Source of the DNA: Marinactinospora thermotolerans DSM 45154
GTDB lineage: Bacteria > Actinomycetota > Actinomycetes > Streptosporangiales > Streptosporangiaceae
Direction: 5' to 3'
NCBI RefSeq assembly: GCF_900167435.1
Contig: NZ_FUWS01000016.1
Span: forward strand, 3,938 to 67,937
DNA: 64,000 nt
Below are positions 1 through 64,000 of this stretch, piece by piece (position 1 is the stretch's first letter; each line of letters opens with the position of its first letter). A program made the translations under genes and the position numbers. Below the pieces are notes generated by a model that worked only from the letters and a program-made list of their open reading frames with translations, was not told the origin of the DNA and ran no database searches.

Positions 1-327
1 GTGGCAGCCGCCCTCCGGGGCGGCTGAGGATCGCAACCACCAGCAGGGCCGCGCGCGACCCCGGAGAGGTCGTGGCAGCCGTCCTCCGGGACGGCTGAGG
101 ATCGCAACAGCCTCACCACGGGGGAGCGGTCGCCTGCGATCATGTGGCAGCCGTCCTCCGGGACGGCTGAGGATCGCAACCGCCGAGGCGTCGGGTACCC
201 CGATGGCGGTGGTCGCCGTGGCAGTCGCCCTCCGGGGCGGCTGAGCGATCGCAACTACAACTGGTACTAGGGCCACCTGAGCGGGTGGACGAGGCAGCCG
301 CTCTCTGGGGCGGTTGAGGAACGCAAT
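1..327 (+). CRISPR. Type I-C CRISPR array 1 (right end only; leader is off-window)
   Basis: Five 37-38 bp repeats start at 1, 72, 144, 218 and 291, separated by spacers of 34, 35, 37 and 35 bp. The repeats at 72 and 144 are identical to those of array 2: they begin GTGGCAGCC, carry the stem GCCGTCC/GGACGGC and end GGATCGCAAC. The repeat at 1 has paired T-to-C and A-to-G changes that keep the stem. The repeat at 218 has one inserted base and that at 291 is badly decayed. Decay at the right end and the AAC 3' end imply left-to-right transcription from a leader before base 1. The true length of the array is unknown because the window cuts it. Confidence 0.95.
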
Positions 328-418
328 CGGGCGCCTCGCGAACGCGGGCGTGAGTTGCCTTATCCTCGGAAAGCGGGTCCGAGGAGTCATTTGGAGGTCG
401 TCCTCGGGCCCCGGAGAG

Positions 419-457
419 GGTCCTAGAAGGGGTTAAATAAGGCCCCCTTCTAGGACC
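419..457. terminator. Perfect 14-bp inverted repeat, terminator-like hairpin
   Basis: The arms GGTCCTAGAAGGGG (419-432) and its complement (444-457) flank an AT-rich 11-nt loop. There is no T tract, which is common for actinomycete terminators. It could end the transcript of array 1, whose last decayed repeat stops about 90 bp upstream. The role is inferred. Confidence 0.5.
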
Positions 458-598
458 TATTCGCATTTCAGGGGAAAATCCTGAGCAGCGAGAGGACGGT
501 CCTGGCTAGAGCTGACGCCAGCCTGACCAGCTTGAGTGTCCGAAGTAGGTAACTCATGAAATTTCCCTCTCTGTCCGAATCGTGCCCGCGGCGTCTGC

Positions 599-636
599 GG
601 GCCTTGCGGTGAGGAGCTTAGATCACCGCAAGGCCC
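599..636. other. Perfect 14-bp inverted repeat
   Basis: The arms GGGCCTTGCGGTGA (599-612) and its complement (623-636) flank a 10-nt loop. The hairpin is strong and not linked to an obvious gene. It could be a terminator, part of a small RNA, or a remnant of a mobile element; the sequence does not decide. Confidence 0.45.
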
Positions 637-813
637 TGTTGGGGGCAACGGGGTAATTCATTGACCCGCTACGCGCTAGAGCTTCCTAGAAGGAGGCGGC
701 CTGTTAAGGTCGTTGGTGTGGGTGAGGCCCAAGGCGGTGCCGGCCTGTTCTGGGTTCATGCGGCGCCGAGGATCGTAAATAGGACGCTCTGCGTGTAGCG
801 GGACAAAATGGGA

Positions 814-840
814 AACTCTGGCCCGGTTGGGGCCAGAGTT
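814..840. terminator. Hairpin with 11-bp stem and short T run, upstream of cas3
   Basis: The arms AACTCTGGCCC (814-824) and its complement (830-840) enclose a 5-nt loop. TTTT follows at 856-859. The element sits about 110 bp before the cas3 start, so it either insulates the cas operon from upstream transcription or lies within its 5' leader. Confidence 0.5.
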
Positions 841-950
841 GTTCCATATGTCGATCTTTTAGGCATTTCGCGGAAACTCCAGCGGTTGTCGGCGGGGTGG
901 GCTACCGTTCCAGAGATTCCAGCTCAACGCGCTTAAAGCGGGAGGGGGAC

Positions 951-3149
951 ATGGAACTCTGGGGGCATAGCGCTGATGAGTGGGGGAGACGCCATCGGCT
1001 CGAAGATCACCTGCGTGGTACGCAGGAACGGGCACGGCGCCACGCGGAGGTGTTCGGCGCCGGCGAGCTGGCCGCCTACCTCGGGATCGTCCACGATGTC
1101 GGTAAAGGCGCCTGTTCCTGGCAAAACGGGCTGCTACGGGCCGAGGCGTCCGGCGGCCGAGTAGGGGTTCCGCACAAGCACGCCGGGACCTGGCTGGCCG
1201 ATAAGGCCGGACTGGACGTGTTCAGTGGGGTGGTGTTCGGTCACCACGGCGGGCTGCCCTCCAAAGCCGGCTTGGAGGCCGCGCTGGACGAGGCCGACAA
1301 CGAGCAGTCCTCGCTGGTCCAGGAGGCCATCGACCGGGTGGCCGCACGGGTACCCGAGATCCTTGACGGACCGGACTTTCCGGTCTGGCTTGAGGAAGCC
1401 GCGGCGCGGGATCCGCTGGTGGTCGAGGTGCTGGTGCGCATGGTCTTCAGTGCGGTGGTCGACGCCGACTTCCTCGACACCGAGGAGCACTTCGCCGCCG
1501 CGCCGCGCCGCGAGCATCCCGTGCGTGCCTGTGACCTGGCGGAGCGCTTCGAGGAAGGACTGCGAGCCAAGCTCGCCAGGCGGAAGCCCACACCGGTGGA
1601 CGGGATCCGACGCCGGGTCTACGCCCAGGCGGTCGCCGCGGCCGAGGGGCCGCAGGGGTTCTACCGCCTCCCCGCCCCGACGGGCTCGGGCAAGACCTTC
1701 GCCGCGGCCGGATTCGCCCTGCACCACGCCCACCGCCACGGCCTGCGCCGGGTGATCGTGGCAGTGCCGTTCACCGCGATCACCGAGCAGAACGCCCAGG
1801 AGTACCGGGACCTGCTGGACCGGCAGGGGGAGGAGCCGGTCGTGCTGGAGCACCACAGCGGTGTGGACCTCGACGACGGCGACGACGCCCCCGAGCACCG
1901 GTGGGCCAAACTCGCCGCGGAGAACTGGGACGCCCCCTTCGTGGTCACCACCACCGTGCGGTTGTTCGAGTCGCTGTTCGACCGCCGCCCGGCGGCCACG
2001 CGCCGCCTGCACAACCTGGCCGGGTCGGTGATCGTGCTGGACGAGGTGCAGTCCCTCCCCGATGGGATGCTGGTGCCGATCCTCTCGATGCTGCGCACCC
2101 TGACCGAGCACTTCGGGGTGACGGTGCTGCTGGCCTCGGCAACCCAGCCCGCTTTCTTCGAACTCTCCCCGCTCAGGGATATCAGCGCTCGCGACATCAT
2201 CACCGAGCCCGCGCCGCTGTACGCCGAGCTGTCCCGGGTGGACTACGAGTGGTGGTGCGACCCGGCGCCCAGCCTGCAGCAGGTCGCCGAGCGCGCCGCG
2301 CGATGTGCCTCGGTGCTGGTGGTGTGTAACACCACCGCCCAGGCCGGCGAGCTGCACCAGAAGATCCAGCGGGAGCGCGGAGCGGGCAAGGGGCCGGTAC
2401 TGCACCTGTCCACCCGAATGGTCGCCCTCCACCGTAAAAAGACCATCGAGGAGATCGCCGGGCTCAATGCCGCGGGCGCCCCGGTGGCGGTCGTCTCGAC
2501 CCAGCTGGTCGAGGCCGGGGTGGACCTGGACTTTCCAGAGGTGTTCCGTGCCTTCGCCACCGCCGAGGCGATGCAGCAGGCGGCCGGCCGCTGCAACCGC
2601 TCGGGGCACCTGGACAAGGGACGGGTGGTGGTCTTCGAGGTCGCCGGTGAGGACGGCCGCCTGCGCACCGGCGGGGAGTTCGTCTACGGGGCCGCGCTGG
2701 GGGCCACCCGCGCCTACTTCGGGCCGGGGCGGGCCCTGCCCGACGATCTGGAGGCCCTGAGCAGGTACTACCCCGTCCGGTTCACGGGCAAGGGCGTCGA
2801 AAAGCGCGGCGAGGAGATCCAAAAGGCCCGGACCGACTGTGACTTCCCCAAGACCGCCGCCCTGTTCCGGATGATCGAGGAGCACACCGTCCCCGTCGTC
2901 GTCCCCCATGCCGTCCCCGAGGCCGAATCGCGTGTCCGCCAGGTGATCGGCCTGCTGCGCCGGGGTGTGCCCGCGGGCGGGCTGTTGCGCGAACTGCGCC
3001 CCTACCTGGCCACCCTGCCCAAGGGGGCGGTGGGCAGGCAGGCCGCGGGCCTGCTCGCCCCGGTGGCGGGCGACCTGTGCGAGTGGCTGGGCGACTACGA
3101 CCCCTTGCGCGGCATCGAACTCTCCGACAGTCAGGAGTATGTGCTTTGA
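951..3149 (+). CDS. cas3: CRISPR-associated nuclease/helicase Cas3, type I-C
   Basis: Cas3 is the ssDNA nuclease and 3'-5' helicase recruited by Cascade to degrade targeted DNA. The 732-residue protein has an N-terminal HD nuclease domain with His48-Asp49 and a GHHGG motif near residue 106. A superfamily 2 helicase follows, with Walker A (APTGSGKT, ending near 249) and a DEVQ box at 364-367. HD and helicase are fused, as usual in I-C, and the length is normal. An upstream GTG at 897 is in frame, but the ATG at 951 has the GGAGGGGG site and starts a typical Cas3 N terminus. It is the first gene of the cas operon; its stop overlaps the cas5 start. Confidence 0.95.
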   Translation: MELWGHSADEWGRRHRLEDHLRGTQERARRHAEVFGAGELAAYLGIVHDVGKGACSWQNGLLRAEASGGRVGVPHKHAGTWLADKAGLDVFSGVVFGHHGGLPSKAGLEAALDEADNEQSSLVQEAIDRVAARVPEILDGPDFPVWLEEAAARDPLVVEVLVRMVFSAVVDADFLDTEEHFAAAPRREHPVRACDLAERFEEGLRAKLARRKPTPVDGIRRRVYAQAVAAAEGPQGFYRLPAPTGSGKTFAAAGFALHHAHRHGLRRVIVAVPFTAITEQNAQEYRDLLDRQGEEPVVLEHHSGVDLDDGDDAPEHRWAKLAAENWDAPFVVTTTVRLFESLFDRRPAATRRLHNLAGSVIVLDEVQSLPDGMLVPILSMLRTLTEHFGVTVLLASATQPAFFELSPLRDISARDIITEPAPLYAELSRVDYEWWCDPAPSLQQVAERAARCASVLVVCNTTAQAGELHQKIQRERGAGKGPVLHLSTRMVALHRKKTIEEIAGLNAAGAPVAVVSTQLVEAGVDLDFPEVFRAFATAEAMQQAAGRCNRSGHLDKGRVVVFEVAGEDGRLRTGGEFVYGAALGATRAYFGPGRALPDDLEALSRYYPVRFTGKGVEKRGEEIQKARTDCDFPKTAALFRMIEEHTVPVVVPHAVPEAESRVRQVIGLLRRGVPAGGLLRELRPYLATLPKGAVGRQAAGLLAPVAGDLCEWLGDYDPLRGIELSDSQEYVL

Positions 3150-3835
3150 CCACCCCCAACAGGGGCGGACCCCCGCCGCTGGCGGTCGAGGTTACCGGCC
3201 CCTATGCCTGCTTCACCCGTCCCGAGCTCAAGACCGAGCGGTTCAGCTATCCGGTGATGACCCCCTCGGCCGCCAAAGGGCTGCTGGAGGCGATCTTCTG
3301 GAAACCGGAGTTCACCTACCTCATCGAGCGCATCGAGGTGCTTTCCCCCATCGCCTGGTTCTCGGTGCGCCGCAACGAGGTCGATGAGATCACCTCTACC
3401 GACTGGGTGCGCCGTGCCATGGCCGATCCCGCAGTGCGCTTCGACGCCGAGACCAAGCGCGACCAGCGCAACATGGTCGGCCTGCGTGACGTGGCCTACC
3501 GCGTCTTCGCCCACATCCGGTTGCGCGAGCACGCCGACGCCCCCCAGGCCAAGTACCGTGACCAGTTCCGCCGCCGCGTGGAGCGCGGCGCCTGCTTCTC
3601 CCAGCCCTTCCTGGGCACCCGCGAGTTCTCCGCCTCCTTCAGCGCACCCACCGCCCGCCGCCCCATCCAGGCCAGCGAGGACTTCGGGATGATGCTGCAC
3701 AGCATCGATTACTCCGGGCCTCGCGAGACCTACCGGTGGTTCCACGCCCGCATGGACAACGGTGTGATGCAGGTGCCCGAGCAGGGGGCCGAGCTGCCCG
3801 GGGCCCCGACGGCGCGCACCGGTGGGCGGGGGTGA
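3146..3835 (+). CDS. cas5: Cas5 (Cas5d type), type I-C Cascade subunit and likely crRNA endonuclease
   Basis: In type I-C systems, which lack Cas6, Cas5 cuts the pre-crRNA at the repeat hairpin and stays on the crRNA 5' handle. The 229-residue protein has the family look: an N-terminal strand (VEVTGPYACFTRPELK), the FSYPVMTPSAAKGLLEAI segment and a central Arg-rich part. The chosen start is TTG 3146, overlapping the Cas3 stop by 4 bp, with AGGAGT 7 nt upstream; a longer reading would run into cas3. The repeat hairpin in both arrays is the expected substrate. No cas6 is present, which fits. Confidence 0.93.
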   Translation: MTTPNRGGPPPLAVEVTGPYACFTRPELKTERFSYPVMTPSAAKGLLEAIFWKPEFTYLIERIEVLSPIAWFSVRRNEVDEITSTDWVRRAMADPAVRFDAETKRDQRNMVGLRDVAYRVFAHIRLREHADAPQAKYRDQFRRRVERGACFSQPFLGTREFSASFSAPTARRPIQASEDFGMMLHSIDYSGPRETYRWFHARMDNGVMQVPEQGAELPGAPTARTGGRG

Positions 3836-5643
3836 GCGGGGTGCTCCTCAAAGCCCTGGCCGATCACGCCCCCCACGTGGCGGGGCTGCCCCCGGCCGGC
3901 TACCGCCCCCGTGCTCTGCGCTGGCGCATCCTCATCGACGAGCAAGGGCGCCCGCTCAGCCGTGACGCCGAGGGCAGGCCGGCCCCGGACGATCTGGCCG
4001 ACGCCGACAACCGCAACGGCATCCTCACCGACGCCCCCTACATCTACCGTGCAGGGACCAAACCGCCACCGATGCTGCTGGTGGACACCCTGGAGTTCGT
4101 CCTGGCCCGGCCCAAGACCGACACCGCCAAGGCCGCGGAGGAGGCCGTCCGCCGCAACGACGCCTACATCGAGCTGCTGCACCAGTGGGCCGCCACCGAG
4201 CCCGCCGACCCCACGGCCGCGGCCGTGCTGGCCTTCTTCACCAATGGGCACCATCTCGACATCACAGTGCCCGAACAGGCCAAACCCTCCGACACGGTGG
4301 CCCTGCAGGTCGCGGGGCAGCCGGGCTGGCCCCACCTGGGCCAGGCCGCCCAGGAGTGCTGGCGGCGCACCGTGACCCAGCGCAAAAGCGCCCGCGCCGG
4401 CCAGGGATACTGCCTGTCCTGCGGCCAGGAGGGCGTGCTGCTGGACACCCTGCCCGAACCCATCAAGGCCGGGGCGATCCCCACCGGCAATACCCGTGGC
4501 CGCGACGCCCAGCTGGTGTCGGTCAACAAGAGCGCCCAGGGGCGGGGCGGCCGCATCCAACTGACCGACATCCCGCTGTGCGAGCGGTGTGGCGCTGGGT
4601 CGGCCGCGGTGCTCAACGCGCTGCTGGCCGAGGAGAAACATCGCTATCGGACGGCTGACTCGGTCACGGTGTGGTGGCTGAAGGATCCGGTTCCCTTCTC
4701 TCCGCTGCGCACGCTGCGCGAGGCCCGCCCCGACCAGGTCGCTGCGGTCTTCACCGAGCTGGACCGGGCCCGCCACCCCCGGGCAGGCCGGCGGATCGAC
4801 CCCAACAAGTTCTACGCGCTCACCCTGTCGGCCAACCAGAGCCGGGTGGTCGTGCGCGACTGGGTCGAGGTCCCCCTCGAACGGGCCTTGGCCAACATCG
4901 CGGCCTGGTTCGACGACCACCGGATCCAAGACCCGCGCTCCGCGGAGCCGGTGTGTGTTCCGCTGTGGCTGATGGCGCTGAGCCTGGGGCGTGGAACAGG
5001 CGAGGGAGACAGCTCCTGGCGCTACATCCACGGTAGCGAACCCGCATACGCCGAACGCGACCTGCTGGCCTGCGCCCTGCAAGGCCCCCGGCACCGTCCG
5101 CCCGACCGGCTGCTGCAGCGCCTCATCCAGCGCGTCCGCGCCGATGGCCGGGTGGACCTGGCCCGGGCGGCCTTGCTGAGGCTGCTGCTCATCCGACGCG
5201 ACCCCGCCGAAAGGAACCGGCTGATGCCTCAGCTCAACCCCGACGACGATCGCCCCGCGGTGCTCTGCGGGCGGATCTTCGCCGTACTGGAGGACATCCA
5301 GTACTACGCCCTGCGCGACCCCCGCTCCAAGAAGGGACCCAACACCACCATCACCGACCGGTTCTTCAAACAGGCCGCCGTGGCGCCGCTGTCCCAGCTG
5401 GTGCGGCTGCGGACGAACGCCAACGGTCACCTCAAACGCCTGCGCCGCGAGGCCCCCGCAACCGCGGTGGCGCTCAGCGACCGGCTGCACGAGCTGTTCG
5501 GCCGTCTGCCCGAAGGCCCGCCGGCGACCTTGGACCTGCACGGTCAGGGCCTGTTCATCGTGGGCTACCACCAGCAGCGCGCCGCCACCCGCGCGGCCCA
5601 GCGAGCAAACCGCACCACCACCCCTGAGGAGAACAACACGTGA
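3832..5643 (+). CDS. cas8c: Cas8c (Csd1), large subunit of type I-C Cascade
   Basis: Cas8c recognises the PAM and helps recruit Cas3; in many I-C systems an internal start within cas8c also yields the small subunit Cas11. The 603-residue protein begins VSGVLLKALADHA, the usual Csd1 N terminus. It carries two CxxC pairs, Cys194/Cys197 and Cys250/Cys253, which probably bind zinc. GTG 3832 overlaps the cas5 stop; a GTG three codons later is an alternative. Its stop overlaps the cas7 GTG. The internal Cas11 start was not located with confidence. Confidence 0.93.
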   Translation: MSGVLLKALADHAPHVAGLPPAGYRPRALRWRILIDEQGRPLSRDAEGRPAPDDLADADNRNGILTDAPYIYRAGTKPPPMLLVDTLEFVLARPKTDTAKAAEEAVRRNDAYIELLHQWAATEPADPTAAAVLAFFTNGHHLDITVPEQAKPSDTVALQVAGQPGWPHLGQAAQECWRRTVTQRKSARAGQGYCLSCGQEGVLLDTLPEPIKAGAIPTGNTRGRDAQLVSVNKSAQGRGGRIQLTDIPLCERCGAGSAAVLNALLAEEKHRYRTADSVTVWWLKDPVPFSPLRTLREARPDQVAAVFTELDRARHPRAGRRIDPNKFYALTLSANQSRVVVRDWVEVPLERALANIAAWFDDHRIQDPRSAEPVCVPLWLMALSLGRGTGEGDSSWRYIHGSEPAYAERDLLACALQGPRHRPPDRLLQRLIQRVRADGRVDLARAALLRLLLIRRDPAERNRLMPQLNPDDDRPAVLCGRIFAVLEDIQYYALRDPRSKKGPNTTITDRFFKQAAVAPLSQLVRLRTNANGHLKRLRREAPATAVALSDRLHELFGRLPEGPPATLDLHGQGLFIVGYHQQRAATRAAQRANRTTTPEENNT

Positions 5644-6553
5644 GCACGCCCAGCCCGTACCTGGACCCCGCCCGCAAGCACGACTTCGTCTTCTTCTTCG
5701 ACGTGCGCGACGGCAACCCCAACGGCGATCCCGACGCCGGCGGCATGCCCCGCACCGACCCCGAGACCGGGCAGGGCCTGGTCACCGACGTGGCCATCAA
5801 ACGCAAGATCCGCAACACCATCCCGCTGTTCAAACACGGCGAGCCCGGTTTCGACATCTACGTGGAGGCCGGGGTATCGCTGAACTCCCAGCACGAGCGT
5901 GCCTACGCCGCCCTGGGCCTCGAAGGCGACAAGAAGAACAAGAAGCAGACCGCGGTCAACCAGCCCCGCGCCCGGGACTGGATGTGCGAGACCTTCTTCG
6001 ACGTGCGCATGTTCGGCGCGGTCATGAGCACCGGCGACAAACCCGCCGGGCGGGTCCAGGGCCCGATGCAGCTCACCTTCTCCCGGTCGTTGCACCGGGT
6101 GCTCGACCAGGAGCACGGCATCACCCGCGTCACCCAGACCAAGACCGAGGACACCGAGCAGGGCGAATCCACCGAGATGGGCACCAAGCACACCGTTCCC
6201 TACGGCCTCTACCAGGGATTCGGGCACTTCAGCGCCCCGCTGGCCCAGCGCACCGGTGTCACCACAGCCGACCTGGAGGCCTTCTGGCGGGCCATGACCA
6301 TGATGTTCGAGCACGACCGGGCCGCCTCCCGCGGCGAGATGGCATTGCGCGGCCTCTACGTGTTCACCCACGACGACGCCTTCGGCCGCGCCCCGGCCCA
6401 CACCCTGTTCGACCGTGTCCAGGCCCGCCTCACCGACCAGCCCCAGGGCGCGGACGAGCGGGCCCGGGTGGTGCGCTCCTTCGACGAGTACAAGATCACC
6501 GTCGACCAGGAGGGCCTGCCCGAAGGCATCACGCTGACGCCACTGGTGGACGG

Positions 6554-6557
<4 letters not shown>
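5640..6557 (+). CDS. cas7: Cas7 (Csd2), type I-C Cascade backbone
   Basis: Several Cas7 copies coat the crRNA spacer. The 305-residue protein matches Csd2: an early FFFDVRDGNPNGDPD segment, VTDVAIKRKIRNTI soon after, and the FFDVRMFGAVMSTG block in the middle. GTG 5640 overlaps the cas8c stop and GAGGAG lies about 8 nt upstream. Its own stop overlaps the cas4 GTG, so these genes are translationally coupled. No missing residues or frameshift are seen. Confidence 0.95.
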
Positions 6558-8912
<2,355 letters not shown>

Positions 8913-9047
8913 TTAAGAAGAAGGGAGCCCGCCCGAGGTGGCAGCCGTCCTCCGGGACGGCTGAGGATCGCAACCTTCCATCCCGCGGCGGTGTCGGCAG
9001 CGCGCCAGCAGTGGCAGCCGTCCTCCGGGACGGCTGAGGATCGCAAC

Positions 9048-9341
9048 CCCCGCTCCTCCCTGATGTGGATCGGGTCCCGGGAGAGTGGCAGCCGTCCTCC
9101 GGGACGGCTGAGGATCGCAACTGCTTCCGCTGAGGTGGTGTTGGCGGTGGGTGGGGGGTGGCAGCCGTCCTCCGGGACGGCTGAGGATCGCAACCCCCGC
9201 TCCTCCCTGATGTGGATCGGGTCCCGGGAGAGTGGCAGCCGTCCTCCGGGACGGCTGAGGATCGCAACTGCTTCCGCTGAGGTGGTGTTGGCGGTGGGTG
9301 GGGGGTGGCAGCCGTCCTCCGGGACGGCTGAGGATCGCAAC
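9048..9341 (+). repeat. 147-bp perfect tandem duplication inside CRISPR array 2
   Basis: Bases 9048-9194 (spacer, repeat, spacer, repeat) are repeated base for base at 9195-9341. Two different spacers are therefore present twice in the same order, showing duplication of a two-unit block by unequal recombination or slippage. Confidence 0.95.
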
Positions 9342-9521
9342 CTCAAGGGGAAGGTCCTCGGCCTCGGCCTCGGGGGCGTGGCAGCCGTCCTCCGGGACGG
9401 CTGAGGATCGCAACCCAGTCTGATCTCCGGGCCACCGTGTTCCAGGGGTGTGGCAGCCGTCCTCCGGGACGGCTGAGGATCGCAACATGGCCACGATCGG
9501 GAGGCCGTCTCGGACCGCGTC

Positions 9522-9633
9522 GTGGCAGTCGCCCTCCGGGGGGGCGTGGGGGATCGTGAGCACCGAACTTCTAATCCGGTGGTCGTGGGTTCGAGGTGGC
9601 AGCCGCCCCTCTGAAGTGGCTGGGGGCCGCGAC
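9522..9633 (+). repeat. Decayed terminal repeats of array 2 enclosing a tRNA-like spacer
   Basis: A decayed repeat at about 9522-9560 begins GTGGCAGTCGCCCTCCGGG and ends GGATCG plus changes. A second at about 9596-9633 begins GTGGCAGCCGCCCCTC and ends near CCGCGAC. The interval between them is 35-37 bp, the spacer length of this system. It matches the tRNA-Arg(UCU) gene at 9871-9943 in 33 of 38 positions when counted from 9558 to 9595. Confidence 0.85.
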
Positions 9634-9870
9634 GACCGCGTACAGCCTCGTCCCGGAGGCGTCTGGGAAAGGGGCGGCGCCCTGGGGGTGGATCCCGGGC
9701 GCCCGCGCGTCCGCCCGGGGTGAGGGGCGTGGTGGCTGCGGGGCGTCTCCGGAGCGGCACAGGGACACGCGGGGGACGAACACGGGGCCGGTGGGGACGA
9801 AACGGGTGTCGGGAACGGGGAACCCCAGGCCGGGGCCGCGCTGGAGTGAGGTTGACCTGGGGTTTCGGGG

Positions 9871-9943
9871 CGCACCCGGCAGGATTCGAACCTGCGACCA
9901 TCGGATTAGAAGTCCGGTGCTCTATCCACTGAGCTACGGGTGC
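9871..9943 (-). tRNA. tRNA-Arg (anticodon TCT)
   Basis: The minus strand folds as a full 73-nt tRNA. The acceptor stem is GCACCCG/CGGGTGC, the D arm GCTC/GAGC, the anticodon loop CTTCTAA with TCT at 34-36, and the T arm GCAGG-TTCGAAT-CCTGC. The discriminator is G and CCA is not encoded. It reads AGA/AGG codons, which are rare in such GC-rich genomes. It lies 240 bp beyond array 2, in the opposite orientation. Only the outermost anticodon-stem pair (27-43) is a mismatch. Confidence 0.96.
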
Positions 9944-10522
9944 CTGATTCAATTGTGGACCGTCGGCGGGGGGCGTCGTGGACCTGGGTCCGGCGGTGTT
10001 CCCCGCTGCTTGGTGATGCTACGGCCGACAGGGGAGAGCCGGTCGGCTCTCTCATGTCCTCAAGGGGTCATCTTAGGGTATTCGGCAGATGTCACCCATG
10101 GCCGGGCGAAATAGTAACAACTACGGCCATTCGTAGTCGCGCCTCGTTAGCGTGTGGTATCCGCCAAAACGGTGGCTATCGGCTCGGGGAACACGTTACC
10201 GCTGATCAATGGTCGGCGCGGCGCAGGCCGTGGGTGTTTCGCCATCCCACGGGGGCGCGCGCGAGCACGGGACTTCTCCGGGCGGAGGGCCCTCCAGGAG
10301 GGAACGCGTGGGTCACCAGGTGAACCACTGGCCGCAGGTCAGCATGGCGATCCAGGTGAGCAGAACGATCATGAGGCCTCTCCCTAACGAGCCCGGCAGG
10401 GTGCGGGAGGGAAACGCGTGTGCCGATTTCGTACATGTGTGTTCACCGAAAGCGGATAGTGCTGGCTCGCCCTCGTGCCCGCCCGACCGGAGGGGGACGA
10501 CCGGCGCACTACGGTTGAGCCC
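9944..10522. other. Gap between tRNA-Arg and cobD
   Basis: The gap contains the presumed tRNA promoter on its left, a possible 19-codon minus-strand ORF (10313-10372) and the region upstream of cobD. A hairpin-like pair CGTGGG/CCCACG occurs near 10229-10250. No cobalamin riboswitch was recognised before cobD: the B12-box sequence found at the two riboswitches elsewhere is absent here. Confidence 0.5.
10313..10372 (-). CDS. Possible 19-residue membrane peptide
   Basis: The ATG at 10372 reads MIVLLTWIAMLTCGQWFTW and stops. A purine-rich AGGGAGAGG lies 4 nt upstream and the peptide is one hydrophobic segment ending in aromatic residues. The family is unknown. The case rests on the ribosome-binding site and the membrane-like composition only, so it may be chance. 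Confidence 0.35.
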   Translation of the reverse strand: MIVLLTWIAMLTCGQWFTW

Positions 10523-11497
10523 GTGAAGAACAGACGCCGGCGACGACGATCCGGTTCCAGCGCGCTCGGCCTGATCGGTGGCGTGGTGCTGGACCGGGTG
10601 CTTCCCGACCCCCGCCGCGGCCACCCGGTCGCCCTGTTCGGCGCCGCGGCCGCGGCCCTGGAGCGTCGCGTGTACGCCCCGAAGCGGGCCCGGGGCGCCG
10701 TCTTCGCGCTCCTGGCCGTCGCCCCGGCGGCCGCGCTCGGGGCGCTCGCCGAACACGGCGCCGGCCCTCGTCGCGAGGCCGCCGTCACCGCGGCCGCCAC
10801 CTGGGCGGTCCTCGGAGGCAGCATGCTGCGGCGCGAGGCCGCCCTGATGGCCGACGCCCTGGAGGCCGGCGACCTCGACGCGGCCCGCCGGAGGCTGCCG
10901 CACCTGTGCGGACGCGACCCCGACGGGCTGGACGCCAAGGACCTGGCCAGGGCGACGGTCGAGTCCGTGGCGGAGAACACCTCCGACGCCGTCGTGGCGC
11001 CGCTCCTGTGGGGGGCCCTGCTCGGGGTGCCCGGACTGCTCGGCTACCGGGCGATCAACACGCTCGACGCGATGGTCGGGCACAGGTCGGAGCGGTACGA
11101 GCGCTTCGGATGGGCCGGCGCGCGCCTGGACGACGTCGCCAACTGGGCGCCGGCCCGGCTGACGGCGCTGCTCACGGCCGCCGCCGCCCCCGTGGTCGGT
11201 GGCGGAGTGGCGCGGGCCTGGCGGACCCGCCGGGCCTACGGCCACCGGCACCCCAGCCCGAACTCGGGCCAGTGCGAGGCCGCGTTCGCGGGCGCCCTGG
11301 GCCTGCGCCTGGGCGGGACGAACGTCTACGGGCAGCGGGTCGAGCACCGCCCGGAGCTGGGCGACGGCCGCCCTCCCGAGGTGGGCGACATCCGCCGGGC
11401 CATCCGGCTGGCCGGGGCCGTCGACACCGCGGCGGCGGTCACCGCGGCGCTCCTCGCCCTCGCCCTCTCCCGCCGCTTCGGGCGGGATCGCGGGTGA
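10523..11497 (+). CDS. cobD: Adenosylcobinamide-phosphate synthase CobD/CbiB
   Basis: CobD/CbiB is the integral membrane enzyme that joins aminopropanol (phosphate) to adenosylcobyric acid. The 324-residue product has the family's N-terminal DRVLPDPRRGHPVALFG block, the AENTSDAVVAPLLWGALLG motif, several hydrophobic helices and the HPSPNSGQCEAAFAGALGLRLGG stretch. GTG 10523 follows a short basic leader; in-frame starts further upstream add a poor extension. cobQ follows after 137 bp on the same strand. Later steps (CobU, CobS) are not in the window. Confidence 0.92.
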   Translation: MKNRRRRRRSGSSALGLIGGVVLDRVLPDPRRGHPVALFGAAAAALERRVYAPKRARGAVFALLAVAPAAALGALAEHGAGPRREAAVTAAATWAVLGGSMLRREAALMADALEAGDLDAARRRLPHLCGRDPDGLDAKDLARATVESVAENTSDAVVAPLLWGALLGVPGLLGYRAINTLDAMVGHRSERYERFGWAGARLDDVANWAPARLTALLTAAAAPVVGGGVARAWRTRRAYGHRHPSPNSGQCEAAFAGALGLRLGGTNVYGQRVEHRPELGDGRPPEVGDIRRAIRLAGAVDTAAAVTAALLALALSRRFGRDRG

Positions 11498-11634
11498 GAT
11501 CGGGCGGGCGCGTCCCGCACTGATGTCCAGACCACCGGACATGCCGGGACCGCCCGGCTATATCGTGTTCTGGGCGTCCCGCCGGGCCGGTGGGACGATC
11601 CCACCACGCCCCTGACCCGCGAACGAGGAACGAC

Positions 11635-13170
11635 GTGAACCGCGCCACCAACGACGGCGACGCCCCGGCGCTGCTGATCGCCGGAACGACCTCCGACGCG
11701 GGCAAGAGCGTCATCACCGCAGGGGTGTGCCGGTGGCTGGCGCGTCAGGGCGTCAAGGTCGCCCCGTTCAAGGCGCAGAACATGTCGCTGAACTCGGTGG
11801 TCACCCCCGACGGGGCCGAGATCGGCAGGGCGCAGGCCATGCAGGCCGCCGCCTGCGGAATCGAGCCGAGCGCGGCGATGAACCCGGTGCTGCTCAAGCC
11901 CGGAGGCAACCGCAGCAGCCAGGTCGTCGTCCGGGGAAGGCCGATCGGCGAGGCCGACGCGGTGAGCTACCAGGACTACAAGGAACGGTTGCGCGGGATC
12001 GCGGTGGAGGCGCTGGCGGAACTGCGCTCCTCCCACGACGTGGTGATCTGCGAGGGCGCCGGCAGCCCGGCCGAGATCAACCTGCGCGCCGGGGACATCG
12101 CCAACATGGGACTGGCCCGCGCCGCCGGCCTGCCCGTCCTCGTCGTGGGCGACATCGATCGGGGCGGGGTCTTCGCCGCGCTGCACGGGACGCTGGCGTT
12201 GCTGGAGCCGGAGGACCAGGCGCTGGTCGCCGGCTTCCTCATCAACAAGTTCCGCGGCGCGCCCGAGCTCCTGGAGCCCGGCCTGGACATGCTGCGCGGG
12301 CTCACCGGACGTCCGGTCATGGGGGTGCTGCCGTGGCTGGACGGACTGTGGCTCGACGTCGAGGACTCCCTGGGGCTCGGCGCCGACCGCGGCGCGCCAC
12401 GTCCTCCGGTGGGCTCCCAGACGCTGCGCGTGGCGGTGGTCCGGCTTCCGCGCATCAGCAACTTCACCGACATCGACGCGCTGAGCGTCGAACCGGGGGT
12501 GGACGTCCGCTTCGTGACCGCGCCGCACGAGCTCGCGGACGCGGACCTGGTGATCCTCCCGGGCAGCCGGGCCACCGTGGCCGACCTGTCCTGGCTGCGC
12601 GAGCGCGGATTGGCCGACGTGATCGCGCGCCGTGCCGCGCAGGGCCGCCCCGTCCTGGGGATCTGCGGCGGCTACCAGATGCTGGCACGCGCCATTCACG
12701 ACGATGTGGAGTCGGGAGCGGGAGAGGTGGCGGGCCTGGGCCTGCTGCCGGCCCGCGTGGTGTTCGCGGCGGACAAGACCCTGGGCCGCCCCGTGGGCGC
12801 CGCCTACGGCGAACGGGTGAGCGCCTATGAGATCCACCACGGGGTGATCTCCGTCGACCATGAGACGGAGGCGGAGCCGTTCCTCGACGGGTGCCGCCTG
12901 GGAGCGGTGTGGGGGACGACCTGGCACGGGGCCCTGGAGAACGACGGCTTCCGGCGTGCCTTCCTCGCCGATGTCGCCGGGCGGGCCGGCCGGGCCTTCG
13001 TCTGCGCGCCGGACACCGACTTCGCCGCGGAGCGCGCGGCGAGGTTGGACGCGCTCGGCGATCTGGTCGAGCAGAACGTCGACACGGACGCCCTGTGGCG
13101 GTTGATCGAGACGGGGGCGCCGGCGGGACTGCCCGTTGTGCCTCCCGCGGGGCCGCGCTGGGGGGCGTGA
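11635..13170 (+). CDS. cobQ: Cobyric acid synthase CobQ
   Basis: CobQ amidates four side chains of adenosylcobyrinate a,c-diamide using glutamine and ATP. The 511-residue protein has the N-terminal P-loop-like GTTSDAGKS, the [10 protein letters not shown] block and a class I glutamine amidotransferase domain with the nucleophile Cys in [11 protein letters not shown] conserved His follows in [13 protein letters not shown] 11635 has GAGGA upstream; longer in-frame starts lack a site. It pairs with cobD upstream and is about 5 kb from the riboswitch-led cobN. Confidence 0.94.
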
Positions 13171-13395
13171 GGGGCGGGGCGCACGGGACCGGAGAAAACG
13201 CTGGCGTTTTCGTGACCGTGGGATTACAGTTGGTGATCGTAAGCGGTCAGTGTGAGAATCGCGTGGGCACCCGCCTGCTGTGGTGGGCGTGGTGTGTACG
13301 AGGACGATGTGGATCTCCCCACGGAACGAGACAACCGCCTAAGCCGCCTCCGGTTTCCGCCGGCGGCGAAGCACTCTTCCCAATGGAGGCTTTAG

Positions 13396-13866
13396 GTGAG
13401 CACCGTCATGTCCGCGGAGTCGTCCCCTCTCACGGGCGAGGTGGCGTCCGGTCACCGCGTCACCCTGTTCCTCGACCCCGTGACCCGGGCCGAGGTCGAA
13501 AAGGCCGTGGGCGAGGGGGACATCTCCTCCCACCTGGCCGCCCTTGTCGGTCGCTACGTCCGTTGGAACGAGACCAGGGAGTGGCTGAGCGCGCTCGAGA
13601 GCGCCTACGGAAAGCTTCCGCCTGAGGCGCTGGAACGGCTCTATCGTCAGATGCTGGGTCTTCCGCGGTCTGCCGGATCCGAGGGCAGGTCACTGACCAT
13701 CACGCTGGACGCCGAGGAGTTCGCGGCGCTGGACGCCCAGGCGGGAGACCGTCCCATGGCGTCCTACGCGCGTGAGGTCCTCTTGGACCACATCACCGGA
13801 TCGGCCGGGCAGGATGGTGGCACCGGCCCATCCGATGATTCCGGAAGGGGCGCGGTGGCCGGCTAG
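13396..13866 (+). CDS. Small protein with two ribbon-helix-helix-like units
   Basis: The family is not recognised. The 156 residues contain two similar blocks, each a short strand (HRVTLFLD near 22; RSLTITLD near 98) followed by two predicted helices and ending in LVGRYVR or REVLLDHI. This is the layout of ribbon-helix-helix DNA-binding proteins and many antitoxins, here apparently duplicated in one chain. GTG 13396 has GGAGG 7 nt upstream. It stands alone, with no toxin-like partner on either side. A DNA-binding role is inference. Confidence 0.7.
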   Translation: MSTVMSAESSPLTGEVASGHRVTLFLDPVTRAEVEKAVGEGDISSHLAALVGRYVRWNETREWLSALESAYGKLPPEALERLYRQMLGLPRSAGSEGRSLTITLDAEEFAALDAQAGDRPMASYAREVLLDHITGSAGQDGGTGPSDDSGRGAVAG

Positions 13867-13876
13867 GTCGCCTGCC

Positions 13877-13898
13877 GGTTCTCCGCCCGCGGAGAACC
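13877..13898 (+). terminator. Terminator hairpin of the ribbon-helix-helix-like gene
   Basis: The arms GGTTCTCCG and CGGAGAACC with a 4-nt loop begin 10 bp after the stop codon. There is no T tract. Confidence 0.6.
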
Positions 13899-13935
13899 AG
13901 GAGGTGGCCACCGGTTCGGCGCTCCGGGTGTGGCT

Positions 13936-13966
13936 GCGGGAGCCGATTCCCCTCGTCGGCTCCCGC
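13936..13966 (-). terminator. Terminator hairpin of the osmoprotectant operon
   Basis: An 11-bp perfect stem, GCGGGAGCCGA with its complement, has a 9-nt loop. It lies just past the end of the minus-strand transporter operon, between two convergent genes. Confidence 0.6.
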
Positions 13967-13991
13967 GGTCACCCAACGTCCGCCCAGCGGG

Positions 13992-14990
13992 TCAGTCGGC
14001 GGAGAGGAGGGCGTCTCCCTCCCGGATGAACCCTTCCTGCACCATCCAGTCACGGGCCACGTAGACGGGTTCCTGGCCTTCCTCGTCGACCCGGGCGTTG
14101 AGCCGGGTGATCGTCTCGTTGTCGAGTTTCTCGGCGATCGGCGCGAAGATCTCTTCCAGTTGCGGGTACTTCGCGGCGAACTCCTCCTTCACCGTGATCG
14201 CGGGGTTGTAGATCGGGAACGCCTTCCGGTCGTCCTCCAGCATCTCCAGGCCGAGCACGTCGATCCTGCCGTCGGTGGAGTAGGCCGAACCGAGTGTGCA
14301 CGCACCGTCGCTGACCGCCGGGTAGACGACCCCGGCCGACATCACCTCGGCACTGCTCGGGAACTCCTCCTCGGGCAGGTCGTAGTCACGACGCAGCGCG
14401 GTCAGTCCGTCATCACGGTTGAAGAACTCGGTGTCCATGCACAGGGAGCGTTCCTCCTGCGGAATGTTGGCGATGTCGGAGATCCCCGACAGGTCGTACT
14501 TCTGCGCGGTCTCCGGGGTCACCACGATCGCGTAGGTGTTGTTCATCGGTGCTGGAGGATCGAACCAGACCATGCCGTTCTCACGCCGGTCCAGGTCGCG
14601 AATACGCTCGAACTGCTCACGGGAGTCCGGGATCACCTCGTCCTGTCCCTCATAGACCAGCCAGGCGGTGCCGGTGTACTCCCACATCAGGTCGTTCTCG
14701 CCGATCAGCATGGACCGCCGGGCGTTGTCGCTGCCCTGGATGTTGGTCTGGTCGATCACCTCGAAGCCCGCGGCGTCCAGCGCGAGAACGGCGATCTTGC
14801 CCAGGATGAGCTGTTCGGTGAGTTCCTTGGAGGTCACCCGGACCTCCTCGCCCTCCAGCTCGGGGTGGTGGGGGATCGATCCCGGCTCGATCGGGGGGAT
14901 GTATCCCGAAGCCGATTGCAGGCCGCAGCCCGAGGTCACGAGCGCCAGGCTCAGGCCCGCGGCGACGGCGGAACGAAGACGAACCGACAT
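13992..14990 (-). CDS. Osmoprotectant ABC transporter, substrate-binding lipoprotein
   Basis: This is the extracellular binding protein of a betaine/choline/carnitine-type importer (OpuC/OsmF family). The 332-residue protein has a lipoprotein signal peptide ending SLALVTSGC, with Cys as lipid anchor at about residue 22. The QAT-type binding domain then includes LMWEYTGTAWLVY and NNTYAIVV. ATG 14990 overlaps the upstream permease stop by one base. It is last in the operon of permease, ATPase, permease and binding protein. The exact substrate cannot be read from sequence alone. Confidence 0.9.
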   Translation of the reverse strand: MSVRLRSAVAAGLSLALVTSGCGLQSASGYIPPIEPGSIPHHPELEGEEVRVTSKELTEQLILGKIAVLALDAAGFEVIDQTNIQGSDNARRSMLIGENDLMWEYTGTAWLVYEGQDEVIPDSREQFERIRDLDRRENGMVWFDPPAPMNNTYAIVVTPETAQKYDLSGISDIANIPQEERSLCMDTEFFNRDDGLTALRRDYDLPEEEFPSSAEVMSAGVVYPAVSDGACTLGSAYSTDGRIDVLGLEMLEDDRKAFPIYNPAITVKEEFAAKYPQLEEIFAPIAEKLDNETITRLNARVDEEGQEPVYVARDWMVQEGFIREGDALLSAD

Positions 14991-15769
14991 CACAGTCCCT
15001 TCGGTTGCGCGAGCTTGGTCACGACCCCGGCGGCCCAGTCGACCAGCAACGCCAGGAGCGCGATGAGGATCGAGCCGACGACCAGCACGAGCGTCCGGCT
15101 GGTGTTGACACCCGACACCACCAGCTCGCCGAGCCCTCCGGCGCTGATGAAGGCGGCCAGACCGGCGACGCCCACGTTGAGCACGAGGGTGGTGCGGATC
15201 CCGGCGAGGATCACCGGCGCGGCGAGCGGCAGTTCGACCTTGACCAGCACACGCCAGGCGGGCATGCCGATTCCCCGCGCGGCGTCGATGAGCGCCGGAT
15301 CCACCTGCCGTAGGCCCACCATGGTGTTCCGCAGGGCGGGCAGCACGCTGTAGATGACCAGCGCGGTGATCGCCGGCCAGAACCCGACCCCGACGCCGAT
15401 GGCCAGGAGGACGATCACCCCTACGGGGGGCGCCGCCTGGCCCACGTTGGCGATGGCCAGGACCAGGGGCGTCGACCAGCGCATCCACCGTCGGCTCACC
15501 AGGATGCCCAGGGGCAGGGCGATGGCGAGCACCAGGGCGGTCGAGACCGTGGTGATGGCCACGTGCTCCCAGGTCTTGGTCCAGATGTAGTCGAGCGCCA
15601 GCGACCGCGCCTCGGTGGAGTCCAGGTCGGCGTTTCGCACGTAGACGATGGTGAGGAGGCCGAGGAGAACGATGGAGACGGGAGTGAGCAGGATCCGCAG
15701 TCCGGCGCCGAGCGGTGCCGACGCCTCCTGGGCCGCTGAGCGGCTCTGCTCGGCGGAGGTGACGCTCAT
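14990..15769 (-). CDS. Osmoprotectant ABC transporter, permease 2
   Basis: The 259-residue integral membrane protein has about six hydrophobic segments and the binding-protein-dependent transport motif DAARGIGMPAWRVLVKVELPLA, which contacts the ATPase. It is longer than permease 1 at the N terminus, with an extra first membrane helix (residues 25-42). ATG 15769 overlaps the ATPase stop (ATGA). It is the partner permease of the gene at 17072-17725; together they form the heteromeric channel typical of OpuB/OpuC systems. Confidence 0.92.
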   Translation of the reverse strand: MSVTSAEQSRSAAQEASAPLGAGLRILLTPVSIVLLGLLTIVYVRNADLDSTEARSLALDYIWTKTWEHVAITTVSTALVLAIALPLGILVSRRWMRWSTPLVLAIANVGQAAPPVGVIVLLAIGVGVGFWPAITALVIYSVLPALRNTMVGLRQVDPALIDAARGIGMPAWRVLVKVELPLAAPVILAGIRTTLVLNVGVAGLAAFISAGGLGELVVSGVNTSRTLVLVVGSILIALLALLVDWAAGVVTKLAQPKGL

Positions 15770-17079
15770 GCCGTATCACCGCCGTCGCGCCCTGTGGCGT
15801 CGGGGACCACCGCGGCGGGTGCCGGCTCGGCCGCCACCGAGACCGCCGACTGTCCGGCCGCGACACGTTCGCGACGCAACCGCCGCTCCCGTTCCTTGAT
15901 CTCGGCGATCGCCTGCTGGACGGTCGCCAACGTCACCACGCCGGTGTAGTGGCGGCGCTTGCCGACGACCGGGACGAGTTCCTGTTCGGCGTTGAGCAGC
16001 GCCTCGACCGCCTCCTGGAGTGTCGAGCGGCCGGAGATGACAGTGTCGATCCGGTCCTCCTCACCTCCGGGAAGTTCGCCGACCGGTCCGCTCGCGCCTT
16101 CCAGGGCCGCCGCGCTCACCCAGCGCAGGGGGCGCTGGCGTTCGTCCAACACGATCGCGCAGTCACCGCCCTCCTCGGCCATCCGCCGGCGGAGGTCGGC
16201 GGCGTCGTCGGTGGCGCGGGCCCGTACGGCCTGTTCCAGCGCGACGTCGGAGACCCGGGTCAGTTTCAGCAGCCTCATCGACGACTCCCCGCCGATGAAC
16301 TGCTCGACGTAGGATCCCGCGGGGTTGGTCAGGATCTCCTCGGCCGTCGCGTACTGCACGATGCGCGACCCCTTGTCGAGGATCGCGATGCGGTCGCCGA
16401 GCTTCAACGCCTCGTCGACATCGTGTGTCACGAACACGATGGTCTTGGACAGCTCCTCCTGGAGGCGCAGGAGTTCGTCTTGGAGGCTTTCCCTGGTGAT
16501 CGGGTCGAGGGCGCCGAACGGCTCGTCCATGAGGAGCACCGGCGGATCGGCGGCGAGCGCGCGGGCCACCCCCACACGTTGCTGCTGACCGCCCGACAGC
16601 TGCCGGGGGTAACGGTCGCGGTACTGGACGGGGTCCAGGCCGACGAGTTCCAGGAGCTCGTCGACCCGTGCCCGGATGCGCTGACGGTCCCAGCCCAGCA
16701 TCTGGGGGACCTGCGCGATGTTCGCGGCGACGGTCATGTGCGGGAAGAGACCGGCCTGTTGGATGACGTAGCCGATATGGCGCCGCAACTCGTCGGGTTT
16801 CTGCGCGCGGGCGTCCAGCCCGCCGATCAGGATGCGCCCGGACGTCGGTTCGATCAGCCGGTTGATCATGCGCATGGTGGTGGTCTTGCCGCAGCCGGAC
16901 GGGCCGAGGAAGACGACGATCTCCCCGGCGGGGATCGTCATGGTCAGATCGTCCACCGCGGCGTCGGGGGAGCCCCCGTAGCGTTTGGAGACGGAGATGA
17001 GCTCGATGGGGACCCCGCGGGCACCGCCGTTCTCGGAGACGAGCTCGGCCAGGGACGGGGATGGGGTGGTCTCAGGCAT
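15766..17079 (-). CDS. Osmoprotectant ABC transporter, ATP-binding protein with CBS domains
   Basis: This ATPase subunit powers betaine-type uptake. The 437 residues hold an ABC domain with Walker A GPSGCGKTT, signature LSGGQQQRVGVARAL and Walker B VLLMDEPFGALD. A C-terminal region (about 290-400) has two CBS motifs, which sense ionic strength or nucleotides in OpuA-like ATPases. A short basic, Ala-rich tail follows. ATG 17079 is inside the end of permease 1. Homologues are called ProV/OpuCA/OpuAA; no symbol is given because the substrate is not certain. Confidence 0.93.
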   Translation of the reverse strand: MPETTPSPSLAELVSENGGARGVPIELISVSKRYGGSPDAAVDDLTMTIPAGEIVVFLGPSGCGKTTTMRMINRLIEPTSGRILIGGLDARAQKPDELRRHIGYVIQQAGLFPHMTVAANIAQVPQMLGWDRQRIRARVDELLELVGLDPVQYRDRYPRQLSGGQQQRVGVARALAADPPVLLMDEPFGALDPITRESLQDELLRLQEELSKTIVFVTHDVDEALKLGDRIAILDKGSRIVQYATAEEILTNPAGSYVEQFIGGESSMRLLKLTRVSDVALEQAVRARATDDAADLRRRMAEEGGDCAIVLDERQRPLRWVSAAALEGASGPVGELPGGEEDRIDTVISGRSTLQEAVEALLNAEQELVPVVGKRRHYTGVVTLATVQQAIAEIKERERRLRRERVAAGQSAVSVAAEPAPAAVVPDATGRDGGDTA

Positions 17080-17725
17080 GGGTGCGGATTCCTCGCGAGG
17101 TGGTGAGCTTGCCGATGAGGACGAAGACGGCGTCGAAGAGCAGCGCCAGGAGGACGATGCCCACGGTCCCCACGAGCGTGGCGTTGAGCGCGTTCGCCGC
17201 CCCCAGGCGGGCCAGTCCGGAGAAGATCTGCTCACCCAGGCCGGGACCCGACACGAACGCGGCGATCGCGCCGATCCCCATGGCGAGCTGGGTGGAGACA
17301 CGCAGCCCGGTCAGGATCACCGGCCAGGCCAGCGGCAGGCGGACGCGCACCAGGACCCGGGTCCTGCTCATGCCGATCCCGCGGGCGGCGTCCACCAGGG
17401 CGGGATCGACACCGTTGAGTCCGACGATCGTGTTGCGCAGGATCGGCAACAGCGCGTAGAGCACGATGGCGATGACGCTGGGGGCGACTCCCAGGCCGAA
17501 GGGGCCGATGAGAAGGCCCAGCATGGCCAGCGACGGGATGGTGAAGACGACGCTGGTCGCCCCGGTGGCGATGGCCGCGACGCGTTCGTTGCGGTGGACG
17601 ACGACGCCCAGGCCGACACCGACCACCGCCGCGACCAGGACGCACTGGGCGATCATGCTCGCGTGCTGAAGGGCCTGGAAGGCCAGCATGTCGGAACGGC
17701 CGGCGATGTACTCCCAGAGGGTCAC
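17072..17725 (-). CDS. Osmoprotectant ABC transporter, permease 1
   Basis: The 217-residue membrane protein has five to six hydrophobic helices and the ATPase-contact motif DAARGIGMSRTRVLVRVRLPLA, near-identical in layout to permease 2. The start is GTG 17725. It is the first gene of the four-gene operon, so the promoter should lie between 17726 and 17938. That interval shows an inverted repeat in CTCCCGGGACCGGGAG (17738-17753), possibly regulatory. Confidence 0.92.
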   Translation of the reverse strand: MTLWEYIAGRSDMLAFQALQHASMIAQCVLVAAVVGVGLGVVVHRNERVAAIATGATSVVFTIPSLAMLGLLIGPFGLGVAPSVIAIVLYALLPILRNTIVGLNGVDPALVDAARGIGMSRTRVLVRVRLPLAWPVILTGLRVSTQLAMGIGAIAAFVSGPGLGEQIFSGLARLGAANALNATLVGTVGIVLLALLFDAVFVLIGKLTTSRGIRTHA

Positions 17726-17938
17726 TGTAGGGCCGCCTCCCGGGACCGGGAGGGGACAAGGACAAGGGGTTCGATCATGGGCCGCTTCTTAGCCAGCCAT
17801 GCGGAGACTACTCACCTATCGGGCCATGGTGACTATTCCGTTGCCGTGCGCATGCGAAAGCGTGACCTGGGAGGCGGGGTCGACATGCGGCCCGGAACGG
17901 GTGCGCGGGCCCCGTTCCCCGCCGCGGACCGCGGGGCG

Positions 17939-18157
17939 TCACGCCGACCGCGCGAGCGTCCGAACGTAGTCGAACCATCCCGGATCGCGCCCCGGGCCGG
18001 GGCACGCCTGGCCGTTGTGGACGGTCACCATCGTGCTTCCGCCGACCGCCCGCTCCTCGACCAGCAGCAGGAACAGGATGAAGAAGCACGCGAGGAAGCC
18101 CCCAATGATCGCGAGCACCAGCGCCCACGTGGCCGTCCTCTCCTCCTGGCCGCTCAT
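17939..18157 (-). CDS. Small membrane protein, unknown function
   Basis: The 72-residue protein has one clear transmembrane helix (about residues 10-33, ALVLAIIGGFLACFFILFLL). A short outer part with one Cys follows, ending in WFDYVRTLARSA. The family is not recognised. It lies upstream of the transporter operon on the same strand, 213 bp away, so it probably has its own transcript. Confidence 0.6.
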   Translation of the reverse strand: MSGQEERTATWALVLAIIGGFLACFFILFLLLVEERAVGGSTMVTVHNGQACPGPGRDPGWFDYVRTLARSA

Positions 18158-18226
18158 GTCGTCGCCGGACCAGATGCCGCTACGCAGGGGGGAGGGAGCC
18201 GGAAGGAGTGAGCACCTCCGTCAAGG

Positions 18227-18433
18227 TCACCGTGATGTCCCCGATACCGCCACGGGCCGGTGCGGAGCGTGGAACGCGAGCTCGCCGTAATGCCGTGCGG
18301 CCTCGTCGTAGGAGGCGGCATGGTGGCCGGCAGAGCCGAGGGGAGCCGCCGGGGTGGCGGGGAGGCTCACGCTCGGCGATCCTCGCGAATCCGCGGAGGC
18401 GACGCCGATGTTCCCGGACATCGATCCGGACAC
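18227..18433 (-). CDS. Possible small hypothetical protein
   Basis: A 68-codon reading frame from GTG 18433 (ATG 18421 also possible) has strongly GC-ending codons and finishes with ARHYGELAFHAPHRPVAV. It diverges from the cobN riboswitch. The family is not recognised; low complexity in the first half and a weak ribosome site make it doubtful. Confidence 0.3.
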   Translation of the reverse strand: MSGSMSGNIGVASADSRGSPSVSLPATPAAPLGSAGHHAASYDEAARHYGELAFHAPHRPVAVSGTSR

Positions 18434-18454
18434 GCCCCCACCGCCCCCCTCTGC

Positions 18455-18604
18455 CATGATGAGGCGACGACGCGAAGGAACACGGTGCGAATCCGTGGCT
18501 GTCCCGCAACTGTGAGGGGGAGCCGCCCCGAGACGACGCCACTGCCGCGACACGGTGGGAAGGCGGGGGCCGGTGCCCGAACCCGAGCCAGGAGACTTCG
18601 CGAC
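18455..18604 (+). ncRNA. Cobalamin riboswitch upstream of cobN
   Basis: All hallmark blocks of the AdoCbl-riboswitch core are present in order. These are GGAACACGGTGCGAATCCG (18477-18495), GCTGTCCCGCAACTGTGA just after, GCCACTG near 18538-18544, GGGAAGGC near 18557-18564 and the B12 box GAGCCAGGAGAC (about 18585-18596). It ends about 60 nt before the cobN GTG, so ligand binding probably blocks translation or elongation into cobN. Exact edges are estimated. Confidence 0.95.
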
Positions 18605-18659
18605 GTCACGCACGAGTTTCCGTCAAGGGGCGAGGACCCCGACAGGAAGAAGGACCCGC

Positions 18660-21600
18660 GTGGCAACCATCCTGCTGCTCTCCACCGCCGACACCGAACT
18701 GCTCGCCGCCCGCGCCGCCGACTGCGGATACCGGACCGCCAACCCCGCTCGGACCGCCCCCGCGGAGCTGCCCGCGCTGCTGGAGGGAGCCGACATCGCC
18801 GTGGTGCGCCTGCTGGGGGGCCGCGAGGCGTGGGCGGAGGGCCTGGAGGTCCTCCGTTCCTCGGGTGTCCCGGTCGTCGCCCTTGGCGGCGAGGCCGCTC
18901 CCGACGCCGAGATGATCCGGCTCTCCACCGTCCCGGTCGGCGTGGCCACCGACGCCCACGGCTATCTGCGGGAGGGCGGGGTCGGCAACCTCCGTGAGCT
19001 CGCCCGTTTCCTCTCCGACACCGTCCTGCTCACCGGCGAGGGCTTCGAACCGCCGCAGCGCATGCCCGAGTTCGGTGTCCACGGCGACCGGGAGCAACGC
19101 GACGACCGGCCCACCGTGGCCGTCGTCTTCTACCGCGCGCACGAGCTGTCGGGCAACACCGCCTTCGTCGACGTCCTGTGCGACGCGGTCGAGGCCGCGG
19201 GGGCCAACGCGCTTCCGGTGTTCTCGGGGTCGTTGCGGGGACTGTCCCGGACGACCACCCCCGGGCTCTTCGACCTGCTCGCCCGCGCGGACGCGATCGT
19301 GACGACCGTGCTCGCCGCGGGCGGGGCGGTGGCCGCCGACGCCTCCGGGGGCGGGGACGAGGACGCCTGGGACGCGGGCGCGCTCGCGGAGCTGGACGTG
19401 CCCGTCCTCCAAGGGCTGGTCCTCACCTCCAGCCGTGACTCCTGGCAGGGGTCCGACGCCGCGCTCACCCCCATGGACGCCGGCATGCAGGTGGCCATCC
19501 CCGAGTTCGACGGCCGGCTGATCACGGTTCCGTTCTCGTTCAAGGAGGCCGATCCCGCCAGCGGAATCCCGGTCTACGTCGCCGACCCCGAGCGGTGCGC
19601 GCGGGTGGCGGGGATCGCGGTGCGCCACGCCCGGCTGCGGTCGGTCCCCCACGGGGAGCGGCGCCTGGCGGTGGTCCTGTCGTCCTATCCGACCAAGCAC
19701 TCCCGCGTGGGCAACGCGGTCGGACTGGACACCCCGGCCTCGGCGGTGCGGTTGCTGCGCGAGCTCGCCGCCCAGGGGTACGACCTCGGCACGGACGATG
19801 CGCTGTGGCGTCGCCCCGCACCCGAGGAGGGGCGCCGCGAGGACGACGGGGACCCCCTCATCCACGCGCTGATCGCCGCGGGCGGTCACGACGTGGAGTG
19901 GTTGACCGAGGAACAGCTCGCCGGCGCGACGGCCCGGGTCCCCCTGGAGGACTACCGCCGCTGGTTCGACGCGCTGCCCGTCGAGCTGCGTGAGCGTATC
20001 CGCCAGCACTGGGGGGAGCCCCCGGGCGAGCTCTACGTCGACGACTCCTCCGGACGGCCCGAGATCGTGCTGGCCTCGCTGCGTTTCGGCAACGTCGTAC
20101 TGATGATCCAGCCGCCGCGCGGGTTCGGGGAGAACCCGATCGCGATCTACCACGATCCCGACCTTCCGCCGTCGCACCACTACCTGGCCGCCTACCGGTG
20201 GCTCGAGACCCCGCGCGACGCCGGCGGGTTCGGCGCCGACGCGGTGGTCCATCTCGGCAAGCACGGAACCTTGGAGTGGCTGCCGGGCAAGGGGCTGGGG
20301 CTGGCCGCGGAGGACGCGCCCGACGCCGTTCTCGGCGATCTTCCGCTGGTCTACCCGTTCATCGTCAACGACCCGGGAGAGGGCACCCAGGCCAAGCGGC
20401 GCGGCCACGCCACGGTCGTCGACCACCTCGTCCCGCCCATGGCGCGTGCCGACACCTACGGCGACATCGCCCGACTGGAGCAGCTGCTCGACGAGTACGC
20501 CCTGGTCGGTGACCTGGACCCGGACAAGGCGCCCACGTTGCGGGCGCAGATCTGGACGCTGATCAAGGCCGCCGAACTCCACCATGACCTGCACACCGAG
20601 GAGATGCCGGCCGAGGACGAGTTCGACGACTTCGTCATGCACGTCGACGGTTACCTGTGCGAGATCAAGGACGTGCAGATCCGCGACGGATTGCACGTCC
20701 TCGGTGAGGCGCCCCAGGGGGAGGCGCGGGTCAACCTCGTCATGGCGGTGTTGCGGGCCTCGCAGGTGTGGGCCAACCAGATGGGGGCCCTGCCGGGGCT
20801 GCGCGCGGTGCTCGCCGCCGAGTTCGGGTTGGCGGAGAAGGCGCTGCTCGCCGAGCCGGGGGCGGCGGTCACCGTCCCCGAGGCGCTGACCTCCCTGGTC
20901 GAGGGGCCGGCCCGCACCGGCTCCGACGCGATCGATCTCATCGACACGTTGGCCCGGCGCATGGTCGAGCGGATGGAGGAGATCGGGTGGGCGGCCGGCA
21001 AGACCGACGCCGTGGTCGGCGAGACGCTGGGGCGGCCCCTGCCCGAGGCGAGCCGGGTGCTGGCGTTCGCGGCCGAGGAGGTCGTGCCCCGGCTCGCCGC
21101 CACACGCGACGAGATCGGCGCGGTCCTGCACGCCCTCGACGGAGGACACGTGCCCGCCGGGCCTTCGGGGTCGCCCACGCGCGGTCTGGTCAACGTGCTC
21201 CCCACCGGCCGCAACTTCTACTCGGTGGACCCCAAGGCCATTCCCTCGCGCAACTCCTGGGAGGTCGGTCGCGCGCTCGCCGACTCACTGATCCAGCGCC
21301 ATCTCGACGACACCGGCACCTATCCCGACTCGGTCGGTCTGACCGTGTGGGGCACCGCGGCGATGCGGACCCAGGGGGACGACATCGCCGAGGTGATGTG
21401 GCTGCTGGGGGTGGAGCCCACCTGGGACGACGCCTCACGCCGGGTCACCGGGTTCGAGGTGGTGCCCCTTGAGGAGCTCGGCCGGCCGCGCATCGACGTC
21501 ACGCTGCGGATCTCCGGGTTCTTCCGTGACGCCTTCCCCCACGTCATCGGGATGATCGACGACGCGATCAGAACGGTCGCCGAGCTGGAGGAGCCGCCGG

Positions 21601-22391
21601 AGGACAACCGGCCGCGCGCCCACGCGCTCGCCGACCACGCCGAGCACGGCGACTGGCGTCGCGCCACGACGCGGATCTTCGGCTCCAAGCCGGGCGCCTA
21701 CGGGGCGGGACTCCTTCCGTTGATCGACGCCCGTAACTGGCGTGACGACGCCGATCTGGCCGAGGTGTACGCGGTGTGGGGCGGTTACGCCTACGGGCGG
21801 GGGCTGGACGGGCGGGAGGCGCGCGCGGACATGGAGGCCTCCTTCCGGCGGATCTCGGTGGCGGCGAAGAACCAGGACACCCGCGAGCACGACATCGTCG
21901 ACTCCGACGACTACTTCCAGTACCACGGCGGCATGGTCGCGATGGTCCGCAGGCTGACGGGGACGAACCCGGCCGCCTACGTGGGGGATTCGGCGCTCCC
22001 CGACCAGGTCCGCACGCGCACCCTGGGGGAGGAGACCCGGCGGGTGTTCCGCGCGCGGGTGGTCAACCCCCGCTGGGTCGAGGCGATGCGCCGGCACGGG
22101 TACAAAGGGGCGTTCGAACTGGCCGCGACGGTGGACTACCTGTTCGGCTACGACGCGACGGCCGGGGTCGTCGACGACTGGATGTACGAGAGCCTGGCGA
22201 AGACCTACGTCTTCGACCCGGTCAACCGGGAGTTCCTGGAACGCTCGAACCCGTGGGCGCTGCGGGGCATGACCGAACGTCTCCTGGAGGCGGCCGAGCG
22301 CAGGTTGTGGGAGCGGCCGGACGAGGCGACCCTGGAGCGTCTTCGCGAGATCTACCTGCGGATCGAGGGCGACCTGGAGGACGGCGCGTAG
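18660..22391 (+). CDS. cobN: Cobaltochelatase subunit CobN
   Basis: CobN is the large subunit that inserts cobalt into hydrogenobyrinic acid a,c-diamide, working with AAA+ and vWA partners. Here the partner is most likely the ChlI/ChlD fusion at 35669. The 1243-residue protein shows family blocks such as LGKHGTLEWLPGKGLGL, YPFIVNDPGEGTQAKRR, NFYSVDPKAIPSRNSWEVG and GYKGAFELAATVDYLFGYDAT. GTG 18660 has AAGGA 6 nt upstream and follows the riboswitch; longer in-frame starts would fall inside the riboswitch. The CobN-type chelatase belongs to the late-cobalt (aerobic) route. Confidence 0.95.
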   Translation: MATILLLSTADTELLAARAADCGYRTANPARTAPAELPALLEGADIAVVRLLGGREAWAEGLEVLRSSGVPVVALGGEAAPDAEMIRLSTVPVGVATDAHGYLREGGVGNLRELARFLSDTVLLTGEGFEPPQRMPEFGVHGDREQRDDRPTVAVVFYRAHELSGNTAFVDVLCDAVEAAGANALPVFSGSLRGLSRTTTPGLFDLLARADAIVTTVLAAGGAVAADASGGGDEDAWDAGALAELDVPVLQGLVLTSSRDSWQGSDAALTPMDAGMQVAIPEFDGRLITVPFSFKEADPASGIPVYVADPERCARVAGIAVRHARLRSVPHGERRLAVVLSSYPTKHSRVGNAVGLDTPASAVRLLRELAAQGYDLGTDDALWRRPAPEEGRREDDGDPLIHALIAAGGHDVEWLTEEQLAGATARVPLEDYRRWFDALPVELRERIRQHWGEPPGELYVDDSSGRPEIVLASLRFGNVVLMIQPPRGFGENPIAIYHDPDLPPSHHYLAAYRWLETPRDAGGFGADAVVHLGKHGTLEWLPGKGLGLAAEDAPDAVLGDLPLVYPFIVNDPGEGTQAKRRGHATVVDHLVPPMARADTYGDIARLEQLLDEYALVGDLDPDKAPTLRAQIWTLIKAAELHHDLHTEEMPAEDEFDDFVMHVDGYLCEIKDVQIRDGLHVLGEAPQGEARVNLVMAVLRASQVWANQMGALPGLRAVLAAEFGLAEKALLAEPGAAVTVPEALTSLVEGPARTGSDAIDLIDTLARRMVERMEEIGWAAGKTDAVVGETLGRPLPEASRVLAFAAEEVVPRLAATRDEIGAVLHALDGGHVPAGPSGSPTRGLVNVLPTGRNFYSVDPKAIPSRNSWEVGRALADSLIQRHLDDTGTYPDSVGLTVWGTAAMRTQGDDIAEVMWLLGVEPTWDDASRRVTGFEVVPLEELGRPRIDVTLRISGFFRDAFPHVIGMIDDAIRTVAELEEPPEDNRPRAHALADHAEHGDWRRATTRIFGSKPGAYGAGLLPLIDARNWRDDADLAEVYAVWGGYAYGRGLDGREARADMEASFRRISVAAKNQDTREHDIVDSDDYFQYHGGMVAMVRRLTGTNPAAYVGDSALPDQVRTRTLGEETRRVFRARVVNPRWVEAMRRHGYKGAFELAATVDYLFGYDATAGVVDDWMYESLAKTYVFDPVNREFLERSNPWALRGMTERLLEAAERRLWERPDEATLERLREIYLRIEGDLEDGA

Positions 22392-22408
22392 TCGCCGGCG
22401 TCGCGCGG

Positions 22409-22451
22409 AAGGGGCGCGCCGTCTCGTGCCGGCCGGGAGGGCGCGCCCCTT
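22409..22451 (+). terminator. Terminator hairpin after cobN
   Basis: The arms AAGGGGCGCGCC (22409-22420) and GGCGCGCCCCTT (22440-22451) form a perfect 12-bp stem with a 19-nt loop, 18 bp after the cobN stop. Confidence 0.7.
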
Positions 22452-23414
22452 GCGGCCGGCCGCCGCGTCGGGGTCGGCGCGCTCCCGGGAGCCGCCGGCC
22501 GTGGGGTCCGCCTCGCCCGCTCTTCGGGGACGGCCGGCCTGTCGAGGGCCGGCCACATCGGCCCCGGCGCGTGCGGTGCTCCGTCCGCGATGGCCGTCCC
22601 GGCAGGGCGATGCCGTTCGGTGGGACATGGTCGGCCGGCCAGGAGCCGGTGGACCACACGGCGCTGTACCGGCGGCAGGGCGTCCGCTTTCGGTGTCGGG
22701 GTGGGGCGGCAGGAGGTCGGAGAGGTCGCGTAGGACCGCGGTGGGCCGGGAACGGGCCGTGCGGGAACCGTCCCCGCAGGGTTGTGTGCTCCTCGACCGC
22801 GTGGAGCGGGCGCGCCACCCTCGGGTGGTCGTGTTCCAGATCGTCGGCCTGGGGCCACGGCGCGTCGGGCGGGGGAGCGGGCGGTGTCCGGTGGTGGCCG
22901 CCCACCATGTGGCGGCAGCGCGGGCGGTCCACGCGCGGTCACCACGGGGCGCCGGCGACGACACGGTCGGCGGGTCCGCGCACGACGGTCAGGGCCGCGG
23001 AGCTACCGAGTGGACCCACGGCGGTCCCCGGGCGAGGGCCGTGCCCGCGCGAGGTCGGCGGGTGGACCGGGGCCGTCGGCGGCCTGCCTCCTCTCGTGGC
23101 CTGGGGCGGAAAGAACGCCCATTTCCATGCTTATGCAGTTATTTTTTCCTGATTTCCGGTCCCCGGGGGCGGCACCGCCTTGTGGTAGGGGCCTTCGTGG
23201 CCGGAAACGGTCCCGCCTCTTGCGGGAGCGGCGGAGATGTGCGTCGCGACGTCCTCGGGCGCCGTCACCGCTGGTGGCGCGGGTGGCCGGTCCGCTCCGG
23301 CGGATCGGTGGCCGCCGGTGACGGTGGCGCGGCCGGACGAGAAAACGTGAAACTCTTTCGCGAAATCGTTCCGCTGCGTAACCTGCCCGCACCCCCGCGT
23401 GAACGAGGTGGAAC
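22452..23414. other. 963-bp gap with no confident gene
   Basis: Several reading frames are open on both strands, but they are Arg/Pro/Gly-rich with no recognisable domain and behave like chance frames in GC-rich DNA. An AT-rich island at about 23122-23160 (CAGTTATTTTTTCC) and another at 23345-23375 probably hold the promoter of the acylase gene. The stretch could be a decayed gene. Confidence 0.5.
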
Positions 23415-26351
23415 ATGGTCCGACGCGCTCACGGGCGCACGGTCGTCGCGTCAGGTGTGGCGGTCGTGTGTCTGGCCACGGGAACGGTGGCCGCCCCCAC
23501 GGCCTCCGCGCAACCGGAGGGTCCCGACGCGGCCGCGATGATGGCCGCGGTCGAGGACTACTGCGGCGACGGCTGCCACGACATCCTGGCCCCTGGACAG
23601 AACGGCAACGCGACCCTCGTCGAGATCCTCGGCAACCGGCTCTTCGGAACCCGGCCCGCTCACTCCGACACCCAGCTCGAACCCTACGACGACCTCCTCC
23701 ACGACCACCCGGAGCTGACCGACGCCGCCCTCGGCGACTACTTCCTCGACGCCTCCTTCGGTGTCGCCCCCGACCAGGTGGGACGCGAGTACAGCCCCCG
23801 TGACGACGTCACCGTCGTCCGCGACGAACAGCACGGCATTCCGCACGTCTACGGGACCACTCGCGAAGGCACCATGTACGGCGCCGGATACGTCGCGGCC
23901 GAGGACCGGCTGTTCCTCATGGACCTGCTGCGCCACCTCGGCCGCGGCGAACTGACCGGGTTCGCCGGCGGCGCCGAAGGCAACCGGGAACTGGAACAGA
24001 GCCTGTGGCGCGGCGCGCCCTACACCGAGGCCGACAAACAGGCCCAGATCGACCGGGTGGCGGCGAGCGGCGAACGGGGCCGCCAGGCGCTCGCCGACGT
24101 TGACGCCTACATCGCCGGCATCAACGCCTACATCGACCGCGCGGAGCGCAGACGCGACTATCCCGGCGAATACGTCCTGACCGGCCACAAGGACGCCATC
24201 ACCCAGGCCGGCGAGATCGAACACTTCACCCCGACCGACGTCGTGGGCATCGCGGCCATGGTCGGCCTGCTGTTCGGCGGTGGGGGCGGCGGCGAGGTGC
24301 ACTCGGCGCTGCTGCGCGCCTCCTTCCAGGACCGCTACGGGCCACAGCGAGGCGTCGAGCTCTACGACGCCTGGCGGATGGAGAACGACCCCGAAGCGGT
24401 GGTCACCGTGTCGGGAGAGTTCCCCTACGCCCAGACGCCGCGGGAACCGGTCGGCGAGGCCATCCCCGACCCCGGATCGGTCGTTCCCTACGACATCGTG
24501 CACGACGCCACCGGGTCGGCGCGCACCGGCGCCGACGCCGATCCCGTCGCGGCCTCGACCGGGGAGACGGCGCCCGGCGAGGAGACCACGACCGTCGACC
24601 GGCTTCCCGAGGAGCAGCAGGCGGAACTGGAACGGATGGCGCGGGAGGGGGACCTCGACGCCGCCGAAGGCGTCTTCAACGACGGTGTGCTCCCCGCCGA
24701 CCTGTTCGAAGGGGAGCCGGGCATGTCCAACGCGCTCCTCGTGGCCGGCGAGCACACCGCGGACGGCCACCCGATCTCGGTCTCGGGACCACAGACCGGC
24801 TACTACTCGCCGCAGCTGCTCCTGGTCCAAGAGCTCCAGGGACCCGGGATCAGCGCGCGCGGCGCCTCCTTCCCCGGCGTCAGCTTCTACGTCCAGATCG
24901 GCCGCGGCGCCGACTACGCCTGGAGCCCGACGTCGGCCGGGCAGGACATCACCGACACCTTCGCGGTCGAGCTGTGCGAACCCGACGGGAGCGACCCGAG
25001 CGTGGAGTCGCGCCACTACCGGGACGGGTCCGGGTGCGTCCCCTTCGAGGAGCTGTCCGTCACCAACGAGTGGGAGCCCACGGTCGCCGATCAGACGCCC
25101 GCCGGCTCCTACACGCTGACCTCGCTGCGCTCGCCCCATGGTCTGGTGGAGTCGTTCGGCACGGTCGAGGGCACGCCCGTCGCCTTCATGGTCCGCCGTT
25201 CCACCTACCTGCGCGAGGTGGACTCCATCATCGGCTTCCAGCGCTTCAACGATCCGGCGGAGATCCGTTCGGCCGCCGACTTCCAGGAGGCGGCCATGGA
25301 CATCGGCTACGCCTTCAACTGGCACTACAACGACGCCGACGACATCGCCTACGTCAACTCCGGCGCCAACCCGGTGCGCACCCCGGGCACCAACCCGAAC
25401 ATGCCGATCGACGCGGCGTCCCCGGCGGGGTGGGCCGGCTGGGACCCGGCCACCAACGAGGCCGAGTACACGCCGCTGGCCGAACACCCCCACTCCGTCA
25501 ACGCCGACTACTACGCCAACTGGAACAACAAGCCCGCCGCCGGTTACACGTCGGGCTACGGCACCGGCTCGGTGCACCGGGCCGACCTCATCGACGGGCG
25601 GCTGCGCGACCTCGTCGACGCGGGGGACGTCACCCCGGCCCAGGTCGTGCAGGCCATGGAGGAGGCGGCAAGCACGGACCTGCGCGGCGAGCAGGTCCTT
25701 CCAGAGCTGCTGCGGGTGCTGGACAGCGCGCCCGTCGACGACCCGGATCTGGCGGGGCAGGTCGCGGCGCTGCGGGAGTGGATGCAGGCCGGCGCCCCGC
25801 GAAGGGAGGCGGCCAAGGGGGACGGCGAGTACGAGCACGCGGAGGCGATCAGGATCATGGACGCCTGGTGGCCCCTGCTCGTGCGCGCCCAGTTCGAGCC
25901 GGGGCTGGGCCCCGACCTCTACGAGGGGCTGACCAGGGCCGTCCAGATCGACGAATCGCCCTCGGGATTCACCGGCGGCGGAGGCTCCGGCGGGGTCAAC
26001 CAGGGCCAGACCCACAAGGGGTCGAGTTTCCAGTACGGCTGGTGGTCCTACGTCGACAAGGACCTGCGCCTGGTCCTCGGCGAGGACGTCGCCGCCCCGC
26101 TCGGGGAGGTCTACTGCGGGGGCGGCGACCTCGCGGACTGCCGGGAGGTGCTGCTCGCCTCGCTGGCCGAGGCGGCGGCGCTGCCGGCCGGCGAGGTCTA
26201 CCCGGGGGACGCCGACTGCGAGGCGGGTGACCAGGTTTGCGCCGACGCGATCATCCACTCTCCGCTCGGCGGGGTGGTCATGTACCGCGTCGCCTGGCAG
26301 AACCGGCCCACCTACCAGATCGTCCACCAGTTCGCCGATCGGAGGGGGTAG
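23415..26351 (+). CDS. Secreted penicillin-acylase-family hydrolase
   Basis: This is an Ntn-hydrolase that cleaves amide bonds of penicillins, acyl-homoserine lactones or similar acylated amines. The 978-residue precursor has a Sec-type signal peptide (about 1-33, ending TASAQ). An alpha-chain region follows with DVTVVRDEQHGIPHVYG and GYVAAEDRLFLMDLLRHLGRG. A linker rich in Glu/Asp precedes Ser438 in GMSNALLVAG, the expected nucleophile of the beta chain after self-cleavage. Several Cys pairs suggest disulfides outside the cell. ATG 23415 has GAGGTGG upstream. The substrate cannot be told; penicillin G acylase itself is shorter. Confidence 0.9.
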   Translation: MVRRAHGRTVVASGVAVVCLATGTVAAPTASAQPEGPDAAAMMAAVEDYCGDGCHDILAPGQNGNATLVEILGNRLFGTRPAHSDTQLEPYDDLLHDHPELTDAALGDYFLDASFGVAPDQVGREYSPRDDVTVVRDEQHGIPHVYGTTREGTMYGAGYVAAEDRLFLMDLLRHLGRGELTGFAGGAEGNRELEQSLWRGAPYTEADKQAQIDRVAASGERGRQALADVDAYIAGINAYIDRAERRRDYPGEYVLTGHKDAITQAGEIEHFTPTDVVGIAAMVGLLFGGGGGGEVHSALLRASFQDRYGPQRGVELYDAWRMENDPEAVVTVSGEFPYAQTPREPVGEAIPDPGSVVPYDIVHDATGSARTGADADPVAASTGETAPGEETTTVDRLPEEQQAELERMAREGDLDAAEGVFNDGVLPADLFEGEPGMSNALLVAGEHTADGHPISVSGPQTGYYSPQLLLVQELQGPGISARGASFPGVSFYVQIGRGADYAWSPTSAGQDITDTFAVELCEPDGSDPSVESRHYRDGSGCVPFEELSVTNEWEPTVADQTPAGSYTLTSLRSPHGLVESFGTVEGTPVAFMVRRSTYLREVDSIIGFQRFNDPAEIRSAADFQEAAMDIGYAFNWHYNDADDIAYVNSGANPVRTPGTNPNMPIDAASPAGWAGWDPATNEAEYTPLAEHPHSVNADYYANWNNKPAAGYTSGYGTGSVHRADLIDGRLRDLVDAGDVTPAQVVQAMEEAASTDLRGEQVLPELLRVLDSAPVDDPDLAGQVAALREWMQAGAPRREAAKGDGEYEHAEAIRIMDAWWPLLVRAQFEPGLGPDLYEGLTRAVQIDESPSGFTGGGGSGGVNQGQTHKGSSFQYGWWSYVDKDLRLVLGEDVAAPLGEVYCGGGDLADCREVLLASLAEAAALPAGEVYPGDADCEAGDQVCADAIIHSPLGGVVMYRVAWQNRPTYQIVHQFADRRG

Positions 26352-26484
26352 CAGCGGCCGTACGCCGGGGCGGCCCGGTGCCGCGTGGGCGGCGATCTAC
26401 ACCGGATCGTCGCCTACGGGCGGGTGCCCCCCGGCGTCCCGCGGGGTAGCTTTAGTGATACCCGCCACAGGGAGGCCGGTCGTC

Positions 26485-26925
26485 ATGGCGTTGTGGGTTG
26501 GTTGGTTGCTCGTGGCCCTGGTGTTGGGCGTGGCCGAGATCTTCACGCTGACCCTGTCCCTGGGCCTGATCGCCGCCGCCGCGTTGGTCGCCGGGGTGGT
26601 CGGAGCCCTTGGGGCCGGGGTGATCGTGCAGGTGCTCGCCTTCGCCGTCGCCGCCGCGGCGGGGTTGCTCGTCGTCCGACCGATCGCGCGCCGTCATCTC
26701 AGCCAGCCACCGCCGTTGCGTTCGGGGACCGCCGCCCTCGTGGGCAGGACGGCGGTGGTCGTCGAGGAGGTCACCGCGGAGCAGGGGCGTATCAGGCTGT
26801 CCGGTGAGGAGTGGTCGGCCCGGGCCCTGGACGAGACCCAGAGCATCCCGGCCGGAAGCCGGGTCGACGTGATGGAGATCGAGGGCGCGACGGCCATCGT
26901 CTATCCCCACGACCAGCTTCCGTGA
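26485..26925 (+). CDS. NfeD-like membrane protein
   Basis: The 146-residue protein has three to four N-terminal hydrophobic helices (residues 1-70) and a C-terminal OB-fold-like domain (GRTAVVVEEV...GRIRLSGEEWSARA) typical of NfeD. NfeD proteins act with SPFH proteins in membrane microdomains; the next gene, 47 bp away, is an SPFH protein, which supports the call. ATG 26485 has AGGGAGG upstream. Confidence 0.9.
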   Translation: MALWVGWLLVALVLGVAEIFTLTLSLGLIAAAALVAGVVGALGAGVIVQVLAFAVAAAAGLLVVRPIARRHLSQPPPLRSGTAALVGRTAVVVEEVTAEQGRIRLSGEEWSARALDETQSIPAGSRVDVMEIEGATAIVYPHDQLP

Positions 26926-26972
26926 CCACACCCCTGAGCCCCATCCCCGGTATCCGCTAAGGCAGGAAACAG

Positions 26973-28058
26973 ATGTTCGGGATACAAATCGTCTTCCTGG
27001 TCCTCGCGGCGATCATCATCGTCGCGGTCGTCTCCACGGTACGGATCGTGCCCCAGGCCCGCGCCTACAACATCGAGCGCTTCGGCCGTTACATGCGCAC
27101 CCTGCAACCGGGACTGAACTTCATCATCCCGGGTGTGGACCGGGTCAACACCAAGTTCGACCTGCGCGAGCAGGTGTTCTCCTCGCGTCCCCAGCCGGTG
27201 ATCACCGAGGACAACCTGGTCGTCAACATCGACACCGTCCTGTACTACCAGATCACCGAACCGCGTGCCGCGGCCTACGAGGTCGCCAACTACCTCCAGG
27301 CCATCGATCAGCTCACGGTCACCACGCTGCGCAACGTCATCGGCGGCATGGACCTGGAGCGCACGCTCACCTCGCGCGAGGAGATCAACTCCCGGCTGCG
27401 CGGGGTGCTCGACGACGCCACCGGCAAGTGGGGCATCCGGGTCAACCGGGTGGAGATCAAGGCGATCGACCCGCCTCCCACCATCAAGGAGGCGATGGAG
27501 AAGCAGATGCGGGCCGAGCGCGACAAGCGCGCCGCCATCCTGCACGCCGAGGGCGAGCGGCAGTCGCGCATCCTCAAGGCCGAGGGCGCTCGCCAACAGG
27601 CGATCCTGGAGGCTCAGGGAGAGCAGCAGGCGGCGATCCTGCGTGCCGACGGCGAGGCCAAGGCGATCGAGCGTGTCTTCCAGGCGGTCCACCGCAACGA
27701 CGCCGACTCCAAGCTCCTCGCCTACAAGTACCTGGAGACGCTGCCGACGCTCGCCAAGGGCGAGGGCAACACGTTCTGGGTCATCCCCGGCGAGTTGACG
27801 CAGGCCATCCGCAGCGTCACCCGGGCCTTCGCCGGCGAGGACGACGGTGCCGCGGAGCGGCCCGCCCCCGCGGGGAAGGAGGGGGCCACCGAGGAGGGGA
27901 CGACACCACAGCTCACGGCGGGGAAGATGGGCGACGAGGCGGTGCGGGCCGCCGACGAGGCGGCCGAACGCGCGGCCGAGGCGGTGGCCGACGCCCGGGC
28001 CGAGGCCGACGCGGCGGCGAGCCCCGCCACGCTGCCCGGCCAGCGCAGACAGGACTGA
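26973..28058 (+). CDS. SPFH/band 7 protein (QmcA/stomatin type)
   Basis: This membrane scaffold of the stomatin/prohibitin group oligomerises at the inner face of membrane microdomains. The 361 residues begin with one membrane helix (about 4-24), then the SPFH domain (RIVPQARAYNIERFGRY...). A long Ala/Glu/Arg-rich coiled coil (about 170-235, with ERQSRILKAEGARQQAILEA) follows, then a conserved LPTLAKGEGNTFWVIP segment. The acidic, Ala-rich C-terminal tail is low complexity. It pairs with the NfeD-like gene just upstream. Confidence 0.93.
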   Translation: MFGIQIVFLVLAAIIIVAVVSTVRIVPQARAYNIERFGRYMRTLQPGLNFIIPGVDRVNTKFDLREQVFSSRPQPVITEDNLVVNIDTVLYYQITEPRAAAYEVANYLQAIDQLTVTTLRNVIGGMDLERTLTSREEINSRLRGVLDDATGKWGIRVNRVEIKAIDPPPTIKEAMEKQMRAERDKRAAILHAEGERQSRILKAEGARQQAILEAQGEQQAAILRADGEAKAIERVFQAVHRNDADSKLLAYKYLETLPTLAKGEGNTFWVIPGELTQAIRSVTRAFAGEDDGAAERPAPAGKEGATEEGTTPQLTAGKMGDEAVRAADEAAERAAEAVADARAEADAAASPATLPGQRRQD

Positions 28059-28098
28059 CCGCGGGGCGCCGCCCGGTCCGACGGGGAAGGCGCCCGGC

Positions 28099-29064
28099 CT
28101 AGCCCAGCAGGAGCTTGCCCGTCGTCCGCCGCCCGGTCAGGTCCTCGTGCGCCCGGGCGGCGTCGGCCAGGTCGTAGCGGCCTCCCACGTGGACCTTCAG
28201 GCTTCCCGTCCCCACCAGCCCGAGCACGTCGGAGGCGCGTTCCAGCAGTTCCTCCCGGTCGGCGGTGTAGTGGGCCAGGCTCGGCCGGGTCAGGTAGACC
28301 GACCCGGCGGAGTTCAGCCGCTGGGGGTCCACCGGGGGGACCGCGCCACTGGACTGACCGAACAGCGCGAGCACGCCTCGCGGGCGCAGACAGGCCAGGC
28401 TCGCGTCGAAGGTGGTGGCTCCCACGCCGTCGTAGACGGCCTGGACCCCGGCCCCATCGGTCAGCCTTCGCACCGCGTCGGCCACGTCGGTCTCGGTGTA
28501 GCGGACGATCTCGTCGGCGCCGGCCGCCCGTGCCGCCTCCTCCTTGGCGCCGGTGGAGACCGTGCCGATGACGCGCGCGCCGCGCAGCTTCGCCAACTGG
28601 GTGAGCAGGAGGCCGGTTCCCCCGGCCGCGGCGTGCACCAGGACGGTGTCGCCCGGCTGTACCGGGTAGGTCGTGTGGGTCAGGTAGTGCGCGGTGAGCC
28701 CCTGGAGCAGCACGGCGGCCGCCTGCTCGGAGGTGACGCCGTCGGGGATCGGGACGGTCCGGTCGGCGGGGACGGCGGCGCGTTCGGCGTAACCCCCGGG
28801 GAGCATGACCCAGCCGACCCGTTGGCCGACCGTGACGCCGGTGACGTCGGGGCCCAGCTCGCCGACCGTGCCGACGGCCTCGACGCCCGGGGTGAAGGGC
28901 AGGGGTGTGGCGTAGGCGCCGGAGCGTTGGTAGACGTCGATGAAGTTCACGCCGCGGGCTTCGACGTCGACGATCACCTCCCCGGGACCGGGCCGGGGGT
29001 CGGCGGTCTCGGCCGGACGCAGGACCTCGGGTCCTCCGTGTTCGGTGACGACGATGGCGCGCAT
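28099..29064 (-). CDS. NADPH:quinone oxidoreductase family protein (zinc-free MDR)
   Basis: This 321-residue medium-chain reductase of the quinone oxidoreductase group reduces quinones or enones with NADPH. It has an N-terminal GroES-like fold (PGPGEVIVDVEARGVNFIDVYQRSG) and a nucleotide-binding domain with VHAAAGGTGLLLTQLAKLRGA. The Cys ligands of structural zinc are absent, as in QOR. It converges with the SPFH gene (40-bp gap) and lies 23 bp downstream of the kinase gene on the same strand, so the two may share a transcript. Confidence 0.88.
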   Translation of the reverse strand: MRAIVVTEHGGPEVLRPAETADPRPGPGEVIVDVEARGVNFIDVYQRSGAYATPLPFTPGVEAVGTVGELGPDVTGVTVGQRVGWVMLPGGYAERAAVPADRTVPIPDGVTSEQAAAVLLQGLTAHYLTHTTYPVQPGDTVLVHAAAGGTGLLLTQLAKLRGARVIGTVSTGAKEEAARAAGADEIVRYTETDVADAVRRLTDGAGVQAVYDGVGATTFDASLACLRPRGVLALFGQSSGAVPPVDPQRLNSAGSVYLTRPSLAHYTADREELLERASDVLGLVGTGSLKVHVGGRYDLADAARAHEDLTGRRTTGKLLLG

Positions 29065-29087
29065 GGGGCCTCCTGGGGTCGGTCGGA

Positions 29088-31223
29088 TCAGTCCTCGGCC
29101 GCGCTGGAGCCGTCGGTGGGCTCGTCGGAACCGATGCGGTGCAGGAAGAAGTCGTCGAACATGACGAGGGCGTCGTCACCGCCGCCACTGCTGCGCTGGA
29201 CGGTGATGCCCACGTCGCGCTCCTCCCCGTGGGGGAGCGGGGCGGTGTCGACCGCCTCCAGGACGTGTTCGTCGTTGACCCACAGGTTCAGGGTCATGGT
29301 GTTGGCGGAACGGTCGAGCTCGCAGGCGAGCGTGAGCCGGTTGCCGGCACCCTCGGCGGTGTCGAACCCGGGAACCTCGTCGGTGGTGGCGAGCGCGCTC
29401 GCGCCGCCCTCGTCTCCGGCGACGCGGCGGATCTGGGCGCCGGCGCCGTCGAGGCGGACGAGCGCCTCGTACCTGGTCCGGTCCTCCTCGTCCTGGTGGA
29501 AGCAGTGCAATCCCATCTGCCCGTAGCCGGGGCCGGAGTCGACCACGGTCTTCGCGCCGACCAGGATCCGGTCGGGCACGGCCCCCTCATAGGGGGCGAA
29601 CTCGCCGCGGGTGGGCTGGTCGTCGACGCTGGCCCGCAGCGCGTACTGCCCCTCGTAGTAGCCGTCGTCGTAGTAGTCGTCCCCGGGGACGTACTGCTGC
29701 CCGTTGTTCCAGCCGGTCTCGGGGCTGTAGAAGTCGTCGCTGTACAGCGGCGTTCCCTCGGGGATGGACGGGCCGCCGAAGAGGGCCACGCCGCCGATGA
29801 CCGCCGCGGCGAGCACCACGACCCCCGCCGTCGCGGCCCCGGCCGCCTTGAGGCCGCGACGCCGCTTGGCGGATCCGTCCTGTCCTCCCGGAGGGAGGTG
29901 GGTGCCGGGCGCGCCGGGACCGGGCGGTCCGAAGCCGCCGAAGCCGGGGGGAGCCGGAGGAGGGGAGCCGGGGACGTCGAAGCCCGGATGGCCCGTTCCG
30001 TGTCCCGCCGCTCCGATCCGGTAGGGGCCGTGGAAGCCCTGCTGCGGGCCGGAGGGCACGCCCTGGGGGCCGGAGGGCACGCCCTGGGGACCGGTGGGGA
30101 GGACGTGGGAGGGCGACGGGGAAGGGCCCTGTGGGCCGGAGGGCGGACCCGCCCACGCCGGGTCGCGCGGGTGCGAAGGACGCCCGCCCGGCGGGGTGGG
30201 CGTGGTCGGGGGAGCCGGGTCGGGCGGCAGCGCGGCGGTGGCCTGCCGGGACAGGTCCTCGGTGACGGTGGCGCCCTCGCGTCCGTCCGATGGGGTGGTG
30301 GTCGGGCCCTCGGTTTCCTCTGGCGCCGGTCGCGCGGTGGAGGGCGGCGTCCAGGAGCGCACCACGGTCTGGTCGATAACGGACTCGCTCGGATCCTCCT
30401 GGCCGACCAGGCGGTTGAGCAGCTGCTGGGCGGTCGGCCGGCGGGACGGGTCCTTGTCCAGGGCGTGGGACACCAGGTCACGAAGGGTGGGATCGAGTCC
30501 TTCGAGGTTGGGGGCCATGGAGACGATCTGTTGGAGGACGGCCGGGACGGTCGGCGCCTCGAACGGGGCTCTGCCCGTGCCGGCGAACACGACCAGGCAC
30601 CCCCAGGAGAAGATGTCGGAGGCCGGCGAGATCTCCCGCCCCTCGATGAGTTCGGGGGCCAGGTAGGCCGGGGTGCCCATGAGCTGGCTGGAGCGGGTCA
30701 CCGCGCCGTCGTCGTCCATGGCCCGCGCGATCCCGAAGTCGATCACCTTCGGTCCGACCGACGACAGCAGCACGTTGGCCGGCTTGAGGTCGCGGTGGAT
30801 GACGCCGGCCCGGTGGATCGCCGAGAGCGCGGCGGCCACCCCCATCGCGAGGCTGTCGAGGGTGCCGCCCTGCATGGGGCCCTCGGCGGCGATCGCCTGG
30901 GCGAGGTTGGGGCCGGCGACGTACTCGGACACGATGAACAGCGGGTCACCGTCGAGGCGGGCGTCCAGCACGGCGGCGGTCGAGAAGCGGGCGACCCTGC
31001 GGGCGGATTCGACCTCCCGGGCGAAGCGTCGGCGGAAGTCCTCGTCGTCGCTCAGGTCGGGATGGATGAGCTTCACCGCGACGAGGCGCTCCGCGCTGTC
31101 GCGGGCGAGGTAGACGGTGCCCATGCCGCCACGGCCCAGCCGGCCGAGGATGCGGTACTCCCCGAGCTCGGTGGGATCGCCGGTGCGGAGGGGCCTGGCG
31201 CGCTCGTGCCCGTTTGACGTCAC
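29088..31223 (-). CDS. Membrane Ser/Thr protein kinase with extracellular sensor domain
   Basis: This is a Hanks-type (PknB-like) kinase. Of the 711 residues, 20-285 form the kinase: glycine loop GRLGRGGMGTVYLA, catalytic HRDLKPANVL, DFGIA and the APE-like APELIEG. A Pro/Gly-rich linker follows, with GPQG repeats encoded by a 21-bp tandem repeat near 30046-30087. A single membrane helix (about 460-482) comes next, then an extracellular domain of about 220 residues resembling a jelly-roll/LamG-like fold. PASTA repeats are absent, so the ligand is probably not peptidoglycan. A quinone oxidoreductase follows it. Confidence 0.92.
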   Translation of the reverse strand: MTSNGHERARPLRTGDPTELGEYRILGRLGRGGMGTVYLARDSAERLVAVKLIHPDLSDDEDFRRRFAREVESARRVARFSTAAVLDARLDGDPLFIVSEYVAGPNLAQAIAAEGPMQGGTLDSLAMGVAAALSAIHRAGVIHRDLKPANVLLSSVGPKVIDFGIARAMDDDGAVTRSSQLMGTPAYLAPELIEGREISPASDIFSWGCLVVFAGTGRAPFEAPTVPAVLQQIVSMAPNLEGLDPTLRDLVSHALDKDPSRRPTAQQLLNRLVGQEDPSESVIDQTVVRSWTPPSTARPAPEETEGPTTTPSDGREGATVTEDLSRQATAALPPDPAPPTTPTPPGGRPSHPRDPAWAGPPSGPQGPSPSPSHVLPTGPQGVPSGPQGVPSGPQQGFHGPYRIGAAGHGTGHPGFDVPGSPPPAPPGFGGFGPPGPGAPGTHLPPGGQDGSAKRRRGLKAAGAATAGVVVLAAAVIGGVALFGGPSIPEGTPLYSDDFYSPETGWNNGQQYVPGDDYYDDGYYEGQYALRASVDDQPTRGEFAPYEGAVPDRILVGAKTVVDSGPGYGQMGLHCFHQDEEDRTRYEALVRLDGAGAQIRRVAGDEGGASALATTDEVPGFDTAEGAGNRLTLACELDRSANTMTLNLWVNDEHVLEAVDTAPLPHGEERDVGITVQRSSGGGDDALVMFDDFFLHRIGSDEPTDGSSAAED

Positions 31224-31458
31224 AGTGCTGAGTTCCTTTGTGGATCGCGTGATTCGCGCCTCATAGCGTACAGAGATCCCCGTCAGGGGAGGCCGGGAGC
31301 GGACCCGGCTCGGGAGGGCGGGCGTGGGACCCGTTCAGAAGTGAACCACGATCGGCTGTGGCGCCGCGAGCGCTCGGGGATGTCCGTGGAGGCGACGGTG
31401 TCGATCCGGTCACGGGGGGTGGGAGACGTTCCCCGGCGGACCCCCCCTTCGCTATCAT

Positions 31459-31474
31459 TAGAACACTTGTTCGA
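31459..31474 (+). promoter_or_regulatory. LexA-type SOS box
   Basis: The site TAGAACACTTGTTCGA fits the Gram-positive/actinobacterial LexA operator (GAAC-N4-GTTC core, TTCGA flank). A TATCAT element lies just upstream (31453-31458). It sits 76 bp before the DUF6504 gene. The match is by eye; binding is inferred. Confidence 0.7.
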
Positions 31475-31549
31475 ACGAGGAGTCCGTTCCTCCTCGCGGA
31501 CGGTTCCGCGCACGCCTGGGCGTGCCTGCCGGATGGTGGAGGGGGCTGC

Positions 31550-31816
31550 ATGGGCCGCGGCTACGGGGCGCTGGTCACGGTGTGGGAGCGTGAGGAACGC
31601 CCGGTGCGTTTCCAGTGGCAGGGGCGGATCCACGTCGTCCATCGGATCCTGGACCACTGGGTGACCCAGGCGGCGGCGGTGTCCGACGGCGGGGAGGGCG
31701 CCCTGCGGCTCCACGTCTGGAGGGTCAGCGCCGGTCCCGACCACGCCACCGGCGTCTACGAACTGCGCCACGACCCCGCCAACCGCGAATGGCGGCTGAT
31801 CCGGCCGGGCGGGTGA
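31550..31816 (+). CDS. DUF6504 family protein, probably SOS-regulated
   Basis: The 88-residue protein matches the DUF6504 pattern: VRFQWQGRIHVVHRILDHWV, then a HVWRVSA strand and a GVYELRHDPANREWRL end. In other actinomycetes this family is often found beside imuB/dnaE2 translesion polymerase genes (established association, function unknown). Here it is alone but preceded by a LexA-type box, which agrees with a DNA-damage link. ATG 31550 has GGTGGAGGGGG upstream; an in-frame GTG further upstream is possible. Confidence 0.8.
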   Translation: MGRGYGALVTVWEREERPVRFQWQGRIHVVHRILDHWVTQAAAVSDGGEGALRLHVWRVSAGPDHATGVYELRHDPANREWRLIRPGG

Positions 31817-31832
31817 GCGGGACGCGCCCCGC

Positions 31833-33275
31833 TCAGCCCGCGCCGGCCCCGTCCCGGCGGCGGGCGGTCCGGCGCGCCAGTTCGGCGAGCAGCCGTTCCT
31901 CCGCCTGCGGTCCGGCGCCCACGCGTGGCAGCCGCCACAGGAACACTCCGCCCAGGAGCCACCAGGCCCCCACGATCCCCCACTCGTAGGGCCAGGTCAG
32001 CGCGGCCGGCATGCCCGGCAGATACAGCGTCGCCAGCCCCAGGCTCAGCACCAGCGCCAGGGCGCCCACCAGGTTCCCGGCCGGCGCGCGAAACGGCCTG
32101 GGCATCCCCGGCTCGCGCCGGCGCAGCACCAGGAACGACAGCGCCACCACCACGTAGGCCACCACGATGTTGACACCACCCGCGTTGACCAGCCACGACA
32201 GCATCCGGTCGCCGAACAGCGGGGCGAGCACCGACAGCCCGCCGATGAACAACAGCGCGTTCGACGGGGTCCGGTAGCGAGGGTGCAACCGGGCGAACCA
32301 GCGTGGCAGCATCCCCGACGACGCCATCGCGTACAACAGCCGGCTCGCGCCGATGAGGAAGGCGTTCCAACTGGTCAGGATGCCGGCGATGCCGCCGAGG
32401 ACGAGGACGGTGCCCATGGCCGGGCTGTCCCACAGCGCGGCCATCCCCTCCGCCGACGCCAGACGCGCCCCCGCCAGCTCCTCGCGCGGCAGCGCCGCGC
32501 CGACCGCCAGCATGACCAGGACGTACCACGCCGTCGCGCACCCCACCGAGACCAGGAGCAGCCGCCCCACCTGACGGTAGGGGACCCGGATCTCCTCCGC
32601 CGACTGGGGGATCACGTCGAAACCGACGAACAGGAACGGCGTCGCCACGAGGACCGCGACCAGGCCGGAGACACCCCCGTCGAACAGCGGCCGCATGTTC
32701 GCCGCCGAACCGCCCACCAGGGTCCCCGTCGCCAGGGCCACGCCCACGGCGAGCAGGAACAGCACCGCGACCGCCTGGAACACCCCCGCGGGGCGGATGC
32801 CCACGTAGTTGACGGCGGTGATGACGAGCGCCGCCACCACCCCCACCGCCGCCCACGAGGCGTACACGTCGTAGCCGGCGACCGTCCACATGTGGCCGAC
32901 CCGCATGTCGGGGAAGAGGTAGAGGACGGTCTCGGGAAGCGCCACCGCCTCGAAGGCCACCACCGTCACATAGCCCAGCACGATGCCCCACGAGGCGACG
33001 AAACCGCCGTGGGCGCCCAGGCCGCGCAGCGCGTAGTTGTGCTCGCCGCCGGCGCGCGGCATCGCCGAGACGAGTTCGGCGTAGGTGAGCCCGACGAGGG
33101 CCACGACCGTACCGCCGATGACGAACGCCAGCGCCGCGCCCAGGCTGCCCGCCCCGGTGAGGAACTCGCCGGTCAACACGACCCAGCCGAACCCGATCAT
33201 CGCGCCGAAGGCGAGCGCGAGAACGTCACCGCGTCCCAGGACCCGGGCGAAACCGTCGTTGCCGTGGTCGCTCAC
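31833..33275 (-). CDS. APC-superfamily amino acid/polyamine permease
   Basis: The 480-residue integral membrane transporter has about 12 hydrophobic helices. The first carries the APC motif FGAMIGFGWVVLTGE (about residues 23-37), and a later RLLYAMASSGMLPRWFARLHP block is a hallmark of the family. The C-terminal tail is basic and Ala-rich. The substrate is not readable. It converges with the DUF6504 gene and no partner genes are evident nearby. Confidence 0.9.
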   Translation of the reverse strand: MSDHGNDGFARVLGRGDVLALAFGAMIGFGWVVLTGEFLTGAGSLGAALAFVIGGTVVALVGLTYAELVSAMPRAGGEHNYALRGLGAHGGFVASWGIVLGYVTVVAFEAVALPETVLYLFPDMRVGHMWTVAGYDVYASWAAVGVVAALVITAVNYVGIRPAGVFQAVAVLFLLAVGVALATGTLVGGSAANMRPLFDGGVSGLVAVLVATPFLFVGFDVIPQSAEEIRVPYRQVGRLLLVSVGCATAWYVLVMLAVGAALPREELAGARLASAEGMAALWDSPAMGTVLVLGGIAGILTSWNAFLIGASRLLYAMASSGMLPRWFARLHPRYRTPSNALLFIGGLSVLAPLFGDRMLSWLVNAGGVNIVVAYVVVALSFLVLRRREPGMPRPFRAPAGNLVGALALVLSLGLATLYLPGMPAALTWPYEWGIVGAWWLLGGVFLWRLPRVGAGPQAEERLLAELARRTARRRDGAGAG

Positions 33276-33382
33276 ATGCCCTCCCGATCGCGTGGGCCGG
33301 GGAACAGCATCACCCCCGGAACGGGAAAAGGGAAGGGGGCGCCGACGGCGGCGAGGCGCTGTCCGCGGGGACGGGGCGTGGG

Positions 33383-34075
33383 TCAGCCTTCGGCCGCCAT
33401 GTCGAAGAAGTCCGCCTCCAGCCGCACGGCCCTCCGGAACACGGCGCGGACGTGTTCGCGCCCCTCATCGGGCAGGGCGGGGCCGATCCGGTCGAGTTCG
33501 CCGCGCAGGAACCCCACCCACGCCCGGAAGTCCGGTCCCTCGTGGAGGTCGATCCACTCGCGCAGCACGAAGTCGGCGGGCGGTTCGCCGGCGCGGCTCG
33601 CCCATCCCAGGTAGCTCCACTCCACGACGCACAGGACGGCGAGGATCGACGGGTAGTCCTGACTGGAACGGGCCTGGTCCATGAGGGCGAGGAAATCCGC
33701 CGTCGCCGGCTCGGGGCGCGCCGAGGCGCGTTCGCCGGGGGTGACGCCCAGGGCGTCCAGGGCCCGGTCGAAGTAGGACGCCTCCTCCTCGGCCGCGGTC
33801 TGGCCGAGGAAGCGGGCGAAGGTGAGCCGGCCGGGGAAGGTGTCGGCGCAGGCGACCGCCGCGCCGAGCAGGGCCGTCCAACGGTCCAGGAAGAGGAGGT
33901 CTTGGAGGAGGTAGCGGCGCATCCGCTCCCGCGCGGCCGTGCCGTCGAGGATGGCGGTGGCGAACGGATGGCCGGTCACGGCCGACCAGTCCGGTTCGCT
34001 CGACTCCCGCAGCCACGCGCTGAACCGGGGGTCGGGCGCCTGGGCGCTCCAGGTGTCGAACGGGACGGCGTTCAC
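33383..34075 (-). CDS. TenA-family protein (thiaminase II-like)
   Basis: TenA enzymes hydrolyse aminopyrimidines to salvage thiamine precursors; related all-helical proteins have other roles. The 230-residue protein has the family pattern: HPFATAILDGTAARERMRRYLLQD at the N terminus, YFDRALDALGV in the middle, and the VLCVVEWSYLGWA block containing the likely catalytic Cys. ATG 34075 begins MNAVPFDTW. No thiamine genes or TPP riboswitch are seen around it, so the substrate is uncertain. Confidence 0.85.
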   Translation of the reverse strand: MNAVPFDTWSAQAPDPRFSAWLRESSEPDWSAVTGHPFATAILDGTAARERMRRYLLQDLLFLDRWTALLGAAVACADTFPGRLTFARFLGQTAAEEEASYFDRALDALGVTPGERASARPEPATADFLALMDQARSSQDYPSILAVLCVVEWSYLGWASRAGEPPADFVLREWIDLHEGPDFRAWVGFLRGELDRIGPALPDEGREHVRAVFRRAVRLEADFFDMAAEG

Positions 34076-34163
34076 GGATCCTCCTCGGGGCGCTGGGAGG
34101 GGCCGGTGTCCGGCCCCTCCCCGGGGCTACCCGCGTGGCGATGGCGCAACCTCGGCGGCCGGC

Positions 34164-34460
34164 TCAGTCGCCTCCGCCTCCGCCACCCCCACCGTCACCA
34201 CCGGAGCCGCCGTCGCCTCCCCAGCTCCAGCTCCAGGAGGAGGCGCCGTCGGAGCCGCCGTCCTGCGCGGAGGAATCGGAATCGCGGGAGCGGCGTGGAG
34301 CGCCGCCTGAGCCGCGCCGCTTCTTCTTCTCGTCGTCCTGGTCCTTCTTGCGCCACCACACCTGGAGTTCGGGGGAGAGCACGGGCACCGCCTCGGGTCG
34401 GGGGGTCGAAAGGGTCGATAAACGGCCAAAGGGAAGATACCCCCATATTCCAACCGCCAC
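34164..34460 (-). CDS. Small Gly-rich protein, unknown
   Basis: The frame from GTG 34460 gives 98 residues. There is an N-terminal part with hydrophobic and aromatic residues (GIWGYLPFG, ELQVWWRKK), a basic KKDQDDEKKKRR stretch and a C terminus of SWSWSWGG followed by Gly/Asp runs. Gly-rich tails like this are common in secreted or membrane-linked actinomycete proteins, but no family is recognised. The start is uncertain; a later GTG at about 34379 is possible. Confidence 0.45.
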   Translation of the reverse strand: MAVGIWGYLPFGRLSTLSTPRPEAVPVLSPELQVWWRKKDQDDEKKKRRGSGGAPRRSRDSDSSAQDGGSDGASSWSWSWGGDGGSGGDGGGGGGGGD

Positions 34461-34543
34461 TCCCGGTGAAACGTCGAACGGTCGTTCCCGGCCGCGCCGC
34501 GCCCCGACCGTCGGGAAGGCGCGGGGTCGTTAACGTGGCCGGC

Positions 34544-35347
34544 ATGACACAACGACTGGTCGAGGCCGTGGACGAGACGGTGGCCGCCTTCTGGGCGATC
34601 GGGGGAGAGGAGCGCACGGTCAACGGCGCCCACTGGACGCGCAACCTGAAGGCCCCCGCGGTGGAGTACTGCAATACCGTGGGCGGTCTGGTCGGCGACG
34701 ATCCCCACCGGTTGCGCGACCTGCTCGGCCAGGCCCGCGCCTGGACGGCGTCGCCGGCCATGCGGGTCCACGTCGGAGCCACCACCCCCACCGCGACGGA
34801 GGCGGCGCTCCTGCTGGCGGGGTGCGAACTCGTCGAGACCCTGCTGGAGCTGGTCGTCACCGGCCCGCTCGTCGGACCCACACCCGCGGGCGCGGGCGTC
34901 GACATCCTCCCCGTGGAGGACGACGCGGGATGGGAACGGCTGGCGGAACTGTTCCGGCTCGACCACGAAGAGGAGGACGCAGGGGAGGGCCGCCCGCCGC
35001 GCCCGGCCGAGGAGACCGCCCAGGCCGTCCTCGCCCGCAGGGCCAAGACGCCCGCGGTGCGCTACTGGCTGGCCGTCGAAGAGGGCAGGCCGTGCGGGTT
35101 CTTCTCCTCCTGGCCGCGCCGGGGCGAGATGGCCAAGGTCGAGGACCTGTTCGTGCGTCCGGAGCACCGGGGCAGGGGAGTGGCGACCCGCCTGCTGCAC
35201 CACGCGGTCGCCGACGCCCGCTCCCAGGGGGCCGGCCCGGTCCTCATCCGCGCCGCCCACGACGACCGGCCGAAGCACCTCTACGCCCGGATGGGGTTTC
35301 GCCCGGTCGCGGTGACGCGCTACTACGCCTTCGACGGCGGCGACTGA
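34544..35347 (+). CDS. GNAT-family N-acetyltransferase
   Basis: The 267-residue protein has a C-terminal GNAT domain (about 120-265) with the acetyl-CoA motif VRPEHRGRGVATRLLHHAV and the closing LYARMGFRPVAVTRYYAF strand. The first 110 residues (WAIGGEERTVNGAHWTRN...) form a separate N-terminal part. ATG 34544 is chosen; a GTG three codons upstream is possible. The acceptor is unknown. It precedes the second cobalamin riboswitch but is not part of that unit. Confidence 0.85.
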   Translation: MTQRLVEAVDETVAAFWAIGGEERTVNGAHWTRNLKAPAVEYCNTVGGLVGDDPHRLRDLLGQARAWTASPAMRVHVGATTPTATEAALLLAGCELVETLLELVVTGPLVGPTPAGAGVDILPVEDDAGWERLAELFRLDHEEEDAGEGRPPRPAEETAQAVLARRAKTPAVRYWLAVEEGRPCGFFSSWPRRGEMAKVEDLFVRPEHRGRGVATRLLHHAVADARSQGAGPVLIRAAHDDRPKHLYARMGFRPVAVTRYYAFDGGD

Positions 35348-35394
35348 TCCGCGGAGGACGCCTGTGAGGGCGTGTGCGATCCTGGGAGCGGCGT

Positions 35395-35560
35395 CGGCCG
35401 GTGGCTCCTCCGTGAGCCATCGGCGTGCAGGAACCCGGTGCGAATCCGGGGCGGTCCCGCCACTGTGACCAGGGAGCAGGCCCGCATACTCCGCCACTGC
35501 CGGACCTCACCGGTGGGAAGGCGCGGGCGAGCGAGGATCTGGGAGCCAGGACACTGCCAG
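35395..35560 (+). ncRNA. Cobalamin riboswitch upstream of the ChlI/ChlD-type chelatase gene
   Basis: The conserved AdoCbl-riboswitch blocks are present: GGAACCCGGTGCGAATCCGG (35430-35449), GCGGTCCCGCCACTGTGA after it, CGCCACTGCCGGA (35492-35504), GTGGGAAGGC (35513-35522) and the B12 box GGGAGCCAGGACACTG (about 35541-35556). An upstream pairing GTGGCTC/GAGCCAT is also seen. It lies about 105 nt before the chelatase start and probably controls the chelatase-cobO transcript. Edges are estimated. Confidence 0.95.
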
Positions 35561-35668
35561 GCGCCACGACCCACCCCTCACGGGCGTTGAGGGTGTGCGC
35601 GGGATGTCCGCGCGCCGTCCACGCCCGGCGCACCCCCGGGCGTGGACTCCCGGGAAGGAAGGACCCGT

Positions 35669-37714
35669 GTGAGCACTGCTGCTCGCTATCCCTTCAGCGC
35701 GATCGTCGGCATGGCCGACCTCAAGCTCGCGCTCCTCGTCAACGCGGTCTCCCCAGCGGTCGGCGGTGTGCTGGTACGCGGGGAGAAGGGCACCGCCAAG
35801 TCAACGGTGGTACGCGCGCTCGCCTCGCTGCTGCCCGATGTCGAGGTGGTCGCGGGGTGCCGTTTCTCCTGCGACCCCGCCGCCCCCGACCCCGACTGCC
35901 CTGACGGGCCGCACCCCGGTGCCGCGGCCCACCAGGCCCAGACCCGTCCGACCCGCCTGGTGGAGCTCCCCGTCGGGGCCAGCGAGGACCGGCTGGCCGG
36001 CTCCCTCGACATCGAACGCGCGCTCACCGAGGGGGTCACCGCGTTCGAGCCCGGCCTGCTCGCCGCCGCCCACCGTGGCGTGCTCTACGTCGACGAGGTG
36101 AACCTGCTCCACGACCACCTCGTCGACCTCCTGCTCGACGCGGCCGCGATGGGGACCTCCCACGTCGAACGTGAGGGGGTGTCGGTCCGCCACGCCGCGC
36201 GGTTCCTGCTGGTGGGGACCATGAACCCCGAGGAGGGTGAGCTGCGGCCACAGCTCCTCGACCGGTTCGGACTCACCGTCGAGGTGGCCGCCACCCGGGA
36301 GCCGGCCGAGCGCGCCGAGGTGGTGCGCCGCCGGCTCGCCTTCGACGCCGACCCGGCGGGGTTCGCCGCCGCCTACGCCGATGAGGAGGCGCGTCTGGCC
36401 GCGCACATCCGGGCCGCTCGGCGGCGTCTGCCCCGGGTCGTCCTCACCGACGCGGCGCTGCGGCAGATCACGGCCGTGTGCGCGGCCTTCGACGTGGACG
36501 GGTTGCGCGCCGACCTGGTCACCGCGCGCGCGGCGATGGCGCTGGCCGCCTGGAGGGACCACCCGGAGGTCACCTCCGACGACGTCCGCGACGCCGCCCG
36601 CCTGGCGCTGCCGCACCGGCGTCGGCGCGACCCCTTAGACGCCCCCGGCCTCGACGAGGACCGTCTGGACGAGGCGCTCGAACAGGCCGGGGCCGACGAC
36701 CCCTCCGACCCGGGGGACGGCCCCGAGGGGCCGGACGGGCCGGACGGGCCGGACGGGCCCGGCGGGGGCGGCGGGGGCGGCCCCGCCCCGCAGCCAGGGG
36801 ATCCCGACGCCGCGCCGCCCGCGGCCTCCGGACCCGAACGGCCGCAGACCACCCCCGAGGACACCCCTCAGGAGGGCGGCCCCGGCGGCTCCGGCGAGAC
36901 CGCAGCCGATCCCGGCGAGACCTACCGGCCGCGGTTGCTCAGCGTTCCCGGGCTGGGAAGCGGCGCTCCCGGCCGCCGCTCCCGCGCCGAGACGCCCTCT
37001 GGCCGCACCTCGGGGGCGCGGCTGCCCCGCGGACGGATCGGGGCACTGCACCTGCCGGCGACCCTGCGCGCCGCGGCTCCGCGGCAACGCGACCGCGGGC
37101 GCAGTACCGGAGGTCTCGTCCTGGCCCGCAGCGACCTGCGCGAGGCGGTGCGTGAGGGCCGGGAGGGCAACCTCGTCCTGTTCTGCGTCGACGCCAGCGG
37201 CTCCATGGCCGCGCGTCAGCGCATGCGCGCCGTCAAGGGGGCCGTGCTGAGCCTGCTGCTCGACGCCTACCAGCGGCGCGACAAGGTCGGACTGGTCACC
37301 TTCCGCGGCCGTGAGGCGGAGGTGGCCCTCCCGCCCACCTCATCGGTCGAGGCCGGCGCGCGCCGGTTGCGGGAACTGCGCACGGGCGGGCGGACCCCCC
37401 TGGCCGCGGGCCTGACGCGCTCCGCCGAGCTGTTGCGGGTGGAACGGCTGCGCGATCCGCGCCGTCGCCCCCTGCTGGTGGTCGTCACCGACGGCAGGGC
37501 CACCCACGGCGGAACCGACGCGGTGCTGCGCGCCGGGGCGCGGATCAGGTCCACGGGGGTCGAGACGGTCGTCGTGGACTGCGAGGACGGTCCGGTGCGT
37601 CTGGGCGGGGCGGCGCGGCTGGCCGCCGTCACGGGCGGCAGCGCGGTCCGGCTGGCGGAACTGGGCGCGGACGCGCTGAGCGGACTGGTGCGGCACGCCC
37701 GCCGCGCCGCCTGA
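35669..37714 (+). CDS. Cobalt/magnesium chelatase ChlI-ChlD fusion (AAA+ and vWA)
   Basis: The protein supplies the ATPase and integrin-like subunits for a CobN-type chelatase, presumably the CobN at 18660. In its 681 residues an N-terminal AAA+ domain has Walker A GEKGTAKS (38-45) and Walker B VDEVN around Asp142-Glu143. A Gly/Pro/Asp-rich linker spans about 345-430. A C-terminal vWA domain has the metal site DASGS (508-512) and ends SGLVRHARRAA. GTG 35669 is preceded by GGAAGGAAGGA; the 105-nt leader carries the riboswitch. cobO follows after 28 bp. Confidence 0.92.
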   Translation: MSTAARYPFSAIVGMADLKLALLVNAVSPAVGGVLVRGEKGTAKSTVVRALASLLPDVEVVAGCRFSCDPAAPDPDCPDGPHPGAAAHQAQTRPTRLVELPVGASEDRLAGSLDIERALTEGVTAFEPGLLAAAHRGVLYVDEVNLLHDHLVDLLLDAAAMGTSHVEREGVSVRHAARFLLVGTMNPEEGELRPQLLDRFGLTVEVAATREPAERAEVVRRRLAFDADPAGFAAAYADEEARLAAHIRAARRRLPRVVLTDAALRQITAVCAAFDVDGLRADLVTARAAMALAAWRDHPEVTSDDVRDAARLALPHRRRRDPLDAPGLDEDRLDEALEQAGADDPSDPGDGPEGPDGPDGPDGPGGGGGGGPAPQPGDPDAAPPAASGPERPQTTPEDTPQEGGPGGSGETAADPGETYRPRLLSVPGLGSGAPGRRSRAETPSGRTSGARLPRGRIGALHLPATLRAAAPRQRDRGRSTGGLVLARSDLREAVREGREGNLVLFCVDASGSMAARQRMRAVKGAVLSLLLDAYQRRDKVGLVTFRGREAEVALPPTSSVEAGARRLRELRTGGRTPLAAGLTRSAELLRVERLRDPRRRPLLVVVTDGRATHGGTDAVLRAGARIRSTGVETVVVDCEDGPVRLGGAARLAAVTGGSAVRLAELGADALSGLVRHARRAA

Positions 37715-37742
37715 GAAGCATCGACGAGGAGACGACACAGCC

Positions 37743-38345
37743 ATGCCCCAAGGCAAACCCACCCACGTCCCCGACGACGGGCTCACCACCCGCCAGCGCC
37801 GTAACCGGCCGCTGCTGATCGTCCACACCGGCCCGGGCAAGGGCAAGTCCACCGCCGCCTTCGGCCTGGCCACCCGCGGATGGGCGCAGGGCTGGGACAT
37901 CGGGGTGTTCCAGTTCGTGAAGTCCGCGAAGTGGCGGATCGGCGAGGAGAAGGCGTTGCGCGTCCTGGGCGAGTCCGGCGCCGGTGGCCGTGTCGCCTGG
38001 AACAAGATGGGCGAGGGATGGTCGTGGATCCAGCGCCCCGGGACCGAGGCCGACCACGCCGCCGACGCGGCCGAGGGCTGGGAGCAGATCAAACGTGACC
38101 TCGCCGCCCAGACCTACCGGCTCTACGTGCTCGACGAGTTCACCTACCCCATGAAATGGGGGTGGGTCGACGTCGACGACGTCGTGGCGACCCTGCGCGA
38201 CCGGCCCGGGAGCCAGCACGTGGTCATCACCGGCCGCGACGCCGATCCCCGCCTGCTGGAGGCGGCCGACCTGGTCACCGAGATGACCAAGGTCAAACAC
38301 CCGATGGACGTGGGCCAGAAGGGCCAGCGCGGCATCGAGTGGTGA
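37743..38345 (+). CDS. cobO: Cob(I)yrinic acid a,c-diamide adenosyltransferase CobO
   Basis: CobO attaches the 5'-deoxyadenosyl group to the reduced corrin using ATP. The 200-residue CobO/BtuR protein has the P-loop HTGPGKGKST (Gly30-Ser36), the VFQFVKSAKWRIGEE block and LYVLDEFTYPMKWGWVD. It follows the chelatase gene with ACGAGGAGACGAC upstream of its ATG and shares the riboswitch-led transcript. Length is normal and the key motifs intact. Confidence 0.95.
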   Translation: MPQGKPTHVPDDGLTTRQRRNRPLLIVHTGPGKGKSTAAFGLATRGWAQGWDIGVFQFVKSAKWRIGEEKALRVLGESGAGGRVAWNKMGEGWSWIQRPGTEADHAADAAEGWEQIKRDLAAQTYRLYVLDEFTYPMKWGWVDVDDVVATLRDRPGSQHVVITGRDADPRLLEAADLVTEMTKVKHPMDVGQKGQRGIEW

Positions 38346-38381
38346 CGCCGGCGCGCCCGCCCCGCCGGGCGCGCCACCCCG

Positions 38382-38957
38382 TCAGGCCGCGAGGTCGGAG
38401 GGGATGAGGCTGTAGACGGCGAGGTCGGCGCGGCCCACGTGCAACACCATCGCGTTGCGTTCGACGCCCTCGAAGACGAAACCGGCCTTCTCGGCCACCC
38501 GGCGTGACGGGAGGTTGCCGGTCGCGGCCTTCAACTCCACCCGTTCGAAGCGCTGGTCGCGCAGCGTCCAGTGGGCGACCGCCGTGACGGCCTCGGGCGC
38601 GTACCCCCGTCCCCGCGCCCACGGCCCCAGCCAGTAGCCGACCTCGGTGGTGCGCGCCGCCCACAACGTGCGCAGCAGACCGAACGCCCCCAGGAAGGCG
38701 CCGGTCGCCGTCTCCACGGCGGCCCACTGCTGCCCGTCCCCGCAGATCCTGCTCTGTGGCGCCTGCACCCGGCACCACTCCTCGGCGTCGGCCCGGGTGT
38801 ACTCCCGGCCGGGTGCCGGAAGGGGCAGCCACCTTCGGGTCAGCGGGTCGGTCATGCCCCGCAGGACCCCGTCGACGTCGCCCTCGGTGAACGCGCGCAG
38901 GGTCAGCCGCTCGGTCTGGAGGATCACGCTCGGCATGACCTGGTGCGGGGTGGTCAT
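38382..38957 (-). CDS. RimJ/RimL-type GNAT acetyltransferase
   Basis: The 191-residue protein has an opening LQTERLTLRAFTEGDVDGVLR segment, the acetyl-CoA motif WARGRGYAPEAVTAVAHW and the NLPSRRVAEKAGFVFEGVERN end typical of ribosomal-protein-type acetyltransferases. ATG 38957 overlaps the cobB stop (ATGA), so it is co-translated with cobB. A role in corrin synthesis is unlikely; the pairing may be incidental. It converges with cobO. Confidence 0.88.
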   Translation of the reverse strand: MTTPHQVMPSVILQTERLTLRAFTEGDVDGVLRGMTDPLTRRWLPLPAPGREYTRADAEEWCRVQAPQSRICGDGQQWAAVETATGAFLGAFGLLRTLWAARTTEVGYWLGPWARGRGYAPEAVTAVAHWTLRDQRFERVELKAATGNLPSRRVAEKAGFVFEGVERNAMVLHVGRADLAVYSLIPSDLAA

Positions 38958-40348
38958 GGTCTGGGCCTTCCGGTTCGCAGGCGGGCGGCGCGCAGGAAGC
39001 GGGTCGCGCACTCGGGCGCGCCGGCCCAGTGCAGGTGGAGGTAGGAGGCGATCAGCGCGGCGTTCGCGAAACCGTCGCCGCCGCCGTTCTCCCACCGCCA
39101 GGCCGGGACCGCTCCGTGGGAGGGGGAGAGCGCGGTGCGGTGGAACTCGTGTCCGCGCACCCGTGTCCCGCCGGCGGCGACCACCGAGTCGCGCGCGGCG
39201 ACCGCGGTGCGGTACCCCAGCGTCAGCCGCTCGGTCATGTGGGCGTCGGCGGGAACGACACCGCACATCGGCGCGCCGTCCAGGCTGCGCGCGAGATAGA
39301 GCAGTCCCGCGCACTCGGCCACGATCGGCGCGCCCGCGCGGGCCAGGGCGGCGACGCGGCGCCGCAACGGGGCGTTCGCCGACAGCGTGGCGGCGTGCAC
39401 CTCGGGGAAACCGCCGCCCACGACGATCGCGTCGCTGCCCTCGGGCAGCGCCTCGTCCCGTAACGGGTCGAAGGGGACGACCTCGGCGCCGCCCGCCTCC
39501 AGCAGCTCGGTGTTCTCGGTGTAGGAGAAGGTGAAGGCGGCCCCACCGGCCACCGCCACGTGCGCCCGGGCCGGAAGGGCGTGCCCGGCCCGGGCCAGCT
39601 CCGCCGCGGGATCCCACGGCGGCGCGCTCAGCGGCGCCGCGGTCTGGGCCAGCGCGACGATCGCCGCCAGGTCGCATGAGGAGGCGACCAGCGCGGCGAG
39701 CGCGGCGACCCCCTCGCGCGCCTGCGGGGCCCTCTCGGCGGCGGGGACCAGGCCGAGGTGGCGCGAGGGCGCGGCCACGGCGTCGCTGCGCCGGATCGCG
39801 CCGAGGACGGGCACGCCGCAGCCCGCCAACGCCCGGCGCACCAGGGCCTCGTGCCGCTGCGAGCCGACCCGGTTGAGGATGACACCGCCGACGCGGACCC
39901 GCGGATCATAGGTGCGAAACCCGTGCACCAGCGCGGCGACCGACCTGCTGGTGCGCGCGGCGTCGACGACGAGGATGACGGGCGCGCCGAGCAGGGCGGC
40001 GACATGGGCCGTGGAGGCGTAGTCGCCCGGGCCGGGGAAGTCGTCCGGTTCCACCGCGCCGTCGAAGAGCCCCATGACCCCCTCGACCACGGCGATGTCG
40101 GCTCCGGCGCTGCCGTGGCGGAACAGCGGGACGATCCGCTCCTCGCCGCACAGCACCGGATCGAGGTTGCGCGGTGGCCGTCCCGTGGCCAGCGCGTGGT
40201 AGCCGGGATCGATGTAGTCCGGTCCGGCCTTGTGCCCCGAGACCACCATCCCGCGCGCCGCCAACGCCGCCATGAGGCCCGTGGCCACGGTCGTCTTCCC
40301 GCTGCCCGAGGCGGGCGCCGCGATCACCACCCGCGGTACCTGACGCAC
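38954..40348 (-). CDS. cobB: Hydrogenobyrinate/cobyrinate a,c-diamide synthase CobB/CbiA
   Basis: CobB amidates the a and c side chains of the corrin with glutamine and ATP. The 464-residue protein has an N-terminal ATP-binding block APASGSGKTTVATGLMAAL, then GHKAGPDYIDPGYH. A C-terminal class I glutamine amidotransferase domain has its nucleophile Cys in IVAECAGLLYLAR. The start is taken as GTG 40348 with AAGGAGGGG 3 nt upstream; GTG 40363 lies in front of that site. It is divergent from cobI with a 149-bp gap and overlaps the following GNAT gene. Confidence 0.94.
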   Translation of the reverse strand: MRQVPRVVIAAPASGSGKTTVATGLMAALAARGMVVSGHKAGPDYIDPGYHALATGRPPRNLDPVLCGEERIVPLFRHGSAGADIAVVEGVMGLFDGAVEPDDFPGPGDYASTAHVAALLGAPVILVVDAARTSRSVAALVHGFRTYDPRVRVGGVILNRVGSQRHEALVRRALAGCGVPVLGAIRRSDAVAAPSRHLGLVPAAERAPQAREGVAALAALVASSCDLAAIVALAQTAAPLSAPPWDPAAELARAGHALPARAHVAVAGGAAFTFSYTENTELLEAGGAEVVPFDPLRDEALPEGSDAIVVGGGFPEVHAATLSANAPLRRRVAALARAGAPIVAECAGLLYLARSLDGAPMCGVVPADAHMTERLTLGYRTAVAARDSVVAAGGTRVRGHEFHRTALSPSHGAVPAWRWENGGGDGFANAALIASYLHLHWAGAPECATRFLRAARLRTGRPRP

Positions 40349-40497
40349 GTCCCCCTCCTTCACCGAACCGGCGTCCCAGGTTAAGGCCGATGGCGGGCGC
40401 GCGCGGCCCGGCCCCGGCCCACCCGCCCCGAAACGGCCGGGGACCCCCGGATAGCCTGGGCCGCGGCGTGATCGGTGATGCGGAGAGCACGGTGGGG

Positions 40498-41238
40498 ATG
40501 AACACAGGCGTACGGCTCGTCGGGGTCGGGGTGGGGCCGGGAGACCCGGAGCTGGTCACGGTCAAGGGGATACGGCGGATGCGCGAGGCCGACGTCGTGC
40601 TCGTCCCGGTCATGTCCCACGACGAGCAGGGGCGCGCCGAGGCGACCGTGCGGGCCCACGTGGACGCCGCGCGGATCCGCCGGGTCGTGTTCGCCCTCAA
40701 CGACCGCGGCGGACGCAGCGAACGGCGGGTGCGCGCCTGGGACGAGGCGGCCCGCACCGTCGCCCACCACTTCGCCGAGGGGGCGACCACCGTCGCCTTC
40801 GCCACCATCGGCGACCCCAACGTCTACTCCACCTTCACCTACCTCGCCCAGACCGTGCGCGACCTCGTCCCGCGGGTGGAGGTCGAGACGGTGCCGGGCG
40901 TCACCGCCATGCAGGACCTGGCCGCGCGCTCGGGCAGCGTGCTCGTCGAGGGGACCGAGCCGCTCACCCTCTTGCCGGTCACCGGCGGGGTGGAGCGGCT
41001 GCGCGGGGCACTGGCCTCCGAGGGCACCGTCGTCGCCTACAAGTTCGGCCGTTTCGCCGGTGAGGTCGCCGACGCGCTGCGCGACGCCGGCCGGCTGGGG
41101 GAGGCCGTGTACGGCGCGCGGTTGGGCCTGGCCGGCGAGGAGATCGCCCCCATGGCCGAGCTCGACGGCCGGCCCCTGCCCTACCTGTCCACGCTGGTCG
41201 CGCCCGCCCGCCGCGACATTCGAGGGGGAAAGCTGTGA
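40498..41238 (+). CDS. cobI: Precorrin-2 C20-methyltransferase CobI/CbiL
   Basis: CobI adds the methyl group at C20. The 246-residue SAM-dependent tetrapyrrole methyltransferase starts VRLVGVGVGPGDPELVTVKGIR, carries VPVMSHDEQGRAEATVRAHV in the first third and has the SAM-contact block FATIGDPNVYSTFTYL. ATG 40498 gives the usual length; GTG 40468 is an alternative. Its stop overlaps the cobM GTG by 4 bp, and it opens the cobI-cobM-cbiD run. Confidence 0.93.
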   Translation: MNTGVRLVGVGVGPGDPELVTVKGIRRMREADVVLVPVMSHDEQGRAEATVRAHVDAARIRRVVFALNDRGGRSERRVRAWDEAARTVAHHFAEGATTVAFATIGDPNVYSTFTYLAQTVRDLVPRVEVETVPGVTAMQDLAARSGSVLVEGTEPLTLLPVTGGVERLRGALASEGTVVAYKFGRFAGEVADALRDAGRLGEAVYGARLGLAGEEIAPMAELDGRPLPYLSTLVAPARRDIRGGKL

Positions 41239-42065
41239 GCGACGAACGCGCCACCCGACCACGCCCCGGCAAGGTCACCTTCATCGGGGCCGGCCCCGGG
41301 GCCGCCGACCTGCTGACGATCCGCGCGGCCCGCGCCATCGGGGCCGCCGACGTGGTCATCTGGGCGGCCAGCCTGGTCCACCCCGACGTGCTGGAGCACG
41401 CCCGCCCCGACGCGGAGATCGTCGACTCGGCGAAACTGCCGATGGAGGGGGTGCTGCCCTACTACGAGCGCGCGCTGCGCGAGGGCCTGCACGTGGTGCG
41501 CATCCACTCCGGCGACCCCTCCCTGTGGGGGGCGATGCAGGAGCAGCTCGAACGCTGCGCCGAGCTGGGGGTGGCCACCGAGGTGGTGCCGGGGGTGTCC
41601 AGTTTCAGCGCGGTCGCGGCGATCGCCGGGCGGGAGCTCACCGTCCCCGAGGTCGCCCAGTCGGTGATCCTCACCCGCCTGGGAGGGGGGAAGACACCGA
41701 TGCCGGCGGGGGAGGAGGTCCGCGAGTTCGCCCGGCACGGCACCACGATGGCCCTGTTCCTGTCGGCCGCCCGCTCCGGGAGGTTGCAGGCCGAGCTGCT
41801 GGAGGGCGGCTACCCGCCCGAGACCCCGTGCATCGTCGCCTACCGCGCGACCTGGCCCGAGGAGCTGGTGGTGCGCTGCATCCTCGCCGATCTGGAGGCC
41901 ACCGTCAAGGAACACCGGTTGTGGAAGCACACCCTGGTGCTGGTCGGCCCGGCCCTGGCCGCGGGCGGCACCCGGTCGCACCTGTACCACCCGGGCCACT
42001 TCCACGAGCATCGGCGCGCCGACCGCGCCGCCCGGCGGGCGCTGCGCGAGGCCGGGCGGGCATGA
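41235..42065 (+). CDS. cobM: Precorrin-4 C11-methyltransferase CobM/CbiF
   Basis: CobM methylates C11. The 276-residue protein has VTFIGAGPGAADLLTIRAARAI, the HSGDPSLWGAMQEQ block and VVPGVSSFSAVAAIAGRELTVPE, all diagnostic of CobM/CbiF. GTG 41235 lies in the cobI stop and ATGA couples it to cbiD. The last 25 residues are a basic tail with several His (HLYHPGHFHEHRR). Confidence 0.94.
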   Translation: MSDERATRPRPGKVTFIGAGPGAADLLTIRAARAIGAADVVIWAASLVHPDVLEHARPDAEIVDSAKLPMEGVLPYYERALREGLHVVRIHSGDPSLWGAMQEQLERCAELGVATEVVPGVSSFSAVAAIAGRELTVPEVAQSVILTRLGGGKTPMPAGEEVREFARHGTTMALFLSAARSGRLQAELLEGGYPPETPCIVAYRATWPEELVVRCILADLEATVKEHRLWKHTLVLVGPALAAGGTRSHLYHPGHFHEHRRADRAARRALREAGRA

Positions 42066-43216
42066 GCGGGGCCTTCGAACCGGGACCGGAGCTGCGCGAA
42101 CCCGATCTCCCCCGCACGATGAAGGTGCGCCCCAAGGCGCTGCGCACCGGGTGGACGACGGGAACCTGCGCCTCGGCCGCGGCCAAGGCGGCGGCCCACG
42201 CCCTTGCCACGGGGCGGCCGGTGGAGGTCGTGGAGGTGGCGCTCCCCTCGGGCCGGCGGGTCACCTTCGCCCCGCAGCGCTGCGAACTGCTCTCGCCCGA
42301 CCGGGCCGAGGCGGTGGTGGTCAAGGACGCCGGCGACGATCCCGACGTGACGCACGGGGCGCACGTCACCGCGACCGTGACCCGGCGCGCGGAGGCGGGG
42401 CTGGAGCTGGACGGCGGTGTGGGCGTGGGCGTGGTGACCCGGCCGGGCCTGGGGCTGGAGCCGGGCTCCCCGGCGATCAACCCGGTGCCGCGCGAGATGA
42501 TCACCCGGGCGGTGCGCGAGGTGATCGACGTCGAACACCAGGGGGTGCGGGTCGTCATCAGCGTGCCCGAGGGCGAACGGATGGCGCGCAAGACCACCAA
42601 CGCCCGGTTGGGCATCCTCGGCGGCATCTCGATCCTCGGCACCACGGGGATCGTGCGGCCCTTCTCCACCGCGTCGTGGCGGGCCAGCGTCGAACAGGCG
42701 GTGGCGGTGATGGCGGCCCAGGGGGAGACGACGCTGGTGCTGTGCACCGGCGGGCGGACCGAGAAGGGCGCGATGCTGCGCCATCCGGAGCTTCCCGAGG
42801 TGTGCTTCGTCGAGGTGGGCGACTTCACCGGTGCCGCGCTGCGCCGCGCGGTGGAGCACGGGGTGCGCCGGGTCGTCTTCGTCGGGATGGCGGGCAAGCT
42901 CACCAAGCTCGCCGCGGGCGTGCTGATGACCCACTACACCCGTTCGAAGGTCTCCACCGGGCTTCTGGGCGAGATCACCCGGGCCGTCGGAGGAGGGGAG
43001 GAGCTGGCGCGCGAGGTCGCCGCGGCCAACACCGGCCGGCACGCCTACGAGCTGTGGGAGGCCGCCGGGCTGCTGGGCAGCGCGGGGACCGAGCTGTGCC
43101 GCAGGGTCGCCCGCGTACTCGCCCGCTTCACCGATGGGGCGTTGGAGACCGAGGTCGCGATGGTCGACTTCACGGGGCGCCGGGTGGTGGCCGCCTCTTC
43201 GCCCGCGTCGGAATGA
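42062..43216 (+). CDS. cbiD: Cobalt-precorrin-5B C1-methyltransferase CbiD
   Basis: CbiD methylates C1, a step of the anaerobic-type pathway (the aerobic counterpart is CobF, not seen here). The 384-residue protein has the hallmark LRTGWTTGTCASAAAKAA at about 27-44, then DPDVTHGAHVTATV and INPVPREMI. The C-terminal part includes VGMAGKLTKLAAGVLMTHYTRSKV. ATG 42062 overlaps the cobM stop. A 253-bp gap with no visible gene separates it from cobL. Confidence 0.94.
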   Translation: MSGAFEPGPELREPDLPRTMKVRPKALRTGWTTGTCASAAAKAAAHALATGRPVEVVEVALPSGRRVTFAPQRCELLSPDRAEAVVVKDAGDDPDVTHGAHVTATVTRRAEAGLELDGGVGVGVVTRPGLGLEPGSPAINPVPREMITRAVREVIDVEHQGVRVVISVPEGERMARKTTNARLGILGGISILGTTGIVRPFSTASWRASVEQAVAVMAAQGETTLVLCTGGRTEKGAMLRHPELPEVCFVEVGDFTGAALRRAVEHGVRRVVFVGMAGKLTKLAAGVLMTHYTRSKVSTGLLGEITRAVGGGEELAREVAAANTGRHAYELWEAAGLLGSAGTELCRRVARVLARFTDGALETEVAMVDFTGRRVVAASSPASE

Positions 43217-43469
43217 GGAGGGCCACCGGGCGCCCCGCGCCGAAGGGAGACCCGGCGGGCCGGGACGGCCGCGCGACCGCCTGCCCCGCCCCCCGCACGC
43301 CGCCACGGGCGCCGCTTCTGGGATCCTTGGTGCCCGTGATCGACAACGGAGCCCGGTGGGGGCGCGCAGACGGACCCCCCACCATCGTGGCGACGCCCGG
43401 CGTCCGCCCGTCGCCGGCAGGGGACCGGCCGGGCGCAGGACCGCTTCCCCGCGCTGGGGGGACGGGCGG

Positions 43470-44726
43470 ATGATCACCGTCATCGGCGTCGACGGCGGGC
43501 CGCTGGGAGCCGAAGCCGTGGCCAGCCTCGCCGGAGCGGCGTGCGTGGCCGGAGCCCAACGGCACCTGGACGCGGTCGAGGTGCCGGCCGGGACGCGCCG
43601 GATCGCGATCCGCGCCCTCGACGCCGCGCTGGAGCAGATCATGTCCGACCCCGGGCCGGTCGCCGTGCTCGCCTCCGGAGACCCCGGTTTCTTCGGGATC
43701 GTGCGGGCGCTGCGCGCGCGGGGGGCCGAGCCGAGGGTCCTTCCCGGCGTCTCCTCCGTCGCTTTGGCCTTCGCCCGGCTGGGGCTGCCCTGGGACGACG
43801 CGGTCGTCGTCTCCGCGCACGGCCGCGCCGAACAGGGGCGCGGCCCCCGGCGGGCGCTCGCCGCGGCCCTGGCCCACCCCAAGGCCGCCATCCTCACCGC
43901 GCCCGGCGGGGCCGGACCCGAGGCGTTCCTGCCCGCCCTGCTGGCCGCCGGCCGCAGGGTCCACGTCGCCCAGCGCCTCGGCACGGCCGACGAACAGGTC
44001 ACCCTGGTGGGGGAGGAGGAGGCGTCCCGCCGGACCTGGGCCCACCCCAACGTCGTGGTGGCGGTGGACCCCGAGAACACGGTCGCCGCCACGATGGCCT
44101 GGACGTCCGGCCACCCGGGCGCTCCCGACGGTTGGGCGCTGGGCGAGGACGCCTTCGAGCACCGGGCGTCGATGATCACCAAACCGGAGGTGCGCGCCCT
44201 CGTGCTCGCCCGTCTCGGGCCGCGTCCGGGGACCGTGGTGTGGGACGTGGGGGCCGGCAGCGGCTCGGTCGCGGTGGAGTGCGCCAGGTTCGGGGCCCAC
44301 GCGATCGCCTTCGAACGTGACCGCGCCGACCGGGAGCGGATCCGGCGCAACGCCGCCGCGCACGGGGTGCGGGTGGAGGTGGTCGCCGGTACGGCTCCGG
44401 CCTCCACCGAGGCGGCCATGTCCCCCGACGCCGTGTTCGTCGGCGGCGGCGGTCCCGCGGTGCTCGCCGGGGTGGTGCGGCGGCGGCCGGCGCGGGTGGT
44501 GGTGGCGCTCGCCGCGGTGGACCGCGTCCGTCCGGCCCACGACCTGCTGGCCGAAGCCGGCTACGTGGTGTCGGGCGCCCAGGTGCAGGCGTCACGGCTC
44601 GCGCCGCTGCCGGGGGGCTCGCTGCGGTTCGCCGCGGCCAACCCGGTGACCGTGCTGTGGGCGACGGGCGCCGAGACGACGGGAGAGCAGGGCGGGGCCG
44701 TGTCGCGCGGGCTCGCCGGGGCCTGA
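43470..44726 (+). CDS. cobL: Precorrin-6B/8-forming bifunctional methyltransferase CobL (CbiE-CbiT)
   Basis: CobL methylates C5 and C15 and decarboxylates the acetate side chain. The 418 residues divide into an N-terminal CbiE-like methyltransferase (MITVIGVDGGPLG..., LASGDPGFFGIVRAL, VLPGVSSVALAFARLGLPW) and a C-terminal CbiT domain from about 220. The CbiT part has the SAM motif VWDVGAGSGSVAVE and the YVVSGAQVQASRL end. ATG 43470 has GGGGGGACGGG upstream. cbiG/cobJ follows after 58 bp. Confidence 0.93.
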   Translation: MITVIGVDGGPLGAEAVASLAGAACVAGAQRHLDAVEVPAGTRRIAIRALDAALEQIMSDPGPVAVLASGDPGFFGIVRALRARGAEPRVLPGVSSVALAFARLGLPWDDAVVVSAHGRAEQGRGPRRALAAALAHPKAAILTAPGGAGPEAFLPALLAAGRRVHVAQRLGTADEQVTLVGEEEASRRTWAHPNVVVAVDPENTVAATMAWTSGHPGAPDGWALGEDAFEHRASMITKPEVRALVLARLGPRPGTVVWDVGAGSGSVAVECARFGAHAIAFERDRADRERIRRNAAAHGVRVEVVAGTAPASTEAAMSPDAVFVGGGGPAVLAGVVRRRPARVVVALAAVDRVRPAHDLLAEAGYVVSGAQVQASRLAPLPGGSLRFAAANPVTVLWATGAETTGEQGGAVSRGLAGA

Positions 44727-44784
44727 TCCGCGCGCTTCGCCGTCCCCGCAACGGGGATCGCGGCGCGCAAGACGAAAGGTGGAC

Positions 44785-46536
44785 ATGAGCGAGATCGGCG
44801 TCATCGCCGTCACGGCGGCCGGACGGGCGGCGGCGGAGCGGCTGGCAGCGGCCTGGCCCGGCGAGGTCGAGGTGGTCACGGCGCAGCGCCCGGCCGACGC
44901 GCTGCGTTCGGCCTTCACCCGCTGCCGGTCGGTCGTCGCCTTCCTCGCCGTCGGGGCGGCGGTGCGGGTGCTCGCCCCGCTGCTGGCGGACAAGCGGAGC
45001 GACCCGCCCGTCGTCTGCGTCGACGAGTCGCTGCGGTTCGCCGTCGCCCTGCTCGGCGGTCACCACGGGGCCAACGAGCTCGCCCAACGGGTCTCCGGGG
45101 TCTTGGGGTGCGCGCCCGTGGTCACCACGGCCAGCGACAGCGCCGGCGTCACACCGCTCGACGCCTACGGGGCCGATCTGGGGTTCGTCCTCGACGATCC
45201 GGGGCCGCTGGCGCGCGTCGGCGCGGCGGTGCTCTCGGGTGAGCCCGTCCGGTTGGAGGGCGCCACGGGGTGGCCGCTGCCGGCCCTTCCCGGCAACGTC
45301 TCCGCCGACCTGCCGGAGGGCGAGGCGGCCGCCGTCATCCGGGTGAGCGACCGGGCCGACGACCCGGCGGGTCCGCGGAAGACGCCCGTCGTGACCTATC
45401 GGCCGCCCTCCCTGGTCGTCGGGGTGGGCTCGGCGCGGGGGGTGACGGCCGAGGAGGTCGGCGCCCTCGTCGACGGCGCGTTGGCGCAGGCCGGGCTGGC
45501 GCCGGCCTCGGTGCGCGCCCTGGCGACGGTCGACCTCAAGGCCGACGAGGAGGGCATCCTCGCCGCGGCCCGGGAGCGCGGCTGGGAGGTGGTGACCCAC
45601 GCCGCCGCGGACCTCGCCGCGGTCGAGGTGCCCAACCCCAGCGAGGTCGTCCGCTCCGAGGTCGGCACCCCCAGCGTCGCCGAGGCCGCTGCGTTGCGCA
45701 CCGCGGCCGGGGCCGGTCGCGGGGCCGAACTCGTCGTGCCCAAGCGCAAGTCGGCCGCGGCGACCGTCGCGGTCGCGCGGCTCGTCCCACGCGGACGGTT
45801 GGCCGTGATCGGCCTGGGACCCGGCGCCCGCGACCTCACCGTGCCGCGCGCGGTGGCCGAACTGGAGCGGGCGTCGGTCGTGGTCGGCCTGGACCAGTAC
45901 GTCGACCAGGTCCGCGACCTGGTGCGGCCGGGAACGCGCGTGCTCGCCAGCGGCCTGGGCCGGGAGGAGGAACGGGCCCGCAGGGCCGTGGAGGAGGCGC
46001 GCGGGGGAGCCGCGGTGGCGCTGATCGGCTCCGGCGACGCCGGCGTCTACGCCATGGCCAGTCCCGCGCTGGACTTCGCGGGAGCAGACATCGAGGTGGT
46101 GGGCGTCCCCGGCGTCACGGCGGCGGTCGCCGCGTCGAACCTGCTCGGCGCGCCGCTCGGCCACGACCACGCCTACATCTCGCTGTCGGACCTGCACACG
46201 CCCTGGGAGGCGATCGAGCGCCGGGTCCGCGCCGCCGCCGAAGGCGACTTCACGGTGGGCTTCTACAACCCCCGCAGCCGCAAGCGCGACTGGCAGCTCC
46301 TCCGCGCGCTGGAGATCCTCGCGGAGCACCGCCCGGCCGAGACCCCGGTCGGCCACGTCCGCAACGCCGCGCGCGAGGGGGAGCGGGTCACCCTGTCCAC
46401 GCTGTCGGACATGCTCGCCGGGGGCGTCGAGGAGGTGGACATGTTCACCGTCGTGCTCGTCGGTTCCTCGGCGAGCCGGATCGTGGCCGGACGGTTCGTC
46501 ACGCCACGCGGCTACCGGTGGAAGGACGTCGGCTGA
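44785..46536 (+). CDS. cobJ: CbiG-CobJ fusion: cobalt-precorrin-5A hydrolase and precorrin-3B C17-methyltransferase
   Basis: The fused protein links C17 methylation with opening of the delta-lactone formed at ring contraction. Of 583 residues, the first 330 are CbiG (FLAVGAAVRVLAPLLADKRSDPPVV, GGHHGANELAQRV, VVGVGSARGVTAEEV). From about 336 the CobJ methyltransferase follows, with RLAVIGLGPGARDLTVPRAV, LIGSGDAGVYAMASPALDF and VGFYNPRSRKRDWQLLRALEIL. The start is ATG 44785, 6 nt after AAAGG; an in-frame GTG two codons earlier is less well spaced. CbiG is an anaerobic-type enzyme. Confidence 0.93.
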   Translation: MSEIGVIAVTAAGRAAAERLAAAWPGEVEVVTAQRPADALRSAFTRCRSVVAFLAVGAAVRVLAPLLADKRSDPPVVCVDESLRFAVALLGGHHGANELAQRVSGVLGCAPVVTTASDSAGVTPLDAYGADLGFVLDDPGPLARVGAAVLSGEPVRLEGATGWPLPALPGNVSADLPEGEAAAVIRVSDRADDPAGPRKTPVVTYRPPSLVVGVGSARGVTAEEVGALVDGALAQAGLAPASVRALATVDLKADEEGILAAARERGWEVVTHAAADLAAVEVPNPSEVVRSEVGTPSVAEAAALRTAAGAGRGAELVVPKRKSAAATVAVARLVPRGRLAVIGLGPGARDLTVPRAVAELERASVVVGLDQYVDQVRDLVRPGTRVLASGLGREEERARRAVEEARGGAAVALIGSGDAGVYAMASPALDFAGADIEVVGVPGVTAAVAASNLLGAPLGHDHAYISLSDLHTPWEAIERRVRAAAEGDFTVGFYNPRSRKRDWQLLRALEILAEHRPAETPVGHVRNAAREGERVTLSTLSDMLAGGVEEVDMFTVVLVGSSASRIVAGRFVTPRGYRWKDVG

Positions 46537-46608
46537 GCGCGCGCGCCTCGTGAGGGCCGCGCCGCCTCCTCGGACGCGGAGGGGCCACGACCCCGGCGGC
46601 GCGGGGCC

Positions 46609-46637
46609 GCTCCCGTTGCGAGGGCCGCAACGGGAGC
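46609..46637 (+). terminator. Terminator hairpin after cbiG-cobJ
   Basis: The arms GCTCCCGTTGCG (46609-46620) and CGCAACGGGAGC (46626-46637) form a perfect 12-bp stem with a 5-nt loop, 72 bp past the cobJ stop. It separates this run from the ferredoxin-cobH unit. Confidence 0.7.
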
Positions 46638-47003
46638 CACCGGTGTCCGCGCTCCACGGGCGGAGCCGGCCTCCGGCGACGCCGGCCCAGCGCTGCTCCC
46701 GGGCGTCGGCCCGCCGGCCCCGGCCCGGCCCGCGGCGTCCGCGCGAAGCGGTGCCGGAAACCTCCAGAGCACGGCGGCGAGGAGTGTGAGGGGCCTGCGC
46801 CGGCCTTCCGGACGCCATGGCGGCAGGGCAGGGCGGCGCCGCACCGTGACAGCGCCGCACCGGTGCCCCGGGGCGGGCCCGGGAGCGCGGTCCCCGGCTC
46901 TCCCGGCCCGCGGTGGTGTCGCCGGGAGGTCGGGGACCCCGGCATGTACGCTGGTCGGGCTCGCCGAGGGAATCGGGTGTCCTACCAGGGGAGGGGCGTG
47001 GCC
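46638..47003 (+). other. Gap upstream of the ferredoxin gene
   Basis: No gene or riboswitch is recognised. The reading frames are chance Arg/Pro-rich ones. The promoter of the ferredoxin-cobH-cbiX run probably lies near 46930-46985. Confidence 0.4.
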
Positions 47004-47270
47004 GTGTCGGACGTCGTAGTGGCGTCGGCCCCGGTCCTCGTCACGCCGGCGTGCACCGCGTGCGGCGCCTGCCTGCTCACCTGCCCCGAGCACGCGATCC
47101 GTCCCGTCCACTCGACGCCACGGCACGACGCCCAGGGGCGCGGCGCCGCGCTGGTCATCCTCGCCGACCGGTGCACCGGGTGTCTGGAGTGCGTCGAGGT
47201 CTGTCCGGCCGACGCCGTCGTCGAGGTGAGCGGTCCCGTCCACGAACACGCCGGGGGTATACGTCCGTGA
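47004..47270 (+). CDS. Ferredoxin with two 4Fe-4S clusters
   Basis: The 88-residue protein has two cluster motifs, CTACGACLLTCPEHAI and CTGCLECVEVCPADAV, each CxxCxxCxxxCP-like. The start is taken as GTG 47004, with GGAGG 9 nt before it; GTG 46998 and GTG 46978 are in frame too. Its 3' end overlaps the cobH GTG by 4 bp, so it is coupled to corrin synthesis. It may carry electrons for cobalt reduction before adenosylation or for a missing ring-reducing step; that is inference. Confidence 0.88.
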   Translation: MSDVVVASAPVLVTPACTACGACLLTCPEHAIRPVHSTPRHDAQGRGAALVILADRCTGCLECVEVCPADAVVEVSGPVHEHAGGIRP

Positions 47271-47905
47271 GCCGTCAGGTCCACCCGATCGAGGTCGAGT
47301 CCTACCGCATCCTGCGTTCCCGGATCGACCTGTCCCACCTGCCCGAGTACAGCAGGGCCGTCACCGAGCGGGTCATCCACGCCAGCGCCGACCTCGACTA
47401 CGCCTCCGACCTGGTGATCGACGACGAGAGCGCCGCTGCCGCCGCCGCGGCGCTGGCCGCCGGCGCCCCCGTCGTCACCGACGTCGCGATGGTCGCCGCG
47501 GGGATCACCGCGCGCGAGACGGTGTGCCGCATCGCCGACCCGATCGCCGAACGCCTGGCCCGCGGCGCCGGCATCACCCGGTCGGCGGCCGCCGTGCGGC
47601 TGGCCTACTCCGAGGTCGGTCCCGGGGCGGTGTGGGTGGTGGGCTGCGCCCCGACCGCCCTGGAGGAGATCATCGCCCGCAAGATCGAGCCGGCCCTGGT
47701 CATCGGCCTGCCGGTCGGGTTCGTCGGCGCGGCCGAGTCCAAGGCCGCGCTGCGCGCCAGCGGACTGCCCCAGATCAGCAACATCTCGGAGAAGGGCGGC
47801 TCGGCGGTCGCGGCGGCGGCGCTCAACGCCCTGCTGTACGGGCCCACCCCGGTGGCGGAGGAGGCGGCGGAGGAGGAACCCGCCGAGGCCCGCGCCCACG
47901 TCTGA
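47267..47905 (+). CDS. cobH: Precorrin-8X methylmutase CobH/CbiC
   Basis: CobH/CbiC moves the methyl from C11 to C12, giving (hydrogeno)byrinic acid. The 212-residue protein has the family start VHPIEVESYRILRSRID, the conserved catalytic-His region VTERVIHASADLDY, and VIGLPVGFVGAAESKAAL near the end. An acidic Ala/Glu tail closes it. GTG 47267 overlaps the ferredoxin stop. cbiX follows after 79 bp. Confidence 0.94.
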   Translation: MSRQVHPIEVESYRILRSRIDLSHLPEYSRAVTERVIHASADLDYASDLVIDDESAAAAAAALAAGAPVVTDVAMVAAGITARETVCRIADPIAERLARGAGITRSAAAVRLAYSEVGPGAVWVVGCAPTALEEIIARKIEPALVIGLPVGFVGAAESKAALRASGLPQISNISEKGGSAVAAAALNALLYGPTPVAEEAAEEEPAEARAHV

Positions 47906-47984
47906 ACGTCCCCGCCGCCCACGGGACTCCCGGAGTTCCGGTGCCCCCTGGCGGGGTTCCCCCGAAGATAGTGAAAGGTGACGG

Positions 47985-48908
47985 ATGAGACCCCCCTTGC
48001 TGCTCGTCGGACACGGGACCCGGGACGCCAAGGGCGTCGCGGGGTTCGAGGCCTTCGTCGAGCGACTGAGACACCGGTTCGACGACCGTGACGTGGCGGG
48101 AGGGTTCATCGAACTGTCCCCGCCTCCGCTCACCGACGCCGTCGGCGACCTGTACGAACGGGGCCACCGCCGTGTCGTCGCGGTGCCGATGATGCTGGTC
48201 GCCGCCGGGCACGCCAAGGGGGACATCCCGGGGGCGCTGGCCCGGGAGCGGGAACGCCGTGCCGGTTTCGACTACGTCTACGGTCGTCCGATCGGGCCGC
48301 ACCCCACGATGCTCGACCTGCTGGCCGAGCGTATGGACGACGTCCTGGGCGCTGACGAGGACGGACGGGCGGAGGGGGAGACCGCGGTGCTGCTCGTCGG
48401 GCGCGGCTCCACCGATCCCGACGCCAACGCGGAGGTGTGCAAGGTCGCGCGCCTGCTCCAGGAGGGGCACGCCGCGCGGCGCGGCGTCTCCTTCGTCGAG
48501 CCGGCGTTCGTCTCGCTGGCTTGGCCGGGGGTCCCCGAAGGACTGGAACGGGTCCGCCGTCTGGGGGCCCGGCGCGTCGTCGTCCTGCCCTACTTCCTGT
48601 TCGCCGGGGTACTGCCGGACAGGGTCGTGGACCAGGCCACGGCGTTCGCCTCGGCCCACCCGGAACTGGACGTGCGGTGCGCGCCCGTGGTGGGCGACTG
48701 CGACGGGCTGGCCGACGTGATCGCCGAGCGCTACGACGAGGCCGTCGCCGGCGACATCCGGATGAACTGCGACACCTGCGTCTACCGCATCGCCCTGCCG
48801 GGCTTCGAGGACAAGGTCGGCGCGCCGCAGACGCCCCACCACCACCCCGACGATCCCGCCCACGGCCACGGCCACGGACATGGCCACGGACATGGGCACG
48901 GCCACTAG
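47985..48908 (+). CDS. cbiX: Sirohydrochlorin cobaltochelatase-like CbiX with His-rich tail
   Basis: CbiX-type chelatases insert cobalt (or iron) into sirohydrochlorin, an early-insertion step. The 307-residue protein has two CbiX-like halves, the first with LLLVGHGTRDAKG and the second with VLLVGRGSTDPDAN. A MNCDTCVYRIALPGFE segment follows, then a C terminus of alternating Gly-His after HHHPDD. The tail looks like a metal store or delivery site. GAAAGG precedes ATG 47985. Whether it serves cobalamin or siroheme is open, since CobN is also present. Confidence 0.9.
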   Translation: MRPPLLLVGHGTRDAKGVAGFEAFVERLRHRFDDRDVAGGFIELSPPPLTDAVGDLYERGHRRVVAVPMMLVAAGHAKGDIPGALARERERRAGFDYVYGRPIGPHPTMLDLLAERMDDVLGADEDGRAEGETAVLLVGRGSTDPDANAEVCKVARLLQEGHAARRGVSFVEPAFVSLAWPGVPEGLERVRRLGARRVVVLPYFLFAGVLPDRVVDQATAFASAHPELDVRCAPVVGDCDGLADVIAERYDEAVAGDIRMNCDTCVYRIALPGFEDKVGAPQTPHHHPDDPAHGHGHGHGHGHGHGH

Positions 48909-49021
48909 GGGCTGATCCGTGGCGGCGAGGGGCGTCCCCTCGACGTCCCCGCTCCCCGCCACCGGTATATGGTTCGCCCTGTTGTTGCGATCTGTCCTTT
49001 TCGGGTGGAGCGGAGTGGGCC

Positions 49022-50071
49022 ATGCGCGTGGAGGAGAGGTCGGACCGCGCCGACGGGATCGGTGTCGACCTGCGTCACCACGGTGATTCCGAGGTCGGGC
49101 CGGACCTGCTGGACTTCGCGGTCAACGTTCGCGCGGGGACGCCGCCGCGGTGGCTGGCCGAACGTCTCGCCGCCTCCCTGGAGGACCTCGCCGCCTACCC
49201 CGACCCGCGCCCCGCCCGCGAGGCCGTCGCCCGCAGGCACGGGCGCGCCCCCGACGAGGTGCTGCTGACCGCGGGCGCGGCCGAGGCGTTCGTGTTGATC
49301 GCCCGGTTCGCCCGGCCGCGCCGCGCGGTCGTGGTGCATCCGCAGTTCACCGAACCCGAGGCCGCGCTGCGGGCCGCGGGACACGAGGTCCACCGGGTCC
49401 TCCTCCCGCCGGACTACACGCTGGACCCCGCCCTGGTTCCCGACGACGCCGACCTGGTCATCATCGGCAACCCGACCAACCCCACCTCCGTCCTGCACCC
49501 CGCGCGCACCCTGGCCCGGCTGGCGCGCCCGGGCCGGCTGCTCGTCGTGGACGAGGCGTTCGCCGACTGCGTGCCGGGAGAGCCCGAATCGCTGAGCGGC
49601 CGCGCCGACCTGCCGGGGCTCATCGTCGTCCGCAGTCTCACCAAGACCTGGGGACTGGCCGGCCTGCGCGTCGGCTACCTGCTGGCCGAGGCGGCGCTGG
49701 TCCGCTCCCTCGCCGAGACGCAACCCCTGTGGGCGGTCTCCACCCCGGCGCTGACGGCCGCCCTGGAATGCAGTTCCGACCGCGCCGTCGCCGAGGCCCG
49801 GGAGTGGGCGCGCGAGCTGGGCGGGGAACGCGACCGCCTCGCCGCCGAACTGGCCGGTCTGGGCCTGCGCGTCACCCCCAACGCCGCGGCGTCGTTCCTG
49901 CTCGTCCGCTCACCGCAGGCCGACCGGCTGCGCACCCGGCTGCGCGCCCACGGGATCGCCGTGCGCAGGGGGGATACGTTCCCGGGGCTCGGAACGGAAT
50001 ACCTGCGCATCGCGGTCCGGGATCGACAGACCAATGAACGGCTGACCCGAACTCTGGCAGAGTTGCTGTGA
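49022..50071 (+). CDS. cobC: CobC-like pyridoxal-phosphate enzyme (threonine-phosphate decarboxylase family)
   Basis: This family makes (R)-1-aminopropan-2-ol phosphate or a related side-chain precursor for the nucleotide loop. The 349-residue fold-type I aminotransferase-like protein has DFAVNVRAGTPP near the start, IIGNPTNPTSVLHP and VVDEAFADCVPGE. The PLP lysine lies in RSLTKTWGLAGLRVGYLLA. ATG 49022 follows CGGAGTGGGCC. It is placed between cbiX and the bluB-cobT fusion, supporting the corrin role over general histidinol-phosphate transamination. Confidence 0.88.
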   Translation: MRVEERSDRADGIGVDLRHHGDSEVGPDLLDFAVNVRAGTPPRWLAERLAASLEDLAAYPDPRPAREAVARRHGRAPDEVLLTAGAAEAFVLIARFARPRRAVVVHPQFTEPEAALRAAGHEVHRVLLPPDYTLDPALVPDDADLVIIGNPTNPTSVLHPARTLARLARPGRLLVVDEAFADCVPGEPESLSGRADLPGLIVVRSLTKTWGLAGLRVGYLLAEAALVRSLAETQPLWAVSTPALTAALECSSDRAVAEAREWARELGGERDRLAAELAGLGLRVTPNAAASFLLVRSPQADRLRTRLRAHGIAVRRGDTFPGLGTEYLRIAVRDRQTNERLTRTLAELL

Positions 50072-50168
50072 ATCGTCTTGGGACCGCCGGCGAGGGCGGC
50101 GCCCGCACGCGGCGGACGCCGAGGGGGAGACCGGCACCGCCGCGACGGCAACGACGAGGGGAGACGAC

Positions 50169-50288
50169 GTGCCGAGACCCGCAGGGAGCGGACGCACGGC
50201 AACGCCACGTGACGCGCTGACACCGCCCGTGGACGGCAGCCCTGTCCGTCCGCCGACCATGTTCCGCGACGCGGGAGGGATGCCATGA
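50169..50288 (+). CDS. Possible 39-residue leader peptide overlapping bluB-cobT
   Basis: GTG 50169, with AGGGGAGACGAC upstream, opens a frame that ends at a TGA overlapping the ATG of the next gene (ATGA). The peptide is Pro/Arg-rich, ends TMFRDAGGMP and belongs to no family recognised here. Such an overlap would couple translation to bluB-cobT, but chance is not excluded. Confidence 0.3.
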   Translation: MPRPAGSGRTATPRDALTPPVDGSPVRPPTMFRDAGGMP

Positions 50289-52687
50289 CCGCTGACGACA
50301 ACGGCCGCCCGCACGGAGCCGCCGTCCCGGACGAGCACGAGCACACCGCCAGGAACGCCACGCCCGAGCCGGCCGCCGTGGACGCTCCGCCGGTCCGTGA
50401 ACCGACCCGGTGGGAGGCCCTGACATCGGCCCCGCCGGTGGGCGGCGGTGGACTCCTCGACGACCTGCCGGAACAGGGGCGCGGGGCATCCCCGCTGCGC
50501 CCCGGGACCGCCCAGGAGGGACCTTCGGCCGTCCGGCGCGGACTCAACCCCGAATGGCGCAACCCCTTCTTCCCGCCCGCGCACGGCAACGCCTCCGCCG
50601 ACCCCCTCTCCGACCCGGACGAGCCCGAGACCTCCTCCCAGCGGGAGGAACCCGCCCCAGCAGAACCGTCGGCCGGCGGCGCGCCCCGCTCGGCCGACCC
50701 CCGTACACAGGACACGGACCACCTCTTGGAACCCAACGTCATCCCCTTCCGGGGGAGCACGCACGACCGGACCACGGCGTCCACCACGTCACGGCGCGCG
50801 GCCGTTCCCGCCTCCGAGGCGATCACCTCCGCGGCCGAGGACGGCGCGGTCGCCGACCGGCCGGCGGAGCGGGCGGCGGCCCCCGCGCCCGAGCCGCCCG
50901 AATCCGCCCGCGCCCTTCCCACCGAGTCCGTGGCGCCCTCCCCCTACAGGGGACCCGCCAGGCACGCCTATCCCGCCGCCCAGCGTGACGCCGTCTACCG
51001 GGCGATCCGCGAGCGGCGCGACGTCCGTGTGGGCTTCCGCGGCGACCCGATCCCCCACGAGGTGCTGACCCGGGTCCTGGAGGCGGCGCACCAGGCGCCC
51101 TCGGTGGGCTTCTCCCAGCCGTGGGACTTCGTCGTCATCGATGACACGCAGACCCGGACACGTGTCCAAGAACTCGTGCGCCGCCAACGCGAGGCCTACG
51201 CCTCCTCCCTCCCCGGAGCGCGGGCCCGGGCCTTCTCGGGCCTGAAGGTCGAGGCGATCCTCGACACGCCGGTCAACGTCGTCGTCACCGTCGACCCCAC
51301 GCGCGGCGGCCGGCACACGCTCGGCCGGCACGCCCAACCCCAGACCGCCGGCTACTCCGCCTCGCTGGCCGTCGAGAACCTGTGGCTGGCGGCCCGCGCC
51401 GAGGGTCTGGGCGTCGGCTGGGTCAGCTTCTTCGAGGAGCGCGCCCTCGCCCGCGAGCTCGACCTCCCCCCACACCTGGAGATCGTGGCGTACCTGTGCG
51501 TGGGGTACGTGGACGACTTCCCGACCGAGCCCGAGCTCTCCCTCAGCGGGTGGGCGCAACGCCGCCCGCTGTCGTGGGCGGTCCACCGCGACCATTACGG
51601 CCGCCGCGGCCTGCCCGGCGAGGCGCCGACGAGCCTGCTGGAGGAGACCGTCGCCGAGATCGGCCCGCCGAACGCGCGCGCCGTCGCCGAGGCGCGGGAA
51701 CGACAGGGCCGTATGACCACGCCGCCCGGCGCGCTCGGTGTCCTGGAGGACGTCGCGGTGCAGCTCGCCGGTCTGGCCGGCGAGGCCCAGCCCCCCATTC
51801 CCGAGCCCGCCGCCGTCGCGATCTTCGCCGGTGACCACGGCGTGCACGCCCAGGGCGTGACGGCCTGGCCGCAGGAGGTGACGGCGCAGATGGTGCGCAA
51901 CTTCCTCGACGGCGGAGCCGTGGTCAACGCCTTCGCCGGCCAGGTGGGGGCCGAGGTCACCGTCGTGGACGTGGGCGTCCTCGCCGACCTGCCCACCGTG
52001 CCCGGCCTGCTGCCCCGCAAGGTCGCCCGCGGCACGGCCGACTTCACCCGGGGGCCGGCGATGAGCCGGGTCCAGGCCGGATACGCCATCGAGGCCGGCA
52101 TCGAGGTCGCCCGCGACCTCGTCGCCGCGGGCAATCGCTGCCTGGTCACCGGGGACATGGGAATCGCCAACACCACCCCCTCGGCCGCGCTCATCGCCGC
52201 CTTCACCGGCCGCGACCCGGCCGAGGTGACCGGACGCGGCACCGGGGTGGACGACGCGATGCACGAGCATAAGATCGAGGTCGTCCGCGCGGGGCTGCGC
52301 GCCAACCGGATCGACCCGGCCGACCCCGTCGGCGTGCTCGCCGCGGTCGGCGGGCTGGAACACGCCGCGCTGACCGGGTTCATCCTCGGCGCGGCGGCGC
52401 TGCGGGTCCCGGTCCTGCTCGACGGCGTGATCGCGGGCGCGGCGGCGCTGGCCGCCGCGGCCCTCAGCCCCGACGTCCTGCACGCCTGTGTCGCCGGCCA
52501 CCGATCCAGCGAACCGGGGCACTCGGTGGTCCTGGAACACCTGAGGCTGCGCCCGCTGGTGGACCTGGAACTGCGCCTGGGCGAGGGGTCCGGGGCCCTG
52601 CTCGCGCTGCCGTTGCTCCAGGGGGCGGTGCGGGCGCTGCGCGAGGTCGCCACCTTCGACAGCGCCGGTGTGACCGAACGCTCCTGA
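50285..52687 (+). CDS. cobT: BluB-CobT fusion: DMB synthase and nicotinate-nucleotide:DMB phosphoribosyltransferase
   Basis: One chain appears to make and activate the lower ligand 5,6-dimethylbenzimidazole. Of 800 residues, the first ~225 are Pro/Ala/Glu-rich and probably disordered. Residues ~228-430 are BluB, the flavin-destroying nitroreductase-like enzyme (IRERRDVRVGFRG, HQAPSVGFSQPWDFVVI). Residues ~445-800 are CobT, with FAGDHGVHAQGVTAWPQ, TGDMGIANTTPS and the catalytic Glu in LRLGEGSGA. Both halves look intact. ATG 50285 has GGGAGG upstream. Confidence 0.92.
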   Translation: MTADDNGRPHGAAVPDEHEHTARNATPEPAAVDAPPVREPTRWEALTSAPPVGGGGLLDDLPEQGRGASPLRPGTAQEGPSAVRRGLNPEWRNPFFPPAHGNASADPLSDPDEPETSSQREEPAPAEPSAGGAPRSADPRTQDTDHLLEPNVIPFRGSTHDRTTASTTSRRAAVPASEAITSAAEDGAVADRPAERAAAPAPEPPESARALPTESVAPSPYRGPARHAYPAAQRDAVYRAIRERRDVRVGFRGDPIPHEVLTRVLEAAHQAPSVGFSQPWDFVVIDDTQTRTRVQELVRRQREAYASSLPGARARAFSGLKVEAILDTPVNVVVTVDPTRGGRHTLGRHAQPQTAGYSASLAVENLWLAARAEGLGVGWVSFFEERALARELDLPPHLEIVAYLCVGYVDDFPTEPELSLSGWAQRRPLSWAVHRDHYGRRGLPGEAPTSLLEETVAEIGPPNARAVAEARERQGRMTTPPGALGVLEDVAVQLAGLAGEAQPPIPEPAAVAIFAGDHGVHAQGVTAWPQEVTAQMVRNFLDGGAVVNAFAGQVGAEVTVVDVGVLADLPTVPGLLPRKVARGTADFTRGPAMSRVQAGYAIEAGIEVARDLVAAGNRCLVTGDMGIANTTPSAALIAAFTGRDPAEVTGRGTGVDDAMHEHKIEVVRAGLRANRIDPADPVGVLAAVGGLEHAALTGFILGAAALRVPVLLDGVIAGAAALAAAALSPDVLHACVAGHRSSEPGHSVVLEHLRLRPLVDLELRLGEGSGALLALPLLQGAVRALREVATFDSAGVTERS

Positions 52688-52947
52688 GAGAGACCGCCCA
52701 CGTGAGCCGTGGCACACGGGGGAGGAACCGCCGGGCTGTGGGCATGTTCCCGGCCCGGCACGGTATTTTTTGGGGCATCGCCGGATATGACGCTGCTGTT
52801 GATCACCAGGGGGCCGATCAGGCAGGGTGGACACGCCTGCGGCCGCGTGCCGCGCGGATCCGGTGCGCCGCGTGAGCGGCCGGTGCCCGGCGGAGCGCCA
52901 CGTCCCCTGAGGCGCAGGGGAACGAACGGGATCTGGAGGCTGCCTCG

Positions 52948-54267
52948 ATGACCTACCTTCTCGGGCTGCGGATGGAGGGACGCGACGTCCTGGTCGTGGG
53001 CGGGGGCCGGGTCGCCCAACGCAGGGTGCCCGTCCTGCTCGACGCCGGAGCGCGCGTCGTCCTGGTCGCCCCCGAGGTCACCCCCGCCCTGGAGGATCTC
53101 GCCGCGTCCGGACGCCTGATCTGGCACCGGCGCGCCTACCGGCCCGGTGACGTGACCGCAGACCTCTCCGACGGGTTTTGGCTGGTCCACGTCGCCACGG
53201 ACGATCCCCACGTCAACGCGCAGGTCATGGCGGAGGCCGAAGGGGCCCGCATCTGGTGCGTCCGCGCCGACGACCGCCACGCCTCCAGTGCCTGGACCCC
53301 GGCCGCGGGGACGGCCGCGGGGGTCACCGTGGGCGTGATCGCCGACGGTGACCCGCGTCGTGCGGCGGGGCTGCGCGACGCGATCACCGAGGGGCTGGCC
53401 GAGGGCGCTCTCGACGCCCGGCGCGGGCGCGAACCGCTGCGCGGTGTCGCTCTCGTCGGTGGCGGGCCCGGGGACCCCGGCCTGATCACCGTGCGCGGAC
53501 GCCAATTGCTCTCCCAGGCCGACGTCGTCGTGGTCGACCGTCTCGCGCCCACCTCCCTGCTGGACCAGCTGCCGGGCGATGTCGAGATCATCGACGCGGC
53601 GAAGATCCCCTACGGCAGATCGATGGCCCAAGAGCGGATCAACCAGGTGCTGGTCGAACGGGCCAAGGCCGGGAAGTTCGTCGTCCGCCTCAAGGGGGGC
53701 GACTCCTTCCTTTTCGGACGTGGAGGCGAAGAGGTCGCCGCCTGTGTGCGCGAGGGGATCCCCGTCACGGTCGTCCCCGGGGTGACCAGCGCGCTCGCCG
53801 CGCCGGCCGCCGCCGGGATCCCGGCCACCCACCGCGGGGTCGCCCAGGACGTGCACATCGTCTCCGCCCACGTCGCCCCGGGCGATGAGCGGTCCACCGT
53901 CGACTGGGCGGCTCTGGCCCGTCTGCGGGGGACGATCGTCGCCCTGATGGGGGTGGAGCGCGTCGGAGCGATCGCGGACGCCCTCACCGGACACGGCCGT
54001 TCCCCGGACACCCCGGTGGCGGTCGTCCAAGAGGCCACGCTGCCGAGCCAGCGTGTCCTCACCGCCACCTTGGGCACCGTCGCCACCGAGGTCGCGCGGG
54101 CCGGTATCCGACCGCCGGCGGTCCTCGTCATCGGAGAGGTGGTGAACACGGCTCGCGACCTTGACATACTGCACATGGGCGGGCACGTCGCCGGATCCGC
54201 TTTTCTTCCCGGCGGAACCGCCGGCACCGGAAGTGACACCGCCTCCGAGGGGAATCGGGTTCTGTGA
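52948..54267 (+). CDS. Siroheme synthase/uroporphyrinogen-III methyltransferase (CysG/CobA type)
   Basis: This enzyme makes precorrin-2, the branch point to siroheme and cobalamin. Of 439 residues, the N-terminal part (1-~150) is the precorrin-2 dehydrogenase/ferrochelatase-like domain with VLVVGGGRVAQRRVPVLLDAGA. From ~166 the SUMT methyltransferase follows (GVALVGGGPGDPGLITVRG, VVVDRLAPTSLL, RLKGGDSFLFGRGGEE, VVPGVTSALAAPAAAGIPATHR). The order matches CysG, slightly shorter than the E. coli enzyme. ATG 52948 follows CTGGAGGCTGCCTCG. Its 3' end overlaps the first GTPase gene. Confidence 0.93.
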   Translation: MTYLLGLRMEGRDVLVVGGGRVAQRRVPVLLDAGARVVLVAPEVTPALEDLAASGRLIWHRRAYRPGDVTADLSDGFWLVHVATDDPHVNAQVMAEAEGARIWCVRADDRHASSAWTPAAGTAAGVTVGVIADGDPRRAAGLRDAITEGLAEGALDARRGREPLRGVALVGGGPGDPGLITVRGRQLLSQADVVVVDRLAPTSLLDQLPGDVEIIDAAKIPYGRSMAQERINQVLVERAKAGKFVVRLKGGDSFLFGRGGEEVAACVREGIPVTVVPGVTSALAAPAAAGIPATHRGVAQDVHIVSAHVAPGDERSTVDWAALARLRGTIVALMGVERVGAIADALTGHGRSPDTPVAVVQEATLPSQRVLTATLGTVATEVARAGIRPPAVLVIGEVVNTARDLDILHMGGHVAGSAFLPGGTAGTGSDTASEGNRVL

Positions 54268-56087
54268 CCACGAAGGCCGACGAGAAGGGCGGAACCGCCA
54301 TGCCCCGGCCGCCTGCTGAGCCGGACGCGACGGGATCGGGCAGGCCCGGAACGAGGGGAACCCCCCCGTCCGCCGCCCAGGGACGGCGAACAGGCCCCAA
54401 ACACCGGGGGCCCGTCGCCAGCGACGCGCAACTGGAGAGACTCCTTGAGACGCTGCGCGCTCGGGTCCAGGGCATCCGCTTCGCCGAGGGGATGCCCGGT
54501 GCCAGCGAGGGCAAGACCGCCCGCAGCGACGTCCTCGACCAGCTCAACGACTACGTCCTGCCGCGCGTACGGCGTGCCGACACCCCGCTGCTGATCGCCG
54601 TCGCCGGCTCCACCGGAGCCGGCAAGTCCACCCTCGTCAACAGCCTGGTGGGCGAGCAGGTCACCACCACCGGTGTGCGCCGGCCCACCACCAACAGCCC
54701 GGTGCTCGCCTGCAACCCGGCCGACGTCGACTGGTTCAGCGAGGCGGCGTTCCTCCCGTCGCTGCCCCGCGTGCGTCAGCAGGGACTGGCCATGCCGGGC
54801 AAGGACGGCATGCTCGTCCTCGCCGCCAGCGAGTGCATGCCCGAAGGCGTGGCGCTGCTGGACACCCCCGACGTCGACTCCGCGGTCGCGGCCCACCACG
54901 AGTTCGCCGCGAAGTTCCTCGACGCGGCCGACCTGTGGGTGTTCGTCACGACCAGCCGCCGGTACGCCGACGCCAGGGTGTGGGAGTTCCTCCAGGTCGC
55001 CCGCGACCGTGACACCTCGCTCGCCGTGGTGCTGTCGAGGGTGCCCAGACGCGGCCGGGAACAACTCGTCGACCATTTCGGGGCGATGCTCGAGGCCAAC
55101 GGCCTGGGCGGGGCGGCGCGGTTCGTCATTCCCGAAACCGACCAGATCGCCAACGGCCGGTTCACCGCGGGCACCGCCGACCAGGTCCGTGGCTACCTCG
55201 CCGACGTCGCCGGCGATCTCGCCCTGCGCGACACCGTCGCGCGCCGTACCTTCGCCGGGGTGCTCGACAGCTTCCGCACCCGTGTCCCCGAGCTCGCCAA
55301 GCAGGTCGAGATCCAGGTCGAGGTCGGCAGGACGCTCGAGGCGGCCGTCTCGGAGGCCTTCGGGACCGCGCACGCCGAGGTCGAGGCGGCCCTGGGCGAG
55401 GGCGCGCTGCTGCGCGGCAACGTGCTGGCCCGCTGGCAGGACGTCGTCTCCAGCGGAGAACTCCTCCGTTCCCTGCGGGTGCGCAGCCGCCGTGGCGCCA
55501 AGAACGAGTCCGCCGCCGAGGCGACACGGGTCCAGGCGCTGGAACAGGCCATCCACGACGGCCTGGAGACGCTGGTGGTGACCGCGGCCCAGCGCGCGGG
55601 CGAGGAGATCATGGACCGCTGGGCCCAGGTCCCGGGCACGCAGGAACTCGTCGAGCGGCACGGGCTGGGCGCGACCCCGGTCGGCCTGGACCGCAGGACG
55701 CGCGAGGCCGTCGCCGCCTGGCAGCGCCGGGTGGTGGGGCTGATCGCCTCCGAAGGGGTCACGAAGCGTTCGGTCGCGCGTTTCGTCACCTACGACGAAG
55801 AGGCGTTCGCGCTGGTGCTTATCGTCGGTCTGCTCGGGTTCGACGCTTCCGAGGACAGGGCCGGCGGCGGGGCGGCCCCACAGCGGCTCCTCAAAGCGCT
55901 CTTCGGCGCCGAGTCCCTGCGTAACATTGGGACCAAGGCGCGCCACGACCTCCACGCGCGCATCGGTGAGCTTTTCGACGAGGAGAAGCGCCGCTTCGCC
56001 GCCGCGCTGTCCGCCGCCGACCTGCCGGGCGAGGACGACGCCGTCCAGCTCTACCAAGCCACATACAACCTTGAGATTGCGCGATGA
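54264..56087 (+). CDS. Dynamin-like GTPase, first of a pair
   Basis: The 607-residue protein has a G1 P-loop AGSTGAGKSTL (about 114-124), a G2 region with RRPTTNSPV and a G3 block LLDTPDVDSA. The G4 NKxD motif is not clear. A long helical C-terminal half follows, with a hydrophobic AFALVLIVGLLGF stretch near 515-530. The first 45 residues are polar and disordered. GTG 54264 overlaps the cysG-like stop; the next GTPase starts inside its own stop. Paired dynamin-like proteins (DynA/DynB) stabilise division septa in Streptomyces; whether this pair is that one is inference. Confidence 0.85.
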   Translation: MTTKADEKGGTAMPRPPAEPDATGSGRPGTRGTPPSAAQGRRTGPKHRGPVASDAQLERLLETLRARVQGIRFAEGMPGASEGKTARSDVLDQLNDYVLPRVRRADTPLLIAVAGSTGAGKSTLVNSLVGEQVTTTGVRRPTTNSPVLACNPADVDWFSEAAFLPSLPRVRQQGLAMPGKDGMLVLAASECMPEGVALLDTPDVDSAVAAHHEFAAKFLDAADLWVFVTTSRRYADARVWEFLQVARDRDTSLAVVLSRVPRRGREQLVDHFGAMLEANGLGGAARFVIPETDQIANGRFTAGTADQVRGYLADVAGDLALRDTVARRTFAGVLDSFRTRVPELAKQVEIQVEVGRTLEAAVSEAFGTAHAEVEAALGEGALLRGNVLARWQDVVSSGELLRSLRVRSRRGAKNESAAEATRVQALEQAIHDGLETLVVTAAQRAGEEIMDRWAQVPGTQELVERHGLGATPVGLDRRTREAVAAWQRRVVGLIASEGVTKRSVARFVTYDEEAFALVLIVGLLGFDASEDRAGGGAAPQRLLKALFGAESLRNIGTKARHDLHARIGELFDEEKRRFAAALSAADLPGEDDAVQLYQATYNLEIAR

Positions 56088-58582
56088 CGACTCACCGGAA
56101 CCCCGCCCCAGTCGACGAGACGACGGAGGACGTTGATCCCCGGGAGACGGCCACGCGTCCCGCGGGCGCTGACCGACATTCGCAGGAGGGCCGGTACTCG
56201 GCTGCCGCGCCCGCCGAGCCGGACGCCTCCGAGCCCCTCCGCCCCGCCGCGGCCCCGCCCGATGGGGGCGGAGACACGGGCGGCGCCTTCCCGCCCCTGC
56301 GCCGGGCCGCCGATCACGCCGCCACCGGGCCGACCTGGGTGGCCCCGCGCGAGCGCGAGGACACCGCGAACGCGTCCGCCGCCGGCGCGGAAGGCGAGCC
56401 GCGGTTGCGTCCGGCGCGGCACGGCGATGTCCTGGACGGCGACGCGGCGGCCACTCCCGGGGGACGGCCCGCCTTCCGGTACGCGGTTCCCACCGCGGGC
56501 ACCTCCCGGCCCCACTCCGACTCCGAGGCCGGCCCCTTCGCGCGGCCCGACAGCGTTACCGACACGCCGGTTCCCGAGAGCCAGGGGCGTCACGCGGCGC
56601 CCGTCCGGCCCACCGTCCAGGTCCCCCCGGCCGAGGAGGAGCCCTCCGAGACCGAGGCGGTGTCGCAGGCCGGCGGTTCCTCCGTCGACCCCGACGACCC
56701 CGAGGACCTGGCCGGCTGGGTCGGCAGTCTCACCGAGGCCGTCGCCGATGACGATTCCATCGCCGGCCGTCGCAGCGCGTCCGGCCCCGCACACGGCACC
56801 GCGTCAGAGCCCGAGGAAGCCCTGTCCGAGCACGCGGCGGTGCCGCCCGCGGAGGAGCAGGAGGCCGACCAGCGCCTCGACGGGGCCCCCTCCTGGACGC
56901 CGGCCGAACCGGTGGAGGAGGAAGAGGAAGAGGAGTACCGGCCGACCAGCTACGAGACGTGGCGGCCGATGCCCGAGACCACGCGCGCCGAACTCATCGC
57001 ACGCCTGGACGCGCTGGCCACGCTGGTCGAGATCGGCCGCGACCACTTCGCCCCCGACCTCATCGAGCGGGCCCGGCACCTGCTCGGACACGCCGGCGCG
57101 CGCCTTCGGCTGTCGGCCGACCACACCGTCGTCGCGTTGGCGGGCGGCACCGGAAGCGGCAAGTCCTCGCTGTTCAACGCGCTGTGCGGGCTGGACCTCT
57201 CCCGCGTCGGCATCACCCGGCCCACCACCTCCTCGGCGCACGCCTGCGTCTGGGGGGACGAGGGCGCGGGCGGGCTGCTCGACTGGCTCGGAGTCCCGCC
57301 CCGCCACCGTCACTCGCGGGTCAGTGAACTCGACAAGGGCGACTCCGAGCTGTCCGGGCTCATTCTGCTGGACCTGCCCGACCACGACTCCGTCCGGGCC
57401 GTCCACACGGCCGAGGCCGACCGTCTCATCGGCGCCGTCGACCTGCTGGTGTGGGTCCTGGACCCGCAGAAGTACGCCGACGCCGCCGTCCACCACCGTT
57501 ACCTCGCCGAGATGGCCGACCACGGCGCGGTCACCGTGGCGGTGCTCAACCAGGTCGATCGGGTGGCCGACGACGAGGTCGAGGAACTGCTCACCGACCT
57601 GCGGCGGTTGCTGGAGACCGAGTCCGGTGTCCACCCCAGGATCCTGACGGCGTCCACGGTCACCGGCCACGGCATCCGCGACCTACGCGACCTGCTCGTA
57701 CGCACCGTCTCCGACCGGCGTGCCTCGATCGACCGGCTCGCCGCCGACCTCGACCAGGTGACGCGGGACTTCCAGCGTTACCTGGCCGACGGCGAGGCGC
57801 CCCGAATGCCCGATGAGATCCGCCGGACCCTGGTGGCCGATCTCGCCCGCGCCGGAGGCGTGAGCGCGGTCGCCGACGCCACCGACACCGTCTACGAACG
57901 CCGGGGGAGCAGGCTGGTCGGCTGGCCGGTCACCCGCTGGGCGCGACGGCTGCGCCGCGATCCACTACGGGCGGTGCGGCTGGACTTCCTCCGCGACGGC
58001 CTCCCCGAAGGCCCCGCCGGGCCGTTGGGGGCGCAGCACGCCGAGATCGACTCCGCCCTGGTCGCGGCGGCCGACCAGGCGGCGGCGGGTCTGCCCGAGC
58101 CGTGGCCGAAGCGGATGCGCGAGGCGGCTCGGGCCAACGCCGCCCAGCTCTCCGACGACCTCGGCGGCGCGGTCGCCGGGGCCGTGCCCGACCCGAAGGA
58201 CACCCCCGGCTGGTGGACGGCGGTGCGCGCCCTGCAGTACGCGCTCGCCGCGCTCGCCGGGATGGGGCTGGTCTGGCTCGTGGAGTTGGTCGTCAGTTCC
58301 GCTCTCGGCGGGCTGACGGGGATGGCTGTCCTGGACGACCCCGTCTTCATCGGGTTCGCCGCGGCGCTGTCCGCTGCGACGCTGCTGGTCGGCTGGTTGA
58401 CCGGGGTGGGCTGCCGCAACCTGGTGGGGGTCGCGGCGGGGCGCCGCCGCGAGGAGGTGGAGGAGAAGGCCACCGAGCGCGTCCGCGAGATCGCCGTGCA
58501 GCGTGTCGTGACCCCCCTCGAACACGAGCTCGCCGAGTACCGCAGGTTCGCCGAGGCGTTCAAGGCCGCCGCGGGACGATGA
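56084..58582 (+). CDS. Dynamin-like GTPase, second of a pair, with two membrane helices
   Basis: The 832-residue protein begins with about 280 disordered Pro/Glu/Ala-rich residues. A GTPase domain follows with P-loop AGGTGSGKSS (353-362), RPTTSSAHA, G3 LLDLPDHDS and NQVD. Two membrane helices lie near 705-765, and a charged helical end (RREEVEEKATERVREIAVQ) closes it. It resembles the YfjP/dynamin-like groups. ATG 56084 overlaps the first GTPase stop, so the two probably form a complex at the membrane. A long terminator follows. Confidence 0.87.
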   Translation: MTTHRNPAPVDETTEDVDPRETATRPAGADRHSQEGRYSAAAPAEPDASEPLRPAAAPPDGGGDTGGAFPPLRRAADHAATGPTWVAPREREDTANASAAGAEGEPRLRPARHGDVLDGDAAATPGGRPAFRYAVPTAGTSRPHSDSEAGPFARPDSVTDTPVPESQGRHAAPVRPTVQVPPAEEEPSETEAVSQAGGSSVDPDDPEDLAGWVGSLTEAVADDDSIAGRRSASGPAHGTASEPEEALSEHAAVPPAEEQEADQRLDGAPSWTPAEPVEEEEEEEYRPTSYETWRPMPETTRAELIARLDALATLVEIGRDHFAPDLIERARHLLGHAGARLRLSADHTVVALAGGTGSGKSSLFNALCGLDLSRVGITRPTTSSAHACVWGDEGAGGLLDWLGVPPRHRHSRVSELDKGDSELSGLILLDLPDHDSVRAVHTAEADRLIGAVDLLVWVLDPQKYADAAVHHRYLAEMADHGAVTVAVLNQVDRVADDEVEELLTDLRRLLETESGVHPRILTASTVTGHGIRDLRDLLVRTVSDRRASIDRLAADLDQVTRDFQRYLADGEAPRMPDEIRRTLVADLARAGGVSAVADATDTVYERRGSRLVGWPVTRWARRLRRDPLRAVRLDFLRDGLPEGPAGPLGAQHAEIDSALVAAADQAAAGLPEPWPKRMREAARANAAQLSDDLGGAVAGAVPDPKDTPGWWTAVRALQYALAALAGMGLVWLVELVVSSALGGLTGMAVLDDPVFIGFAAALSAATLLVGWLTGVGCRNLVGVAAGRRREEVEEKATERVREIAVQRVVTPLEHELAEYRRFAEAFKAAAGR

Positions 58583-58606
58583 GCGGCCGAGGACTCCGGT
58601 AAGGAG

Positions 58607-58642
58607 GGAGGGGCCGGACGGGGATTCCCGTCCGGCCCCTCC
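58607..58642 (+). terminator. Strong terminator after the GTPase pair
   Basis: A perfect 16-bp stem (GGAGGGGCCGGACGGG and its complement) with a 4-nt loop begins 25 bp after the stop codon. It is the strongest hairpin in the window and marks the end of the cysG-GTPase transcript. No T tract follows. Confidence 0.85.
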
Positions 58643-59137
58643 GCGCATGTGGCTGTGCCCGGAGAATCGGACTAGCCCCACTGGACGACAGAAGCCATGG
58701 CTTCCTCCAAACCCTCCTCCGAAAAGGCGGATGGCATCGGCCACCGAGATTGGTCGTCTCCCTCGGTGGAATGCCTCGCCTACCCCCTCCTGAACTTCTC
58801 GGCCGCGCACACCCGTGCCGGCCTGCCCCGCCCCCGGTCCGGAAGCGACCCGAAGGCGTGGCGCTCCACCGATGATCCACCGTCGCAACCAGGAGATCGC
58901 CCGCATGGCCCGTCCCGGCCATGTGCACGGCATCCGGGAACGCGATGGCACGCGAACTCGTCCGAGAGTTGACGACGAGGTGAAGCAGGGCCAATCTAGC
59001 GGTTTTTCCCTTCGATGCACAGTTAGCGATTACAGTATTACTGTATGTAAACACCTGTTCGAGGCCGGCTGTCGCGTGATCCGCGGGAGCGGGGCGGTGT
59101 TTGCCGATGGGGGCGGGGCGGGAGCTGGGAGGTCGGG
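58643..59137. other. Gap upstream of the GGDEF gene
   Basis: No convincing gene is seen. The frames at 58697-58972 and 58815-59141 lack family features. From about 58990 to 59065 the DNA turns AT-rich, with GGTTTTTCCC and the palindrome at 59031-59045, and probably holds the promoter of the GGDEF gene. Confidence 0.5.
59031..59045. promoter_or_regulatory. Perfect palindrome, candidate operator before the GGDEF gene
   Basis: TACAGTATTACTGTA is a perfect 15-bp palindrome in an AT-rich island 92 bp before the GGDEF start. A second imperfect half-site pair, TTAC-N5-GTAA, overlaps its right side (59038-59050). It looks like a repressor or developmental-regulator site; the protein is unknown. Confidence 0.55.
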
Positions 59138-60472
59138 ATGACGGTGGCACAGCGAGCCGTTACCGAGCGTGAGCGTCCCTGGGCGCCGCGAATGCGCGAG
59201 TGGCCCTTGTTCTCCCAGCCGCGCGCCTTGGTGTGGTTCATCGGCCTGGTCATAACCGTCGATCTGCTCTGCGGCGCCGGGGCGGTCGTTTCCAGCGACC
59301 TCGTCACCGCCGAGGTGGTGGCCTTCGTCGCCCTGGTGCTGTGCGCGGCGGTCTGCGTCGAGGCCATGCGGCGTCTGGGGATCCCCGCGGGGATCACCCG
59401 CGACCTGCTCGGCGCCTGGTGGATACCGGTGTTCCTGCTCCTCCCGCCGGTGTACTCGCTGCTGGCCCCCGTTCCGATCTACCTCATGCTGCAGTACCGG
59501 ATCCGGCGGGCCATCGTGTTCCGCCGGGTTTTCAGCGCGGCCTCGGTGGCGCTGGCGGGCTTCACCGCCTCGGCGGTGTTCGACTTCGTCGCGCCCCAGG
59601 ACGTGCTGTTCTCGACCGTCCTCGGCGGCGCCGCCGTGGGCGACACGCTCATCAGCGCCCGCGGTTTCGTGGCCGCGGCGGCCTGCTGTGTGCTGTTCAC
59701 GGTCCTCAACACCATCGTCGTGGCGATCGCGGTCCATCTCAGCACCTCCGAGGGGACGCGACGGCGCCGGATGTGGGACCGCGAGACCGTGCTGCTGGAC
59801 GGGGCGGAACTGTGCGTCGGCCTCATCGTCGCCATCCTGTGCGGGCTGTCCCCGCTGCTCCTCCTCGTGGCGTTGCCGCCGGTCCTGCTCCTCCAGCGCA
59901 GCCTGATGTTCCAGCAGTTGCAGACCGCGGCCCGCACCGACCCCAAGACGGGGTTGCTCAACGCCACCACCTGGGAGCACGAGGCCGAAGCCGAACTCGC
60001 CCGCGCGCTGGAGACCGGTCGCCCGGTCGCGGTGCTCATCGTCGACATCGACCACTTCAAGAGGGTCAACGACACCTACGGTCACCTGTTCGGCGACCAG
60101 GTTCTGCTCGGCGTGGCCAACACCATCACCCACCAGTTGCGTCAGTACGACATCGTGGGCAGATTCGGTGGCGAGGAGTTCGTCGCGCTGCTCCCGGGTG
60201 CCGACATGGCCGAGGCCTGCCGGGTGGCCGAGCGGCTGCGCTCACGCGTGGGGCGCATGGCGTTGCCCGTGGACGAGACCACGGTGTCCGTCACGATCTC
60301 CGTGGGGGTCGCCCTTCTGCGGGTCCACGGACGCGACCTCATCGAGCTCATGGCGGCCGCCGACCTCGCCCTCTACCGGGCCAAGGACTCCGGCCGCAAC
60401 CGGGTCCGGCTTCCCGCCACGCCCGCGTCCGCGCTCCGCGACTCCGAGCCTCCCGCGGCCACCGCCGACTAG
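59138..60472 (+). CDS. Membrane diguanylate cyclase (GGDEF protein)
   Basis: The protein makes cyclic di-GMP from two GTP. The 444 residues hold about eight hydrophobic segments in the first ~270 residues, then a GGDEF domain (about 275-425) with TDPKTGLLNATTWEHE, DIDHFKRVNDTYGH and the active motif GGEEF (344-348). A c-di-GMP inhibitory site RxxD just before the motif is not obvious (RQYD is four residues earlier). ATG 59138 has GGGAGGTCGGG upstream. No EAL domain follows. The palindromic promoter site suggests regulated expression. Confidence 0.92.
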   Translation: MTVAQRAVTERERPWAPRMREWPLFSQPRALVWFIGLVITVDLLCGAGAVVSSDLVTAEVVAFVALVLCAAVCVEAMRRLGIPAGITRDLLGAWWIPVFLLLPPVYSLLAPVPIYLMLQYRIRRAIVFRRVFSAASVALAGFTASAVFDFVAPQDVLFSTVLGGAAVGDTLISARGFVAAAACCVLFTVLNTIVVAIAVHLSTSEGTRRRRMWDRETVLLDGAELCVGLIVAILCGLSPLLLLVALPPVLLLQRSLMFQQLQTAARTDPKTGLLNATTWEHEAEAELARALETGRPVAVLIVDIDHFKRVNDTYGHLFGDQVLLGVANTITHQLRQYDIVGRFGGEEFVALLPGADMAEACRVAERLRSRVGRMALPVDETTVSVTISVGVALLRVHGRDLIELMAAADLALYRAKDSGRNRVRLPATPASALRDSEPPAATAD

Positions 60473-60534
60473 AACTGTCCACAGGCGCGCGGACGATGTT
60501 GATGCGCCACCCGGCGGCGACGCATCGTGTCTGC

Positions 60535-61635
60535 ATGGTGACTCAACGCCCTCCCGGTTCCCCCGTCCGCCTTCCCCTTGCCACGCCCACCGACATCATC
60601 GCCGCCGTCCCCTACCTCCTGGGCCGCCATCCCTCCCACTGCCTGGTGGTTCTCGGGGCCCGCGGAGCAGCGTCCCAGGTCAGGCTCGCCGGGCGTTGCC
60701 CGTTGCCCGAGGAGGCCACGGCCGTTCCCGGGCTCGTCGCCGGGCTTGTCGAGCGGTTGGCGCGCGATCGGTGCGACCAGGCCGTCCTCGTCGGTTATGG
60801 CCCGCCGGAGCGGGTCGCGCCCTTCGCCCACGAGTTGGGCGAGGTCGCGGCGGCGTCCGGCGTCGCCCTGCGCGAAGCGCTACGGGTCGACGGTGGGCGC
60901 TACTGGTCCTACCTGTGTCCGGAACCGGCCTGCTGTCCGCCCGAGGGGACCAGATACGACGTCGTTTCCTCCACGATCCCCGCCACCGCGGTGCTCGCCG
61001 GCCTGGCGCCGCGGGGCGGCTCGGCCGTGCCGCAGGCCCTGGTGGCCCCCGTGGCGGGGAGCGTCAGGGACGAGATGGAACGCGCCACCCGGCGAGCCGA
61101 GGTCAGGCGTGGCCGTATGTGCGCGGAGCGGGAGGGGGCCGTCCCGGTCGAGTCCGCGCTGCTGGCCGAAGGTGCGCGCGCGGTGGCCGAGGCGGTGGAC
61201 GACGCCCGGGTCGGAAGGCTGCCGGGCTCCTGCGACCGTGTGGCCTGGCTGGGCGTCCTGCTGGCGACCGTGTCGGTGCGCGACGAGGCATGGGCGCGTA
61301 TCCGCCCCCCGGACGCGGCCGCCCACGTCCGCTTGTGGCGTTACGTGCTACGCAGGGTCGAGCCCTCCTATACCCCGGCCCCCGGCGCGCTGCTGGCGTT
61401 CGCGGCCTGGCAACAGGGCGACACCGCGCTGGCCGACGCCGCGCTGGACCGGGTCGACTCCGCGTCCCCCGGCTATCCCATGGCCGTCCTCCTCCGCCAG
61501 GCCCTGCAAAGGGGAGTCTCCCCGCGTGACTGGCCCCAACGGGGGGCTGGGCGTGCCGGTGAGCCGCCACCGCCGCACGGCCCGACGGCGGGACAGCGTT
61601 GGGCGGGTCCGGACTGGCCGGGGCACCGGCGGTGA
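60535..61635 (+). CDS. DUF4192 family protein
   Basis: The 366-residue actinobacterial DUF4192 protein has the opening PTDIIAAVPYLLGRHPSHCLVVLG, then VLVGYGPPERVAPFAHELGEV, the Trp/Tyr/Cys-rich RYWSYLCPEPACCPPEGTRYD stretch and a late ALLAFAAWQQGDTALADAALDRV helix pair. The function is unknown. The start is probably ATG 60535; ATG 60495 and ATG 60502 are in frame. It sits 18 bp before the ettA gene. Confidence 0.85.
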   Translation: MVTQRPPGSPVRLPLATPTDIIAAVPYLLGRHPSHCLVVLGARGAASQVRLAGRCPLPEEATAVPGLVAGLVERLARDRCDQAVLVGYGPPERVAPFAHELGEVAAASGVALREALRVDGGRYWSYLCPEPACCPPEGTRYDVVSSTIPATAVLAGLAPRGGSAVPQALVAPVAGSVRDEMERATRRAEVRRGRMCAEREGAVPVESALLAEGARAVAEAVDDARVGRLPGSCDRVAWLGVLLATVSVRDEAWARIRPPDAAAHVRLWRYVLRRVEPSYTPAPGALLAFAAWQQGDTALADAALDRVDSASPGYPMAVLLRQALQRGVSPRDWPQRGAGRAGEPPPPHGPTAGQRWAGPDWPGHRR

Positions 61636-61653
61636 CGCCCTAGTCTTGAAGAC

Positions 61654-63318
<1,665 letters not shown>

Positions 63319-63426
63319 GCCGGCCGCTGTGGACGCGCCGGTCCGCTCCCGTACCGTGGAGTGAGGCCGGCGCGCCCCTTTCAGGCCGGCCCCCGGGTCC
63401 GTCACGACATAGGCTGGCAGGCGACT

Positions 63427-63933
63427 ATGACTTCCCCGCACGATGACAAAGTGACGTTCTACGAGGCGGTGGGGGGAGAGGAAACCTTCACCCGTCTCGT
63501 CCGGCGTTTCTACGAGGGGGTCGCCACCGACCCCGTGCTGCGGCCGATGTACCCCGAGGAGGACCTCGGGCCGGCCGAGGAGCGGCTTCGGCTGTTCCTC
63601 GTCCAGTACTGGGGCGGTCCGCGCACCTACAGCGAGCGCCGCGGCCACCCCCGGCTGCGGATGCGCCACTTCCCCTTCCGGATCGGTGGCGAGGAACGCG
63701 ACCGCTGGCTGGCGCACATGCGCGCCGCGATCGACGACCTCGCGCTGCCCCCCGAAGCCGAGCGGATGATGTGGGACTACATGGTCCACGCGGCCCACAG
63801 CATGGTGAACGTGCCCGAGGAGACCAGCGCTCCCGTCGGGCAGGTGGCCGATCCCACCGGCATCACCGTGCGCTCCGCCGATGACACCCCCGACGACGAC
63901 GATGGCGAGGCCATCACCGTCTCGCTGAAGTGA
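63427..63933 (+). CDS. Truncated haemoglobin, group II (HbO)
   Basis: This small oxygen/NO-handling globin has 168 residues. The core starts [39 protein letters not shown] and has the group II block [24 protein letters not shown] with the proximal-side His. ARMWDYM-like helix ends follow ([15 protein letters not shown]). An acidic tail of about 30 residues ([10 protein letters not shown]) is extra. ATG 63427 gives the usual start; an upstream frame adds a poor extension. Confidence 0.92.
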
Positions 63934-63960
63934 TCCCGCCGGCCGGATGTCCTGGCGGGA
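63934..63960 (+). terminator. Weak terminator hairpin after the haemoglobin gene
   Basis: TCCCGCC and GGCGGGA form a 7-bp stem around a 13-nt loop directly after the stop codon. It may be bidirectional if a convergent gene ends nearby. Confidence 0.4.
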
Positions 63961-64000
63961 CGACGGCGATCGCCAGGCCGCAGAACAGCGCCGTCCCCGC

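Follow-up and report, generated by a model that had tools for sequence, protein, structure and literature searches.

The terminal spacer of a CRISPR array in Marinactinospora thermotolerans DSM 45154 is a genuine, very old and decayed type I-C spacer, and it matches the host gene for tRNA-Arg(UCU) that lies beside the array. The most probable reading, to which a probability of roughly 0.6 is assigned, is that this spacer came from a host-like tRNA-Arg(UCU) sequence, drifted together with its flanking repeats and persists as a tolerated relic. The stretch of DNA analyzed (hereafter the window) comprises 64,000 nucleotides of a 5.66-Mb actinomycete genome, and the features discussed are collected in Table 1.

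Table 1. Positions in the window of the CRISPR-Cas locus, its terminal unit and the matching tRNA gene
Feature	Position	Strand	Remarks
CRISPR array 1	1-328	+	Same repeat family as array 2; upstream part assembled only as a run of N
Type I-C operon cas3-cas5c-cas8c-cas7c-cas4-cas1-cas2	897-8516	+	Pfam and PADLOC; every open reading frame intact
CRISPR array 2	8648-9633	+	12 intact and 2 decayed repeats, 13 spacers; leader side adjoins cas2
Decayed penultimate repeat, 39 nt	9522-9560	+	6-8 substitutions and 1-2 gap columns relative to the older/modern repeat
Terminal (oldest) spacer of array 2	9561-9595	+	tRNA-sense; 30/35 identical to host tRNA-Arg(UCU)
Decayed terminal repeat	9596-9633	+	8-10 substitutions, nearly all transitions
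tRNA-Arg(UCU)	9869-9943	-	ARAGORN and Rfam; 3' end faces the CRISPR locus
tRNA segment matched by the spacer	9885-9922	-	End of D arm, anticodon arm, variable loop, 5' half of T arm

The cas operon lies between the two arrays, and both its gene set and the I-C signature proteins recognized by Pfam and PADLOC place it in type I-C. Among named relatives, the closest Cas1 proteins were those of Nocardiopsis and Marinitenerispora. A run of N immediately upstream of the window (L068:2640-3937) conceals most of array 1, its newest spacers included. Within array 2, two neighboring repeat-spacer units are exactly duplicated in tandem (9048-9341, 147 bp), such that the spacers at 9048 and 9195 are identical, as are those at 9122 and 9269. 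In Nocardia sp. CNY236 (L121:10797-11052), two spacers of one array lie 220 bp apart and differ by a single base, which is likely the product of array duplication followed by point drift.

Array 2 closes with a repeat, a spacer and a second repeat that are in register with the neighboring units. The terminal spacer is 35 nt long, and the remaining spacers of the array measure 34-37 nt. Both its length and its position between two in-register repeats, although these are decayed, identify the segment as a spacer and not a tRNA fragment, as originally predicted. Given that it is placed at the trailer end of array 2, this spacer was among the first to be acquired. The penultimate repeat ends in GAG and not AAC, and these 3 nt lengthen the match to the tRNA gene.

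A repeat search returned the inverted pair 9558-9594/9886-9922, spanning 37 nt at 89% identity (33/37, or 33/38 when base 9595 is counted). The match covers the entire spacer except its last base and extends 3 nt (the GAG) into the preceding repeat; the mismatches fall at spacer positions 6, 19, 26, 27 and 35, and all five are transitions. When the terminal unit was compared with the whole genome, it matched only itself, the other array repeats and one tRNA gene (E = 1.3e-6). The original prediction of a tRNA-sense match over 33 of 38 bases of 9558-9595 was thus borne out by both approaches, and of the tRNA-Arg genes in the genome only that for tRNA-Arg(UCU) was hit. In a pattern scan of the genome for tRNA-Arg(UCU) allowing up to 3 mismatches, this gene was likewise the single one detected. 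By a binomial estimate, matches of at least 30/35 would arise by chance ∼7e-6 times per genome and ∼4e-10 times within 300 bp. Chance is excluded as the origin of the match, and the segment is a self-targeting spacer in the sense of matching its own chromosome at a level (E = 1.3e-6) beyond chance.

The tRNA-Arg(UCU) gene adjoins cobD in the family, where it is an integration hotspot. Pieces of the tRNA 3' end starting with CTTCTAATCCG recur outside tRNA genes in several family genomes, with unrelated DNA upstream of them, and were read as att remnants. Loci at which stacked att remnants and tyrosine recombinases recur were observed in G030, G255, G389, G399, G102, G108, G049 and G090. In G102, an integrase of the tyrosine recombinase type (26569-27069) lies beside the tRNA at 27444, Cas1 is 92% identical to that of the host, and the cassette starts directly after an att remnant. 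In G399, a similar integrase (5143921-5144436) lies beside the tRNA at 5144801, and a related I-C system (cas1 at 5072650) is situated between an att remnant at 5057964 and this integrase-flanked tRNA; the intervening 87 kb is apparently an integrated element carrying the I-C system. That mobile elements in the family attach at tRNA-Arg(UCU) is evident from att remnants and integrases, in line with the original remark that phages often use tRNA 3' parts for attachment.

Given that G023 has the gene order methyltransferase, tRNA, cobD without a CRISPR cassette, the cassette was inserted between the methyltransferase and the tRNA in M. thermotolerans. It adjoins the 3' end of the hotspot tRNA, and its arrival by integration is putative; a search beside the cassette in the host genome returned neither an integrase nor an att remnant. 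The proximity of spacer and target, which the original prediction had singled out, is indeed unusual but becomes less puzzling with the CRISPR-Cas locus sitting at the 3' end of a hotspot tRNA.

The differences between spacer and tRNA were calibrated against the drift of the flanking repeats. These differ at 14 of 75 positions from the older repeat forms of array 1, mostly by transitions, and the divergence of the spacer from the tRNA (5/35) is similar (Fisher p = 0.79). With a source identical to the host gene, repeat-like drift would produce 6.5 differences, and 5 were observed. Had source and host tRNA shared 84-87% identity, 5 or fewer differences would be seen only 2-4% of the time, a calibration that is rough in that it draws on two short repeats and on a starting sequence that is itself inferred. 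Because the flanking repeats drifted to a similar degree, the mismatches between spacer and tRNA need no foreign source, and the calibration speaks for the host gene, or for a near-identical att copy, rather than for a phage tRNA of the typical kind. The spacer was therefore probably derived from the host gene, or else from an att copy borne by an element that had integrated at this site, two candidates between which drift cannot discriminate. In the mechanism proposed, the donor would have been a tRNA-Arg(UCU) sequence with no or very few differences from the host gene, located either in the chromosome next to the array or, as an att copy, in an integrative element inserting at that tRNA; the spacer would subsequently have drifted along with the repeats. 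That the sole genomic match is the adjacent gene was counted in favor of a host-like source. Counted against the host gene was that GAG and ATA, the trinucleotides that would precede the protospacer, are both abnormal as I-C PAMs, so that acquisition in the present orientation would be off-rule. On the opposite strand, a TTC lies exactly at the far border of the protospacer and is kept as GAG in 9593-9595. It may be speculated that the spacer was inserted in flipped orientation and kept the PAM, which would account for its acquisition without autoimmunity.

The original prediction had looked to a phage or plasmid for the spacer, and derivation from an element that carried a tRNA-Arg(UCU) gene or a long-core attP, the likeness to the host then reflecting tRNA conservation, is a possible but rather doubtful alternative. 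Mobile elements supply most I-C spacers (PMC7913775), phage tRNA genes reach 89.5% identity over 38 nt, and some att remnants of genus g50 match a 40-nt tract that includes bases upstream of the usual core. In addition, G occurs as a natural tRNA variant both at spacer position 35 and at tRNA position 43. Against this, no exact source was present in IMG/VR, the INPHARED phages or PLSDB, and pattern scans of IMG/VR with the spacer, relaxed at its mismatch sites, and with a 27-nt core were without a match. Full-length phage matches were mostly annotated tRNA genes of 84-89.5% identity, for the most part no better than the host gene, and were read as conserved tRNA; blastn against phages and plasmids also returned unannotated matches of a similar level and a few shorter fragments. 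Within 3 mismatches over 34 nt, the 395 genomes of the class contained nothing besides the spacer itself. Weighing against a host-like source, the best tRNA match among 199 relatives (34/37, genus g57) was slightly better than the host gene. A foreign source would moreover require a coincidental match to the single tRNA gene adjoining the array, whereas drift accounts for every difference from the host gene. The reading of the segment not as a spacer but as a duplicated att site or a tRNA pseudogene adjoining the array accords with the position of the locus at a tRNA integration hotspot but is highly improbable: the segment runs opposite to the tRNA, does not include the tRNA 3' end, is as long as a spacer and is bounded on both sides by repeats in register with the array. 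An att duplication was rejected on orientation and register.

With regard to targeting competence, TTC is the most common I-C PAM (PMC7913775, PMC8482600). The trinucleotide preceding the protospacer in the tRNA sense is GAG, or ATA with 9558 as the first spacer base, in agreement with the missing TTC noted originally. Effective self-targeting would call for a 5' TTC, a PAM that is canonical and not derived from the host system. A PAM of the system itself was not derivable because arrays 1 and 2 gave no confident protospacers, their other spacers having only weak phage matches; the arrays of two relatives yielded no PAM-informative matches. The 8-nt crRNA handle is altered at 3 positions, from AUCGCAAC to AUCGUGAG, and the handle-forming end of the repeat from ATCGCAAC to ATCGTGAG. 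Any crRNA still made from the unit would have tRNA sense and be directed at the template strand of the tRNA gene. Interference would not be expected with GAG in place of TTC, five mismatches and a mutated handle-forming repeat, and to judge from these sequence features the spacer looks disarmed. The passage of PMC6990116 that cites Stern et al. (2010) gives as grounds for non-effective self-targeting that no PAM is apparent, that adjacent repeats are mutated and that pairing with the repeat is extended, and all three are present at the terminal unit. On these grounds, as given in that passage, the spacer is best read as a tolerated self-matching relic, which would have no present function.

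Alternatively, the degenerate unit might retain a regulatory role. A CreA-like guide, in which a crRNA-like RNA from this unit would direct Cascade to the repression of tRNA-Arg(UCU) or of a linked toxin in the manner of CreTA, is quite unlikely. Two degenerate repeats surround a partly matching spacer near a cas locus; spacer positions 1-5 and 7-18 match, such that the sole early mismatch coincides with the flipped-out position 6, comparable with the CreA seed (PMC8501985); and CreT of H. hispanica sequesters tRNA-Arg(UCU). As a functional ALTERNATIVES, however, the unit shares with CreTA its repeats, partial match and tRNA link but fails in PAM, handle and conservation. In CreTA, a PAM-flanked seed match lies in the promoter that drives a linked toxin RNA; the match found here is within the tRNA gene, preceded by GAG and not a TTC PAM. 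The 5' handle, which CreTA keeps in its degenerate repeat, is here changed at 3 of 8 nt, no similar unit was detected among ∼20 related I-C loci or the 395 class genomes, and silencing of the sole detected UCU tRNA would be expected to be harmful. No tRNA likeness was revealed by motif or strong similarity among 486 unique spacers, apart from two partial matches of 13 and 18 nt, in a set drawn from 24 sequence stretches that included the window, except for its decayed terminal unit, and represented some relatives twice. It is very unlikely that the I-C Cascade uses the unit as a co-opted CreA-like guide to tune or guard the sole detected tRNA-Arg(UCU), by repression or by blocking attB; if it did, the guarded tRNA would be the attachment site of competing mobile elements.

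CRISPR-associated transposons include some with atypical guides that target tRNA genes, which a degenerate terminal repeat and a tRNA-matching spacer resemble. That the unit is the homing guide of such a transposon, aimed at the tRNA gene, is nonetheless exceedingly improbable: Cas3 is present, the I-C interference and adaptation operon is intact and no transposon end was identified. A TniQ search of the host genome was also without a match, as was its control, which matched nowhere.

A tolerated relic of this sort, a decayed self-matching spacer, is of a known and ordinary kind; its target and proximity are unusual, and its setting is interesting. With the non-effective self-targeting spacers of Stern et al. 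(2010), as described in the passage of PMC6990116 concerned, it shares the own-chromosome match, lack of a PAM, mutated repeats and a match running into the repeat. It differs from the class described there in targeting a tRNA gene adjacent to its array and in being itself decayed. The hisS-matching spacer of the type I-E system of Pelobacter carbinolicus is similarly old, leader-distal, self-matching and directed at the translation machinery; that spacer, however, targets the gene for histidyl-tRNA synthetase and appears active, whereas the present one targets a tRNA gene and looks disarmed (PMC6990116). CreTA also has degenerate repeats, a partly matching spacer and a link to tRNA-Arg(UCU), but unlike CreTA the present unit has no PAM, its handle is not conserved and no counterpart was detected in related loci (PMC8501985); no toxin gene was found here, creT not having been sought systematically. 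The I-C systems on pKLC102 islands of Pseudomonas aeruginosa provide a precedent for I-C on an integrating element, with TTC as PAM, although element and host are different. There, 44% of spacers have matches in sequenced elements, chiefly phages and prophages (PMC7913775), in contrast to the lack of a confident foreign match here.

In summary, the terminal unit of array 2 is a clear CRISPR spacer fossil directed against a tRNA gene, and its own repeats allow its drift after acquisition to be measured. The find also points to I-C CRISPR-Cas loci within the tRNA-Arg(UCU) hotspot of actinomycetes and raises the question of whether island-borne CRISPR systems ever record the attachment site itself.
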